Positions 1-53,907 of a stretch of 53,907 nucleotides of DNA are shown in pieces (within the stretch, counting starts at the first letter, position 1; the number at the start of each line of letters is the position of its first letter). This stretch comes from Natrialba chahannaoensis JCM 10990 (GTDB lineage Archaea; Halobacteriota; Halobacteria; Halobacteriales; Natrialbaceae): NCBI RefSeq assembly GCF_000337135.1, contig NZ_AOIN01000038.1, positions 1-53,907 on the forward strand, read 5' to 3'. The position numbers and the translations under genes were made by a program. Under the pieces are notes generated by a model. The model did not search any database and was not told the DNA's origin. It saw nothing but the letters and a program-made list of their open reading frames with translations.

Positions 1-2410
1 TTTCGGTTTCCTCGTCTGCGTCGCTCTCGATGGCGATCTCGAGTGCGTCGTACTTCCAGTCGGGTGCGACGACGACGTCAATCGCTTGCGGGTCCTCGAT
101 GCCGGCGACGTCGATGATGTCGCGAACGTCCTCGCGGGTGTTTGTGACGAGCTGGCGGCGTTTCGTGACGTAGTCGCGGTCGACCGTTGCGGTCGGCCAC
201 GGTGCGTCGACGACGAACTTGTCCTCGTCCTCACCGGTGTCGAGTTCGGCGTACAACTCCTCCGCCAGGTGTGGTGCGACGGGTGCGAGCAGGCGCACGA
301 CGGCGGAGAGGCCGCGCTCGTAGGTTTCTGCGTGGGGTTCGGTGTACGCCGCATACTGGCGCAGCGTACGGACGAGATCCTGCGTCTCGCGCAGCGCGCG
401 GTTGAACGTTAGATCGTCGTACTCGCCGCCGGCGATGGCAACCGTCGCGTCGATTTCGTTCGCGACGTAGCGTGCGATGGCGTCATCGTCGCCGTCAGGC
501 TGTTCCGTGGCGAAGTCTTCGACCATCTCCTTCAGTCGCGTCAGGAAGGCGTTCGTCGAGCGCACGCCCTCCTCACTCCAGTCGAAGTCTCGCTCGGGCT
601 GGGCGGCCTGCATCATGAACAGGCGCGCGGTGTCCGCTCCGTACTCCTCGACGATCCGCTGGGGCGAGACGGTGTTCCCCTTCGACTTGGACATCTTCTC
701 GCCTTCGAGCTGGACCATTCCCTGGGCGAGCAGGTTCGTGAACGGCTCGCGGTGTTCCAGGCCCTCGTGGTCCGCGAGCACCTTGGTAAAGAACCGCGAG
801 TACAGCAGGTGCATCACGGCGTGTTCGATGCCGCCGACGTACTGGTCGACCGGCATCCAGTCGTTCGCACGTCCCAGATCGAACGGTGCCTCCTCCAGGT
901 CGGGCGAGACGTACCGCAGGAAATACCACGAGGAGTCGACGAAGGTGTCCATCGTGTCCGTCTCGCGGGTGGCGTCGCCACCACACTCGGGACAGGTGGT
1001 CTGCTTCCACTCCTCGGCGGCATCCAGCGGGTTGCCGGTGGTGTTGATGAACTCGGGCAGTTCAACGGGGAGCGCTTCGTCGGGCACCACCACTGAGCCA
1101 CAGCTACCGTGGCAGTGGACGATCGGAATCGGTGTTCCCCAGTAACGTTGACGGGAGATGCCCCAGTCGCGCAGCTGGTACTGTGTGGTGTGCTCGGCGC
1201 TCTCGATGTCCTCGGTCAGGCGTTCGCGGGCCGTTTCGCTGTCGAGTCCGTCGTACTCGCCCGAGTTGACGAGCACGCCGTCCTCGGTGAACGCTTCCTC
1301 GCTGCTGTCGGGAATCTCCGGCTCTTCTCCCTCCTCGGGTTCGGGCGCGATGACGGGGACGATTTCCTCGTCCATCTTTTGGGCGAAGGCGTGGTCGCGC
1401 TCGTCGTGGCCGGGAACGGCCATCAGCGCGCCCGTTCCGACGTCCGAGAGGACGAAGTCCGCGACGTAGACGGGAATCTCCTCGCCCGTTACGGGGTTCG
1501 TCGCCGTCAGGTCGGTTGCGATTCCGTTTGGCTCGTCGCCCTCGGGGTCGGCCTCGTGCTCGATGAAGTGGCGGACATCGTCGTCTTCCTCGGCGGCCTG
1601 CTCGCTGATCGGGTGGTCCGGCGCGAGCGCGAAGAACGTCGCGCCGTGGATGGTATCGAGGCGCGTCGTGAAGGCGGTAACAGAGCCGTGACCACCGATT
1701 TCGAACTCCACCTCGGAACCGTACTGGCGGCCGATCCAGTTGCGCTGCATCTGGCGGACCGAGTTCGGCCAGCCTTCCAGCTTGTCGATGTCCTCGAGCA
1801 GTTCGTCCGCGTACTCGGTAATCTTCAGGAACCACTGCTCGAGTTCGCGCTGCTCGACGGGGGTGTCACAGCGCCAGCAGAGTTCGGCCTCACCCTCGAC
1901 CTGTTCGTCTGCGAGGACGGTTTCACACTCGGGACACCAGTTCACTTCGGCGTCGCGGCGCTCGACGAGGTCTTCCTCGTGGAACCGGGAGAAGAGCCAC
2001 TGGTTCCACTGGTAGTACTCAGGCGTACAGGTCGCGATTTCCCGATCCCAGTCGTAGCCAAAGCCCATTGCGCGCATCTGGTCGCGCATCGTGTCGATGC
2101 AGTCGAACGTCCAGTCACGCGGGTTGGTGTCGCGATCCTTGGCCGCGTTTTCAGCGGGGAGGCCAAAGGCGTCCCAGCCCATCGGGTGAAGGACATCGTC
2201 GCCGCACATTCGTCGGTATCGGGCGTAGGCGTCCGTAATGGTGTAGTTTCGGACGTGGCCCATGTGGAGTTTCCCGGACGGGTACGGATACATCCCGAGG
2301 ACGTACGTCGGATCGTCGACGTCGTCCGGTGTCCGATACGCGTCCGCGTCGTCCCACGCGGCCTGCCAGCGTTGCTCGACTGCTGCGTGGTCGTATCCCG
2401 CGTCGCTCAT
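1..2410 (-). CDS. leuS: Leucyl-tRNA synthetase, C-terminus cut by window edge
   Basis: Class I aminoacyl-tRNA synthetase that charges tRNA-Leu in the cytoplasm. About 803 codons are visible; the frame runs open off the left edge, so the last part of the anticodon-binding/C-terminal region is missing. The class I signature appears as HMGH at residues 49-52 and KMSKS near 572-576. Between them lie the zinc-binding CxxC pairs (CPEC, CWRC near 175-200) and the CP1 editing domain. The chosen start gives MSDAGYDHAA. An in-frame ATG at 2455 would add 15 residues (MESYTAS...) and cannot be excluded, because a TATATAA word lies too close to the 2410 start to act as its promoter. The identification is firm; only the start is uncertain. 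Confidence 0.97.
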   Translation of the reverse strand, partial: MSDAGYDHAAVEQRWQAAWDDADAYRTPDDVDDPTYVLGMYPYPSGKLHMGHVRNYTITDAYARYRRMCGDDVLHPMGWDAFGLPAENAAKDRDTNPRDWTFDCIDTMRDQMRAMGFGYDWDREIATCTPEYYQWNQWLFSRFHEEDLVERRDAEVNWCPECETVLADEQVEGEAELCWRCDTPVEQRELEQWFLKITEYADELLEDIDKLEGWPNSVRQMQRNWIGRQYGSEVEFEIGGHGSVTAFTTRLDTIHGATFFALAPDHPISEQAAEEDDDVRHFIEHEADPEGDEPNGIATDLTATNPVTGEEIPVYVADFVLSDVGTGALMAVPGHDERDHAFAQKMDEEIVPVIAPEPEEGEEPEIPDSSEEAFTEDGVLVNSGEYDGLDSETARERLTEDIESAEHTTQYQLRDWGISRQRYWGTPIPIVHCHGSCGSVVVPDEALPVELPEFINTTGNPLDAAEEWKQTTCPECGGDATRETDTMDTFVDSSWYFLRYVSPDLEEAPFDLGRANDWMPVDQYVGGIEHAVMHLLYSRFFTKVLADHEGLEHREPFTNLLAQGMVQLEGEKMSKSKGNTVSPQRIVEEYGADTARLFMMQAAQPERDFDWSEEGVRSTNAFLTRLKEMVEDFATEQPDGDDDAIARYVANEIDATVAIAGGEYDDLTFNRALRETQDLVRTLRQYAAYTEPHAETYERGLSAVVRLLAPVAPHLAEELYAELDTGEDEDKFVVDAPWPTATVDRDYVTKRRQLVTNTREDVRDIIDVAGIEDPQAIDVVVAPDWKYDALEIAIESDADEETE

Positions 2411-2650
2411 TTGCTTATATAGCTCTGAGGGCGTCGAGGCCGTATAGCTTTCCATCACTTGCCGGCGATCGACGCCGTCTTCGTCCGTTTCTTCGCTTCC
2501 TGTGTTCGAATCCGGGTCAGTTCATGCAATTGAGCGACCATCCGATCAACTGGCCAGAGGACGGGATACTGACTCAGTCAGTGCGACCCGTCGAACCGAA
2601 AAGAGTGTCCACGGTGCTGTGTTCGCCGTTGGGGCCTCTCGAGTACTTGT

Positions 2651-3073
2651 TCACTCGATATCGATCTGCTTCGACCCCTCGTCAGTCGACTCTTTCGGAA
2701 GCCGAACGGTCAACACGCCGTTCTCGTAGCCGGCGTCGATCGCGTCCTCGTCGACCGGATCCGGTAGTCTGATCTGGCGGTTCGCCGACTTTCGCGTCCG
2801 CTCACGTCGGAGATACCGCCCCTCGACATGTTCTTCTTGTTCGTCCGCGCGGGTCGCATCGAGACGGAGCGTCCCGTCCGAGAGCGTGAGATCGATATCC
2901 TCGACGTCGTAGCCTGGGAGATCGGCCGTCACCACGTACTCGTCGTCGCGATCGGCGACGTCCACAGGGACGGAGCCGGGTACCTGCAGGCCACCGCCGG
3001 CCATCCCCTCCTCAACCTGCTTGCTGACGCGGTCGAGCATCTCCTCGAGTTCGTCGAACGGGTTTCGGCGCAT
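2651..3073 (-). CDS. hsp20: Small heat-shock protein, Hsp20/alpha-crystallin family
   Basis: ATP-independent holdase chaperone of 140 residues, the usual length for archaeal sHSPs. An amphipathic N-terminal arm (residues 1-40, MRRNPFDELEEMLDRV) precedes an alpha-crystallin beta-sandwich (about 40-130), with the typical 'VTADLPGYDVEDIDL' strand and a 'ENGVLTVRLPK' strand near the end. The C-terminus has an IDIE tail equivalent to the IxI oligomerisation motif. A TATA-like box 24-33 nt upstream suggests a leaderless monocistronic transcript. Heat or stress induction is known for the family but is not shown by the sequence. Confidence 0.93.
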   Translation of the reverse strand: MRRNPFDELEEMLDRVSKQVEEGMAGGGLQVPGSVPVDVADRDDEYVVTADLPGYDVEDIDLTLSDGTLRLDATRADEQEEHVEGRYLRRERTRKSANRQIRLPDPVDEDAIDAGYENGVLTVRLPKESTDEGSKQIDIE

Positions 3074-3096
3074 ACCCGTTCATAGGCGTTCAATAG

Positions 3097-3106
3097 GGAT
3101 AAATTC
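3097..3106 (-). promoter_or_regulatory. TATA-like box for hsp20
   Basis: GAATTTATCC on the minus strand, centred about 28 nt upstream of the ATG. This is the spacing expected for a leaderless haloarchaeal transcript. Confidence 0.6.
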
Positions 3107-3165
3107 TGCCCGCGTACGAACAACAGAACGAGTTCGGGAACCAGATCCACATTCAAATCCAGGGC

Positions 3166-3621
3166 TCACTCGGGCAGCGTCACCAGCCCCTCGTCCATCG
3201 CCTCAAGCAACACATCGCGCGCGTGACCGTCTGGATCGACGTTCTCGTAGACCGCCTGCACCTCGCCCTCGGCGAGCAGAAACGTCGTTCGCGCGGCCGC
3301 GCCGCTCTCGACCTCGACGCCAAAGGCGTCGGCAACCTCGCCATCCGGATCCGCGAGCAGGTCGAACTCGAGTCCCTCCGCCACGGCGAACGACTGGTGA
3401 GACTCGACATCGTCGGTCGAGACACCGTAGACGTCAACGCCGGCCTCTTGATAGGTCTCCCGTTCGCGCTGGAACTGGGTGGCCTCAGTCGTACAACCGG
3501 GGGTGTCGTCGCGCGGGTAGAAGTAGAGGACCGTTGGGTCGTCGAACGCAGGCGCGACTGCCTCGCCGTCCTGATTCGGTGCGGTCACGTCGGGTGCGTC
3601 GTCGCCTGTCTCGAGTGGCAT
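3166..3621 (-). CDS. bcp: Peroxiredoxin, Bcp/PrxQ type (1-Cys)
   Basis: Thioredoxin-fold peroxidase that reduces hydrogen peroxide and alkyl hydroperoxides in the cytoplasm. The 151-residue protein carries the active-site segment FYPRDDTPGCTTEA with the peroxidatic Cys at residue 43. It has no other cysteine, so it must be a 1-Cys enzyme that relies on an external thiol; many Bcp/PrxQ members have a resolving Cys five residues later. The strand/helix order (DDAPDVTAPNQDG, then VYGVSTDD, then TTFLLAEG) matches the AhpC/TSA fold. It follows hsp20 in the same direction but is separated by about 90 bases, so co-transcription is unclear. Confidence 0.93.
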   Translation of the reverse strand: MPLETGDDAPDVTAPNQDGEAVAPAFDDPTVLYFYPRDDTPGCTTEATQFQRERETYQEAGVDVYGVSTDDVESHQSFAVAEGLEFDLLADPDGEVADAFGVEVESGAAARTTFLLAEGEVQAVYENVDPDGHARDVLLEAMDEGLVTLPE

Positions 3622-3794
3622 GTCCGGTCGTACTTCGATGGTGCGGAAACGCGTTTCGGTGTGTCTGACTGGTTGGTTGCCTTGCGTGAGTCGATAGATG
3701 TCAGTCGCAGCCTGTCGTCATTACGCTGCGCGAGGGTTCACTGACGTAATAGGCCTCTTGCTAACAGTGTGAGGTCGTTCTCTCGCTGCTCGAG

Positions 3795-4613
3795 TTACTC
3801 GACGACGTGCTCGAGATCGTACGACCCCAGTCGGCGAACCCATCCCTTCTCGGCGAGGTCCTCCAACTCGGCAATCGCCTCGTTTGTCCGCGCCTCGTAG
3901 AGCCCTGCCTCAATATCGACGTGGAAGACGTAGTCTCCCAGACGCTGGCCGCTCGGTCGGGATTCGACGCGAGTCAGGTTGATATCCCGGTCGGCAAACG
4001 GCTGGAGCAACTCGAGTAGCAGGCCGGGATAGTTCGCGTTCGGGTAGACGACCAGCGTCGTCTTGCCGCCGCCTTTCGAGCGGTCCTCGGCGGGCGCGAC
4101 GGCGAAGAATCGCGTCGCGTTGGAGTCCTGATCCTGGATGTCTTCGGCGAGGACCTCGAGTTCGGTGCCGTTGTCTGCGTTGGCGGGATGGCCGATGCCG
4201 GCGATAGTGGGATCTTCGCGGGCGAACTCGACGCCCTGTGCCGTGCTTGCGACGGCTTCGAGCGTGGCGTCGGGGTACTCGCGCTCGAGATAGGACCGAC
4301 ATTGGGCGAGCGCCTGGGAGTGGCTGGCGATCGTCTCGAACTTCGGCCCCTGTGCGAGCAGGGCGTGTTTGATCGGGGTGACGATTTCGCGGACGACGGC
4401 GACGTCGTATTCGGCGAGCGCGTCGAGACTCTCCGTAACGCTGCCCTCGATACTGTTCTCGATGGGGATCACGCCACGGTCGTGCTCGCCGGTCGCGACG
4501 GCGTCGACGATCGAGGTGACGGACTGGCGAAAGTCGATAGCGTCCGCGTTGGCGATCGCCTGAGCCGCCCGGTGAGAGTAGGTGCCTTCTGGGCCGAGAG
4601 TCACTGCAGTCAT
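3795..4613 (-). CDS. pheA: Prephenate dehydratase with ACT regulatory domain
   Basis: Converts prephenate to phenylpyruvate in phenylalanine biosynthesis. The 272-residue protein is a monofunctional archaeal PheA without a chorismate mutase domain. The catalytic PDT domain covers about 1-180 and has GPEGTYSH at the start, IPIENSIEGSV, and the catalytic TRF triplet at 167-169. The ACT domain (about 183-268) carries the phenylalanine-binding ESRP motif at 217-220 and a PGLL turn at 196-199, so feedback inhibition by phenylalanine is likely. A GGTATTTTCAC TATA-like word lies about 36 nt upstream. The relic at 4678-5242 begins only about 60 nt upstream of the start codon, near this promoter. Confidence 0.95.
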   Translation of the reverse strand: MTAVTLGPEGTYSHRAAQAIANADAIDFRQSVTSIVDAVATGEHDRGVIPIENSIEGSVTESLDALAEYDVAVVREIVTPIKHALLAQGPKFETIASHSQALAQCRSYLEREYPDATLEAVASTAQGVEFAREDPTIAGIGHPANADNGTELEVLAEDIQDQDSNATRFFAVAPAEDRSKGGGKTTLVVYPNANYPGLLLELLQPFADRDINLTRVESRPSGQRLGDYVFHVDIEAGLYEARTNEAIAELEDLAEKGWVRRLGSYDLEHVVE

Positions 4614-4697
4614 CGCCTGCTGATTGCCGAGAGAACGTGAAAATACCCGGGGTTCGAACGGACGATTGCCGGTGTTATACGTGGAGCAGGCGCAATA

Positions 4698-4717
4698 CCA
4701 CGGCCTTCAGGCCGTGG
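4698..4717. repeat. Left-end palindrome of the relic
   Basis: Perfect 8-bp stem CCACGGCC / GGCCGTGG with a TTCA loop. It has the position and form expected of an IS200/IS605 left-end hairpin recognised by a TnpA transposase. Confidence 0.7.
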
Positions 4718-4726
4718 ATACGCGCC

Positions 4727-4983
4727 GTCACTCAGTGACACGTTCTACCGATAATCCCATATCTGAGTTTCCAATCCTAATGCTCAAGTCACAGGAATCA
4801 CTATACGAGAGCAAGGTCAGGTCGGAACGGAGCGGATTCCGAACGACCGTCGGAGACGGCCTGTCCGCCCACGTAACAAGGTCGTTTGAAAATCGAAGAT
4901 TTTCGCGATCACGAGAGACGGAGTCTCTCGGACGACAGTATCCGAAACGCCGACGCGGTGAACGTGAATCCTCGAAGGGTTCG
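4727..4983 (+). repeat. Cluster of short perfect hairpins with 3-nt loops
   Basis: Within about 260 bases there are five stem-loops with three-base loops: GTCAC-tca-GTGAC (4727-4739), CCGTC-gga-GACGG (4847-4859), GAAAATC-gaa-GATTTTC (4888-4904), CGAGAGAC-gga-GTCTCTCG (4912-4930) and CGAA-ggg-TTCG (4973-4983). A looser GGAA/TTCC pairing lies near 4824-4840. Such a density of exact palindromes is not seen in the flanking DNA and suggests a structured RNA or protein-binding DNA. No protein-coding explanation was found. Confidence 0.6.
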
Positions 4984-5038
4984 CCTTGTGCCCGTCGGTC
5001 GAGCAAGCCCAAGATAACTCCGAGTCCGTCGAAGTCTG

Positions 5039-5076
5039 CCGGACTCACCGTGGTAAAAACAACACGGTGAGTCCGG
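5039..5076. repeat. 14-bp perfect inverted repeat with 10-nt loop
   Basis: CCGGACTCACCGTG at 5039-5052 pairs exactly with CACGGTGAGTCCGG at 5063-5076 across an A-rich loop, GTAAAAACAA. It is the strongest stem-loop in the window and lies inside the relic. It could be a terminator, an RNA scaffold element or an internal transposon end. Confidence 0.75.
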
Positions 5077-5210
5077 GCACGACAGAGGATAGGAGTAACG
5101 GCTACTTGGCATGGCCAGACAGCCACCGACCACGATGTCTGGGTTAGACGCGAACTCCCGTTAAGTGGCGGAGTCATGGTTGCAAACCTGAAACTCCCAC
5201 CGCTCGGGAT

Positions 5211-5233
5211 TCCTCCGCGTTCACGCGGAGGAG
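5211..5233. repeat. Right-end palindrome of the relic
   Basis: Stem TCCTCCGCGT / ACGCGGAGGA (10 bp) with a TTC loop, followed immediately by GGATGTCAA. The arrangement resembles the 3' end of haloarchaeal IS1341-type elements, where the tnpB-associated guide RNA normally terminates. Confidence 0.7.
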
Positions 5234-5568
5234 GATGTCAAGGCAGTGGATTCTCACGTCGGAACAGCCACCTGTGAGGTGATACGACCCTCGATCGGTG
5301 TGAGTTACCGCCGCTATCTGTGCCGGCAGCCTCCCAAATCGGCGATAACAGTTATCCGGTATCGAGACAGTCGTCTGTACATCCCGCTTCCACACTCCCT
5401 CTGGAAACGATCACAGATGAGACGACTGCAGTTCACACCGAGACGCCAACCGCTGAATCGTACTCGCCTCTCGAACACACGTGATGCTTTCTGGTGTCGT
5501 TCCAGTGCTAGTCCCAGCTCACGGTCTCGATCCCGATCCCGATCCCATCCGATCGAAGGTGGATCACC

Positions 5569-6339
5569 GTGATCGATTCGATACTGATGCTCGCCGTTTC
5601 GAGTGCCGTGTTGCTCGCAGCCGCTGCAGCGTTCGGCGGCTACGCACGATCGCTCCCGTCCGGCCCCCATCGCTACGGCTACGCTGCAGCCGTCGCCGCC
5701 AGCGCGATGGGGCTCGCGTACCTGCTGATGGCGATCGTGAGCGGTCTCTTTGGTGCCGAAACCGATGTACTTCGCTTCGTCGGCTACACGGCCATGTGGA
5801 CCGCGATCATCCTCGTTGTCTGTGCAATTGCTGGCGTCGGCCGACGGCTGACGCTGCTCCTGTTCGCCGCGGTTCTTGGCCGCGTCTGGATCACCCTTGG
5901 AAGCTGGTTCGTCGACGGCGCTCTCGCGCTCCTCGCAACCCTCGGGACGTTTGCAGCGCTCGGGCTCGGCCTGTACCTCTTGTTCGGGCCCTTCAGCCGC
6001 GCCGCCGAGGCACTCGAGTCAGAGCGACGATTGCTGTTTACCAAGCTCAAGTATCTCATCGTCCTCAGTTGGGTTGGACTGGTTGCAACTGGACTCCTGT
6101 CCGAAGGAGTCGGCCTCGTGGACGGCTTTGTCAGCCAGCTCGTCGTTATCTACGTGGAGATCGTCCTCCTTCTCGGATTCGGCGGAATCGTCGTCCGGAG
6201 TCAGCGAGCGCTCGCACAGACTGCCGAGGCGACCAGACTCCTCTCGCTTGGAACTGACCGTGGACCGGACCACGGTGGGGGACAGGGCGGATCGGATGGC
6301 CTGAACAGTCCACCGGACCCAGCGGAACACGCAGACTAG
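5569..6339 (+). CDS. Microbial (type 1) rhodopsin homologue lacking the retinal lysine
   Basis: A 256-residue protein with seven predicted membrane helices in the length and spacing of bacteriorhodopsin. Helices E-G align without gaps by eye: LYLLFGPFSRAAEALE resembles the E-F loop region, the conserved helix-F tryptophan is W168, SEG is at 178-180, and GFG is at 203-205 with exactly 22 residues between SEG and GFG, as in bacteriorhodopsin. In that register Asp212 is Glu197 and the Schiff-base Lys216 is Leu201. In helix C, Arg82 is kept (R69), but Asp85 is Gly72, Trp86 is Tyr73 and Asp96 is Val. Tyr185, Pro186 and Trp189 are also lost. Covalent retinal binding and proton pumping are therefore not expected. 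The start is GTG, preceded by a possible SD (AAGGTGG). The hydrophilic tail from about 227 is Gly/Asp-rich. It could be a sensor, a chaperone-like subunit or a non-covalent binder; no function is assigned. Confidence 0.82.
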   Translation: MIDSILMLAVSSAVLLAAAAAFGGYARSLPSGPHRYGYAAAVAASAMGLAYLLMAIVSGLFGAETDVLRFVGYTAMWTAIILVVCAIAGVGRRLTLLLFAAVLGRVWITLGSWFVDGALALLATLGTFAALGLGLYLLFGPFSRAAEALESERRLLFTKLKYLIVLSWVGLVATGLLSEGVGLVDGFVSQLVVIYVEIVLLLGFGGIVVRSQRALAQTAEATRLLSLGTDRGPDHGGGQGGSDGLNSPPDPAEHAD

Positions 6340-6397
6340 TCTCGTCGGCGATTGTCGCCACTCTGCGTCCGTTCACACGAAATCATCACCAATAGCG

Positions 6398-6706
6398 TTA
6401 CTCGTCTAAGTGATCGATTCCTTTCTTGGAGACGTTGGCCTCCGTGATTTCGTTGGGCATCCAGTCTGGTTTGTCGTCGGGTGCCGTCTCTTCCCAGGCC
6501 CAGCCGTCGTAAATGTGGACCTTGTCCGTTCCTTTCTCGCGCAGTCGAAGCTCGGTTCGGTCAGCCTCGTCCCCACTCGAGCCCGGCTCAAGTCGCCGGG
6601 CTGCCTTGAGGGCTGCCTGACGTGGTGTGTTCCCGGAGAACACACTTTCTTCCTCGCCGTTCGATGACCGCAGTGCGAAGTTTCGCTTACCGTCTTCTCG
6701 TACCAT
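6398..6706 (-). CDS. Non-histone chromosomal protein MC1
   Basis: Small basic/acidic DNA-binding protein of 102 residues, family MC1, which bends and compacts DNA in methanogens and halophiles. The family pattern is clear: RNFALRSSNGEEESVFSG, then TPRQAALKAARRL, LRLREKGTDKVHIYDGW and DWMPNEITEANVSKKG. Compared with methanogen MC1 (about 93 residues) the basic character is diluted by Asp/Glu, as usual in haloarchaea. It is transcribed towards the rhodopsin-like gene (convergent, about 58 bases between the stops). A strong TATA box lies upstream. Confidence 0.93.
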   Translation of the reverse strand: MVREDGKRNFALRSSNGEEESVFSGNTPRQAALKAARRLEPGSSGDEADRTELRLREKGTDKVHIYDGWAWEETAPDDKPDWMPNEITEANVSKKGIDHLDE

Positions 6707-6741
6707 GGTTTTGCTCCGTGCGAAACCAGCACACGGCCCGA

Positions 6742-6753
6742 CATAAATATATC
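6742..6753 (-). promoter_or_regulatory. TATA-like box for the MC1 gene
   Basis: GATATATTTATG on the minus strand about 36-47 nt before the ATG. A GGAG word about 8 nt before the ATG may serve as a ribosome-binding site, so this transcript probably has a short leader. Confidence 0.6.
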
Positions 6754-6900
6754 CCCAAAAACCGACCGACTGCGCCGGTATCTTTAAGTGCGTAGGTCAG
6801 CGACGTCTCCGCAGTCTCTGCCGCTACTGAGTCCGTTCCCTCGCACGGTTGATTGACCAACCGGTGTGTCAGACGGTCATTCGCCGAGGCGTCGAAAACA

Positions 6901-6911
6901 CTTAAGTATAT
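6901..6911 (+). promoter_or_regulatory. TATA-like box for the AbrB-like gene
   Basis: CTTAAGTATAT, about 32-42 nt before the ATG at 6943. A palindromic ACGACGAAGTTCGTC-type word follows it and could be an operator. Confidence 0.55.
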
Positions 6912-6942
6912 CCTACGACGAAGTTCGTCATAGAATCCCGCG

Positions 6943-7140
6943 ATGGTACGGAAAAAGAAGCTGAGTCCAAGCGGTGCGAAAGACGAAGATGGCAACTATC
7001 ACAACGTCCACCTCAATCTCCACGAGGACGAACTCGCAGTCGCGGGGATGGATATCGGTGACGAAGTATTTGTCCGAGTCCGGGACGGTAAAATCATCAT
7101 CCAGAAGGCCGACGAGGACGATGTCGAACACGAATTCTAG
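6943..7140 (+). CDS. AbrB/SpoVT-like small DNA-binding protein
   Basis: A 65-residue acidic protein. The segment VHLNLHEDELAVAGMDIGDEVFVRVRDGKIIIQKAD has the strand-turn-strand layout of the swapped-hairpin AbrB fold, with the typical 'GDEVFVRVRDGKIII' second half. Such proteins act as transcription factors or antitoxins; no toxin gene lies next to it. The upstream ACGAAGTTCGT palindrome overlaps the promoter region and could reflect autoregulation, which is inference. It is divergent from the MC1 gene. Confidence 0.75.
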   Translation: MVRKKKLSPSGAKDEDGNYHNVHLNLHEDELAVAGMDIGDEVFVRVRDGKIIIQKADEDDVEHEF

Positions 7141-7489
7141 CTGTCCGGTCACCGCTATCGTGTACCGATTCTGACTATCTCGCTCGCGCATCGCCGTTCA
7201 CCGTGTCCTCGCCGACGGGTTCATGGCTGAACGCCTCGATGCGTTTTAACGCTTTGCCGGTCGAGCGCCCGCCCTGTTCTGAGCAAGCGGCATCCGACAC
7301 ATGACTGCCCACGCAGTCGTGTAGCTTGCCGCCTCTTGGCCGTCGAGTGGACCGCCTCTGTCCAGATTACGATTCCACAACGGCCGGTGTTGTAAACATA
7401 CGCGTTCCAGTGACTGTCTCTCCTTTCATACAGTACTTGTGTGGGATTGTTGTCGACTATTTCCGCGGGCAACACCTGCACGATCGAGA
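7141..7489. other. Intergenic region with a candidate stem-loop
   Basis: No gene recognised. It contains an inverted repeat GACTGC-ccac-GCAGTC (7303-7318) that extends outwards with a wobble pair, and a GCGTTTTAACGC palindrome near 7236. A weak CTATTTCC element at 7456-7463 could be the promoter of the following carboxypeptidase gene. Confidence 0.5.
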
Positions 7490-10486
7490 ATGTCACGCAA
7501 TGTAGACAACAAGACTGATCCACGGAGTACTGCTGCCGATCCAACCGTCAAAGACGACACCTCTCCCCAGTCGACTGACGGCGACTCACAACCACCGCTC
7601 TCGTCCGACACAGCCACTGCAGACACGCTTGCAGGAAGCATCGACAACGACTCCTCCATCGACCGTCGAACGTTCCTCAGCCTCTCCGCAGCAACCGGCG
7701 CTGCCCTTACTCTTCCCGGCAGCGCCACCGCCGACGTGAGCGACGACATCCTCACCGACGAACTCGAGTACGTCCTGAATCACACCCCTGAAGAGTACGA
7801 GGCTGCGACGAGTATCGTCTTCACCGATCAGGACACGTTCGACGCGTTCGCAGACGAGTACGAGGAGGACCCAGACCCGGACCTCTCTCGCGCCCCGAAG
7901 GCGGTCACCCGCGAGTTACCGACACTGTCCGCACACGCACACCTCACGGCGGCGGAGGTCGAGGACGTACTCGCGATGGGAGATGGCGACGACGGTGATG
8001 GTATCGGCGCAATGAACTTCGCACCCGGTGCGAATCCCTGGTGGACACTCGAGGAGCCCTACGCGGACGGCGTCTTCCCACCGATCGAAGAGGCACGCGA
8101 GTACATCGCCTACGAGGAGACGGTCCAGGCACTCGAGTACATCGAGAATACGCATTCGGACCGCGTTCACGTAGAGTCGATTGGCGAGTCGCCAGGCTGG
8201 ACGAACCTGTACACCGGCGAGGACCCCGATCCACGCGATATCTACGTCGCGGAGGTCACGAACGACGTCCACGACGACGCGTCGTTCGCCGCGAAAGAGA
8301 AGGTCGTCTACTCACTCAACATTCACGGCGACGAGCGGGCGGGAACGGAGGCTGGCTGTCGGCTGATCGAGGAAATCGCACGCGGCGAGGCGGCCGATTT
8401 CGAGCACCTGCTCGACGATATCGTCTTGCTGTTCCTGTTCACGAACCCCGACGGCTGGGTTTCGCGCAAGCCTCAGACCGAGGTTCCATGGGTCGCCGAC
8501 CACAATACCAACTTCCAGCGTGGCAATGCGAGCACGTTCGAGGGACAGCCGGTCGACACCAACCGTCAGTATCCGACGATGGGGTGGACGAATCCGAGCT
8601 TCCGGCCGGCGGAGCCGGAGGGTGCGCCAGAGGAGTTCCACGACCTCGTACCTGACTCGCTCGCCATCGTCGAGCACTTCCGCGAGTACGACAACGTGGC
8701 GTTCCTCTGTGACTACCACGGGATGTACACCGCGGATCACATGGTGTTCAACCTCGAGACGAACGCGCCGTTCGACCACGACGGCACGCACGACCTGGAC
8801 GAGGTCAATATCCAGATCGGCGAGGGGATGCAGGAGTTCTGGGGCGACATCGACGCGATCGCGGACGATATCTCCACGGCCGGCGAGGAGATGTATGGAT
8901 TCCCGTTCGTACCGGACGGCGACAGCTGCGACGGCTTGTTCGACTGGGGGACGATCTACGACTCGCTGTCCTACCAGATCACCGGCGGCTTCCTCGGCTG
9001 GGCCGGCCAGCCAGAGGAGTTCGGCGGACTCGGTGCGATCACGGTTGCACCGGAGATCATCCTCTCGAACCACTACACCGCCGCACAGAAGAAGTGGAAA
9101 CCATACTGGACGCGCCACTACGAGGAGGCCTACCGGATCTCGATGCGCGAGTACGCCGCGATGACGGCCCGCGAGACGCACGCGACCGTCGAAACCGGTG
9201 GCCAGGACACTGCCTACGTCACGACGGACGAACTGACGCGCTCCTCGGCAGATCTGCCACACACCGACGACCAGCCCGGTCGGGGAGGCCCTGGCCGTGG
9301 CGGCCCAGGACGGGGTCGCGGGCAGGGCCAAGAGCGCGCAACGTCGGTCCAGCGCCGCCACGAGGTCGTCCAGCCGGGCCCCGGCACCCAGTCCCAGCTC
9401 AGCGCCGAGACGACTGCGGACTCACACTCGTTGTTCGTCGACCTCGAGGGCGTCGGGAACGCGACCGAGGGGGCCGTTCGCGTCCGAAACCCTGACGGAA
9501 CCGTCGTCCACGAGATCGATATCGACGCGAAGGCAGACCCGCGAAACTCGGCTGCGCGAACGCACGACTTCGAGGAGGTCTTCGTGCGCCGACCCGAGGC
9601 CGGCCAGTGGACTATCGAGGCAGAGAGCGACGCCGAACTCAACGTCCTCACGACGGTCGTCGACGTCGCGGACGACGAGGAAATCCCGGACCCAGTGGAG
9701 GTGCTCGGCTACGAACAGCGCGAGTACTCGGTCAACCCGATGCAGTTCTTCGCGGACCTCGACGACGATGTCGTCGACGGCGACATCGAGGGCATGAGCG
9801 TCCACCACGTCAGCGTCGGCCGACTCCTCCGGGGGAACTCCGGCATGCGCCACTACGACAAGGTCGTCGTCTCGCACGACGACGGCATCGACGACCCTGA
9901 CTACGTCGGTGCACTCGAGGACTTCGTCGAGGCCGGCGGCGACCTCGTCCTCACGGATTCGGGTGTCAACCTGCTCGCGGTACTGGAGACCGGTGGGGCC
10001 ACAGACATCGCAGGAGACGACATCGCGAACATCCTCGTGCCGTTCGCCAACCTCGAGGATCGGGACTTCGACCACCCGCTGCTGGCCGGCATCAGAACCC
10101 GTCAGCAGGAGATCTGGAAGGGGTCACAGCTTGGGTATACGACCGGCGTCGACCAGCCTGCGACCATCGTCGATGTGGACGCCTTCGAGACGGCTGGCGG
10201 TGCCGTCGCCGGGACGTTCACCACGGCCGCGCTGCAGGACGGCGAATCGACCCAACTCGAGTCGGGTGTCGCTGCGGGGCTGCTTCCCGCCGATGGGGGC
10301 GACGGCGAGATTGCCGTCGTCGGCTCGGTGCTCCCGCCGGCCCAGCAGACCGAACTCCATCCGTTCGGGATGGCGGACTACGCGGTGTCGTTCATGGGTC
10401 ACACCCTGCTGTGTAACGCACTCGGCTTCGAGCAGCGCCGCTATGCTGACGGAGAACTGGTGAGAACGTACGGTGAGATACGGTAG
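7490..10486 (+). CDS. Tat-exported M14-family zinc carboxypeptidase, multidomain
   Basis: A 998-residue protein, probably an extracellular or surface peptidase. The start is the ATG giving MSRNVDNK; an upstream GTG at 7439 adds unsupported residues. The Tat signal is DRRTFLSLSAATGAAL with the arginine pair at 59-60 and an Ala-rich stretch ending GSATA. The M14 catalytic domain (about 190-560) has the zinc motif HGDE (H279, E282) and the third ligand in DYHGMY (H410). A candidate catalytic Glu lies in VAPEIILSN. A Gly/Arg/Pro-rich linker (about 594-616) follows, then a beta domain resembling a pre-peptidase C-terminal domain, and a C-terminal domain with DFVEAGGDLVLTDSG that resembles class I glutaminase-amidotransferase-like folds. 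The latter two assignments are tentative. Confidence 0.88.
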   Translation: MSRNVDNKTDPRSTAADPTVKDDTSPQSTDGDSQPPLSSDTATADTLAGSIDNDSSIDRRTFLSLSAATGAALTLPGSATADVSDDILTDELEYVLNHTPEEYEAATSIVFTDQDTFDAFADEYEEDPDPDLSRAPKAVTRELPTLSAHAHLTAAEVEDVLAMGDGDDGDGIGAMNFAPGANPWWTLEEPYADGVFPPIEEAREYIAYEETVQALEYIENTHSDRVHVESIGESPGWTNLYTGEDPDPRDIYVAEVTNDVHDDASFAAKEKVVYSLNIHGDERAGTEAGCRLIEEIARGEAADFEHLLDDIVLLFLFTNPDGWVSRKPQTEVPWVADHNTNFQRGNASTFEGQPVDTNRQYPTMGWTNPSFRPAEPEGAPEEFHDLVPDSLAIVEHFREYDNVAFLCDYHGMYTADHMVFNLETNAPFDHDGTHDLDEVNIQIGEGMQEFWGDIDAIADDISTAGEEMYGFPFVPDGDSCDGLFDWGTIYDSLSYQITGGFLGWAGQPEEFGGLGAITVAPEIILSNHYTAAQKKWKPYWTRHYEEAYRISMREYAAMTARETHATVETGGQDTAYVTTDELTRSSADLPHTDDQPGRGGPGRGGPGRGRGQGQERATSVQRRHEVVQPGPGTQSQLSAETTADSHSLFVDLEGVGNATEGAVRVRNPDGTVVHEIDIDAKADPRNSAARTHDFEEVFVRRPEAGQWTIEAESDAELNVLTTVVDVADDEEIPDPVEVLGYEQREYSVNPMQFFADLDDDVVDGDIEGMSVHHVSVGRLLRGNSGMRHYDKVVVSHDDGIDDPDYVGALEDFVEAGGDLVLTDSGVNLLAVLETGGATDIAGDDIANILVPFANLEDRDFDHPLLAGIRTRQQEIWKGSQLGYTTGVDQPATIVDVDAFETAGGAVAGTFTTAALQDGESTQLESGVAAGLLPADGGDGEIAVVGSVLPPAQQTELHPFGMADYAVSFMGHTLLCNALGFEQRRYADGELVRTYGEIR

Positions 10487-10517
10487 ACGGTAGCCGCCGA
10501 GAAACGTCGGCGACGAT

Positions 10518-12236
10518 CTACTGCAGCGCCGCCAACTCGAACTCGAACGCCGCAACCGGCACCTCGAGGTCGTGCTCGACGAGCACCTTCGGGTGGACCT
10601 CACCGATGACGCCGACTTCCTCGCCGTCGATGACGACGGACGCCGTCCGACCCGAGATGAAGGTCGGGTGCTCGGTCGGCGGCGTCTCGAGTTCCACGTC
10701 GAAGCGCCGCGCCAGCGCCTGCAGGCGCGCCTTGGCGTCCTCGTAGCCAGCGTCGTGGTTCGCGAGGGCGGCACCGACGTGGCGCTGTTCGGTGACACCG
10801 GTGTTCTCGCGTTCGTCGACGGCAGCGGTGAAGCCGATCTCGGCGAGGTGCTGTGGGTACGCGCGGTGGGTGTTTCGTTCAAGGACCATCAGGAGCGACG
10901 GCATGACCCACGTCCGCAACATTGTGAAGTCCTCGCTGTAGGGTTCCTTGATCGTCGCGGCCTCGCCAGCGCCGTAGGCGTCCGCGTCGGGAGCGATATC
11001 GAGGCGCTCGTAGTTCTCCTCCTCGCTGATCATGTGGAAGTTGAGCAGGTCTTCGAAGCCGAGGCCAACGAGTTGCGTGCGCGCGGCGTCCTCGAGTCGG
11101 GAGCGCTCGTGGCGACCGCCGACGGTGCCCACGTCTGGGTACTCCGGCTCGAGTTCGTTGAAGCCGTAGGCCCGGCCGAGGTCGTCGATGACGTCGAGGG
11201 GATGGAGAACGTCGACGCGGTAGGGTGGGATGGTGAACTCGTAGACGAGCTCGTCGGCGTCTTCGCCGTCTTCTTTTGTGGCTTCGAGTCCGGACCGTTC
11301 TGCCAGGTCGATCACTTCGTCCGGATCGAGGTTGAGTCCCAGAATCGTCTCGATGCGCTTGTGCGGGACGGATTTCGTCTTCGTCGAGAGATCCGGACGG
11401 ACGATTTCGTGATCGTCGTACTCAACGGTCACATCTTCGATCGTCGCGCCGCGGGCCGCGAGCGCGTAGCAGACGATGTTCAGCATCTTGTCGATCGTCC
11501 ACTGGTCGGTGCCGGTCATCTCGACGAACAGGTCCCGGGACTCTGTCGACACTTCGGTCCGGCGGCCGTTGATGACGGGCGGGAACGAGAACAGGCCGAT
11601 GTCGTCGTAGATCGCCGGGTAGCGCTCGTACTCGCTGACGAGATCCGCGTAGGTGCGGCCAGTGTCGTGTTCCTCTAACACTTCGGCAGGCGTCAGTTCG
11701 GCGTCCGAATCGAGCGGGACGAAGCGGTCCTCGTCGGGTTCGACGCCGACGTACTCGATAGTGGGGGTATCGGCGTCGGTAGCCGACGCCCCTTTCAGCA
11801 TGGTTAAGTCGTGAACCCCAATCGCGCCCTTCGCGCGCTTTCGCCCCATCGTCGCGTGCAGTTTCTCCTGTAACTGGATGAGCGAGTCGAGTCCATCCTC
11901 GTCCAGACTCACGTCGCGGATCACCGCACCGGTCACGTACGGTCGCTCGTCGGGGACGGAGTCGTCGACTTTGATAGTCCACTCCGCCGAGTTTGTCGAA
12001 GGGACGTGCACGCCGCGGGCGTCGCCGTACTGGTAGCGAAGCGACCGCGCCACGCCCTCGACCGAGAGGCGGTCGAGGCGATCCGGCGCGAACTCGAGTT
12101 CGAACGCGCCGTCCTCGGTGCGGCCCTCGAACTCGAGTCCGAGGCCGAACAGATCGTCTTTGAGCTCCTCGTCGTCCACGTCGTCGTGGCCGGCCAGCGC
12201 TCGCAGTTCGTCGGGGTCGATGTCGACCGTTGGCAT
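10518..12236 (-). CDS. pheT: Phenylalanyl-tRNA synthetase beta subunit
   Basis: The 572-residue archaeal/eukaryal-type beta chain of the alpha2-beta2 enzyme, shorter than bacterial PheT. It begins MPTVDIDPDELRALAG and contains the B3/B4 tRNA-editing region (KRAKGAIGVHDL, PPVINGRRTEVS), the B5 domain (SVPHKRIETILGLNLDPDEV, PPYRVDVLHPLDVIDDL) and the catalytic-like B6/B7 core. Its ATG overlaps the stop of pheS by one base (TGATG), so the two are co-translated in one operon and give equal subunit amounts. It is convergent with the carboxypeptidase gene. Confidence 0.96.
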   Translation of the reverse strand: MPTVDIDPDELRALAGHDDVDDEELKDDLFGLGLEFEGRTEDGAFELEFAPDRLDRLSVEGVARSLRYQYGDARGVHVPSTNSAEWTIKVDDSVPDERPYVTGAVIRDVSLDEDGLDSLIQLQEKLHATMGRKRAKGAIGVHDLTMLKGASATDADTPTIEYVGVEPDEDRFVPLDSDAELTPAEVLEEHDTGRTYADLVSEYERYPAIYDDIGLFSFPPVINGRRTEVSTESRDLFVEMTGTDQWTIDKMLNIVCYALAARGATIEDVTVEYDDHEIVRPDLSTKTKSVPHKRIETILGLNLDPDEVIDLAERSGLEATKEDGEDADELVYEFTIPPYRVDVLHPLDVIDDLGRAYGFNELEPEYPDVGTVGGRHERSRLEDAARTQLVGLGFEDLLNFHMISEEENYERLDIAPDADAYGAGEAATIKEPYSEDFTMLRTWVMPSLLMVLERNTHRAYPQHLAEIGFTAAVDERENTGVTEQRHVGAALANHDAGYEDAKARLQALARRFDVELETPPTEHPTFISGRTASVVIDGEEVGVIGEVHPKVLVEHDLEVPVAAFEFELAALQ

Positions 12237-13744
12237 CAGTAGGTCACCTCCGTCTCGCGCAGCAGTTCCAGGTCACACAGCGTGCCGTGGATGTCTCGGA
12301 TATCCTCGAAGCCGTACATCAGCATGAGCAGTCGCTCGAGGGCGAGTCCCCAGGCCATCACGTCACACTCGACGCCCAGCGGTTCGAGCATCTCCTCGCG
12401 GAAGATGCCCGAGTTGCCGATCTCGACGAGTTCGCCCGTCGTCGGGTGGGTCCCGAACAGTTCGAACGACGGCTCGGTGTAGGGGTTGTAGTGGGGCTTG
12501 AACTGGATGTCCTCGATGCCGAACTGGGCGTAGAACTCCTCGAAGGTCCCCATCAGGTCACGGACCGAGAGGTCCTCGGCCATCACCCAGCCCTCAATCT
12601 GGAAGAACTCCAGCAGGTGCGTCGGATCGAGGGTGTCGTTGCGGTACACTTTCTCGACGCTGAAGAAGCGCGCGGGTGGTTCGATCTCGCCGATTTCCTC
12701 GCCGGATAGATATCGGGTCGACAGGGATGTCGTGTGACCGCGAAGTGCGAGTGCGCGGGCGAAGTCCTCGTCCCACGGCGAGTGATACCCCTCACCGTCC
12801 GGGCCGACGCCTTCCTTGTGTGCGCGCTCGACGTCTGTGACAAGCTCCTCGGGAAGGTCGTCGATGTGCGTCGGCTGCTCCAGGGCGAATCGGTCCCAGT
12901 GTGTGCGGGCCGGGTGGTCCTGGGGCATGAACAGACAGTCGTTGATCCAGAAGTCCGCGTCGACGTGTGGGCCTTCCATCTCCTGGAAGCCCATGCCGAC
13001 GAGGACGTCCTTCACGCGGTCGGCCGTCTGGCGCAGGATGTGCACGCGACCGCCTTCGAACTGCTCTGCGTCGGCTTCGACGTTGTACTCGGCGAACTCG
13101 ACGTCCTCCCACTCGCCGCCGGTCAGGAGGTCGGGCGTCACCTGGCCGACCGTCTCGGCCGTCTCGAGTCCTGCCATCAGTTCCGTCACACCGTCGTCGG
13201 TCACTGTGGCCTCGCGGATCGTCGTCTCGCTGATTTCAAGGAGCCCGCGTCGTTCGAGTTGGTCGCGAACCTCGGCGTCGTCGAGGCCCTCGCCTGCAGC
13301 GAGAGCCTGGAGTGCACTCGCCTCCTCGTCACTCGCGGGATCGGCGTCTGGGTCCGCGGTGATCTCACCGCTGTCGATCTGTCCGTACCCCTTGCGCGCG
13401 TAGTTCGAAAGCGCGATGTCGACCTGCGGACCCTCGAGTCCGGACGCGCCGATGACCTGCCCCATCGAGACCGGGTCGTCGTCGGCATCGGCCTCGAGTG
13501 CGGCCTCGTAGAGGCTTATTTCGGGCAGTTCGATCTCGGCGTACTCGCGTCCTTCGTCGGTGAGCGTGATCGTTTCGTCGACGCGTTCCGAGACGGTGAC
13601 AAGCCCCTCCGCTTCGAGTTCGAAGACCGCACCGGTGACGGTCTCCGGGGGCAGGTCGGTCGCCTCGGCGAGGGCGTCGACGAACGTTGCTTCGTCCGCG
13701 CTCGCGGCCTCCAAGACCGCGACCTGTGCTGCTGGTAGTTGCAT
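12236..13744 (-). CDS. pheS: Phenylalanyl-tRNA synthetase alpha subunit
   Basis: The 502-residue catalytic chain that, with PheT, charges tRNA-Phe. The N-terminal 200 residues are winged-helix modules (FELEAEGLVTVSERVDE) used for tRNA contact in archaeal/eukaryal PheRS. The class II catalytic core has motif 2-like residues around RYLSGEEIGEIEPPARFFSVEKVYRNDTLD and motif 3 GLALERLLMLMYG. First gene of the pheS-pheT operon. No confident TATA box at canonical spacing was found; a TATAC word lies only about 4-13 nt before the ATG, so the true transcription start may be further upstream. Confidence 0.96.
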   Translation of the reverse strand: MQLPAAQVAVLEAASADEATFVDALAEATDLPPETVTGAVFELEAEGLVTVSERVDETITLTDEGREYAEIELPEISLYEAALEADADDDPVSMGQVIGASGLEGPQVDIALSNYARKGYGQIDSGEITADPDADPASDEEASALQALAAGEGLDDAEVRDQLERRGLLEISETTIREATVTDDGVTELMAGLETAETVGQVTPDLLTGGEWEDVEFAEYNVEADAEQFEGGRVHILRQTADRVKDVLVGMGFQEMEGPHVDADFWINDCLFMPQDHPARTHWDRFALEQPTHIDDLPEELVTDVERAHKEGVGPDGEGYHSPWDEDFARALALRGHTTSLSTRYLSGEEIGEIEPPARFFSVEKVYRNDTLDPTHLLEFFQIEGWVMAEDLSVRDLMGTFEEFYAQFGIEDIQFKPHYNPYTEPSFELFGTHPTTGELVEIGNSGIFREEMLEPLGVECDVMAWGLALERLLMLMYGFEDIRDIHGTLCDLELLRETEVTY

Positions 13745-14149
13745 TCGCTTGTATAGATGGCTGCGTGGTGGTCAGTTAGCGGTTCCGACTCGGACCGATG
13801 CTGCAGTGGCGCGGTTCGAAGCCGAGGGGCTGGCGATGTCCCTCTCGACGCCGAACGATGCGCCTGCGGCCGGTTTCGCCGCGTCAACCCGGTGTGGGTC
13901 CTCGCGGGTCCGCCGACCCGTACTCAGTCCGCAAAAACGAACCCGAATCCCGCACACGAGAGCTGTGGCTTTCGCACGACGCTGGCACGAGCGGTGGATT
14001 CGGGTGCCATACCCGTTCGATACGATGCGCGGTGCAAAAGCGTTGCGGGACGGTGACCGTGGTCGTCCGCTGTCTCTTAGGACATATTGGTGACCCTGAT
14101 ATACTCTGAAGCAAATAGGTTTCAAGACACCGGCCGCCGAAGCAACCCT
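13745..14149. other. Intergenic region between pheS and the DUF5518-type gene
   Basis: About 400 bases with no gene I can support. Both strands show short open frames typical of GC-rich shadow frames. A GGTTCGAAGCC word near 13810 resembles a tRNA T-arm, but no acceptor or anticodon arm fits around it. GCAAATAGG near 14113-14121 is a plausible TATA-like element for the downstream gene. Confidence 0.5.
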
Positions 14150-14701
14150 ATGTCGTACTCGAGTGACCCTGATCGGAACGCTGGTTCGGATCATCATTCA
14201 GATTCAAAGTCAGATTCAGACTCTGATTTCGGTTCCAACACAGACACCGGTCCCAGGTTCGATCACAATTCCAAACCAACCGCCGGTTCGCATCCTCGGC
14301 CAGGCCCCGAAACCGGCCCGACTGCAGCCGAATCGTCTCGGTCCCCGCTGGTCAACGGACTGATCGGCGGCCTCGTCGCGACAATACTGACGTTCATCCC
14401 GTTTGCGTCACTTCTCGGCGGGACACTCGCAGGTTATCTCAACGGACCAGATCTGACAGCGGGAATGATCGCTGGGCTCGTCGCCGGCGTCGTCTATGCG
14501 GTGGCGACTGTTGTCATGAGCTTCGTGTTCGGCGGATTCTTGCTCGCGCTCGTCGGCGCGCCGATGGCGGGGGGAATGGGTGGACTTCTGTTCCTCGCTG
14601 CGATCTTCGCCATCTTCTACGCCATCGGCTTCGCTCTCGTCGGCGGTGCGCTGGGTGCGTTTTTGAACCAGGAGTTTGGCGGCGACGCTGGTCGTCTCTA
14701 A
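14150..14701 (+). CDS. DUF5518-type haloarchaeal membrane protein
   Basis: 183 residues from the ATG giving MSYSSDPDRN. The first 65 residues are hydrophilic, Ser/Asp-rich and probably disordered (DSKSDSDSDFGSNTD). The rest forms four membrane segments rich in glycine: LVNGLIGGLVATILTFIPFA, LLGGTLAGYLNG, GMIAGLVAGVVYAVATVVMS and GGLLFLAAIFAIFYAIGF. The 'SPLVNGLIGGLV...PFASLLGGTLAGYL' pattern is that of the DUF5518 family. No biochemical role is known. It faces the low-complexity gene convergently with 40 bases between stops. Confidence 0.75.
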   Translation: MSYSSDPDRNAGSDHHSDSKSDSDSDFGSNTDTGPRFDHNSKPTAGSHPRPGPETGPTAAESSRSPLVNGLIGGLVATILTFIPFASLLGGTLAGYLNGPDLTAGMIAGLVAGVVYAVATVVMSFVFGGFLLALVGAPMAGGMGGLLFLAAIFAIFYAIGFALVGGALGAFLNQEFGGDAGRL

Positions 14702-14741
14702 GTGTTCCCTGACGAGTTCGGAACTAGACGGCACTCACTCG

Positions 14742-16301
14742 CTACGAGTTTGACACCCGCGTCGTCTCCAGCGATCCCGACTCGACCCAGACGAACCCCG
14801 ACTGCTCGGCCGCAGCCTTCGCTCGCGTCACCGCCGCTGGATCGAACGCGTCCGCGAATTCGATGCGCGTCTCCGCCTTCTCGGCTGCCGGCAACTCGGG
14901 GAGGAACTCGTCGTCCTCGAGTAGCCCCTGAACTGACACGGTGCCACCTGCGCCGAGGGCAGCACCCAGTGCACGATACTGGTCATTTTCGGTCTCCCAC
15001 TCGACATCGCTGCCGAAGGAGTCGTTCGAGACGCGTGTCGTGGTGCTGGTGCCCGAGAGCGAGCCGAAGCCGTCGGTGTCCGTCGTCTCCTGGCCCGATT
15101 CATTTGACGGGCGATCGAATCCCTTGAGTGCAGTTCCAGCACTCGTTTCGGCTCCTTGATTTCGTGCGCTGCCCTTCTTGTCGCTTCCGTCACTTTCGGT
15201 ACTCCCGCCACTTCCGCCACTTCCGTCACTCTCGTCCCTCCCGTCGCTTCCGTCTCTCCCGCCGCTCACCCGCGACACACTCGGCGAGCCGCGGAGTTCG
15301 AACTCGCCACCTTCTGTTGTCCCAGTTGTTTCCGCTGACGACTCATCAGCGGACGGGGTGGGTGGCGACTCCGTCGATGAATCCATCTCTTCACCCCCTC
15401 TCCCGTCGTCCTCCTCTGCCTCCTCGATCAGCGACCCAAACTCGTCTAGCGTTGGTTGGACACTGTCTTCGTCCCGACTTCGGTCGCCGTCTCGGTTACG
15501 CTGTTGTCCGCGTCCATGCCCCTGTCCCTGCCCACGACCCTGCTCCTGTCCCCGCTTCCGCCCCCGTTCTCGTTCGCGCCCCTCCGCCCAGTCAGGCCAT
15601 GGCTCCTCGCCATGGGGAACGGGACTCGAGTCCCCTGCCGATTCGTCGGGCACGTACGCCGCCACCCCGTGCTCGGGGAGCAGCGACTCGCCATCCACGC
15701 CCACGTCGATCCGCTCGCCGTACCGATCGCGAAGGGACTCGAGTGCAGTCACTTCAACGAGCGCGGCGCGCCAGCGATCGACGCCCGTCGAGAGGAGGAC
15801 GAACTGCGCGTCGGTTCCCGCCAGAATCGAGGTGTTGATTCCCTGCAGGATCGCCGGCAGGTTGTCGGTGCCGAGCGGCGTGTCGGGATAGTCAACCGTC
15901 GTCTCACGCTGACGGCCCCGGTAGTCGGTCGCCTGGAGCTGAAGCCGCTCGGCCGACCGCAGTCCTGCGGTGAGTTGTTCGCACTGGAACGACCAGCCGA
16001 TGTCGTCGAAGACGGCGACGAGTTCGCGCTCGAGAGCCTCCTGTGCGTAGCGGGCCGAACAGGTGACCCCGCGCTTGCTCTCGGTGATTAGCTGGCGGAG
16101 CACGGCGGTTCGATTTCGACCGGACTCGAGTTCGGCGGCCAGCGCGTTCGCGAGGTCGTCGGTTCCGGTGCTCTCGTGAGGCTGTGCTGGCCGGAGATCA
16201 GTTGCCGTCACGCCAAAGGTACCGAGAACGTCCGCACAGCGCAAGAGGTCGTCCGCAGCATCGGCAGAATCGGACGAACCGGGAGGGCGAGAGGCGGGCA
16301 T
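14742..16301 (-). CDS. Unrecognised haloarchaeal protein with long low-complexity centre
   Basis: 519 residues. I do not recognise the family. An ordered N-terminal domain (about 1-215) includes a pattern like KRGVTCSARYAQEALEREL and ATDYRGRQRETTVDYPDTPLG, and ends in alternating strands (AQFVLLSTGVDRWRAALVEV). The middle (about 220-420) is highly biased: an Arg/Gly/Gln-rich stretch (RGRKRGQEQGRGQ type) followed by Ser/Gly/Asp repeats, probably disordered. The last 90 residues (VQGLLEDDEFLPELPAAEKAE ... GFVWVESGSLE) look folded again. It lies 133 bases downstream of trpS but has its own TATA box, so it is probably transcribed independently. The mix of ordered ends and an RG-like centre hints at nucleic-acid contact, but that is only inference. 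Confidence 0.8.
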   Translation of the reverse strand: MPASRPPGSSDSADAADDLLRCADVLGTFGVTATDLRPAQPHESTGTDDLANALAAELESGRNRTAVLRQLITESKRGVTCSARYAQEALERELVAVFDDIGWSFQCEQLTAGLRSAERLQLQATDYRGRQRETTVDYPDTPLGTDNLPAILQGINTSILAGTDAQFVLLSTGVDRWRAALVEVTALESLRDRYGERIDVGVDGESLLPEHGVAAYVPDESAGDSSPVPHGEEPWPDWAEGRERERGRKRGQEQGRGQGQGHGRGQQRNRDGDRSRDEDSVQPTLDEFGSLIEEAEEDDGRGGEEMDSSTESPPTPSADESSAETTGTTEGGEFELRGSPSVSRVSGGRDGSDGRDESDGSGGSGGSTESDGSDKKGSARNQGAETSAGTALKGFDRPSNESGQETTDTDGFGSLSGTSTTTRVSNDSFGSDVEWETENDQYRALGAALGAGGTVSVQGLLEDDEFLPELPAAEKAETRIEFADAFDPAAVTRAKAAAEQSGFVWVESGSLETTRVSNS

Positions 16302-16328
16302 CCGTTAGGGGTGCTTTCACGAACGTAC

Positions 16329-16337
16329 CTATATAAC
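16329..16337 (-). promoter_or_regulatory. TATA-like box for the 14742-16301 gene
   Basis: GTTATATAG on the minus strand, about 28-36 nt before the ATG. It indicates a promoter separate from trpS. Confidence 0.6.
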
Positions 16338-16434
16338 TTCGTCAGACGCCAAAACATAACGCTGCTATCGAAAGAAACAGATGCCAGCCAACTGGACAGC
16401 GTCGCCTTCTCGAGTGCGACGAGATCGTCGTCCG

Positions 16435-18075
16435 CTATCGACGCCGCGGCGACTCGAGTTCGATGTCGGCCTGCTCGAGTAACTCCTCGACTTCGGCGCG
16501 TTTCTCCTGGTGCTCTGCGAGGAACTCCTTCATGAGCTGTGCGGCCTGCTCCTTGCAGTCGCCACAGAGGCGCTCGCCGCCGACACACTCGTCGTAGACG
16601 CGCTTTGCGAACTCGTCGTCGTCGCCGGCGAGCAGGTAGGCGTACAGCTCGTAGACGGGACACTCGTCGGCTTTCCCGCCCTTCTCGCGCTGTTCTTCGG
16701 CGGTTTCTCGGCCACCCGTCGTCGCCGACTTGACCTTGTTGTAGCCGTCTTCGGGATCGTCGAGCAGCGAGATGTGCGAGGCCGGCACCGAGGAGGACAT
16801 CTTGCCGCCCGTCAGGCCGGTCATGAAGCGGTGGTAGATCGACGACGGTGGCTGGAAGCCGTAGCCGCCGTTGTCGACTTCAATCTCTCGTGCGAGTTCC
16901 GCCGCGTCGGCGCGGTCGATCTCGAAGGCGTCGATGTGGTTCTCGTAGACGCGCTTCTCGCCGTCGATGGCGTCGATGAGGGCGTCGAAGGCGTCCTCGG
17001 TCGCCCGCCGGTCGGAGAAGCGGATTCGCGGGCGAAGTGGTTCCATTCCGGCCTCGTTCAGCTTCGTCAGGACGGAGTCGAGCGTCTCCGCGTCCACCGC
17101 GAGTTCGGCGAGCGGCGTCTCCTCCAGCGTCTCGGCGACGTGGACACACCGGAGCTGATCGTCGTCGAAGTCGGCGGGGTCGAGTTCCTCGTGGAACCGG
17201 GCGACGAGTTTGCGCTCGTCGTCGTCGAGTTCGAAGCTGGCGTAGGCCGTTGAGACCTTGAAGAAGCGCATCCGTTCGGCGAGGTCCCGCGCCAGCCGGA
17301 CGTGGGGGTCCTGATCGGGGCCGACAGGAATCACGGTCGGCTTGGGCTCCTCGAGTTGCGGGTAGAGAATATCTGCCATCTGAGTGACGACCGACTGCAT
17401 GTGCGAGACGTCGGTTTCGCCGTCGAAGCCGTAGATCGCCTGGAACTCGGAGAAGTTGGCTTCTGCGCCGAGATCGAACGCGAGGTCCTGTACCTCGCGG
17501 TTGGTCGACTGGCGGTAGAGGTCGCCGTCTTCGGGGTCGAAGCCGAGCGCGAGCAGGGAGAGCAGGTAGCTGCGAGAATGCTCGTCAATCTCCTCCCAGG
17601 ACATGCCCCGGGCCGAGTTCGCCTCCAGGTCGGCGATCAGCGCGTAGGCATCTGCGCCCTGTTGCTGGTGCCAGATGATCTCGTCGAAGACGAGTTTATG
17701 GCCGATGTGCGGGTCGCCGGTCGGCATGAATCCGGAGAGGACGGCCGCGGGCTCGTCGTTCTGGAGCGCCTCGACGACGGGTCGGTAGTCGCGCTGGCCG
17801 AAGATGACGCCCCGTCGCATCAGATAGTGGGGGTGGGGAACCTCCGGCAGCACGTCGTCGAACTCCTCGATGCCGAACTCATCGAACAGCTTGCGGTAGT
17901 CGGAGACGGCCGAGGAGCCCCAGGGATCGAGTGCGACGTCATCGACACCTGCCGCGCCGCCATCGGTTCGAAGGCCTGCGCGTTTGTCTTTGCCTTCGCC
18001 TTCCTCCTCGAGATCGGAATCGGAATCGAACTCGAACTCCGGTCCCCGCTCCTCGCGTGGGTCGTCTCCGGTCAT
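16435..18075 (-). CDS. trpS: Tryptophanyl-tRNA synthetase
   Basis: Class I synthetase charging tRNA-Trp, 546 residues. The start is the ATG giving MTGDDPREER; the open frame continues another 76 codons upstream, but these overlap the region opposite the moxR start and have no conserved features. The HIGH motif appears as HIGH at 123-126 within MPTGDPHIGH, and KMSSS follows TGLTGG in the C-terminal half. An acidic N-terminal extension (about 10-50) precedes the conserved ALDPWGSS segment typical of archaeal TrpS. The C-terminus has a CVGGERLCGDC cysteine cluster and a coiled helical tail. It is divergent from moxR with about 118 bases between starts. Confidence 0.95.
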   Translation of the reverse strand: MTGDDPREERGPEFEFDSDSDLEEEGEGKDKRAGLRTDGGAAGVDDVALDPWGSSAVSDYRKLFDEFGIEEFDDVLPEVPHPHYLMRRGVIFGQRDYRPVVEALQNDEPAAVLSGFMPTGDPHIGHKLVFDEIIWHQQQGADAYALIADLEANSARGMSWEEIDEHSRSYLLSLLALGFDPEDGDLYRQSTNREVQDLAFDLGAEANFSEFQAIYGFDGETDVSHMQSVVTQMADILYPQLEEPKPTVIPVGPDQDPHVRLARDLAERMRFFKVSTAYASFELDDDERKLVARFHEELDPADFDDDQLRCVHVAETLEETPLAELAVDAETLDSVLTKLNEAGMEPLRPRIRFSDRRATEDAFDALIDAIDGEKRVYENHIDAFEIDRADAAELAREIEVDNGGYGFQPPSSIYHRFMTGLTGGKMSSSVPASHISLLDDPEDGYNKVKSATTGGRETAEEQREKGGKADECPVYELYAYLLAGDDDEFAKRVYDECVGGERLCGDCKEQAAQLMKEFLAEHQEKRAEVEELLEQADIELESPRRR

Positions 18076-18088
18076 TATCACCGTTTTG

Positions 18089-18102
18089 GCGCGCCGGCGC
18101 GC
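18089..18102. repeat. Perfect GC palindrome in the trpS upstream region
   Basis: GCGCGCCGGCGCGC, a 14-base self-complementary word flanked by TTTTG and AAAA, 14-27 nt before the trpS start. It could be an operator or a small stem in the leader. Confidence 0.5.
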
Positions 18103-18193
18103 AAAAGCCTTCGCTTCTGCTCCACCCTGTCCGCCGACTGGCATCTGTTCGGCTGCCAGTATCTTCATGTGACCGCATCGACAACGCCAACCG

Positions 18194-19159
18194 ATGGCAG
18201 ACGACGTCTCAGCCGTCTCGACGAGCGAAACCTGCACCGAAGTCATCTCCCGCATCGGCGACGCAGTCATCACCGACCGCGAGTTCCTCGAGCAAGTGCT
18301 CACAGCGTCCCTCGCACGCGGTCACGTCCTCCTGGAGGACGTTCCCGGCACCGGCAAGACGCTCACCGCGCTCGCGTTCGCGCAGGCACTCGGCCTCGAG
18401 TTCTCCCGCATTCAGTTCACCCCGGACCTGCTGCCGAACGACATCACCGGCTCGCACGTCTTCAACGAACAGCGCGGCGAGTTCGAGTTCACGAAGGGGC
18501 CGGTGTTCGCGAACGTCGTCCTCGCGGACGAGATCAATCGCGCGCCGCCGAAGACCCAGGCCGCGCTGCTCGAGGCGATGGACGAAGGCCAGGTCACCGT
18601 CGATGGCGAAACCCGCGACCTGCCGGACCCGTTTCTCGTCATCGCCACACAGAACCCGGTCGAACAGGAGGGGACCTTCGAACTGCCGGAGGCCCAGCGC
18701 GACCGCTTCATGATCAAGACCTCGATCGGCTACCCCGACAGAGACGGGGAACTCGAGTTGATCGAGCGCCGGAGTGCTCGCGAGACGAAGATGCCGACGA
18801 TCGAGCCGGTGCTCAACACGGCTGGCGTCAAGCGCTTACAGCAGGTTCCGGAGCGGATTTCGATGGGTGAAGCGGTGCGTGGCTATCTCGTCGATCTGGC
18901 GCGAGAAACGCGGCGGGATGACCGTGTGAAGATCGGGATTTCGCCGCGCGGGATTCAGCGCTACTTCGAGGCAGCGCGTGCGAGAGCGGCGATTTCGGGT
19001 CGCGAATACGTTGCGCCGGACGACGTCAAGCGGATCGCGGAGCCGGTGATGCAACACCGACTCGTGCTGACGACGGATGCGCAGATCGAGGGTGTCGACG
19101 GTGCGACGGTGGTTCAGAACGTACTCGACCGCGTCGAGGTGCCGGCAGTCGAGCCGTAG
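18194..19159 (+). CDS. moxR: MoxR-family AAA+ ATPase
   Basis: 321-residue chaperone-like ATPase. Walker A is PGTGKT at 51-56, Walker B is VVLADE at 108-113, followed by INRAPPKTQAALLEAMDEGQV (the family signature), sensor 1 at IATQNP and the arginine finger region ELPEAQRDRF. The C-terminal lid ends with VMQHRLVLTTDAQIEG. MoxR proteins act with DUF58/von Willebrand-type partners in assembling or activating complexes. Here the DUF58 operon lies just downstream on the opposite strand, about 100 bases apart end to end, rather than in the same transcript. Confidence 0.94.
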   Translation: MADDVSAVSTSETCTEVISRIGDAVITDREFLEQVLTASLARGHVLLEDVPGTGKTLTALAFAQALGLEFSRIQFTPDLLPNDITGSHVFNEQRGEFEFTKGPVFANVVLADEINRAPPKTQAALLEAMDEGQVTVDGETRDLPDPFLVIATQNPVEQEGTFELPEAQRDRFMIKTSIGYPDRDGELELIERRSARETKMPTIEPVLNTAGVKRLQQVPERISMGEAVRGYLVDLARETRRDDRVKIGISPRGIQRYFEAARARAAISGREYVAPDDVKRIAEPVMQHRLVLTTDAQIEGVDGATVVQNVLDRVEVPAVEP

Positions 19160-19257
19160 CCGGGGTGACGTTCGTCGACACTGCTGAGATTTTGCTATCT
19201 TCCCTGCTTCTCACTGCTGGTTGTCACTGTCGCCGTTGCTGCTCTCAGTCGCCACCG

Positions 19258-21213
19258 TCACTGCTGTCGTTCTCGGCCGTCACTGTCGCTGCTGTTGCCG
19301 CCAGTGGTTCCAACGGTGCTCATTTCGCCTGTCAGCGCTTCCACCGTCTCGCCGTCTAGTCCGTCGATGTCTGCGAGTTCGGCCCGCGTTGCGGCCTGCA
19401 CGTCACCAATCGTCTCGAAGCCGGCGGCCTTGAGCGCGCGTGCCTCGGCGGGGTCGACGCCGGGCATCGTTCCGGCTGCGATGGGGAGCCGAGAAATCTT
19501 GCTTGCACTGGAACTCGAGGCCGATGCCACTGCGCGGCGCTTGAGCACGATGAACGTCGCGAGCAGCGCGACGACGAGCGCGGTGGCAATCGTCACACCA
19601 CTTCTGATCGTCAGTTGACTCCCCAGTTCGGCGAGTCCGAGTGCAATTGCGAGTCCGGTTGCGCCGACCAGTACCGTCCCGATCGCGTGCGTCAGCGCGG
19701 GCCGGCGGGCGTTGACGCCGCGGCCGAGTTCCTCGGTCACCGAGACGCCGTAGAGGCTGGCGTCCCAGGCGACAATCGCACAGACGACGACAACCCCAAC
19801 TACGAGCGTCGAGGCACCGGTGAGCGCTGCGAGGATTCCACCCGCGACGAGCGCGCTCGCTGCAAGCGTACCGGGTGCGCCACGGTCCGAGAGCAACTGC
19901 AGGGAACCAAGCAGCCAGATGCAACACACCAGCGAACTGATCGTGCCGATGACGCCGATTATCGCGACGGCAGCGATCGCGACTCCCTCCGGTGGCGAAC
20001 CGACGCTGAGCAGTTCGTCCGGCGGAATCGTTCCCATCCCTCCCGGCAGCGGGACTCCGTCGCCCGCCGCAGCCATGGACTCGAGTGCCGGTCGAATCCA
20101 GCGCTCGAACACCGACGGGTAGCCGACCGCGACGAGCGTCGCGACCAGTATGCCACCAGTGAACGCCGGGAGCAGTCGGAGCACGCGGCTGCGACGGAGC
20201 CGGTGAAGGTCGGGCAGCCGGGAGAGGAGTGCAGCCACACAGAGGGCTGCGATTCCACCAAGGACGACGAACCGGGCGACCGGGTGCATGGCGATCGGAA
20301 TCACCGTCGCCTCGAGATGACCGTACGCCGTCGAGGTGGACGCCGCTTCCTCCTCCTGTGCGTGGAGTGCGATTCCGCTCGCGGTGACGGTTCCCATCAA
20401 CAGCAGGAATCCGCCCATGCCGGCCCACGACGCGAGCCGGTCGATCCGTTGCTCCGCGGCCGCTCGCCGATCCCGCGGCAGCAACTCGACGATCGGGAGT
20501 CGCGGCACGATGAACGTCGTTAACCACAACAGCCCGATGAGCAACGCAGCGAAGCTCAACACACCCGCGGCCAATTCGTCCGGCCAGAGGAGCGAGTCGA
20601 GTATTTCCGTGCTCGACCATCCCTCCCCTACTTCGGGGACGCCGGGAAGGAACTCTCGCAGTGGGTCGAAGTACGCGGCTGCGACGAGTGCAATAGGGAA
20701 CGGCGTCACCAGGACGATCGGCAGCGCCGAGCGGACAGCCCTGTTGCCGACCGCGCCCGTGACTGTGGCCGTGGCACCGAAGGCGGCCGCCGCAATCGCG
20801 AGGACGACGCCGGCACGGAAGCGCGTCTCGAGTGCCATCGGATCGGCACTGGTCGCGAGGGTGAGCCCGAGCGCACCTGCAAGGCTGAACGCAGCGAACA
20901 CGGTGAGGACACTGCCGACGGCTCGCCCACCCGGCGTCCGGCGCTTCGTTGCTGTCACGGTCATCGTCAGGATTGTGCCACTGACGACCGCGAGGAGTGC
21001 CGGGCCGACGAGATCCAGGGTAGTCGCGAGAACGATCGAGCCGGCGAGGACCGCCACCATCGCGACTGCTGCGGTCGTCGGTGCGCTGACCGTTTCGCTC
21101 TCTCGGACGGACCCGGGCGGCTCCGTACTGCTCATCTCGGTGCCGGTATCTGGTGGTCGACCCTCGCGTCGTTTGTGTTCGTGTTCGCGTTCTCGTGGTC
21201 GTTCGGTCGCCAT
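19258..21213 (-). CDS. Polytopic membrane protein with C-terminal helix-hairpin-helix (DUF7519-like)
   Basis: 651 residues. After a charged N-terminus (RPREREHEHKRREG) come about 14 hydrophobic segments, starting AAVAMVAVLAGSIVLATTLDL and ending ATALVVALLATFIVL. The last 60 residues are soluble and form a helix-hairpin-helix pair: MPGVDPAEARALKAAGFETI and ELADIDGLDGETVEALTGEM, the kind of module that normally binds DNA or protein. The start codon overlaps the stop of the upstream DUF58 gene (TAATG), so translation is coupled. It is the last gene of the four-gene envelope operon and is convergent with moxR. Function unknown. The DUF7519 name is from memory of haloarchaeal annotation. Confidence 0.8.
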   Translation of the reverse strand: MATERPREREHEHKRREGRPPDTGTEMSSTEPPGSVRESETVSAPTTAAVAMVAVLAGSIVLATTLDLVGPALLAVVSGTILTMTVTATKRRTPGGRAVGSVLTVFAAFSLAGALGLTLATSADPMALETRFRAGVVLAIAAAAFGATATVTGAVGNRAVRSALPIVLVTPFPIALVAAAYFDPLREFLPGVPEVGEGWSSTEILDSLLWPDELAAGVLSFAALLIGLLWLTTFIVPRLPIVELLPRDRRAAAEQRIDRLASWAGMGGFLLLMGTVTASGIALHAQEEEAASTSTAYGHLEATVIPIAMHPVARFVVLGGIAALCVAALLSRLPDLHRLRRSRVLRLLPAFTGGILVATLVAVGYPSVFERWIRPALESMAAAGDGVPLPGGMGTIPPDELLSVGSPPEGVAIAAVAIIGVIGTISSLVCCIWLLGSLQLLSDRGAPGTLAASALVAGGILAALTGASTLVVGVVVVCAIVAWDASLYGVSVTEELGRGVNARRPALTHAIGTVLVGATGLAIALGLAELGSQLTIRSGVTIATALVVALLATFIVLKRRAVASASSSSASKISRLPIAAGTMPGVDPAEARALKAAGFETIGDVQAATRAELADIDGLDGETVEALTGEMSTVGTTGGNSSDSDGRERQQ

Positions 21214-22646
21214 TAGCGGATCACCTCGTCGAACGCGCGGCCGAGCGCCGCCGTGAGTGGCTGCTCCGGGTCCCAGTCTGCGACAGGGATGTCGGTTCGC
21301 CGGAGGCGCTCAAGGCGCGCACTGCGACGGACGGCCGCCAGCCGCGCGCCGATCTCGTCCCGCGTCGTCACGTCCGGAGAGACGACGGTGAGCCGGTAGT
21401 CGCGCCGCCGCAGCGCCGCCGCGAGCTCGACGATTTCGTCGTCGACGGCCGGCGTACAGACCACAAGCTGGGCGTCGGACGGGAGCAGTGTCTCAAGGTG
21501 ATCGGCGACCTGTGTCGGTGACCGGCCGCTCGGGATTGTCGGTCTGCCGGTTGCGCTCGTCGCACTCCCCGCCTCGGTCCCGTCCCCATCGACTCGATCC
21601 TGTCGCTGTCCCTGTGGACCTACCCCTGCTTCGGGGCCAGTTCCACCCGCATCCGATGAACCAGCCGAAACCGAGCCACCGGTTCCGTGCGTGGCGACGG
21701 TATCACAGACCCGCGCGATCCGGCCACCCACATTGGCCCCCGTTCCGGGCTCGACGTACGCCGGCGGGCCGGTATAGACGCCCGGCGTCTCCGCCCGAAC
21801 ACCCAGTCCGACGACGCCGACGCTGTGATTAGCTTCGGTCAGCGCCGCCGTCGAGACGATCCCCGCGTACGCCGAGAGCGTGACTCCGTCGGGGTGTCCG
21901 TCGGCCGCTGCGACGCCCGACGCCGGCCGCCCGTCGAGAACGAGCACGATCTTCGCCGACTCCTGCTCGCGGTACCGAACTGTCCCCAATTCGCCCGTCC
22001 GGGCGTACCGCCGCCAGTCGATCCGACTCAGCGGGTCTCCCTGCTGGTAGTCCCGCGTCGAGTGGAACTCATAGCCCGCGCCGCCGCTGTCGCTCGCCAC
22101 CGCGCCGACGAACGGAATCGTCTCGCGGTGGATCGGCACCCCATCGAGCGGCACCGAGCACTCGAGTCCCGCCTCACCAGCGGCGTCCACGCCAGCGCTT
22201 GCGACGGCGGTCGCGCTCAGGCTCCGGAGGCGGACCCAACAGCCCTCGAAGGTGTAGCTGCCGCGGCGTGGACGTAGCGTGTAGGTGAGTTCAGTGCCCT
22301 CGCCGGGTCGGAGCGTCGTCGCAGTTTGAGCGCTGCCGTCGACGACATCGAGTTCTGGTGGCACCTGGTCGCCGATCCGGATGTCAGGAAGCGTCCGCTC
22401 GCCTTCGTTTCGGACGGTGAGTGTCACCTCGACGCGCTCGCCGGGGAGCGGTGTTCGCGGTGTACAGTCGCGTTCAACGGCGAGCACGTCGTTCGGGTCG
22501 GGAACCGACGAGAGCGCGGCGTAGCCGAGGTAGCTCACGGGAACTACTGCGGCGAGTAAGAGCGCGGCCGAACCAAACAGCACGCCACCGGCGATGAGTA
22601 CGATGGCGGCGACGACGCCGGAGTGCCAGCGCGAGACTCTATGCAT
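21213..22646 (-). CDS. DUF58 domain protein with N-terminal membrane anchor
   Basis: 477 residues from the ATG giving MHRVSRWHSG; the open frame continues upstream but is a shadow of the preceding gene. Two hydrophobic segments (about 9-45) anchor the protein. A beta-sandwich (VEVTLTVRNEGERTLPDIRI) follows, then the DUF58 core STRDYQQGDPLSRIDWRRYARTG and RYREQE, and a von Willebrand-like region (IVLVLDGRPA). DUF58 proteins are the usual partners of MoxR ATPases. The start overlaps the upstream gene by 8 bases and the stop overlaps the downstream start by one base, showing a tight operon. Confidence 0.92.
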   Translation of the reverse strand: MHRVSRWHSGVVAAIVLIAGGVLFGSAALLLAAVVPVSYLGYAALSSVPDPNDVLAVERDCTPRTPLPGERVEVTLTVRNEGERTLPDIRIGDQVPPELDVVDGSAQTATTLRPGEGTELTYTLRPRRGSYTFEGCWVRLRSLSATAVASAGVDAAGEAGLECSVPLDGVPIHRETIPFVGAVASDSGGAGYEFHSTRDYQQGDPLSRIDWRRYARTGELGTVRYREQESAKIVLVLDGRPASGVAAADGHPDGVTLSAYAGIVSTAALTEANHSVGVVGLGVRAETPGVYTGPPAYVEPGTGANVGGRIARVCDTVATHGTGGSVSAGSSDAGGTGPEAGVGPQGQRQDRVDGDGTEAGSATSATGRPTIPSGRSPTQVADHLETLLPSDAQLVVCTPAVDDEIVELAAALRRRDYRLTVVSPDVTTRDEIGARLAAVRRSARLERLRRTDIPVADWDPEQPLTAALGRAFDEVIR

Positions 22647-23550
22647 GGGACACCTCCGTCTGTTCGGCGGCAGGGTCTGGTTCACTGTCGCCCGCGGCGT
22701 CCTCGTCCTCGCTATCGTCCGCGTCGACTTCCGCGACGGACTCATCAGTTTCACTATCATTACCATCACCAGCATCATTATCGCCATCACTGTCAGCTTC
22801 ACCGTCACCGTACTGTCCACTCTCGCTGTCCGCAGGCGACACCTCGGCCGGATCGAACTCGAGTGCGTGTCGTTCGATTTCGTCGACGGTTCGCTCGAGC
22901 CGATGCTCGAACGTTCGGCCGGGGAACAGCCACCGGCGCAGTCGGTGCCAGATTGAGAGTCGGCCCGCCGAGTCGCCGCCCAGGAACGTCGCCGCGATCC
23001 GATCGTCGGTCCACTCACCGCGTCGGAGTCGCTCGTCGGCGTGTTCGGTGCAACCCTGTGCCGCCTCGATCGTCCGTACGGACTGGCGAAGATCGTCGAC
23101 GATTGCGTCCGTTTGCTTGGGCCGCTTGTGGCCGTGTGTGAGTGCGTGGAGTGTCTCCTCGACGCGCGCTGTTGTCTCGCCGCCGACGATGCGACCGACT
23201 GGCGGTTCGGAGTCGGAATGGCGGTTCTGGGACGAGTGGGTCTGTGAGTGGCCTGTTCCTGTCTCCGCGCGATGTGTGCTCTGTTCGTCCGTGTGTATGG
23301 GGCTGGAATCGCCCGCCGAATCGGCATCTGTCGCGCCCGAGAAGTACGTTCGCCACAGCGCGAACAGTCCGACGACTCCGCTAATAGCCAGAACCACGTC
23401 TTGCGGGTCGCTTGCCTGCTCGAGTTCGGTGATCTGCTCGAGTACCGGCGTCGGAAGCGACTCCGGTGTGATTGCAAGAACGGCTCCAAACGCGAGTGCA
23501 AAGGCCGCGAACAGGCCGAGAAGAACGTTCCAGATCGATCTATCACTCAT
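22639..23550 (-). CDS. DUF7269-like membrane-anchored protein of the DUF58 operon
   Basis: 303 residues. Two N-terminal membrane segments (VLLGLFAAFALAFGAVLAI and VVLAISGVVGLFALW) are followed by a soluble region with GRIVGGETTARVEETLHALTHG and a helical stretch (LRQSVRTIEAAQGCTEHADERLRRGEW). The last 70 residues are a disordered acidic Asp/Glu/Ser tail. It overlaps both neighbours by 8 bases. Proteins of this kind recur between DUF4129 and DUF58 genes in haloarchaea; the number DUF7269 is from memory. No activity is known. Confidence 0.8.
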   Translation of the reverse strand: MSDRSIWNVLLGLFAAFALAFGAVLAITPESLPTPVLEQITELEQASDPQDVVLAISGVVGLFALWRTYFSGATDADSAGDSSPIHTDEQSTHRAETGTGHSQTHSSQNRHSDSEPPVGRIVGGETTARVEETLHALTHGHKRPKQTDAIVDDLRQSVRTIEAAQGCTEHADERLRRGEWTDDRIAATFLGGDSAGRLSIWHRLRRWLFPGRTFEHRLERTVDEIERHALEFDPAEVSPADSESGQYGDGEADSDGDNDAGDGNDSETDESVAEVDADDSEDEDAAGDSEPDPAAEQTEVSHA

Positions 23551-26149
23551 TGCGATCCTCCGTGCCCGTTAGCGCTGATTCATCCGTTGACGTGGGTTTG
23601 TCCGCTGGCGATGGCTCGTCGGACTGTCTCGTATCGTCCTCGCTTGTCATGTGGTCCTCAGTCGTCGAGTCGGTCCGCCGCCCGGGGAGTAGATCCTCAT
23701 CGACTGCTGTGTCGTTGCGAGAGATCTCATTGTCCGAACCTGGGGTTTTGGCGTTCCTCGTGGACTGTTCGTCCGATTTCGACTCTTCTTCCGGTTCAGT
23801 TACCGACCCGACCGCGCGTTCGACCGACTCGAGTTGCGTCTCCGTGGGTGGGGACTCGCCGTACTCCGCGTCCCGGAACGCATTGACGACGGTTCGAACC
23901 GGTGGTTCTGGGAATCCCCTGTCGACCGCGTAGCGGCCGATCTCGCCCGGGGTTTTCGTCCGAATCCGAGGTGGACGAACCGCTCGGACGAACTCGTCCC
24001 AGAGTGTTCGTAGTGTGCGAACTGACTGGTCGGCGTCGGCCGTCGATTCGGCGGCTGCGGTGTCTGTCTGTGCCGAACCGGTCATCGATGCTGCCCGCTC
24101 GCGAGATGACTTGCCGAGCGATCGCAGTAATGCGAGAAGCGCCCTGACGAGCCGTGCAGGGTGTATCGCCGCCAGCGCGGCGAGCCCTCGCTCTGCTAGT
24201 TGGCCGCGGAGCGCGAGCAGCCAGCGCCCTGCTCGCCATGCTGCCGCCAGCGCGTCCCTGCCGCGCTCGACGAGCCAGGAACCTGCCTGCTCGAGGCCGC
24301 GTGCGAGTCGGACGACTGCTTCGACTCCCTTTCGGCCGATCAGTTGTGCCAGCGTGCCTGCGCGGCGGACTGCACGCCGGATAAGCGACGGGACCGATCG
24401 AACGATCTCTCTCGAGAGTCCGAATCGGCGAACGAGGTGCCAGCCGAGTGCGGTTACGAAGACGAGCACCCCGAGTACGACGAGCGCGGCGTTTCGATAG
24501 AGTCCGCTGACGGTCGTTACCGCCGTGGATTCGCCGACCTGCGCGCCGAGAGAAGCTTCGTTCGCGAGGGGGAGTGCAACCGAACTGGTTCCGTCCGCTC
24601 CAGTCTCGCCGACGGCGGTTCCATCGAGGAACACCGTCGCGTTGGCGACTGATTCTGGCGTCTCTCTCGTGCTGTCGTTCGTCTCGGAATCCTCGCTAGT
24701 CTCGTTCTCTACCGGCGGGCCGACGTAGGAGACATCGGCGGTTACGGTTCGGCCGGGCAGCGGAATCCGTTCGGCCACGTCCACCGCGAGGCCGTAGACC
24801 GCGAGCTCGCGCTCAGCGCGGATATCGTCGCGCTCGACGGCGATCGACATTTCTCCAGTCGTCTCGGGAATGGTGACCTGTGTGGCTCCGCTCGCGTCCG
24901 TGGTTCCGACTTCCTGGTCATCGATCAGCACTGTTCCGTCCGGGATGGGATTCTCTGCGACCGTTGCCGTCACCGTCGCGTTCGTTCCGGCGACTAGGGC
25001 GTCCTCGTGTTCCATTGGTGCTTCTCGGTCGATCGAGAGCTCGGTTTCGGCATCCATCTCGACGGTCCGTTCGGTGCCCGGATCGCGCTCGGCGGTTTCA
25101 TCTTCACCTTCGGTCTCGTCATCACTGTCGGCATCCGTCTCGTCGTGATCGGACACCGGGACCACTCTACTCCCGCCGTAGAAGTGAACCGGTGCACCGG
25201 CGGGGCCACCGACCGGGCCACGGATCGACGGTTCGGTCGTCGATTCGGCGGCTGTGTCGGCCGGATCGACCGCGACTGTCAGCGTATCCGTGAACGGGAC
25301 CGTTCCAGTAACCGTGCCATCGGCGTCTGTTTCGCCGATCAGTTCACCATTGAAGGCGACACCTGCGTTCTCTCGCGTCTCGTCGTTTTCGGTGACGGTT
25401 ACCTCGACGACGCTGCCAGGCGTCGGCGATTCGTTGAACGCGATGTCGTAGCCGCTGTCGGTCTCGGTGTGGTCGTCGTCGGTTTCATCCTGTTCGTGTT
25501 TGCCGTCCTCGTCCTGCTCGAGCTCGGTGTCGTCACCCGCCTCGATCTCGCTGTCTGCATCCGACTCTTCCGCAGTCGCGTCGTCACTTTCGGCCTCTGA
25601 CTCCCCACTTTCGTCGCTTTGTTCGCCGTCCGCATCGTAGTCACCGTCGACCTCCCCGTCGTCAGGATCGGCTCCGATGTCGGCTGCGTCGTCCTGCTCT
25701 TGCCCCTGTTCGGGCTCTTGCTCGCCTTCCCCTTCATCATCTGCGTTCGGGTCTGTGTCGATCTCCGAATCACCCTCTGCGTCTCCATCCGCATCTGTAT
25801 CCGTATCCGTATCCGTATCCGTATCTGGGTCCACCTCGTCGCTGCCTTCGTTGGCTTCACTGCCCCCATCCCCTCCAGCATCGTCGCCACCTGCTTCGCC
25901 TACATCCCCGAGTTCCGCCAATTCAGCGGGTAGAATATCGCCATCACCATCGCCAGGCGTACCTGCGACGCCACCGAGCGCGGGAACGGTGAGTGCGGCG
26001 AGCGTGAGCGCCAGCACGGCGAGAGAGACCAGGAGAAACTGCCCCCAGTCTGGCCGTTCGGCAGCCGTCGAGCCCGCCTCCCTCTCGACTGATGGTTCTG
26101 ACTCACGACTCGCTACCTCATCCGTCTCGCGTGCCGGTTCTGTCCCCAT
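23543..26149 (-). CDS. Large acidic surface protein with C-terminal DUF4129 domain
   Basis: 868 residues from the ATG giving MGTEPARETD; a longer frame starting at 26407 reads through the promoter and is rejected. One membrane segment (about 40-62, LLVSLAVLALTLAALTVPAL) leads into a very acidic, repetitive extracellular stretch (about 80-240) with Asp-Thr alternation. Ig-like or carboxypeptidase-regulatory-like repeats follow (VTVTENDETRENAGVAFNGEL, ATVTATVAENPIPDGTVLID, VADVSYVGPP type). A second membrane helix (AALVVLGVLVFVTALGWHLV) comes next, and finally a cytoplasmic DUF4129 module with RTKTPGEIGRYAVDRGFPEPPVR. First gene of the operon DUF4129-DUF7269-DUF58-DUF7519. The DUF4129 link suggests a TgpA/transglutaminase-associated envelope role. 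Confidence 0.88.
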   Translation of the reverse strand: MGTEPARETDEVASRESEPSVEREAGSTAAERPDWGQFLLVSLAVLALTLAALTVPALGGVAGTPGDGDGDILPAELAELGDVGEAGGDDAGGDGGSEANEGSDEVDPDTDTDTDTDTDADGDAEGDSEIDTDPNADDEGEGEQEPEQGQEQDDAADIGADPDDGEVDGDYDADGEQSDESGESEAESDDATAEESDADSEIEAGDDTELEQDEDGKHEQDETDDDHTETDSGYDIAFNESPTPGSVVEVTVTENDETRENAGVAFNGELIGETDADGTVTGTVPFTDTLTVAVDPADTAAESTTEPSIRGPVGGPAGAPVHFYGGSRVVPVSDHDETDADSDDETEGEDETAERDPGTERTVEMDAETELSIDREAPMEHEDALVAGTNATVTATVAENPIPDGTVLIDDQEVGTTDASGATQVTIPETTGEMSIAVERDDIRAERELAVYGLAVDVAERIPLPGRTVTADVSYVGPPVENETSEDSETNDSTRETPESVANATVFLDGTAVGETGADGTSSVALPLANEASLGAQVGESTAVTTVSGLYRNAALVVLGVLVFVTALGWHLVRRFGLSREIVRSVPSLIRRAVRRAGTLAQLIGRKGVEAVVRLARGLEQAGSWLVERGRDALAAAWRAGRWLLALRGQLAERGLAALAAIHPARLVRALLALLRSLGKSSRERAASMTGSAQTDTAAAESTADADQSVRTLRTLWDEFVRAVRPPRIRTKTPGEIGRYAVDRGFPEPPVRTVVNAFRDAEYGESPPTETQLESVERAVGSVTEPEEESKSDEQSTRNAKTPGSDNEISRNDTAVDEDLLPGRRTDSTTEDHMTSEDDTRQSDEPSPADKPTSTDESALTGTEDRNE
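25797..25826 (-). repeat. Hexanucleotide tandem repeat encoding Asp-Thr runs
   Basis: Four to five copies of CCGTAT/GTATCC on the plus strand, read on the minus strand as alternating Asp-Thr codons inside the acidic region of the DUF4129 protein. Copy number could vary by slippage. Confidence 0.7.
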
Positions 26150-26184
26150 TCGAACGTTCCGTTCGACGTGACATATTGAGTCGG

Positions 26185-26195
26185 CTATTATAAAC
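26185..26195 (-). promoter_or_regulatory. TATA-like box of the DUF4129-DUF58 operon
   Basis: GTTTATAATAG on the minus strand, about 36-46 nt before the ATG at 26149, in an AT-rich pocket. It supports the chosen start over the longer frame. Confidence 0.65.
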
Positions 26196-26242
26196 GTATG
26201 GACAGATGACATGCGTGCGGCCAAAATATTCATACACTGCTT

Positions 26243-26257
26243 TCCGCCTTCGGCGGA
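26243..26257 (-). terminator. Short hairpin downstream of the tubulin-like gene
   Basis: TCCGCC-GAA-GGCGGA on the minus strand, followed by an A/T-rich stretch with a TTTT run. It lies between the stop of the tubulin-like gene and the DUF4129 promoter and may end the upstream transcript. Confidence 0.45.
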
Positions 26258-26276
26258 GTGGCCGCAATCAATCCCG

Positions 26277-27461
26277 CTATCTCTCGCCGCTCGCTCTCGG
26301 TGCACCCGCCTCACGCAACGCTTCGATGCGCGCCACTGGCTCGATTCCCGCCACCACCGCCAGCGCAAACACCTCATCGCCCCCTGGCCGCGGCGCGTCC
26401 CCACCAAGCGTCTCCGTCGACTCCGTCACCGACTCGAGTCGCCGCCGTCCATCGGCGACCGCCGTCTGATTGAGCCACGCCGGCGGTCCACCAACGATCA
26501 ACAGCGCTCGGTCGACCGCCGTCCGGTCGCACTCGAGTGTCAGCTTTCCCTGAATCGCCTTCCCGACAGCCGTTTCGACGGCGCTGACGGCGGCGCTAGT
26601 CTCGACGTCGTCGCTCGAACTGAAGGGGCCAATTCCGAGGTCGAGTCCGAACAGCGGCCCTGAGTCGTCGGTGTCGACCTGCTGTGCGCCGTAGCCCAGC
26701 GAGACGAGCGCGGTTTCGTCGCCGAGGATGCGCGCCACGTCGTTCGCGTCGACGACACTCTCGGCGTTCGGCGCGCCGTCAGCGGTCTGGGCTGTCGAGC
26801 TGAAGAAGGCCCCCATATGCGTGGCTATCTCACGGTTGAGTCGGTCGCGGCCGTCGACCAGATCTTCGCCGGTGCGAAGCCACGGTTCAGTGTCGAAACA
26901 GAAAATCGCGTTCGCGAGCCCGTCGAGTCGCGAGAGCGTTCGCACGGCGTTCTGTGCAGCCATCGGCCGCGTCGCGCCGTCGGCGTCCGCACCGGTCGGG
27001 CGTGTATCGTCACTTGGAACCGACGGATCGCCGTCTGGCAGGCGCTCGCGGTCCGCCGGCAGCGTCGCGAGGACGTACACCGGCACGTCGTACAGCGTCT
27101 GGAGGTTCGCGACGAGCGCGGGTGCGGCTCCGCCACCGGTTGCACCTCCGAGGCCGACAGCGACGAGGAAGGCATCCGCAGCCGAGGGTGTGCCCTCGTC
27201 GAGTTGCCGGCTCAGTTCGTCGACGTGTTCCTCACCGATGGTCTCTCCGCGCTGGAGGTTCCCGTTGAGTCCGTTCTCGATCTCCGCCCCGTATCGATGC
27301 CGGTGCTCGTCCGGGATGGACTCGAGTGCTTCCAGACTGAGCGTGTCCGTATCGAACGCGAACGTATCGCAGAGAAACGGCTGAGCCGTCGACTCCGCAG
27401 TGTGGATCGCGTCCGCGATCCGACAGCCCGCGCCACCGATCCCGATCACCTCGAGTTGCAT
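26277..27461 (-). CDS. Divergent tubulin/FtsZ-superfamily GTPase (CetZ-like)
   Basis: 394 residues. It begins MQLEVIGIGGAGCRIADAI, the nucleotide-binding start shared by FtsZ and CetZ. The tubulin signature is present but altered: GLGGATGGG at 103-111 instead of GGGTGTG/GGGTGSG. Other family features follow: a PVYVLATLPADRER strand, a 'NAVRTLSRLDGLANAIFCFDTEPW' helix-strand unit similar to CetZ 'NAARS...DNLLVFDNDAW', and a VDANDV segment that keeps the DxxD of the T7 loop needed for GTP hydrolysis. It therefore may polymerise. It is more distant from CetZ1/CetZ2 than those are from each other, by eye. CetZ proteins control cell shape and motility; the role here is inference. It is followed by the DUF4129 envelope operon. 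Confidence 0.83.
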   Translation of the reverse strand: MQLEVIGIGGAGCRIADAIHTAESTAQPFLCDTFAFDTDTLSLEALESIPDEHRHRYGAEIENGLNGNLQRGETIGEEHVDELSRQLDEGTPSAADAFLVAVGLGGATGGGAAPALVANLQTLYDVPVYVLATLPADRERLPDGDPSVPSDDTRPTGADADGATRPMAAQNAVRTLSRLDGLANAIFCFDTEPWLRTGEDLVDGRDRLNREIATHMGAFFSSTAQTADGAPNAESVVDANDVARILGDETALVSLGYGAQQVDTDDSGPLFGLDLGIGPFSSSDDVETSAAVSAVETAVGKAIQGKLTLECDRTAVDRALLIVGGPPAWLNQTAVADGRRRLESVTESTETLGGDAPRPGGDEVFALAVVAGIEPVARIEALREAGAPRASGER

Positions 27462-27551
27462 GGCTGAACCTATCGTATGGCGGGACTTTCATGGTTCCGT
27501 TTGAGACAGCGCTGACGTGATGTGGTCAAGAAGTCTCTGTGGTGATGATTT

Positions 27552-28691
27552 TCAGGGCGTTAGTCGCTCGAGTGACCACCACTCAATGTCGGTAGTGGCG
27601 TCGCTGGCGTCGCTGTTGTCGGTGTCGTCGGTAAGACCAGTCACCATCTCTCTGTCCCCGTCAGACTCACCGACAAGCGCGAACACCATCGTCTTCCGAA
27701 CACCGTGGGCCAGCCGCACGTCGAGTGCGAGATCCCGCGGTTCGAAGACGTGGTCGTCGGGATGGACACGCACCAGCAACTCGGAGTGGCTCAACTCCGA
27801 GACGGACTCGACGTTCGCGTACGTCCGGAAGTCCGCCCCGAACTTGTAGCCCGTCTTGGGCACGATTTCGCGCTCGCGTAATTCGGTGTACACTCGTAGT
27901 CGCCGGTCGAACCGCTCTCCCTCGACTTCGCGACCGCGCTCGACTACTGTCTCGAACCCGAGGTCGATCACACCCCGCTCAGCGAGGTAGGCCGCCTCGA
28001 GCAGCGAACACTGCAGCGTCGGCCGCTCGTACTCGCGTCCCTCGAGTGGCTGGCCGTAGAACGCATCCTCGTAGAGGTCGATCGGCGGCTCCCAGAGAAC
28101 CACCCGGTCCTCGAGTAGCGCTGCCTCGACCCCGCTCGGGAGGTCGGTGTCCGTCTCGCCGCTCGGATCTCTCGCGTTCACGTCGAAGTACGTGATCTCG
28201 CTCTCCTCGTCGACGACGGCGAGGACACCGTTGGTGAGTTCGGTCGCCGGAATGTCCGTTCGTTCGCCGATGACGCGAAGCGCGTATTCGATTTCACCAT
28301 CACCGGGACCCTTGCCGCGGGGGAAGACGGCGAAGTCGATCCGCTCGTGTTCTGCGTCTAGTAGTGAGTCGTCGATCCACGGTTCTCGTGCGGGTGAGAG
28401 ATAGAAGCCGCGTTCACGGAGATCCGCGTAGACGAGGAATCGAACACCGAAGTCGGTGCCGGGCTCGCGGCTGACGAAGGCCTGAAAGTCGAGGTGGTCG
28501 CCGGTCGATTTTTCGACGACTGTGTCGAGGTCGCCGCGATAGAGCAGGTGTGCGGCTTCGACCGGTGCGAGCGCGATTTCGTTGCCCTCGAGTGGGTAGC
28601 CGTAGCCGCGCGAGTCGTGGTAGCGCTGGCGTGCGTCGTGGCCGACGCGAACGACGCCTGCGTCGTCGTCGAATCGCCCCTCCAGTGACAT
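27552..28691 (-). CDS. endA: tRNA-splicing endonuclease EndA
   Basis: Cuts the bulge-helix-bulge at the ends of archaeal tRNA and rRNA introns. 379 residues, the size of the tandem-repeat, homodimeric form. The N-terminal half is a degenerate copy (VRFLVYADLRERGFYLSP) and the C-terminal half is the catalytic copy (LRVYTELREREIVPKTGYKFGADFRTY). The catalytic triad is visible as the Tyr of DFRTY, the His of ELSHSELLV and the Lys of GVRKTMVFAL. In haloarchaea the same bulge-helix-bulge cuts release pre-16S and pre-23S rRNA, which fits the rRNA leader at the right end of the window, although that is only a shared pathway. Confidence 0.95.
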   Translation of the reverse strand: MSLEGRFDDDAGVVRVGHDARQRYHDSRGYGYPLEGNEIALAPVEAAHLLYRGDLDTVVEKSTGDHLDFQAFVSREPGTDFGVRFLVYADLRERGFYLSPAREPWIDDSLLDAEHERIDFAVFPRGKGPGDGEIEYALRVIGERTDIPATELTNGVLAVVDEESEITYFDVNARDPSGETDTDLPSGVEAALLEDRVVLWEPPIDLYEDAFYGQPLEGREYERPTLQCSLLEAAYLAERGVIDLGFETVVERGREVEGERFDRRLRVYTELREREIVPKTGYKFGADFRTYANVESVSELSHSELLVRVHPDDHVFEPRDLALDVRLAHGVRKTMVFALVGESDGDREMVTGLTDDTDNSDASDATTDIEWWSLERLTP

Positions 28692-28711
28692 ACTCGTGTT
28701 TTGCGAGCGGG

Positions 28712-28720
28712 CATTAAGTG
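28712..28720 (-). promoter_or_regulatory. TATA-like box for endA
   Basis: CACTTAATG on the minus strand, about 21-29 nt before the ATG; leaderless spacing. Confidence 0.5.
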
Positions 28721-28761
28721 CGTGTGGATGTGCTGGTGGTGTGAGTGGCGTTGCTGGTGTC

Positions 28762-28835
28762 GGTAGCGGCGGTCGGTTGATGATCTCGATGGTGCCGATA
28801 GCGGTAGCGGTGGCCGGTTGATAATCTCGATAGTG
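28762..28835. repeat. Imperfect tandem duplication, two 33-base units
   Basis: Unit 1 (28762-28794) and unit 2 (28803-28835) share GGTAGCGG..GG.CGGTTGAT and ATCTCGAT.GTG with four mismatches, offset by 41 bases. It lies between endA and the next gene and is not coding in any frame I support. Confidence 0.6.
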
Positions 28836-28865
28836 GTAACGGGCTAATACTACTGGTAGTAGCCG

Positions 28866-29642
28866 TCAATCGCCACTCGCCGCCTCCACCTGTCTACGCT
28901 GGTGGCGCTCACACGTCGCGTCGAGACACCGCGAGCCGCCCCGCGTTTCGAACGTCGGGAGACCACAGGCACACTCGCCGTCGACGACGCCGCCAGGCAT
29001 GGCGAACCCGGTGTCACAGTCGGGGTAGTGCTCACAGCCGGCGATAAGGCCGCCACGGCGGAGAATCCGGAGATCGCCGTCACAGTCTGACTCGGGGCAG
29101 TCCCACTCGCGGTCGAACGCCTCGCGGACGGCCTCATCGAGTGACTCGCAGTTCCGATCGAGACAGACATCGAACGCGAGGCCGCGCTCGACGCGCATCC
29201 GGGGGAGGCCACACTCACAGTGGGACTGATCGTCCTTGATCGTCGCATCGGCGGGCACGCCGTAGCGTGTTCCGCAGTCGACACAGCGGACGCCCTTCGA
29301 GCGCACGAGCGAGCCGGTGCAGTCGTCGTCCGGACAGGTGCCGACGGGCGTGCCAGCCGCGGAGGCTGGGTAGTGAGCGAAGCCGTCCTGGTCGTGGGCC
29401 GCGATCCGAAGCGTCTGGGTGTCTTTCTTCGCGACGAGCGTGAAGTCGTTTGTGCGGTCGCTGGAGACGCTGTCAGCGCGGGTGAGCCAGGCGACTGGCT
29501 GGTAGCCGTCGATGTCGTGGACGAGAACGGTGTTATCGGGCTTGACGATCGTCGTCACCCGGCCGCGGTACTCCGAGCGGTCGGTGCCTTCGGCGATGAT
29601 GGTGCAGTCGCCAGCGAGCACGCGAATCGCGTCGTCGATCAT
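28866..29642 (-). CDS. NucS N-terminal-like domain fused to zinc-finger repeats
   Basis: 258 residues. The first about 75 residues (EYRGRVTTIVKPDNTVLVHD, then GYQPVAWLTRAD) match the N-terminal DNA-binding beta-barrel of archaeal NucS/EndoMS, but the RecB-like nuclease domain is absent. In its place are several cysteine clusters: CPDDDC..CVDC, CECG..C..C, CPESDCDGDLRILRRGGLIAGCEHYPDC (topoisomerase C4-type zinc finger) and CACG..C..C. NucS acts on mismatched or branched DNA with PCNA. A nuclease-free version could be a DNA-binding accessory factor, which is inference. A TATA box at leaderless spacing supports the start. Confidence 0.8.
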   Translation of the reverse strand: MIDDAIRVLAGDCTIIAEGTDRSEYRGRVTTIVKPDNTVLVHDIDGYQPVAWLTRADSVSSDRTNDFTLVAKKDTQTLRIAAHDQDGFAHYPASAAGTPVGTCPDDDCTGSLVRSKGVRCVDCGTRYGVPADATIKDDQSHCECGLPRMRVERGLAFDVCLDRNCESLDEAVREAFDREWDCPESDCDGDLRILRRGGLIAGCEHYPDCDTGFAMPGGVVDGECACGLPTFETRGGSRCLDATCERHQRRQVEAASGD

Positions 29643-29661
29643 AGGGAGGGTGATGCGGAAT

Positions 29662-29672
29662 CGTATTTAAAG
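29662..29672 (-). promoter_or_regulatory. TATA-like box for the NucS-like/zinc-finger gene
   Basis: CTTTAAATACG on the minus strand, about 20-30 nt before the ATG at 29642. Confidence 0.6.
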
Positions 29673-29736
29673 TCGCGGACGGTCGGTGTCCGGCTATTGT
29701 CTTGTTGGCGGCCAACACTGTTTCTCGACCCACCAC

Positions 29737-29746
29737 ACCTTTACCG
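29737..29746 (+). promoter_or_regulatory. TATA-like box for the HD-domain gene
   Basis: ACCTTTACCG, about 23-32 nt before the ATG at 29769. It faces away from the divergent NucS-like promoter about 65 bases away. Confidence 0.5.
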
Positions 29747-29768
29747 CCGGTCTTCGATCCACTCGGAT

Positions 29769-30566
29769 ATGACCAGCGAGAAGAGTGCTGTCTCAGACGG
29801 GACACAACACCCCGACGAGGGCCACCAACAGCAAGCCGGGCCCCAGGAGATCCGCGACGCGTTCGACGCACTCGAGTCCGACCTGTCTCGACTCGAGGTT
29901 GCCGTTCGCGAGTTCGAGGGCGCACCTCGTGATGAACTCGAGAGCGATGGCGAGCAGGACACGCGAATACGTCCAACTCGAGACGAGTTCGAAACCGCCG
30001 CTGGTCGGCTTCAAGATCTGTTAGCCGAACTGAACGGCGGCCACGGCGCGATCAACAGCCATTCGGGTGGAACAATCACGCCGCTCGATCCCGAGCCGGC
30101 CGCGATCAACCTCGACGATATCGCGCACGCGCTTTCGAACCTCTGTCGCTTCACCGGTCATGGCAAGCGCGTCCACAGTGTCGCCCGCCACGCCGTCCAC
30201 GTCAGCCACGAGGTCGAAGCCCGTGGCGGGAGTCTGTCAGCCCAGCGCTGGGGACTGCTCCACGATGCCAGCGAGGCCTACCTCGCGGATGTTCCCGCTC
30301 CTGTCAAACAGACGCTACCGGGCTATATGCACGCCGAACTGCGGCTGCAGCGTGTTGTTCGTGACGCCTTCGGGATCGACCTCGCGATCGAGGACGAGCG
30401 CCTCGTCGACGCCGCAGACAGCGCTATTGGGCGTGCGGAACTGGCAGCGTATTTTCCTCAGTGTGAGTTTACCGCACCAGTACTCGAGTACCCACGAGCC
30501 GATCTCGACCAGGACACGGATGCGATGTCGCTGTTTCTATCACGGGCGGAGGCGCTCGGGCTGTAG
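29769..30566 (+). CDS. HD-domain hydrolase, YfbR/phage-type
   Basis: 265 residues from the ATG giving MTSEKSAVSD. The N-terminal 95 residues are acidic and helical (ALESDLSRLEVAVREFEG) and possibly a coiled coil. The HD domain starts at INLDDIAHALSNLCRF and has RHAVHVS with H141, the paired H165-D166 in GLLHDASEAYLADVPAPVK, and a later Asp in VDAADSAI. The closest known pattern is the YfbR-like nucleotidase group, also frequent in phages, which hydrolyses (deoxy)nucleoside monophosphates. The actual substrate is not deducible. The long upstream open frame (from 29220) runs opposite the NucS-like gene and is not used. Confidence 0.85.
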   Translation: MTSEKSAVSDGTQHPDEGHQQQAGPQEIRDAFDALESDLSRLEVAVREFEGAPRDELESDGEQDTRIRPTRDEFETAAGRLQDLLAELNGGHGAINSHSGGTITPLDPEPAAINLDDIAHALSNLCRFTGHGKRVHSVARHAVHVSHEVEARGGSLSAQRWGLLHDASEAYLADVPAPVKQTLPGYMHAELRLQRVVRDAFGIDLAIEDERLVDAADSAIGRAELAAYFPQCEFTAPVLEYPRADLDQDTDAMSLFLSRAEALGL

Positions 30567-30615
30567 CGCTCGGTGTGATCAGAGACGGAATCGCAAAAAA
30601 GCGGACAAAATCGGG

Positions 30616-31509
30616 TTACTTGAGCGCCGATTTGGCCATTCGCTCTGGGAAGCCAACGATGAGGCTGATGAGGCCGTCTGCTTCCTCGTCGTCGCGCAGG
30701 TACGATCGGAGGCGCTGACTGACCATCTCGACAATGATGATCAGTAGCAGGACGACCACGATCGCGGCCATCATGTTGTCGTAGTTGCGCAGGCCCTGCT
30801 GGACTTCGATGGTGTATCCGATCCCGCCACCGCCGAGCAGACCGAGCGTGACTGCGGTTCGGACGTTGACCTCGAAGATGTACAGTGTCCACGCGATGAA
30901 CGACGTTTTGACCTGGCTCAGCATGCCGAAGACGACAGTCTGTGACTTCGACGCACCAGTCGTCTGCATCGCCTCGATCTGTCCTGGTTTGACCTCTTCG
31001 AGTTCGTCGGTGAACAGGCGGCCGAGGTTTCCGATGGTACTGACTGCAACGGCGATGGTTGCCGTCACGGCCGACAGTCCTGCGAGCGGCAGCAGGATGA
31101 GGAACCAGACGAGGGCAGGAATTGCGCGGGAGACTGCCATGATCGTCCGGAAGAGGAAATTGAACGGGAACGGCATAACCCGTCCGCTACCGAGGACACC
31201 GAGCAAGAGCGCGAGCGGAATCCCCATCACGGTCCCTGCAAACCCGATTGCAAGCGTCACACCTGCCTGCCTTGGCAGGTTCTCCTCGACGATGAACCAC
31301 CACTCTGGGTTGTAGTTCATCACCCGATCGGCGAAGATCGGGAACTGGTTGATGAGATCACCAAGCGAGAACTGGATGAGCAGCAAGGAGCCGTAGAACA
31401 CACCGACGAATCCGACCGAGAGCAGCGCGTACAATAGCCACCGAACCCGACGGGAGAGTCGGATCTTTTCGAGTTGTTGTTCGACTGGGCTGGGGGTATC
31501 CGTACTCAT
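30616..31509 (-). CDS. phnE: Phosphonate/phosphite-type ABC transporter permease
   Basis: 297-residue membrane permease with about six helices and the binding-protein-dependent transport EAA loop ELEEVKPGQIEAMQTTGASKSQTVVFGMLSQV. PhnE features include LGGGGIGYTIEVQQGLRNYDNM near the C-terminus. The start overlaps the stop of phnC by four bases (ATGA), so the two are translationally coupled. It is the third gene of phnD-phnC-phnE. No C-P lyase genes or phosphite dehydrogenase are nearby, so the substrate may be phosphite, phosphonate or phosphate. Confidence 0.93.
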   Translation of the reverse strand: MSTDTPSPVEQQLEKIRLSRRVRWLLYALLSVGFVGVFYGSLLLIQFSLGDLINQFPIFADRVMNYNPEWWFIVEENLPRQAGVTLAIGFAGTVMGIPLALLLGVLGSGRVMPFPFNFLFRTIMAVSRAIPALVWFLILLPLAGLSAVTATIAVAVSTIGNLGRLFTDELEEVKPGQIEAMQTTGASKSQTVVFGMLSQVKTSFIAWTLYIFEVNVRTAVTLGLLGGGGIGYTIEVQQGLRNYDNMMAAIVVVLLLIIIVEMVSQRLRSYLRDDEEADGLISLIVGFPERMAKSALK

Positions 31510-32330
31510 TGGGTGACCCCGTTTTTCGCTTCGGATCCTGTCGCCGTCGCTGACGCAGATCCACTGTCACCGCTCTCGTCAGCACCGTTCTTTCCCGAGA
31601 GGAACTGCTCCATGTCGATGCCGCCGTAGAGCTTGTCGATCACGTCGAACGTGAGATCGTCTCGGTAGCCGTCGAAGACGAGTTTGCCGTCTGCAAGGCC
31701 GATAAATCGCTGGCCAAACTGCCGGGCGAGGTTAACCTGGTGGAGACTGATCATCGCGGTCAGACCGCGCTCTTCGGCCGCCTCGCGCAGGTAGCGCATG
31801 ACGGTCTGTGCGCTACCGGGATCGAGGCTCGCGACCGGTTCGTCGGCCAGAATGATGTTTGGGTTTTGGACGAGTGCGCGGGCGATGCCGACGCGCTGTT
31901 GTTGCCCGCCGCTCATCCGGGCAGCGCGCTGTTCGGCTTCGTCGAGGAGTCCAACCGTTTCGAGTGCATCGAGCGCCTGCAACTTGTCTTTGCGGTCGTG
32001 AGTCCGCAACACGCTGGTCGTAAAGTCGGTGCGACCGAGCGCGCCGCTCAGGGCGTTCGAGTAGGCGCTCATCCCGTCAATGATGTTGTGTTGCTGGAAG
32101 ACCATCGCCACGTCGTTTCGCGGCTTCGTCACGGTCTCTCCCTGTATCGTTACCTGTCCGTCAGTCGGCGCTGTCAGGCCGTTCACACAGCGAAGCAGCG
32201 TCGATTTACCGGAGCCGGAGGTTCCGAGGACGACGGCAAACTCTCCTTCCGGAATCTCGAAGGAGACATCGTCGAGTGCCACCGTATCCCCGAACTCTTT
32301 CGTTAGGTTCTCTACACGTATGCCGGCCAT
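31506..32330 (-). CDS. phnC: Phosphonate/phosphite-type ABC transporter ATP-binding protein
   Basis: 274-residue ABC ATPase. Walker A is GTSGSGKST at 36-44, the Q-loop is AMVFQQHNIIDGMSAYSN, the signature is MSGGQQQRVGIARAL, and Walker B is IILADEPVASLD followed by the H-loop in ISLHQVN. The 'HNIIDGMSAYSNALSGALGRT' segment is typical of PhnC. The last 30 residues are a Gly/Ser/Asp tail. It sits between phnD (38-base gap) and phnE (4-base overlap). Confidence 0.95.
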   Translation of the reverse strand: MAGIRVENLTKEFGDTVALDDVSFEIPEGEFAVVLGTSGSGKSTLLRCVNGLTAPTDGQVTIQGETVTKPRNDVAMVFQQHNIIDGMSAYSNALSGALGRTDFTTSVLRTHDRKDKLQALDALETVGLLDEAEQRAARMSGGQQQRVGIARALVQNPNIILADEPVASLDPGSAQTVMRYLREAAEERGLTAMISLHQVNLARQFGQRFIGLADGKLVFDGYRDDLTFDVIDKLYGGIDMEQFLSGKNGADESGDSGSASATATGSEAKNGVTQ

Positions 32331-32368
32331 CTTTGAGTGGTAATTTGGTGTCTCTGCTGGCTGCTTGT

Positions 32369-33370
32369 TTATTCGTCGAAGTCCGCGAACTCGAGGCCGA
32401 GGTCGTCGAAGACGTCGTAGACGACCTCGTAGTCGTCACGATCCGCTTCTTGGATGCCTGTGAACCAGAGTTCGTAGTCATCGTCGACATCCTCTGGAAT
32501 CAGGTCTTCCTCTTCGGCGTCGATGAGTGCCTGCTCGATGTCGTCGCGGACGGGATCGTCCCAGTTGCTTCGGGCCATGATCGGTGCACGGAGCATCGGC
32601 TCAGAGAGTTCGATGAGCTGCAGTTCCGGGTTTTCGTCGTCGATATCCTCGCCTGCACCATCGTACTCGGCCGACAGCTCGACGAAGTCGTCGTAGTCGT
32701 CGAACTGCTCCTGTGGGATCTGCGGTGCGCTCGCGAACGCGCCCGTCGCTGCGGCGACGATTTCGTCGTCGTCGATGAGCTGTTCACGTGCAGTGTCGTG
32801 ATCGCCCGCGTTTCGCAGTTCCAGATCGACGGCGTCGTCGTTCGGGAAGTCGCCGATGTCGAGGCCAGCGTCGTTGACCATCAGCGCCGGCACGAGCGTG
32901 CCGCTCACGGAGAGTGCGGAGCCGACGGTCATGACTTCGCCCTCCAGATCGGAGAGCTCGTTGATGTCGCTGTCTGCGAGCGTGACGATCGTCGAGAAGT
33001 ACTGATTGCCACCGAAGGCCGTCCGAACGCCGACGACATCCGCAAAGCCTTCGCCGCCGGGAACTCCGGTCGGTGACGTGTCCGCCAGCTCCCCCTGTTC
33101 CGTCTCGAGTGCCTCGAGCGTCTCGACGTAGCTTCCGGCCGGCTCGAGATCGATGTCCTCGCCCGTCTCGGCCTCCAAGTACTCTTTCATCGGCGTGTAC
33201 TCCTCAACGATGTTGGTCTGCTCTTCGGCAGGGTTGAGGATGAACCGAATTCCGTGATCGGTACTGCCGAGACAGCCGGCAATACCAGTCATCGCGGCGG
33301 CACTGGTCGCGCCAGTCGCCTTCAGGAATGTTCGTCGGGTACTGTCCCCACAGCGTGGTGTCTGCGCCAT
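32369..33370 (-). CDS. phnD: Phosphonate/phosphite-type ABC transporter binding lipoprotein (Tat)
   Basis: 333-residue solute-binding protein. The Tat motif RRTFLK has the arginine pair at 12-13 and the lipobox GIAGC has Cys33, so it is exported folded and lipid-anchored, the usual haloarchaeal arrangement. The PhnD-type fold is shown by RFILNPAEEQTNIVEEYTPMKEYLEAETG, the GVPGGEGFADVVG-VRTAFGGNQYFSTIV core and SLDVGDFP-like signatures. First gene of the importer operon, with a strong leaderless promoter. Phosphate limitation is the likely inducer from family knowledge; no regulatory site was recognised. Confidence 0.94.
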   Translation of the reverse strand: MAQTPRCGDSTRRTFLKATGATSAAAMTGIAGCLGSTDHGIRFILNPAEEQTNIVEEYTPMKEYLEAETGEDIDLEPAGSYVETLEALETEQGELADTSPTGVPGGEGFADVVGVRTAFGGNQYFSTIVTLADSDINELSDLEGEVMTVGSALSVSGTLVPALMVNDAGLDIGDFPNDDAVDLELRNAGDHDTAREQLIDDDEIVAAATGAFASAPQIPQEQFDDYDDFVELSAEYDGAGEDIDDENPELQLIELSEPMLRAPIMARSNWDDPVRDDIEQALIDAEEEDLIPEDVDDDYELWFTGIQEADRDDYEVVYDVFDDLGLEFADFDE

Positions 33371-33390
33371 ATGTAGTACGAAAAGTGTAT

Positions 33391-33400
33391 CGTTATAAAG
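33391..33400 (-). promoter_or_regulatory. TATA-like box of the phnDCE operon
   Basis: CTTTATAACG on the minus strand, centred about 25 nt before the ATG, in AT-rich DNA (33361-33480). Confidence 0.65.
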
Positions 33401-33575
33401 ACGATGATAATTTGTCTACAGCCTCGTATATATGCATATTTATTCACATAGAGTGCCATGAAAATCCCCTTCTTTCCCACACGAATATGCACAACATGTC
33501 TCTCCAAGCCCGACAGCACGATGCCCGGCGTGTCGAGGACATCGGTTGCCGTACCATCAATGTGAATCCGGTCGC

Positions 33576-33584
33576 GTTTAGTAC
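33576..33584 (+). promoter_or_regulatory. TATA-like box for the P-loop kinase gene
   Basis: GTTTAGTAC, about 33-41 nt before the ATG at 33617 and 21-29 nt before the alternative GTG at 33605. Confidence 0.5.
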
Positions 33585-33616
33585 GAGTAGAGCAACCGTG
33601 ACACGTGGCTCGTCCA

Positions 33617-34105
33617 ATGCTGATCGTCTACTGTGGGCTTCCGGGTGTCGGTAAATCGGCTGCATCAGGGTACACTGCCGAACAGACCGACGCAGAACGC
33701 TACCGAACCGACCAGGTACGCAAGCAGCTCTTTCCCGACCCTTCCTACACGCCTGAAGAGACCGACGCGACGTACGACACCCTGCTCGAGCGCGCCCAGT
33801 CTCCACTCGAGTCCGGCTCGAACGTCGTCCTCGATGCGACGTTCCAGTCCCGACCGTATCGCGAGCAGGCCGCGACGATGGCCGAAGAACTCGGCGTCGA
33901 CTATGAGTTCGTCTACGTCGACTGCGACCTCGATGTGGTCAAGGGACGCATCGAAGAACGCACGGACACGATCAGCGACGCGCAGTTCGAACAACACCTC
34001 CAGTTGCGAGAGACGTTCGACCCGATCGAGCGTGACCACGTCGTCATCGACAATTCGGGGACACTCGAGGAGACGTATCGACAGATCGACGAGCACGTGC
34101 TGTGA
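33617..34105 (+). CDS. P-loop kinase-like ATPase (predicted small-molecule or polynucleotide kinase fold)
   Basis: 162 residues from the ATG giving MLIVYCGLPGVGKS; an in-frame GTG at 33605 would add MARP and is also compatible with the promoter. The Walker A loop is GLPGVGKS at 7-14. A DATFQS motif after VVLD corresponds to the acceptor/Walker B region of T4 polynucleotide-kinase-like P-loop kinases (AAA_33 group), and a VDCD strand with 'GRIEER' is the lid region. The usual two arginines for phosphate transfer are probably R77/R80-like in SRPYREQ. The substrate is unknown. It is divergent from phnD. Confidence 0.83.
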   Translation: MLIVYCGLPGVGKSAASGYTAEQTDAERYRTDQVRKQLFPDPSYTPEETDATYDTLLERAQSPLESGSNVVLDATFQSRPYREQAATMAEELGVDYEFVYVDCDLDVVKGRIEERTDTISDAQFEQHLQLRETFDPIERDHVVIDNSGTLEETYRQIDEHVL

Positions 34106-34224
34106 GGGTGTGAGGGCCTGTGCCCTACCGGCGCACGAGCGATTCCCTTCCTGCCGTACTCTCACACATCCCACACGAACGCGGGATCACCGTATCTAAG
34201 AACCACTGCTGCAGAGTAGGGGGT

Positions 34225-35412
34225 ATGACCACGACGGCGACGACGATCAAGGACAGCGTTCACGACTATATCGAGCTCTGTCCCACCGCGGAGGCGCTGC
34301 TCGACACCGCGCCCATGCAGCGCCTGCGCTACGTTCGGCAACTGAGTACCGTCCAGCTCGTCTACCCCTCCGCGAACCACACTCGCTTCGAGCACAGCCT
34401 CGGCGTCTACCACCTCGCCTCTCGCGCCGTCGACCAACTCGAGCTCGACGACCAGCTCGCGGACCGTCTCCGGGCCGCCGCGCTCGTCCACGACGTCGGC
34501 CACGGTCCCTTCGGCCACCAGACCGAGGCCGCGATCGAACGCCACGTCGGCCGCCACCACGACGAGATCGAGTGGCTGCTCACCGACAGCGAAGTTGGCG
34601 ACGTTCTCGAAGAACAGGGGCTCGATCCCGAAGCCGTCGCCGCCACCGTTGACGGCCGCGGCCCGCTCGGTGAACTCGTCTCCGGATCGCTCGATGTCGA
34701 CCGGATGGACTATCTCGTACGGGACGCTCACCACACCGGCGTCCCCTACGGTACGATCGACCACTCGCGGCTGCTCTACGCGCTCCGGACGGTCGACGGC
34801 GAACTCGCACTCGAGGCGGGTAACGTCGCGACCGCCGAAAGTGCGCTGATCGCTCGAACACTGATGAACGCGACCGTCTACGGCCACCACGTCTCCCGAA
34901 TCGCGGGTGCAATGCTCGACCGTGCGAGCGAGCGCGTGCTGCGCGACGAGGTCATCTCGCCCGAGACGTTCGCCCGCCTCACCGACTCGGAACTCTTCTC
35001 GTTGCTCGCCGAACACGAGCCGACGGCCGACCTGGAGCGCCGACTCCGGGAGCGAACGCTCTACAAGCGCGCGATCTGGGCACCTCGCGGCGACGTGACA
35101 GACGAGTTCGTCGGACTCGAGTACGACCGCACGCGCAGCCTCGAACGAGAAATCGCCGAAGTCGCAAGCGTCAACCCGTCTGCAGTTGTCCTCGACAGTC
35201 CGTCTGAGCCAAGCTCACCCGAGTCGCGCACCAAAATCGTCGTCGACGGCGACCTCCAGCGACTCGAGGAGCGCTCTTCGCTCGTCGCCGGCCTCGATGC
35301 CTGCGCCCGGGAAACCTGGCGGCTCGGCGTCTACGCGCCGGAACCGGTGCTCGCCGATGTGCAGGACGCAGCGGCAACAGTACTCGAGACGGACGCGATC
35401 GTCGCACCGTAA
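34225..35412 (+). CDS. HD-superfamily phosphohydrolase (dGTPase/SAMHD-like)
   Basis: 395 residues from the ATG giving MTTTATTIKD. The family pattern begins IKDSVHDYIEL and PMQRLRYVRQLSTVQLVYPSANHTRFEHSLGVYHLA, with His57. The metal pair H89-D90 lies in ALVHDVGHGPFGHQTE, and the distal Asp lies in SLDVDRMDYLVRDAHHTGVPYG. This is the standard order for HD phosphohydrolases related to dNTPases and to SAMHD1. A Ser/Pro-rich linker near 335-345 separates the catalytic part from a small C-terminal domain. A GTATCTAAG element about 25-35 nt upstream is a plausible promoter. Confidence 0.9.
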   Translation: MTTTATTIKDSVHDYIELCPTAEALLDTAPMQRLRYVRQLSTVQLVYPSANHTRFEHSLGVYHLASRAVDQLELDDQLADRLRAAALVHDVGHGPFGHQTEAAIERHVGRHHDEIEWLLTDSEVGDVLEEQGLDPEAVAATVDGRGPLGELVSGSLDVDRMDYLVRDAHHTGVPYGTIDHSRLLYALRTVDGELALEAGNVATAESALIARTLMNATVYGHHVSRIAGAMLDRASERVLRDEVISPETFARLTDSELFSLLAEHEPTADLERRLRERTLYKRAIWAPRGDVTDEFVGLEYDRTRSLEREIAEVASVNPSAVVLDSPSEPSSPESRTKIVVDGDLQRLEERSSLVAGLDACARETWRLGVYAPEPVLADVQDAAATVLETDAIVAP

Positions 35413-35441
35413 CTGAGAACTGCCTGTTCTTTCGCCGTCCG

Positions 35442-35765
35442 TTATTCTCCAGAACCAGGCGACTCAGCTCCGTCTGCTGCCAGTCGATCGTCATACTTCG
35501 CGAGCGCCTCGTCTAGCGCCGCGTCGGCGTCGATATCGACCGACTCCGCGAGCGCGAGTAGCGCGAACAGCACGTCGCCAATCTCGTCCGAGGAGAGGTC
35601 AATGTCTGCAGGCACCGAGCCGTACTCGGTCGACGTGTTCGCGTCCTTCGCGAGTTCGCCGACCTCGGAGGTGAGATCGAGCAGCCTGAACTCGGGCGGG
35701 GCTTCGAGTTCGTGGGTAGCGATGAACTCGGCGACGCGTCGCTGGTGGTTGCACTGATCGTCCAT
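35442..35765 (-). CDS. MazG-like nucleotide pyrophosphohydrolase
   Basis: 107 residues from the ATG giving MDDQCNHQRR; a longer frame to 36053 is the shadow of the divergent gene. The all-alpha NTP-PPase pattern is EVGELAKD (E34, E37) and EIGDVLFALLALAES (E61, D64), four acidic residues that bind magnesium. Such house-cleaning enzymes hydrolyse non-canonical or excess (d)NTPs to NMPs. The convergent upstream neighbour is the HD hydrolase, also a nucleotide enzyme. The C-terminus (DGAESPGSGE) is flexible. Confidence 0.86.
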   Translation of the reverse strand: MDDQCNHQRRVAEFIATHELEAPPEFRLLDLTSEVGELAKDANTSTEYGSVPADIDLSSDEIGDVLFALLALAESVDIDADAALDEALAKYDDRLAADGAESPGSGE

Positions 35766-35831
35766 ACCCACGGCGAACGATCTGTCGGTGGAAAACACAA
35801 TCGAAATATGACTGGTGATGCTGTCGTCGGT

Positions 35832-36656
35832 ATGAACACTTCGCTCGACCGCATCGAATCGACCGCCATCGAGGCCTGTACGGCCGGTGGCTCGTACCTC
35901 CGCGAGGCCTATCGCACCGAAGACACCGAAGCCGACCGACTCGAACACGACGTGAAATCGAGCGCGGACACCGCATCCGAAGCGCGGATGCTCGGGGTCA
36001 TCCAGTCGCAGTTCCCGACACACCGAATCGACGCCGAAGAGTCCGGGACACACGCGGGTGCGGGAGACGACGACAGCCCATACGAGTGGATCGTCGACCC
36101 CCTCGATGGGACAAACAACTTCGAATCCGGGCTTCCGTCGTTCGCGAGCGCCGTCACCGTCTGTGAAAGCGCCGACCCCGTTCTCGGCGTGGTCTACGTG
36201 CCGCTACTCGACGACCTCTACGTCGCACGGCGTGGTCGAGGCGTCCGCTACAATGGGCGTCCGGTGGCAGCCACGCAGGCACCTGAGGCAGGGACAGAAA
36301 CAGACACTTACCACGAGCCGTCGACCGCGACCGTCGTCTCCGTTATCGGCCACGATGTCAAGCGAGATCCCGATCACCGCGCCGTCTCCGAGTCGATCAA
36401 CCGGGCACTCGAGTCCACCTGCAAACGCCGCCTCGAAAGCTGGAGCCCGACGGTTCACTGGGGGCTCCTCGCTTGCGGCCGGCTGGACGGGATCGTCTGC
36501 TACCGTCCCGACCGAGAGGAGCAGTTACTCGGTGAACTTCTCGCCGGTGAGAGCGGTCTTCGTGTCGAGCGCGGCACCGACTGGTACGTTGCCGCAGTGA
36601 GCGACGTGCTCGCTGACGAACTCGAAGACATCGCCACGACACGCGTTGACTCGTAA
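35832..36656 (+). CDS. Inositol-monophosphatase-family protein with altered second motif
   Basis: 274 residues from the ATG giving MNTSLDRIES; an ATG at 35808 adds eight residues, but the CGAAATATGAC element there sits at TATA distance from 35832. The metal site has E69/E70 in DAEES and the signature WIVDPLDGTNNF (D89, D92) at 86-97. In normal family members a W-D-x-A-x-G motif supplies a further metal ligand. Here the matching segment reads DREEQLLGELLAGESG, so Trp is lost and Asp is replaced by Glu. Residual activity is possible but not assured. Family members hydrolyse inositol phosphates, fructose-1,6-bisphosphate or PAP. It is divergent from the MazG-like gene. Confidence 0.87.
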   Translation: MNTSLDRIESTAIEACTAGGSYLREAYRTEDTEADRLEHDVKSSADTASEARMLGVIQSQFPTHRIDAEESGTHAGAGDDDSPYEWIVDPLDGTNNFESGLPSFASAVTVCESADPVLGVVYVPLLDDLYVARRGRGVRYNGRPVAATQAPEAGTETDTYHEPSTATVVSVIGHDVKRDPDHRAVSESINRALESTCKRRLESWSPTVHWGLLACGRLDGIVCYRPDREEQLLGELLAGESGLRVERGTDWYVAAVSDVLADELEDIATTRVDS

Positions 36657-36849
36657 CCGAGGCGGCAGGATGTGGCGCGCGGAGGGAACAGGGAAAGAGA
36701 CAGGAGAAGACGGGAACGGGAAACGCAGACGCGAACAGAAAACGCAGGGCGTGAACTGAAGACGGGGACGTAGACACAGAGAGACAGCACCCGTCGGCAC
36801 GGTATCGTCCGGCAAAACACGTTTCTTCCGCGCCCGTGACCACTCTAAC

Positions 36850-37446
36850 ATGGTCGACATTACCGCTGAAATCGTCCTCTTCGATGGCTTCGACGAACTC
36901 GACGCGATCGGTCCCTACGAGGTACTCGAGAACGGCTCGCAAGCCGGTGCCTCGATCGACACAAATCTCGTGACACTCGAGGAGACCGACCTCGTGACCG
37001 CCAGTCACGACCTGCGGGTCGAACCCGACGGCACGCTCGGCGACCCTGACCTGCTGCTCGTCCCCGGTGGCGGCTGGACGACCTCGACCGGCGGCGTCCG
37101 ACTCGTCGTCGACGAGGGTGAACTGCCGGCCGCAGTCGACGAGTGCTACACGAACGGCGCGACGGTCGCTTCCGTCTGCACTGGTGCGATGATTCTTGCT
37201 GCGGCGGGCCTACTCGAGGGCCGACCCGCGACGACCCACCCTGCCGCGGTGGAAGACCTTGGTGAGACGGCTGCGAACGTGGTGGACGAGCGGGTGGTCG
37301 ACGACGGTGACGTGCTCACCGCGGGTGGGGTTACGTCGGGCATCGATCTCGGACTGTGGCTCCTAGAACGCGAGTTCGACGAGTCCATTGCGGACGAGGT
37401 GGCGGCGGAAATGATTCACGAACGGCGTGGAGAGATTTTCGGATAG
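36850..37446 (+). CDS. DJ-1/PfpI family protein
   Basis: 198 residues. The glutaminase-like fold is shown by AEIVLFDGFDELDAIGPYEVL at the start, LLLVPGGGWTTS in the middle, the nucleophile elbow ASVCTGAMILAAAGLL with the active cysteine, and GGVTSGIDLGLWLLERE. The subgroup resembles isonitrile hydratase and the N-terminal domain of AraC-type activators rather than PfpI protease. The substrate is unknown. A long pyrimidine tract follows its stop. The 190 bases before it are purine-rich (AGGGAAAGAGACAGG type) without a gene. Confidence 0.9.
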   Translation: MVDITAEIVLFDGFDELDAIGPYEVLENGSQAGASIDTNLVTLEETDLVTASHDLRVEPDGTLGDPDLLLVPGGGWTTSTGGVRLVVDEGELPAAVDECYTNGATVASVCTGAMILAAAGLLEGRPATTHPAAVEDLGETAANVVDERVVDDGDVLTAGGVTSGIDLGLWLLEREFDESIADEVAAEMIHERRGEIFG

Positions 37447-37470
37447 GTCAGCTAGCGGTCTGGTGGTCAC

Positions 37471-37538
37471 TCTCTTCTCTTCTTTTCTTTTTGCTGTCAC
37501 CCTCTTCCTTTCTTCTCACCTTTTTTCCTCTCCCCTCA
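37471..37538 (+). terminator. Pyrimidine-rich tract, probable transcription terminator
   Basis: About 68 bases almost wholly C and T, with several runs of T (TTTTCTTTTT, TTTTTT) just after the DJ-1/PfpI stop. Archaeal RNA polymerase terminates at U-rich stretches without needing a hairpin. Confidence 0.6.
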
Positions 37539-37582
37539 GCCGGCCAAACAGCTATACGGAACCGCCGGGTAGCCTGACGCAT

Positions 37583-38293
37583 ATGGATGACGCGACAGAC
37601 GTGACGGGACAGACCGACGAGTTGATCGCGGACGGCGAGCGCGCCGAGGCGGTGCTGTTCGATATGGACGGCGTCCTCGTCAACAGCGAGGACTACTGGG
37701 TCGAGTTCGAGCGCGAGGAGATCTTCCCTGCTGCGGTCCCGGACGAGGATGTCGATGTCGCCGAGGTCTCCGGGATGAACTACCGCGAAATCTACGACTA
37801 CCTCGACGACGAGTACGGCACGGCGATCTCGCACGAGGAGTACATCGACCGGTTCACCGAGGCAGCCGAGGAACTGTACACGGAGCGGGTCGATCTTCTG
37901 GACGGCCTGCACGACTTGCTCGCCGAACTCGAGGAGCGAGGAATCGAGACGGCAATCGTCTCCTCTTCTCCGCACGAGTGGATCGGCTGGGTCACCGACC
38001 GGTTCGACCTCGCGGAGTCGTTCGACGAAATCATTAGCGCCGACGATATCGAGGCGGCGAGCAAACCAGAACCGGACGTGTTCGAGTACGCCGCGGACGA
38101 GATCGGCGTCCCGCCGGAGGCGTGTGTCGTCGTCGAGGATTCAGCGAACGGTATCGAGGCGGCCGACCGCGCCGACACGGTCGTGATCGCCTACCGGATC
38201 GATGCCCACGGTGACATCGACCGCTCGTCCGCGGATGTCGTCGTCGATTCATCCGACGACATTCGGGCAACGGTTCTGGAACTGACCGACTGA
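37583..38293 (+). CDS. HAD-superfamily hydrolase, beta-phosphoglucomutase-like
   Basis: 236 residues from the ATG giving MDDATDVTGQ. The HAD motifs are complete: FDMDGVLVNS with D27 and D29, IVSSS for motif II, the Lys of SKPEPDVFEYAA, and VVVEDSANGIEAA for motifs III/IV. A helical cap of about 80 residues lies between motifs I and II (NYREIYDYLDDEYG), making this a subfamily I.3 phosphatase or phosphomutase. The substrate is unknown. CTATACGG about 24-31 nt upstream is a plausible promoter. The open frame upstream of this start crosses the pyrimidine terminator and is rejected. Confidence 0.92.
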   Translation: MDDATDVTGQTDELIADGERAEAVLFDMDGVLVNSEDYWVEFEREEIFPAAVPDEDVDVAEVSGMNYREIYDYLDDEYGTAISHEEYIDRFTEAAEELYTERVDLLDGLHDLLAELEERGIETAIVSSSPHEWIGWVTDRFDLAESFDEIISADDIEAASKPEPDVFEYAADEIGVPPEACVVVEDSANGIEAADRADTVVIAYRIDAHGDIDRSSADVVVDSSDDIRATVLELTD

Positions 38294-38371
38294 ATCGGGC
38301 TCAGCCGGAATCAGTCCATGCCAGTTGATGCCGGTCGGTATCTGCCGGAACCTGTTGGTGGAGCCGCATGC

Positions 38372-38554
38372 TCACACGGTGCGCTCACTGTTGACGTAGC
38401 CATCCACGAAAAACAACAGTGCGAGGACGCCGATCGCAAGGATGAGCACGACACCGCCGTTCAGGTGCGAGAAAAACGCGCGCCAGCCGAGCAAACCGAC
38501 TCCAGCGGCGACGAGACACATCGCGAACAGACGGCGATCGGAGGGGAGGGACAT
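38372..38554 (-). CDS. Small two-helix membrane protein
   Basis: 60 residues: MSLPSDRRLF, then membrane segments AMCLVAAGVGLLGWRAFFSHL and GVVLILAIGVLALLFFVDGYV, ending with NSERTV. Proteins this short are often missed, but a good TATA element (CGATAAATTATT, 38579-38590) is at leaderless distance and the two-helix pattern is clean. The function is unknown. It is convergent with the HAD gene, and the helicase gene ends about 80 bases upstream of its promoter. Confidence 0.62.
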   Translation of the reverse strand: MSLPSDRRLFAMCLVAAGVGLLGWRAFFSHLNGGVVLILAIGVLALLFFVDGYVNSERTV

Positions 38555-38578
38555 AGTAGATATTGAACACTACAGAAC

Positions 38579-38590
38579 AATAATTTATCG
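38579..38590 (-). promoter_or_regulatory. TATA-like box for the 60-residue membrane protein
   Basis: CGATAAATTATT on the minus strand, centred about 30 nt before the ATG. Confidence 0.55.
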
Positions 38591-38632
38591 AAAGACCCTC
38601 CAGCACCCCCGGAATTCCGTATCACCGACCAG

Positions 38633-40990
38633 CTACTGCACATCCACTGTACGGCTCGCCTCCACTGGAACCAGCGGCTCCTCGGGGAAGGCCACGCTCA
38701 CCGTGTACTCGAGTACATCCGCATCAGCGCCAAACACCCCAACCGGCACGGTTTCAGTATCGCGGAGATAGGTGCTGGTGCTGGTCATCTCGACGCCGTT
38801 GACGGTGACTCGGACGCCGGCCCGTGCCGGTTCGCCGACGTTTCGAATCGTGACCTCACAGACTTCGTTCTCGCCGGTGCCGATGGCGTCGGGGAAGGTG
38901 CCCCAGTCGAACTCGATCGAGGGGAGTGTCTGTGCGCCCTCGTAGATCCGTTCGGCGATGCCCTCCGAGAGGCCGGCTGCTACGAGGCCGTCGATATCGG
39001 CGTCGATCACGTCGCCGGGCGTCGAGAGGCCTTCTTTCGCGAGTTTGCTCGCACGACCCGCGGCGACGCCGTCGATGGCCGTCAGGCCGACCGCGTCCTC
39101 GGCGACGCCGTTCTCGATGCGCGCTTCGGTCCGTCGGGAGAGATTCGCCGCGTGCGGCCCGACGAACCGGTCGAGGAACGCGCCGAGTGCGGAGATGAGT
39201 CGCGTCGCGTTTCGCTCGATGACCCAGGCGTCGCTGCGTAACGCACCTGGTGTCGTCCCGCTCGCGGAACTGCGAAGGATGGCGAGCACCTTCCGCTCGC
39301 CCGCTTCCAGATCGCCCGTGTCTACGCCGACGAGCACCGCATCGATCGCGTCTCGTTCGTCCTGCCGGGACGAGACGGAGTCGAACTCCTGAGCGGTCGC
39401 GACGGCCGTCAGAATGTCGTCCATCTCGAGTGCACCTGCATGTTCCTCGGCGCGATCACAGAGAGTGGCGAACTCGGCTGCGGTCTCGAGTCGCAGGTAG
39501 TACTTCGAGGCGAGCACGCCCCGCGGTGTCGCCTCGATCGAGAGGTCGTCACCGGTTTCGACGAAGCCGCGGTCGACGAGTTTCTCGAGGCAGTCTCGGA
39601 CGCGCTGTCTGAGATTCGGGAAGTCGTAGTCCTCCGGGCGAGACTGGCCGCGGACATAGTAGAAGGTCGTCTCGAGCCAGTCCATCACGTCGTCCAGATC
39701 GGTGATGGTCCCCATTGCGATTTCGGCGTTGAGGTGGGTCTCTAAGCTCTCGGCGAGTCGGGACTCGATCTCTTTCCCGTCCCGCAGCAGGCGACGGTAC
39801 TTGTCTGCCTCCGACCCGTCACAGACCACCCAGCCGTAGCCCACGTCGTCGTACCCCGGTCGGCCCGCGCGACCGAGCATCTGGAGCACGTCGAGCGGGC
39901 TCATATCGACCTCGCCCTCGAGTGGGTCGTGCAGTTTCGTGTCTCGAATTACGACGCAGCGAGCGGGGAGGTTCACCCCCCAGGCGAGCGTCGAGGTCGA
40001 GAACAGCAACTCGACGATGCCCTCCTTGAACCACTCCTCGACGAGGTCGCGGTCGTTCTTCGAGAGCCCAGCGTGGTGGAAGGCGACACCGTCGAGGACC
40101 GAGTTTCTGAGCGTGTCGTTCTCGAGTTCCTTCGATTCGGTGTGGAAATCGTAGTTCCCGCGCGCGCCCATCGGAATGTCGCGCTCGGCGATCTCGTCAC
40201 GAGCCTTCTCGGCCGCCCGGACGGTGTCCTGGCGCGACGAGACGAAAACGAGCGCCTGACCGTCCTCGTTCAGGTGCGGTTCGGCGAGGTCGAGCGCCCG
40301 GTAGAGCCGACGGTACTTGTCCGCGAACGAGTTCTCGCCGTGCGTGTAGGTCTTGACGCCGGCGTTCAGGTCGACCGGGCGGTACTCGTCGCCGAACTCG
40401 AAGGTGGTCTCGTCGGGTGCGTCGAGCCACGCGGCCACGTCGGTGACGTTCGGCATGGTCGCCGAGAGGGCGACGACCCGCGGCTCACAGAGCCGTCGCA
40501 GTCGCGAAATCGTCACTTCGAGAACGGACCCTCTGCGGTCGGCGTCCAGCAGGTGGACCTCGTCAATTACGCAGACGTCGATATCCGTCACGAAGTCATA
40601 GCGCCGGGAATCGTGCTTGCGCGTCGCCGAGTCGAGTTTCTCGGGCGTCATCACGAGGATGTCCGCGTGGCGGGCGCGTCTCGAGTTCAGTTCGCGCTCG
40701 CCGGTGACGACGTAGACGGTGTAGTCGAGTTCCTCGAAGCGATCCCAGTCGTCCTCCTTTTCGTTCGTCAGGGCCCGCAGCGGGGCGATAAACAGTGCAG
40801 TGCCGCCATCTGCCAGGGCCTTGCAGATCGCGAGTTCTGCGAGCGCGGTCTTGCCGGATGCGGTGGGCGCGCTCGCGACGACGTTTTCCTCGCGCTCGAG
40901 TAACGCGGGCAGGGCCTCGCGTTGCATGCGGTTGAACTCCTCGAAAGCGAAGGCGTCTGCGAACTCGGGGAGAACCTCGGCAACCTCCAT
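38633..40990 (-). CDS. Ski2-type ATP-dependent DNA/RNA helicase (Hel308-related)
   Basis: 785 residues from the ATG giving MEVAEVLPEF; the upstream extension to 41740 overlaps the next gene and is not used. Superfamily 2 motifs: Q-like MQREALPALL, Walker A APTASGKT at 41-48, Ia APLRALTNEK, DEVH at 143-146, SATMPN, motif IV LVFVSSRQDT, motif V TSTLAWGVNLPA and motif VI QMLGRAGRPG. A winged helix and a Hel308-like ratchet region follow. After these come helix-hairpin-helix repeats (LTAIDGVAAGRASKLAKEG, LVAAGLSEGIAERIY) and a C-terminal beta domain (EVTIRNVGEPARAGVRVTVN) that resembles an Ig/CARDB module. It is shorter than and distinct from classical haloarchaeal Hel308. Likely role: replication fork repair or RNA remodelling (inference). 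Confidence 0.9.
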   Translation of the reverse strand: MEVAEVLPEFADAFAFEEFNRMQREALPALLEREENVVASAPTASGKTALAELAICKALADGGTALFIAPLRALTNEKEDDWDRFEELDYTVYVVTGERELNSRRARHADILVMTPEKLDSATRKHDSRRYDFVTDIDVCVIDEVHLLDADRRGSVLEVTISRLRRLCEPRVVALSATMPNVTDVAAWLDAPDETTFEFGDEYRPVDLNAGVKTYTHGENSFADKYRRLYRALDLAEPHLNEDGQALVFVSSRQDTVRAAEKARDEIAERDIPMGARGNYDFHTESKELENDTLRNSVLDGVAFHHAGLSKNDRDLVEEWFKEGIVELLFSTSTLAWGVNLPARCVVIRDTKLHDPLEGEVDMSPLDVLQMLGRAGRPGYDDVGYGWVVCDGSEADKYRRLLRDGKEIESRLAESLETHLNAEIAMGTITDLDDVMDWLETTFYYVRGQSRPEDYDFPNLRQRVRDCLEKLVDRGFVETGDDLSIEATPRGVLASKYYLRLETAAEFATLCDRAEEHAGALEMDDILTAVATAQEFDSVSSRQDERDAIDAVLVGVDTGDLEAGERKVLAILRSSASGTTPGALRSDAWVIERNATRLISALGAFLDRFVGPHAANLSRRTEARIENGVAEDAVGLTAIDGVAAGRASKLAKEGLSTPGDVIDADIDGLVAAGLSEGIAERIYEGAQTLPSIEFDWGTFPDAIGTGENEVCEVTIRNVGEPARAGVRVTVNGVEMTSTSTYLRDTETVPVGVFGADADVLEYTVSVAFPEEPLVPVEASRTVDVQ

Positions 40991-41127
40991 CACGCGAAAA
41001 CGGGGAGCGGGTGGTGAAAGGCGTTTCCTTCGGATCGTCTCGTGGCTGTTCCGTGATTGAGTGGTTCCTCGTGACTGAGTGCCATCTCGTAACGGACTAT
41101 CAGCAGGGAAGTGGCTCCGCAACCGCC

Positions 41128-41724
41128 TCAAGCTCGGAGCAGTGCCGCCGTCACTGCACCGGCCGTGGCGAAGACGACGGGGTAGATGATCCCGCCGAGG
41201 ATGATCGCCGGCACGAGTTCTGGTGACATCGAGCCGGCCGCTTCGATTCCGAGGAACGACGCCTCGGCGCTCGATTCGGCGACGACGGCACCGAGAGCCA
41301 TGATGATGGCGTAGCCGATCGTCACCGGTGCACCGACGATAACTGCCTCGCCGAGATTGCGAGCGTCGAGCTGGTACGCAAGCACCGCGCCGAACGCGAA
41401 GAGCACGAGCGGCGGGACGACGTACAGCGCCGTTGCGCTCGTAGCGTCGGCCTGGGCGATGAAGTCGACGGTATCGGTGCCGCTGAAGCCCCCGATTCCA
41501 CCGCTCGCTTCGATATCGACCAGGTGGGCGTTGTAGTAGTACCAGGCGACGCCGGTCCATTCGGCGACATGATCGCCAAAACCCTCGCGGACCTGGTCGA
41601 CAACCATCACGTAGGTGATCAGGTAGCCAACCACAGCGGCCAGGACACCGAGTCCGGCGCTCGCTGCAATACTTGCTCCGCGCGATACCGACGCTGCTGG
41701 TGTCGCCAGTGACTGTTGGGTCAT
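41128..41724 (-). CDS. Haloarchaeal membrane protein (DUF7978-like)
   Basis: 198 residues with five hydrophobic segments: ASAGLGVLAAVVGYLITYVMVV, ATALYVVPPLVLFAFGAVLAY, LGEAVIVGAPVTIGYAIIMALG, LVPAIILGGIIYPVVFATAG and a C-terminal part. The loop AEWTGVAWYYYNAHLVDIEASGG between helices 1 and 2 is probably extracellular and has a conserved-looking Trp/Tyr cluster. The family name is from memory; no function is known. It is separated from the helicase gene by about 140 bases. Confidence 0.72.
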   Translation of the reverse strand: MTQQSLATPAASVSRGASIAASAGLGVLAAVVGYLITYVMVVDQVREGFGDHVAEWTGVAWYYYNAHLVDIEASGGIGGFSGTDTVDFIAQADATSATALYVVPPLVLFAFGAVLAYQLDARNLGEAVIVGAPVTIGYAIIMALGAVVAESSAEASFLGIEAAGSMSPELVPAIILGGIIYPVVFATAGAVTAALLRA

Positions 41725-41895
41725 CGCATTGGCTCCCCACCCGAGTTTGTGTAATATGCTTTGTGATTCAAGCGTTCCAATACGGCCTTAGTATCCTGTT
41801 AAACTCGGTCTGTGGGTCGACACGGTACCCAGTTTCAACCGCCTGTCCCTCGATCAGGAACGTCCTGGTTCGCTTGCTCACCACTCGAGTGGGTC

Positions 41896-42408
41896 TCAGA
41901 TGGGTGAACTGCTGTGTGTAATCTCGCCTAGCTCGTCGCTGAGCACTCCCGAGGCTCGTTGGGGTTGTGGAACGCGTTCGAACGTCAGTTCTGGATCGCC
42001 GGAGCCAGCCGTGTAGACGGTCAGCGTTCCGTATCCCAGTACGCGACCGACAACCGACTGCTGGAGCGTCGCGTTCTGGACGCGGTCAAGGCGAAACTGG
42101 GTCACGTCTCGCGAGACGACGCCGTGTTTCTTGTACAGTTCCGCCGACGTGATCACGTAGTGGGTATTTCGCCAGAAGACGTACTGGATGAGGGCGACAA
42201 TCGCGCCACCGAGTGCCAGCGCGATTCCCACGTAGGTGAGCAGTCCCATTCCGTCGGACGCGCTCCATCCTGTGAGGATGAAGCCGACGAGTACCAGTCC
42301 CACCGCGATCGGCATCCTGATCCCCATCGTGACCGGGTGTGGTCGGCTCTCCCAGACGATCCGTTCACCGTCCGAGAGGTGGAGCCAATCCAGCGTCGAC
42401 GGAGTCAT
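41896..42408 (-). CDS. Membrane protein with bacterial PH domain (YdbS-like)
   Basis: 170 residues. A short N-terminal segment (LDWLHLSDGERIVWESRPHP) is typical of bPH2 proteins. Two membrane helices follow (IAVGLVLVGFILTGW and LTYVGIALALGGAIVALIQYVFW), then the PH-like beta sheet HYVITSAELYKKHGVVSRDVTQFRLDRVQNATLQQS, continuing GTLTVYTAGSGDPELTFERV. The 'NTxYxIT...GxxxxxxxxIxxxRVQxxxxxQ' pattern is diagnostic. Its role is unknown; related proteins are membrane-associated and stress-linked in some bacteria. Confidence 0.87.
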   Translation of the reverse strand: MTPSTLDWLHLSDGERIVWESRPHPVTMGIRMPIAVGLVLVGFILTGWSASDGMGLLTYVGIALALGGAIVALIQYVFWRNTHYVITSAELYKKHGVVSRDVTQFRLDRVQNATLQQSVVGRVLGYGTLTVYTAGSGDPELTFERVPQPQRASGVLSDELGEITHSSSPI

Positions 42409-42479
42409 ACAATCGTCTACTTCATTCGGCTCCGTAAAGCTATCGCGCGGTATTTTCGCGTTTCATGGGGTATCTCGGG

Positions 42480-43880
42480 TTAATCGGCTGCTTCAGACTG
42501 GGCCACCTCGACTGCTCGCGTGTTCATCCCGGTCGCCGTCTCATACCAGTAGTAGACGCCTAGTCCGAGTGCGGCGACGATGTTCGAGATGGTTACGGCC
42601 CAGAAGACGCCGTTGACTCCCATTTGGAAGAGGTACGCCGCGGCGAGTGCGACCGGGATGCGGACGATCCAGTACTGGAGCAATGTCGCAACCAGGCTCG
42701 TCCGCGTGCGCCGCGCGCCGTTGAACCCGGCTTGCAGGAGATACGTCGCACCGATGGCCCAGTAGCTGTACGCGAGAATCTGCAGGTAGTCCGCGGCGAC
42801 TGCAATCTCTGTCGGCGTCGCGTCGGGAACGAACAGCATCGACAGCGTCTCCGGTATCAGCCACTGGATCACGCCGACGACCGTGAGCCCAACGCTCGCC
42901 ATGACCACACCGGTCCACGTCGTCCGTCGCGCCCGCTCCGGAAGTTCTGCCCCGAGGTTCTGCCCGATCATACTCTGTGCGGCCTGTTGTAGCCCGATTG
43001 CAGGCACGAACGCAATTGCTGCGACCCGCGCCCCGATCGTGTACGCGGCGAGTCCCGGGTCCCCGCCGACGAGCGTTACGAGCCAGACCATCCCAACGCG
43101 GGCGGATTGGCTCGAGACGTACTGTCCAGCCGTTGGCCAGCCGATGTCGATAATCTCGCGACAGTCCGTCCGGGAGTACGTGAGTACGTCCCGCGAAAGG
43201 ACGAACCCGTTACGGCCGGCCAACGCCAGTGCGAGTCCGAACGCGAAGCCGATCGTGTAGCCAATACCGGTCGCGAGCGCCGCGCCGGTGACGCCCAGTT
43301 CGGGGAACAGCCACCAGCCGAAGATGAGGAACGGGTCGAGGACGATGTTCACGGCAACTGCGACGACGTTGATGTACAGCGCTGCGCGCGTATCTCCCCA
43401 GCCGATGAAGCCCGACTCGAGTGCCTCACTTGTGCTCAGGGCGGGAAAGAGGAGTGCGCTGACGGCGAGGTAGGCGGCCGCGTACTGAGTGACGAGGTCG
43501 CTCGCACCGAAGAGGGAGACGATGTCGGCGGCGAAGTAGGCGACGACGAGGCCAGCGAGGCCGCCGGCAGCGAAGCCGACGACGATACCGTTTGCTGCGC
43601 CACGTCGTGCACGGCGGTCGGCGTCCGCGCCAACCCGCTGTGAGACGAGGACCTGCGTACCGACGCCGGCACCGATCGAGACGGCGGCGAGGAGGCCGGT
43701 GAGTGGAAACGTGAGGCCGACTGCGGCGACCGCTTCGAGGCTGTGTCGACCCAGCCAGAGGGTGTCGACGACTTGCTGGACCACCTGCACGAGGTTCTGA
43801 ACGAGCAGCGGTGCCGCCAGGATCGCGAGCACCTTGTGAATAGGCCCTGTTGTGATCTCCGTCCGATCGAGATCGAGCAT
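42480..43880 (-). CDS. MATE-family multidrug/organic cation efflux protein
   Basis: 466 residues from the ATG giving MLDLDRTEITTG; an upstream ATG at 43916 (MFIS...) adds 12 residues but overlaps a TATA element. Twelve helices in two MatE halves: LAILAAPLLVQNLVQVVQQVVDTLWLGR, then VGLTFPLTGLLAAVSIGAGVGTQVLVSQRVGAD in the first half; IGWPTAGQYVSSQSARVGMVWLV and AIGLQQAAQSMIGQNLGA in the second. The protein exports drugs or metabolites against sodium or proton flow. It is divergent from lipA. Confidence 0.93.
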   Translation of the reverse strand: MLDLDRTEITTGPIHKVLAILAAPLLVQNLVQVVQQVVDTLWLGRHSLEAVAAVGLTFPLTGLLAAVSIGAGVGTQVLVSQRVGADADRRARRGAANGIVVGFAAGGLAGLVVAYFAADIVSLFGASDLVTQYAAAYLAVSALLFPALSTSEALESGFIGWGDTRAALYINVVAVAVNIVLDPFLIFGWWLFPELGVTGAALATGIGYTIGFAFGLALALAGRNGFVLSRDVLTYSRTDCREIIDIGWPTAGQYVSSQSARVGMVWLVTLVGGDPGLAAYTIGARVAAIAFVPAIGLQQAAQSMIGQNLGAELPERARRTTWTGVVMASVGLTVVGVIQWLIPETLSMLFVPDATPTEIAVAADYLQILAYSYWAIGATYLLQAGFNGARRTRTSLVATLLQYWIVRIPVALAAAYLFQMGVNGVFWAVTISNIVAALGLGVYYWYETATGMNTRAVEVAQSEAAD

Positions 43881-43904
43881 CTCGTACCCACGGTGATTGG
43901 TAGG

Positions 43905-43914
43905 GGAAATAAAC
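43905..43914 (-). promoter_or_regulatory. TATA-like box for the MATE gene
   Basis: GTTTATTTCC on the minus strand, about 25-34 nt before the ATG at 43880. It supports that start. Confidence 0.55.
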
Positions 43915-44016
43915 ATTGCTATTAGGTAGTATGGGGCGCGGTGATCACTACCAGACACCACTGCTGGGGACACCCGACCACCACCATTTTTCCCATCTGG
44001 CCGCCTCGGTCCGGGT

Positions 44017-44982
44017 ATGAGCAGCGCTCGGAAGCCCGACTGGCTCAAGATGCGACCGCCATCAGGTCGGGAGTTTACCGACATTCGGGAGACACTCCGC
44101 GAGCGGAATCTCCACACCGTCTGTGAGGAGGCCAACTGTCCGAACCTCGGCGAGTGTTGGTCCGGCGGAGCCGGCACTGGCGAGGGCGACGGTGGCACAG
44201 CGACGTTCATGCTCATGGGCGATCGGTGCTCCCGTGCGTGTAACTTTTGTGACGTAACCACGGGCGGCATGGAGCCACTCGATCCCGACGAACCGGCCAA
44301 CGTCGCCGACGCCGTCGCCGAGATCGGTCTCGACTACGTTGTGTTGACCTCAGTCGACCGTGACGATCTGCCAGATCAGGGTGCGGGCCACTTCGCCGAG
44401 ACGATTCGCGAGATCAAGGATCGTCATCCGGGCATCCTCGTCGAGGTCCTCATTCCAGACTTTCAGGGCGAACCCGAGCTCGTCCGCAAGATCATCGACG
44501 CCGATCCAGACGTGATCGCACACAACGTCGAAACCGTCGACCGGCTCCAGTTCCCCGTTCGTGACCGCCGCGCCAGCTACGAACAGTCGCTTTCGGTGCT
44601 CGAACAGGTCGAGCGCGAATCCGACATCTACACCAAGACCTCGATCATGCTCGGCCACGGCGAGTACGACCACGAAGTCTACCAGACGCTCGCCGACTGT
44701 CGCGAGCACGGCGTCGATATCGTCACGCTCGGTCAGTACCTCCAGCCCTCGCGCAGCCACCTCGATGTCCAGCGCTACGATCATCCGCACAAGTACGAGA
44801 CGTGGCGGCAGGTCGCCGAAGACGAACTCAACTTCCTCTACTGTGCGAGCGGGCCAATGGTCCGCTCCTCCTACAAGGCCGGCGAGCTGTTCGTCGACGC
44901 CGTCCTCCGGGAAGGAACGAGCGTTGACGAGGCACGACAGCGCGCTCGCCGTGCAGACACCTCGGTTTCCGTCTCGGAGTGA
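44017..44982 (+). CDS. lipA: Lipoyl synthase
   Basis: Radical-SAM enzyme that inserts two sulfurs into octanoyl groups on lipoyl domains. 321 residues with both iron-sulfur sites: the auxiliary cluster C36, C41, C47 (CEEANCPNLGEC) and the SAM cluster C71, C75, C78 (CSRACNFC). The other family motifs (RDDLPDQGA, ETVDRLQFPVRDRRA, KTSIMLGHGE, LGQYLQPSRSHL) are complete, and the C-terminal RSSYKAGE motif carries the conserved serine. It lies about 350 bases upstream of the 2-oxoacid dehydrogenase genes in the same direction; its product would modify the E2 subunit encoded there. Confidence 0.97.
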   Translation: MSSARKPDWLKMRPPSGREFTDIRETLRERNLHTVCEEANCPNLGECWSGGAGTGEGDGGTATFMLMGDRCSRACNFCDVTTGGMEPLDPDEPANVADAVAEIGLDYVVLTSVDRDDLPDQGAGHFAETIREIKDRHPGILVEVLIPDFQGEPELVRKIIDADPDVIAHNVETVDRLQFPVRDRRASYEQSLSVLEQVERESDIYTKTSIMLGHGEYDHEVYQTLADCREHGVDIVTLGQYLQPSRSHLDVQRYDHPHKYETWRQVAEDELNFLYCASGPMVRSSYKAGELFVDAVLREGTSVDEARQRARRADTSVSVSE

Positions 44983-45331
44983 GTTCAGACATATCCAGCA
45001 CCGCTGGGCGCTGTCTAGTTTCTCACTGTCCCTCTCTCACCGATAACGCAGTCCCTACTCGAGTACGAGCTGTCTTTCCCAGTTCATTACTGGTTTCCTG
45101 TTCCTCCGATCGGTGCGTAGCTGCCCAACCGTTCACTGTTCACGGTACCCGACGGGTATTTCTGGAACTATTACAAAACGAGGTGTCTTGGTGAACGTTT
45201 GAATTATTTAGCCCGTACTCGTACTGTGTCCCACGGTCTGTCTCGCAAGAATTCCTCTGATAGTAAACTATTTACGAAAATCCTTTAACACAAGCGATAA
45301 TTCATTAGAGTATGCGCAGGTGGGACTCTCC
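44983..45331 (+). promoter_or_regulatory. Intergenic promoter region ahead of the E1-alpha gene
   Basis: About 350 bases without a gene. The last 130 are AT-rich and contain several TATA-like words: GAATTATTTAG (about 45200), AAACTATTTACG (about 45265) and CCTTTAACAC (45282-45291). The last lies about 40-50 nt before the GTG. The number of candidate boxes suggests more than one start site or extra regulation of the dehydrogenase operon. Confidence 0.5.
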
Positions 45332-46441
45332 GTGAGCACGATACAGCGCGACCCCCGAGAACGAGTACAGATCCTCGATGATGCCGGACGCGTCCGCGAG
45401 GGCGTCGAAGTGCCGGATATCGCCGAGGACAAATTGCTCGAGATGTACGAACAGATGCGGCTGGTTCGTCACTTCGACGAGCGCGCCGTGAGCCTTCAGC
45501 GACAGGGGCGGATGGGAACGTATCCGCCGTTGTCGGGTCAGGAAGGTGCGCAGGTCGCAAGCGCACACGCACTCGACACCGACGACTGGCTGTTCCCGAG
45601 CTACCGTGAACACGGTGCCGGACTGGTTCGTGGGCTCTCGCTCGAACGCACCCTGCTGTACTGGATGGGCCACGAGCAGGGCAACGAGATTCCGGAAGAC
45701 GCGAACATCTTCACCGTCGCTGTCCCGATTGCAACGCAGATCCCCCACGCAACGGGGGCTGCCTGGGCCTCGAAGCTGAAAGACGAGGAGAAGGCATTCA
45801 TCTGTTACTTCGGCGACGGTGCGACCTCGGAGGGCGACTTCCACGAGGGGCTCAACTTCGCCGGTGTCTTTGATACGCCGAACATCTTCTTCTGTAACAA
45901 CAACCAGTGGGCCATCTCGGTCCCGCGCGAACGTCAGACCGCAAGCGCGACGCTCGCCCAGAAGGCGACCGCCTACGGCTTCGAGGGTGTCCAGGTCGAC
46001 GGGATGGACCCACTCGCCGTCTACAAGGTCACGCGCGACGCTGTCGAGAAAGCGAAGAACCCTGGCGAGGACGAACTCCGTCCGACGCTGATCGAGGCCG
46101 TCCAGTACCGCTTCGGTGCCCACACCACCGCCGACGACCCCTCCGTCTACCGCGACGACGAGGAAGTCGAGCGCTGGAAGCAAAAGGATCCGATCCCGCG
46201 CCTCGAGACGTACATGCGCAACCACGGCATGCTCGACGACGAGCGCGTCGACGCCATCGAGTCGCGCATCGAAACCGACGTTGCAGACGCAATCGACGCC
46301 GCAGAGGCCGTCGAACGACCTGACCCTGCCGAGATCTTCGCCCACGTTTACGAGGGCATGCCCAAGCGACTGCAAGAACAACTCGAGTGGTTCGAATCGA
46401 TTCGCGAGGAACACGGCGACGACGCGCTGCTGGAGGGATAA
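45332..46441 (+). CDS. pdhA: 2-oxoacid dehydrogenase complex E1 component, alpha chain
   Basis: 369 residues starting at a GTG that gives (M)[14 protein letters not shown]; an earlier in-frame GTG (45320) adds four residues. Thiamine-diphosphate motif GDG...NN: G161-D162-G163 in [19 protein letters not shown] and NN at 190-191. The FPSYREHG and [11 protein letters not shown] segments are typical of the alpha chain. Haloarchaea carry such complexes, but pyruvate is oxidised by ferredoxin oxidoreductases, so the true substrate (a branched-chain oxoacid or another 2-oxoacid) is open. The name pdh follows common annotation. The next gene starts three bases after the stop. Confidence 0.93.
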
Positions 46442-46444
46442 TCT

Positions 46445-47455
46445 ATGGCTGCAGAATCTCACATCGACACTGACACCGAAACTGACAACCTGACGCTGGT
46501 ACAGGCAGTCCGAGACGGACTCCACAGCGAGATGGAACGCGATGAGGACGTCGTCGTCATGGGCGAGGACGTCGGCAAGAACGGCGGCGTCTTCCGCGCG
46601 ACTGAAGGACTGTACGAGGAGTTCGGCGACAATCGCGTCATCGACACGCCGCTCGCGGAGTCGGGTATCATCGGTACCGCGATCGGGATGGCCGCCTACG
46701 GAATGCGCCCGGTCCCCGAGATGCAGTTCCTTGGCTTCATCTACCCCGGCTTCGACCAGATCGTCTCACACGCAGCACGACTGCGGACGCGCTCGCGCGG
46801 CCGATTCACGTGCCCGCTTGTCATCCGTGCACCCTACGGCGGCGGCATCCGCGCGCCCGAACACCACTCCGAGTCCTCGGAGGCAATGTTCGCCCACCAG
46901 CCTGGACTCAAGGTTGTCGTTCCATCGACGCCGTACGACACGAAGGGGCTGCTGACGAGCGCGATTCGTTCGCCTGACCCGGTGCTCTTCCTCGAACCGA
47001 AGCTCATCTACCGGGCGTTCCGTGAGGAAGTCCCCGCAGAATCGTACGAGGTGCCACTCGACGAGGCCGCCGTCCGCAGCGAAGGGTCGGACATCTCCGT
47101 CTTCACGTGGGGGGCGATGACCCGGCCGACGATCGAGGCCGCAGAGAACCTCGAAGGTGAGATCGACGTCGAGGTCGTCGACCTCCGGACGCTTTCGCCG
47201 CTCGACGAGGACACGATCATTGAGTCGTTCAAGAAGACCGGCCGTGCAGCGGTCGTCCACGAGGCTCCCCAGACGGGTGGCCTCGGCGCAGAAATCGCTG
47301 CGACGATTCAGGAGGAAGCACTGCTCTACCAGGAGGCACCGGTCGAGCGCATCACCGGCTTCGATACGCCGTTCCCGCTGTACGCGCTCGAAGACTACTA
47401 CCTGCCCGAGGCCGAACGCATCGAATCGGGCATCCGCGACGCGATGGGGTTCTAA
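46445..47455 (+). CDS. pdhB: 2-oxoacid dehydrogenase complex E1 component, beta chain
   Basis: 336 residues. An N-terminal transketolase-like pyrimidine-binding domain has LTLVQAVRDGLHSEM and VMGEDVGKNGGVFRATEGL, with the catalytic Glu of TPLAESGIIGTAIGMA. Other family elements are PYGGGIRAPEHHSES and the C-terminal domain VVDLRTLSPLDEDTIIESFKKTGR followed by HEAPQTGGLGAEIAATI. Pairs with the alpha chain to form the alpha2-beta2 E1 that decarboxylates the 2-oxoacid and loads the E2 lipoyl group. Three bases after E1-alpha and one base before E2. Confidence 0.96.
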   Translation: MAAESHIDTDTETDNLTLVQAVRDGLHSEMERDEDVVVMGEDVGKNGGVFRATEGLYEEFGDNRVIDTPLAESGIIGTAIGMAAYGMRPVPEMQFLGFIYPGFDQIVSHAARLRTRSRGRFTCPLVIRAPYGGGIRAPEHHSESSEAMFAHQPGLKVVVPSTPYDTKGLLTSAIRSPDPVLFLEPKLIYRAFREEVPAESYEVPLDEAAVRSEGSDISVFTWGAMTRPTIEAAENLEGEIDVEVVDLRTLSPLDEDTIIESFKKTGRAAVVHEAPQTGGLGAEIAATIQEEALLYQEAPVERITGFDTPFPLYALEDYYLPEAERIESGIRDAMGF

Positions 47456-47456
47456 C

Positions 47457-49058
47457 ATGGTCCGTGAATTCGAGCTGCCAGACGTCGGTGAAGGTGTTGC
47501 AGAGGGAGAACTCGTCACCTGGTTCGTCGAACCGGGCGACGAGGTCAGCGAAGATCAGCCGGTTGCGGAGGTCGAGACGGACAAGGCGCTCGTCGAGGTC
47601 CCCGCCCCGGTCAACGGCAGTGTCCGCGAACTCCACTTCGAGGAAGGCGACGTGATCCCCGTCGGGGACGTGTTCGTCACGTTCGACGTGGAGGGCGAGG
47701 AAGGGACAGCGGAGGCGGATGCAGGCGCTGGCGAAGTCGAGGCCGGAGCAGACGCAGACGCCGACCCCGCCGGCGACCCCGGTGCAACGGGTGCTGGCGA
47801 GGACACCGAACCTGCGGAGACGCCAGACGATCGGATCTTCGCGCCCCCACGCGTGCGACGGCTGGCCCGCGAGGAGGGGATCGACCTCTCGCAGGTCCAG
47901 GGCAGTGGTCCCGGCGGCCGGATCACGGCTGCCGACGTCCAGGCTGCAGCGGGCACCGCACCAGCAGCCGACGCACAGGCACAGGCCGGGAGCGGTGAGA
48001 CTGGTAGCAGTGCCACCACGGACGAACCGACCACGGCTGCAGCGGCCGACTCGAGTACCGACAAGTCCACGGCGGGTGGGTCGACTGGTCAGACTGGGAC
48101 GACCCAGACACAGCCTCCAGCCCAGGTCGAGTCCGCCGACCGTGACCGGACGCTCGCCGCACCCGCAACGCGGCGCATCGCAGAAGAAGAGGGCATCGAC
48201 CTCGATGCCGTCCCCGCGACCGAAGAGCGCGACGGCGAGGCGTTCGTTACGCCCGAGGCAGTTCGGGAGTACGCCGAGGCCCAGCGACAGGCCCAGGAGG
48301 CTGACGCGGCTGCCATTGAGGCCGGCGAGGCCTTCGCCGAGGGCGAGCGCGAGCGTCGCGAACCGTTCCGTGGCGTCCGCAAGACGATCGCCGACGCGAT
48401 GGTCGAGTCGAAGTTCTCGGCCCCACACGTCACCCACCACGACGAGGTCGACGTCACGGAACTCGTCGACGCTCGCAAACGGCTCAAGCCCCATGCTGAG
48501 GAGCAGGGCATCCGCCTGACATACATGCCGTTCATCATGAAGGCCGTCGTCGCGGCGCTACAGGAGTACCCCGAGATGAACGCGGTCATCGACGAGGCAA
48601 ACGAGGAGATCGTCCACCGCAACTACTACAATATCGGCGTCGCAGCGGCGACCGACGTGGGCCTGATGGTCCCGGTCGTCGACAACGCAGACGGCAAGGG
48701 CATGCTCCAGCTCTCTTCGGAGATGAACGAACTCGTCCAGCGCGCCCGCGAGCGCTCGATCAGCCCGGACGAACTTCGGGGCTCGACGTTCACGATCACG
48801 AACATCGGCGGCATCGGCGGCGAGTACGCGACCCCGATCCTGAACTACCCTGAATCGGGCATTCTCGCCGTCGGTGAAATCAAGCGCAAACCACGCGTCG
48901 TCACCGACGAGAACGGCGACGAGTCGATCGAGCCGCGATCCGTGATGACGCTCTCGCTGTCGTTCGACCACCGACTGATCGACGGCGCTGTCGGTGCACA
49001 GTTTACGAACACGGTGATGGAGTACCTCGAGAATCCAGAACTGCTGTTACTCGAGTAA
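47457..49058 (+). CDS. pdhC: Dihydrolipoamide acyltransferase (E2) with two subunit-binding domains
   Basis: 533 residues. One lipoyl domain (about 1-78) carries the lipoylated lysine K43 in VETDKALVEVP. A first peripheral-subunit-binding domain (about 127-163) reads PPRVRRLAREEGIDLSQV and GSGPGGRI. A Thr/Gln/Ala-rich linker follows, then a second, more degenerate binding domain (about 233-272: APATRRIAEEEGIDLDAV...TPEAVREYA). The catalytic domain (about 300-533) has PFRGVRKTIADAMVES and the active-site DHRLIDG. The standard layout in bacterial E2 proteins has one such binding domain; the second copy here lacks the GxGxxGR loop. E2 forms the core that binds E1 and E3. Confidence 0.93.
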   Translation: MVREFELPDVGEGVAEGELVTWFVEPGDEVSEDQPVAEVETDKALVEVPAPVNGSVRELHFEEGDVIPVGDVFVTFDVEGEEGTAEADAGAGEVEAGADADADPAGDPGATGAGEDTEPAETPDDRIFAPPRVRRLAREEGIDLSQVQGSGPGGRITAADVQAAAGTAPAADAQAQAGSGETGSSATTDEPTTAAAADSSTDKSTAGGSTGQTGTTQTQPPAQVESADRDRTLAAPATRRIAEEEGIDLDAVPATEERDGEAFVTPEAVREYAEAQRQAQEADAAAIEAGEAFAEGERERREPFRGVRKTIADAMVESKFSAPHVTHHDEVDVTELVDARKRLKPHAEEQGIRLTYMPFIMKAVVAALQEYPEMNAVIDEANEEIVHRNYYNIGVAAATDVGLMVPVVDNADGKGMLQLSSEMNELVQRARERSISPDELRGSTFTITNIGGIGGEYATPILNYPESGILAVGEIKRKPRVVTDENGDESIEPRSVMTLSLSFDHRLIDGAVGAQFTNTVMEYLENPELLLLE

Positions 49059-49150
49059 CGCCCACGTCTCACACTCGACACGACTTCAGTCGATTGAGAC
49101 GAGAACTGATTGCACCGAACTTGCCCAACTCAACCCCACCACTTGCAGAC

Positions 49151-49160
49151 CCCTAAACGT
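49151..49160 (+). promoter_or_regulatory. TATA-like box for the micro-ORF/lpdA transcript
   Basis: CCCTAAACGT, centred about 27 nt before the ATG at 49182. The transcript would therefore start at or near the micro-ORF and not only inside the E2 message. Confidence 0.5.
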
Positions 49161-49181
49161 TAGACGCTACTCACCGTACTA

Positions 49182-49274
49182 ATGGCTATGTACATGCACG
49201 CACCTGTCGACGGAGACGGACACGCACACACCGCACACACGCTCGAACCGCACGAATACGGAGGGACCAACTAA
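49182..49274 (+). CDS. 30-residue His-containing micro-ORF coupled to lpdA
   Basis: Encodes MAMYMHAPVDGDGHAHTAHT followed by LEPHEYGGTN. Five of 30 residues are His (6, 14, 16, 19, 24). The stop TAA overlaps the lpdA start by one base (TAATG), and a GGAGGG purine stretch lies 9-14 nt before that start. The ORF has its own leaderless ATG behind a TATA-like box, so ribosomes reaching lpdA probably do so by translating it. I do not recognise a family. It may be a leader that tunes lpdA translation or a small metal-binding peptide; both are inference. Confidence 0.55.
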   Translation: MAMYMHAPVDGDGHAHTAHTLEPHEYGGTN

Positions 49275-50749
49275 TGGTCGTTGGAGACGTCACCACCGGC
49301 ACCGATGTCCTCGTGATCGGCGCGGGTCCTGCCGGCTACGTCGCCGCAATCCGGGCCGGTCAGCTCGATCTCGACGTCACGCTCGTCGAGAAGGAGGCCT
49401 ACGGCGGCACCTGCCTGAACCACGGCTGTATTCCCTCGAAGGCGCTGATCACGGCGACCGACGTGGCCCACGACGCCCGCAACGCCGAACAGATGGGAAT
49501 CCACGCCGACCCTGCCATCGATCTCGCGGGCATGGTCAGCTGGAAGAACGACGTCGTCGACCAGCTTACCGGCGGTGTCGAAAAGCTCTGTAAGGCAAAC
49601 GGCGTCAACCTCATGGAGGGGACGGCGACGTTCGCCGACGAAAACACCGTCCGTATCTCCCACGACGGCGAGGGCCAGGGCTCGGAGACACTCGAGTTCG
49701 AACACGCAATCGTCGCGACTGGTTCGCGCCCGATCGAGATTCCGAACTTCTCCTACGGCGACGAGCCGATCCTGAACTCGCGCCAGGCGCTCTCGCTCGA
49801 CTCCGTCCCCGACTCGCTGGTCGTCGTCGGCGCGGGCTACATCGGGATGGAGCTGGCGAGCGTCTTCGCCAAACTCGGGACGGATGTAACGGTCGTCGAG
49901 ATGCTCGACGAGATTCTGCCGGGCTACGACGACGATCTCAAGCGCCCGGTCAAGCAGCACGCGAAGGGCCTCGGCATCGAGTTCGAGTTCGGCTACACGG
50001 CCTCGGAGTGGCACGAACGCGAGGACGGCGACGGCGTTCGCGTCGTGGCAGAGCCAGCGCCGGAGGTCGCCGCAGACGGCGGGGCCGCAGCAGAGGAAAC
50101 CGAGGAAGCGGACACGCTCGACCTCGACGCCGAGAAGGTCCTTGTCGCCGTCGGTCGCCAACCAGTCTCGGATACGCTTGACCTCGGCGAGGCCGGCGTC
50201 GAGACCAACGACAAGGGCTTCATCGAAACCGATTCGCGCGCACGCACGAACGTCGAGCACATCTTCGCCGTCGGCGACGTGGCCGGCGAACCGATGCTTG
50301 CCCACAAGGGCAGTATGGAGGGAGAAGTCGCCGCCGAAGTCATCGCCGGCGAGCCGTCGGCCATTGACTACCAGGCGATGCCGGCGGTCGTCTTCACCGA
50401 TCCCGAAATCGCGACCGTCGGGATGTCCGAGACCGATGCCGAGGACGCCGGTTTCGACACTGTCGTCGGCAAGTTCCCCTTCCGCGCCAGTGGTCGCGCA
50501 CTGACCACTGGCGAGAGCGACGGGTTCGTCAAGATTGTTGCTGAAGAAGATGAGGGCTACGTCCTCGGTGCCAGCATCGTTGGCCCCGAGGCGTCTGAAC
50601 TCGTCGGCGAACTCGGCCTCGCGATCGAACTCGGCGCGACACTCGAGGACGTCGCCTCGACGATCCACGCGCATCCAACGCTCTCCGAATCGGTGATGGA
50701 AGCTGCGGAGAACGCGTTGGGGCACGCGATTCACACGTTGAATCGGTGA
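49274..50749 (+). CDS. lpdA: Dihydrolipoamide dehydrogenase (E3)
   Basis: 491-residue flavoprotein that reoxidises the dihydrolipoyl group of E2 using NAD. FAD-binding GAGPAG at 16-21, redox disulfide in GGTCLNHGCIPSK (C47, C52), NAD-binding VVGAGYIGMELA, second FAD motif FAVGDVAGEPMLAHKG, and a C-terminal dimer interface with the active-site histidine pair region TIHAHPTLSE. An insertion of about 20 acidic/Ala residues (about 257-278, EPAPEVAADGGAAAEETE) lies in the NAD domain and is not usual. It is separated from E2 by 215 bases containing the micro-ORF. E3 is shared by other lipoyl enzymes such as the glycine cleavage system, which may explain the independent promoter. Confidence 0.96.
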   Translation: MVVGDVTTGTDVLVIGAGPAGYVAAIRAGQLDLDVTLVEKEAYGGTCLNHGCIPSKALITATDVAHDARNAEQMGIHADPAIDLAGMVSWKNDVVDQLTGGVEKLCKANGVNLMEGTATFADENTVRISHDGEGQGSETLEFEHAIVATGSRPIEIPNFSYGDEPILNSRQALSLDSVPDSLVVVGAGYIGMELASVFAKLGTDVTVVEMLDEILPGYDDDLKRPVKQHAKGLGIEFEFGYTASEWHEREDGDGVRVVAEPAPEVAADGGAAAEETEEADTLDLDAEKVLVAVGRQPVSDTLDLGEAGVETNDKGFIETDSRARTNVEHIFAVGDVAGEPMLAHKGSMEGEVAAEVIAGEPSAIDYQAMPAVVFTDPEIATVGMSETDAEDAGFDTVVGKFPFRASGRALTTGESDGFVKIVAEEDEGYVLGASIVGPEASELVGELGLAIELGATLEDVASTIHAHPTLSESVMEAAENALGHAIHTLNR

Positions 50750-50752
50750 ATC

Positions 50753-50784
50753 ACTGAACTGCTGAACTGCTGAACTGCTAAACC
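50753..50784 (+). repeat. Tandem 8-bp repeats after lpdA
   Basis: Four consecutive units of (A/G)CTGAACT-type sequence: ACTGAACT, GCTGAACT, GCTGAACT, GCTAAACC. They are followed by a GCGC-rich palindromic stretch (CGCTGCGCGCTGCGCAGC). They lie just after the lpdA stop and may be part of its 3' end. Confidence 0.65.
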
Positions 50785-50986
50785 GTTACGCGCTGCGCGC
50801 TGCGCAGCTCAGGACGCCGCCTACGCACACCCCTTCGTTTCTTTCCGTATTGACGTCCTCTCTGTCAGCGACCTGTCTCCATTGCTGACGTCGGTAGATT
50901 GACCACTATCACGCCTGGGCGAATGTGCCGATTGCTGTACAAAGAAGTCAGATGACTTCCCGTTCGTTGGGAAACCCCTCCACTAT

Positions 50987-50995
50987 CCTTTAGGT
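50987..50995 (+). promoter_or_regulatory. TATA-like box for the multicopper oxidase gene
   Basis: CCTTTAGGT, centred about 30 nt before the ATG at 51021. Confidence 0.5.
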
Positions 50996-51020
50996 TACCG
51001 TCCCAACGATCAGCTGTACT

Positions 51021-52202
51021 ATGACTGCATCCAACGGTCCTTCCACGCTGCGGCGACGAACGGTTCTCTCGACTGCCGGAGTCGGCGCACTGGGCGCACT
51101 TGCGGGCTGTCTCTCCGTCTTCTCTGAGGACGACCCAGCGTCTGTCGGGGACCCGGACGCAGCCGATGGGGGCGAGCCCGGGGAGACGGACGAGAACGAG
51201 GACGCCCCGCTCACCGACTACCAGTATACCGCACCGCCACAGATCGTCGACATTGCCGAGCAGGGGTACGAATCGACGCTTCGCACCGTCCCCGCACGCC
51301 ACGCACTCGTCACCGAGGACGGGGGCGGCGGTCCGGTCGAGCTCCCCGAGGTATGGGCCTGGCAGGCCGACGACCTCGCCCCCTCCGTTCCCGGCCCCAT
51401 GTATCGGATGACCGAAGGCGATACCTTCGAACTCACCTACGACAACACCGAACACAACCGACCCCACACGGTCCACGTCCACGCCGTCAGCAAGTCCTGG
51501 GAAGACGACGGTGCTCCGGTCACGAATCGCGATCAGGTCAACGCCGGTGAGAGCCACACCTACACCCTCGAGGCTGACGTGCCAGGAACACACGTCTACC
51601 ACTGCCACTATCAGACGCACAACCACCTCGACATGGGGATGTACGGCATCCTCCGCGTCGACCCCGTGGACTACGACCCACCGGATCAGGAGTACTTCTT
51701 CACGCTCCGTGACTGGGACACGCGTCTCCACGATCGCGAAGCGGGCGGTGACGCGGACTACGACCCTGTCGAGCGCTCCTCGGACGCCTACACCCTCAAC
51801 GGCCGCAGTGCTCCCACTACGTTCCACCCCGAACTGGGCACGCCGCTGCTCGTCTCCGAAGGCGACACTGTCCACCTCCACATCGCCAACAACGGCTACG
51901 AATCCCACCCGTTCCACACCCACGGCCACCGCTTCGAAGTCATCGAGAAGGACGGCTCACCGATCCCCGACGCAGCGCGGTACGAACAGGACGTGCTCAA
52001 CATCGCCCCCGCAGAACGATACACACTCGAGTTCACGGCTGACGCCGAGCCAGGGATCTATCCGGCACACTGTCACAAGGTTCACCACGTGACGACTGAA
52101 GGCCGTTATCCTGGTGGGATGGCGACTGCAATCGTCTACGAGTCAGCGATGGAGTCCGACGAGTTCGGCGAGATTATGGACGACGCGGGATACGACGGCT
52201 GA
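51021..52202 (+). CDS. Tat-exported two-domain multicopper oxidase lipoprotein
   Basis: 393 residues. The Tat motif RRRTVLS (arginines 11-13) and lipobox LAGC (Cys30) indicate a surface-anchored lipoprotein. Two cupredoxin domains carry all four copper motifs: domain 1 has HTVHVH (H149, H152, H154) and HCHYQTHNHLDMGM (H194, C195, H196, H200, M205 or M207); domain 2 has HPFHTHGH (H296, H299, H301, H303) and HCHKVHH followed by GGM (H350, C351, H352, H356, M367). Both halves keep a Cys-His-Met type 1 site. Two-domain laccase-like enzymes oxidise phenols, metals or, in the NirK branch, reduce nitrite. The HCH motifs favour an oxidase. The substrate is unknown. Confidence 0.92.
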   Translation: MTASNGPSTLRRRTVLSTAGVGALGALAGCLSVFSEDDPASVGDPDAADGGEPGETDENEDAPLTDYQYTAPPQIVDIAEQGYESTLRTVPARHALVTEDGGGGPVELPEVWAWQADDLAPSVPGPMYRMTEGDTFELTYDNTEHNRPHTVHVHAVSKSWEDDGAPVTNRDQVNAGESHTYTLEADVPGTHVYHCHYQTHNHLDMGMYGILRVDPVDYDPPDQEYFFTLRDWDTRLHDREAGGDADYDPVERSSDAYTLNGRSAPTTFHPELGTPLLVSEGDTVHLHIANNGYESHPFHTHGHRFEVIEKDGSPIPDAARYEQDVLNIAPAERYTLEFTADAEPGIYPAHCHKVHHVTTEGRYPGGMATAIVYESAMESDEFGEIMDDAGYDG

Positions 52203-52272
52203 CCGGCACCAGCCGGTTTTTGCTCCTTGTCCGACCAAGGGAGTACACTGCACTGAGAAAGAGACGCGCCCC

Positions 52273-52569
52273 CTACTGCACGTACAGCGAATACGCGATC
52301 ACGAGAAAGCCCGCGAGTACCAGCAGGCTCTCGAGCAAGATCCCCGTCGCCAGATGGACGTTCAGCAGCTCGTAGAGCATCCCCGCCAGAAAGAGCCCGA
52401 GCGTAACCAGCCCGAAGCCAAGCGTTAGATACCCGAGTGCACGCTGTCTCGTCCGCCGGTAGGCCTTGAACGCAAAGTACGTGATGAAGCCACCGACGAT
52501 CAAGACGAGCGTCTTTACAATTGCGAGTGCGAGCGCGATCTCCGATGCACCAGAAGCGTACGGACTCAT
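52273..52569 (-). CDS. Small membrane protein paired with HTH regulator (DUF7521-like)
   Basis: 98 residues and three hydrophobic helices: IALALAIVKTLVLIVGGFITYFAF, LGYLTLGFGLVTLGLFLAGML and LLESLLVLAGFLVIAYSLYV, with a basic loop FKAYRRTRQRA between the first two. The start overlaps the stop of the upstream regulator by four bases (ATGA), so the two are co-translated. The pairing of this kind of membrane protein with a winged-helix regulator recurs in haloarchaea. Function unknown; the family number is from memory. Confidence 0.82.
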   Translation of the reverse strand: MSPYASGASEIALALAIVKTLVLIVGGFITYFAFKAYRRTRQRALGYLTLGFGLVTLGLFLAGMLYELLNVHLATGILLESLLVLAGFLVIAYSLYVQ

Positions 52570-52943
52570 GTTTCCTTTCGCACCTCGGACCAGAGTTCTG
52601 CGAGCCGCTCGTCTGCCGTCCGGGCCGGCCGATCGATCTGCACCGTCAACGACTGGTCGTCGTCCAACCCGATCGAGATTTCGTCGAACGCAACGGCGTA
52701 CTTGCTTGCGTGATGCCCGTCGCGCCGAATCTCGGTGGTCTCCTCGAGTAGGGTCGAGTCGGTCAGCAACTCGAGTTTCCGATACAGCGTCGACTGGGGT
52801 ATCTCACACCGGTTAGTAAGTTCAGAAGCTGTCATGGGTTCCTCGAGATTCCGGATGATCTCACGGCAGTCAGGGTCGTCGAGTGCAGCGCAGATTTCCG
52901 CTGCAGACGGTGTTGACTCCGAACCGATCGGGTCCCGGACCAT
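52566..52943 (-). CDS. ArsR-like winged-helix transcriptional regulator
   Basis: 125 residues. The winged helix spans about 15-75: EICAALDDPDCREIIRNLEEPMTASELTNRCEIPQSTLYRKLELL, with the recognition helix at IPQSTLYRKLELL and the wing following (LLEETTEIRRDGHHASKYAVAFDEI). The C-terminal part (about 80-125) has a small beta unit (SLTVQIDRPA) and an acidic helix. It probably regulates its own operon with the co-translated membrane protein. No operator was recognised. Confidence 0.85.
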   Translation of the reverse strand: MVRDPIGSESTPSAAEICAALDDPDCREIIRNLEEPMTASELTNRCEIPQSTLYRKLELLTDSTLLEETTEIRRDGHHASKYAVAFDEISIGLDDDQSLTVQIDRPARTADERLAELWSEVRKET

Positions 52944-53404
52944 TCATCAGTTACTTGCAACGCCGTCGGTTTATTCGCATCGGTCACGTCGCAGCGAACT
53001 ACTCGAGTACTGGTTTCCGCCGCCCGTTCCCAGAAGCAAGTTTCTTACACGCGCACCACCGAACCCGACCTACGCGGGTATCATTCGGTTCGACCGTGTC
53101 TACAAGGACGGGATGACCGGCCGACCTCCGCCCGCGTGACAGCTTGTCCACTCGCGTGTTACGATTGTCCTCGTCGTTGTCGCCATCGTTATCATCACCG
53201 AGTGCCTCGCTCGTTCGCAGCGAATCGATAACGTCTGTTTGCCACGTTGTTCTCTCGTATTAGCTGTTAGCGTTCTTGGACACAGTTTCCTTTCGTCAAA
53301 ATGCTGTAGACGTGCCAAGGAACCTCTCCATCTCCTGTATTTCGCTTCCACCATCAATTCACTCATAGGTGGAACATATTCTCATGGTATCGGGTTCCGA
53401 TGAG
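52944..53404. other. Intergenic region upstream of the rRNA promoters
   Basis: About 460 bases with no gene I can support and no tRNA cloverleaf. The open frame on the minus strand at 53100-53366 has no family resemblance and lacks the acidic composition of real genes here. The last 100 bases are AT-richer and lead into the rRNA promoter array. Confidence 0.5.
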
Positions 53405-53411
53405 CGTCTCG

Positions 53412-53430
53412 TTCGACGGCCTTATGTATG
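53412..53430 (+). promoter_or_regulatory. rRNA operon promoter P1 (candidate)
   Basis: TTCGACGGCCTTATGTATG. It has the TTCGAC upstream word and a TTA-type box as in haloarchaeal rRNA promoters. Confidence 0.6.
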
Positions 53431-53526
53431 CACCCTCTCCTCGTCATTAATGCGAACGACGTGGCGCACGCCGACACGTCCCCTCTGGCCGGTTTCCGGC
53501 ACGGAGGTAGGCACTGTATCCATCTC

Positions 53527-53571
53527 CCAGTTATCTGGCTTCTCTGAAGCCAGGTCGCTTGGGGCAACTGG
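53527..53571. repeat. Nested inverted repeats between rRNA promoters P1 and P2
   Basis: Inner hairpin CTGGCTTC-tct-GAAGCCAG (53535-53553) enclosed by CCAGTT (53527-53532) and AACTGG (53566-53571). Both stems are perfect. It ends about 20 bases before the TTCGAC of P2. Confidence 0.6.
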
Positions 53572-53590
53572 ATCGAGCGTAGGTGGCGTC

Positions 53591-53629
53591 TTCGACGCCA
53601 TGGAACAACGCCCTTATATACACACGGGG
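53591..53629 (+). promoter_or_regulatory. rRNA operon promoter P2 (candidate)
   Basis: TTCGACGCC, then GCCCTTATATACACACGGGG (53610-53629). Nearly identical to the P3 element 81 bases downstream (two differences in 20). Confidence 0.7.
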
Positions 53630-53690
53630 CGTACCCATTACTACGCAAATCCCGTTCCGGCTATGACTTCCGGGACGGAATCGATCCGTT

Positions 53691-53710
53691 GCCCTTAAGT
53701 ACACACGGGG
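53691..53710 (+). promoter_or_regulatory. rRNA operon promoter P3 (candidate)
   Basis: GCCCTTAAGTACACACGGGG, a 20-base near-copy of the P2 element. Confidence 0.7.
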
Positions 53711-53770
53711 ATTCGGATACGATTGCAAAGAACGCGTGATTGGCGAAGTGTTCATTCACTTTGTCGTCGG

Positions 53771-53801
53771 ACGGTTCTGGTCCGAAGGGGTTAAGTGCCC
53801 C
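53771..53801 (+). promoter_or_regulatory. rRNA operon promoter P4 (candidate)
   Basis: ACGGTTCTGGTCCGAAGGGG followed by TTAAGTGCCCC; a TTAAGT box in a GC-rich setting, typical of the promoter nearest 16S in haloarchaea. Confidence 0.6.
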
Positions 53802-53907
53802 AGATGACCTACGAATACGTCCGAAGGAAATGAGGATCCTACCCCTGCGGTCCGCCGTACAGATGGGATCTGATGTTAGCCTTGGTAGTTCGGTGACGCC
53901 CGATCGG
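53802..53907 (+). other. Probable 5' leader of the 16S precursor RNA
   Basis: After P4 the sequence continues as a GC-rich transcribed leader (GAGGATCCTACCCCTGCGG..., then GATGTTAGCCTTGGTAGTTC). I read it as the external spacer that pairs around 16S rRNA. The 16S start (ATTCCGGTTGATCC) is not reached before the window ends, so this is inference from the promoter array. Confidence 0.55.

Follow-up and report, generated by a model that had tools for sequence, protein, structure and literature searches.

A rhodopsin homologue without the retinal lysine in Natrialba, and evidence for the loss of its adjoining chemotaxis-type transducer gene

The opsin-related gene and its locus

The stretch of DNA analysed here (the window) comprises 53,907 nucleotides of Natrialba chahannaoensis JCM 10990 (contig NZ_AOIN01000038.1); the contigs closest to it, with 86% identity, come from N. 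hulunbeirensis and Natrialba sp. SSL1. It carries, in this order, genes for Hsp20, a peroxiredoxin, PheA, an opsin-related protein (ORP), the chromosomal protein MC1, an AbrB-like protein, an M14 peptidase, PheT and PheS. The features referred to below are:

2651-3073, minus strand: Hsp20 small heat-shock protein, syntenic neighbour
3166-3621, minus strand: peroxiredoxin (AhpC/TSA), syntenic neighbour
3795-4613, minus strand: prephenate dehydratase (PheA), upstream syntenic anchor
5334-5376, plus strand: longer stretch homologous to the promoters of transducer-ORP operons from other genera (nhmmer, E 3e-8)
5341-5356, plus strand: 16-bp palindromic element GGCGATAACAGTTATC, promoter element kept from the ancestral transducer-ORP operon
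5417-5461, plus strand: possible, weak remnant of the first codons of the lost transducer (MRRLQFTPRRQPLNR), 76 bp after the palindromic element
5569-6339, plus strand: lysine-less microbial-rhodopsin homologue (group B ORP, pheA-locus/E212 clade), 256 aa, assigned by Pfam and alignment register
6398-6706, minus strand: chromosomal protein MC1, downstream syntenic anchor
6943-7140, plus strand: AbrB/MazE-like small protein, syntenic neighbour, with weak Pfam matches below the cut-offs

The ORP gene starts with GTG and its product belongs to the type 1 microbial rhodopsin fold family. The Pfam profile Bac_rhodopsin (PF01036, cut-off 24.6 bits) matches residues 6-211 with 32.9 bits (E 5.9e-8), which answers the family search proposed in the initial annotation, and bacteriorhodopsin (bR) and sensory rhodopsin II (SRII) are the top sequence matches in the PDB (E ~1e-5), while NCBIfam has no model matching the protein. 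When a profile of 71 lysine-less relatives was compared by hhalign with one of 50 canonical proteins, each set having been aligned independently, the two were found to be homologous (E 1.2e-16, probability 98.8). In this register R69, G72, Y73, V83 and W168 of the window protein correspond to R82, D85, W86, D96 and W182 of bR, and L171, V172, G175, E197 and L201 to Y185, P186, W189, D212 and K216. The profile-profile alignment thus bears out the register first read from the sequence by eye, in which Leu201 takes the place of the Schiff-base lysine required for a photoactive rhodopsin. The list of replaced residues given there (Asp85, Trp86, Asp96, Tyr185, Pro186, Trp189) is correct, Arg82, Trp182 and an acidic residue at 212 are indeed kept, and the distance between the landmarks SEG (178-180) and GFG (203-205) is 22 residues without a gap, just like in bR. 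Position 118, which lines the retinal ring pocket, is occupied by Arg105, a polar replacement which gives further cause to doubt that retinal is bound.

The window ORP is a protein of the bacteriorhodopsin family which has lost the retinal lysine. That its fold is kept and covalent retinal chemistry is gone, as initially annotated, is supported by Pfam, hhalign and Leu201. The structure prediction adds little to this and does not contradict it: the AlphaFold2 model, made from three input sequences, is poor (pLDDT 47), has seven helices, and gives SRII and bR as weak top matches in Foldseek (E 0.013).

Lysine-less relatives and the supply of retinal

Matches to the window protein are present in 55 of 125 Natrialbaceae genomes, and lysine-less genes in 51 of these, as the sole match in the other four is canonical. 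In the tree the 75 homologues without the lysine group together, separate from the canonical rhodopsins (support 1.0), in a single clade which comprises a subclade with Arg at 216, several subclades with a hydrophobic residue there and one member with His. All 21 sampled members of the clade of the window gene have Glu at 212 and Arg at 118, so that a homologue survey, as suggested at the outset, confirms the acidic residue in every case. Position 216 is hydrophobic in the orthologs but is L, I or V and not Leu throughout. The protein with His at the position of the retinal lysine (L061:6034-6753) adjoins a transducer and branches basal to the hydrophobic-216 group.

Rhodopsin homologues without lysine are indeed known in general, as initially stated, and this clade itself was already described in 2012 (PMC3403918) and 2016 (PMC4915679). 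Becker et al. surveyed 80 haloarchaeal genomes in 2016 and found 48 ORPs lacking K216 (PMC4915679). The window gene is one of their group B ORPs, which come from Natrialba and other Clade 1 haloarchaea and have a hydrophobic residue at 216. Like these it has lost the retinal pocket, falls into the monophyletic clade without lysine and keeps the equivalents of Y51, R72, Y199 and D189 of Natronomonas pharaonis SRII (NpSRII), namely Y51, R69, Y195 and D185. Compared to group B overall, the clade of the window gene has Glu instead of Asp at 212 and Arg at 118, neither of which is a categorical difference. Transcripts were shown for eight of the nine ORPs examined, which came from four species, N. 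magadii among them, but mass spectrometry did not detect the protein in the native hosts; two expressed ORPs, among them a different ORP of N. magadii expressed with retinal, showed no retinal absorption, and non-light sensing was proposed for the group (PMC4915679).

In N. magadii three rhodopsin homologues without lysine have been reported, Nmag_1701, Nmag_2879 and Nmag_2881 (BMC Genomics 2012, PMC3403918). Judged by its position and by the lack of an adjoining transducer, in contrast to the other two genes, which adjoin MCP genes, Nmag_1701 should be the ortholog of the window gene in this other species: it is a distant rhodopsin homologue without lysine at the same locus, and the window protein is 72% identical to the N. 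magadii ortholog. The bacterial Rh-noK and FArhodopsin proteins are lysine-less as well, but they are separate lineages found together with proteorhodopsin and not with MCPs (PMC10308929).

The distribution of retinal synthesis genes was compared with both types of rhodopsin genes, which repeats the smaller comparison by Becker et al. with more genomes. Of the 72 genomes that encode a canonical rhodopsin, 63 also encode a protein of the Brp/Blh family, as compared with none of the 53 others. Brp/Blh proteins do not track the lysine-less genes (23 of 51 genomes with and 40 of 74 without such a gene, p 0.37). In total 26 of the 51 ORP genomes lack both a retinal synthase of the Brp/Blh type and a canonical rhodopsin, which speaks against the roles of retinal carrier and rhodopsin modifier. 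The window genome is among these: a search for BCD and RPE65 retinal synthases and for canonical rhodopsins found none, both of its two Bac_rhodopsin matches are lysine-less, and the retinal that a photoactive rhodopsin needs is thus not accounted for in this organism. BCD (PF15461, Brp/Blh) is absent from all seven Natrialba genomes, six of which encode no known retinal-forming enzyme at all. An RPE65-type dioxygenase together with a canonical rhodopsin occurs among the seven only in genome G045, which is taken to be N. magadii; in this N. magadii-like genome the dioxygenase gene (G045:C3:125544-126917) lies on a separate contig. Matches to the lycopene-cyclase profile PF18916 scored near the cut-off, in short frames, and were left out of the evidence.

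Loss of the transducer and retention of the promoter element

In six genomes of other genera (L118, L119, L121, L122, L123, L126) the PheA-ORP-MC1-PheT locus contains an MCP transducer gene directly upstream of the ORP gene and on the same strand. This transducer is absent from the locus in all seven Natrialba genomes and in L036, a genome of a different genus. Neither the window nor any Natrialba genome has the adjacent co-transcribed HAMP/MCP transducer of an SRII/HtrII-type system at this ORP, and no transducer gene was found anywhere on the window contig. The gap between PheA and ORP is continuous in all seven Natrialba assemblies.

Upstream of the missing gene the promoter has been kept. 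A palindromic element, GGCGATAACARTTATC, is common to the six transducer-ORP operons and L036, with small variants in L119 and L121 and, in L123, a homologous stretch recognised by profile only. In these relatives about 86-91 bp separate it from the start of the transducer gene. The palindrome of Natrialba precedes the start of the ORP by 146-228 bp (228 bp before the GTG in the window), and the spacer between promoter and ORP varies between the species. An nhmmer promoter profile built from the other genera, L036 included, hits a single place per Natrialba locus. The exact palindrome occurs once in the 4.3-Mb window genome; a search of the 4.3 Mb for a regulon found this site and three further sites with two mismatches, and no regulon.

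L036 still contains a transducer stub, consisting of the first 27 codons (70% identity, E 2.3e-9) and a short fragment after these. In Natrialba a tblastn search for transducer remnants before the ORP gave nothing significant. The ATG at 5417 was scored against transducer N-termini, and the fractions of shuffled sequences, 0.04-0.94 overall and 0.25 for the window, prove no coding remnant. The simplest history is two or more separate deletions that removed the transducer gene from its place between promoter and ORP, since the loss in L036 is independent of that in Natrialba. The Natrialba members of the clade of the window gene are unlinked through transducer loss. Evidence that the window ORP once adjoined a chemotaxis-type transducer, which was lost from the genus, is new here: PMC3403918 states no locus history for Nmag_1701, and the available text of PMC4915679 does not describe this loss.

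The orphan ORP is intact in the seven Natrialba genomes and dN/dS is about 0.16-0.32 for well-separated pairs (pairwise Nei-Gojobori estimates, which are less reliable for the closest pairs). Purifying selection on it is as strong as on the transducer-linked paralogue. The orphan is a gene under purifying selection and no decaying pseudogene, although this alone does not make its current role a sensory one.

An insertion of about 500 bp (window about 4680-5245) lies between PheA and the ORP promoter and is absent in the other species of the genus. Hairpins are located near either end (4689-4726 and 5211-5232), there is a perfect inverted repeat of 14 bp (5039-5076), and short segments match other sites in the genome. 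The insertion looks like the remnant of an IS200/IS605-type element or a MITE.

Possible functions of the orphan protein

HAMP/MCP transducers adjoin 17 of 32 group B genes (PMC4915679), the others being unlinked. As far as they could be read at full length, the partner transducers of group B have two transmembrane helices about 7-8 residues apart, followed by HAMP and MCPsignal, and no extracellular domain. Lacking a sensor domain of their own, such transducers must depend on the ORP for their input. The exceptions are the transducers of L038/L039 and of the Arg216 group, with about 220 residues between the helices and a single weak dCache match below the cut-off. The known counterpart is SRII/HtrII of Natronomonas pharaonis, a seven-helix receptor with a two-helix HAMP/MCP transducer that also lacks a sensor domain. 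SRII has the lysine, binds retinal and senses light, whereas the window ORP has no adjacent transducer, but the receptor contact residues of SRII are kept in it. The equivalents of the transducer contacts Y199 and D189 of NpSRII, as given in PMC4915679, are Y195 and D185, and both are conserved in all Natrialba orthologs.

We therefore think that the window ORP is probably a retinal-free, light-independent sensory subunit of an SRII/HtrII-like receptor, which was orphaned in Natrialba and may use another transducer. Of the roles considered at first the light-independent sensor is favoured, because relatives adjoin HAMP/MCP transducers and such a gene was part of the ancestral locus. The ancestral ORP would have been the input subunit of a two-helix, sensor-less HAMP/MCP transducer, both being transcribed from one promoter with the palindrome. 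In the Natrialba ancestor the deletion would have left the ORP alone under the old promoter. As selection on it persists, it has probably remained a membrane sensor independent of light, and it would probably signal through a transducer whose gene lies at another place in the genome. The strongest candidate is the nearest surviving transducer, which is 60% identical to a homologue of the lost partner (57.5% over TM-HAMP) and is located beside the second ORP of the genome on contig C100, where chemotaxis genes and archaellins are also encoded. From sequence similarity coupling in trans to this protein may be proposed, although it already has a cognate ORP. That the orphan plugs into the transducer of its paralogue, giving two non-light opsin inputs to one sensor-less transducer in the way GPCRs share effectors, is a tentative idea which we rate as rather unlikely.

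The ORP could also have been recruited to a role outside taxis after the loss, e.g. as a stand-alone stress sensor or stabiliser independent of MCPs. No same-strand transducer lies alongside 24 of the 74 lysine-less genes with readable neighbourhoods, a count that carries the error of the simple codon-bias caller used for neighbouring genes (some N-termini are truncated and small genes are missed, such as MC1 in the window). Hsp20 and peroxiredoxin are conserved neighbours, and among the unlinked ORPs of Becker et al. three of ten carrier species are described as non-motile and some of the genes lie near stress genes (PMC4915679). However, the stress genes here lie on the strand opposite to the ORP and occur in genomes with a retained transducer too, the tyrosine of the transducer contact has not changed, and every one of the seven Natrialba genomes encodes archaellins; we regard such a recruitment as possible but not likely. 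A functionless relic in decay would agree with the missing transducer and the differing spacers between promoter and ORP, but it is hardly compatible with seven intact genes, their dN/dS values and an exactly retained promoter element, and we consider it improbable.

The two remaining alternatives depend on a chromophore. Non-covalent binding of retinal or a carotenoid, with light sensitivity preserved, could be suspected because Arg82, Tyr57, an aromatic residue at 86 and an acidic one at 212 (bR positions) persist in the window ORP and N. magadii is described as carotenoid-coloured (PMC3403918). It would have to work in a ring pocket in which W189 is replaced by G and M118 by R, mostly in genomes without known retinal-forming enzymes and in a family whose presence, unlike that of canonical rhodopsins, is unrelated to Brp/Blh; together with the missing absorption of two related ORPs this makes it quite implausible. 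A retinal carrier or a modifier of canonical rhodopsins, both among the roles initially listed, has a precedent in what is proposed for bacterial Rh-noK, which in betaproteobacteria is found in tandem with a pump (PMC10308929). As the window genome has neither a canonical rhodopsin nor a known retinal-forming enzyme, this is the least credible role here.

Since the group B transducers are sensor-less, ORPs are candidates for non-light sensing by the rhodopsin fold, and the pheA-locus clade offers a natural comparison, as the same ORP is accompanied by its transducer in some genera but stands alone in Natrialba. Where the genomes lack canonical rhodopsins and known retinal synthases, light-driven rhodopsins cannot explain any phenotype. 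The 16-bp palindrome is a concrete handle on the regulator and thereby on the stimulus.

Two other arrangements were seen among the lysine-less genes. The opsins with Arg216 (L058-L060, L063-L072, L079-L081, L135-L137) adjoin longer transducers of about 700-760 amino acids, and these receptors may have two inputs. In L046, L047, L049 and L035 two different lysine-less opsins flank one transducer in tandem within a chemotaxis cluster, where two ORPs may share one transducer.
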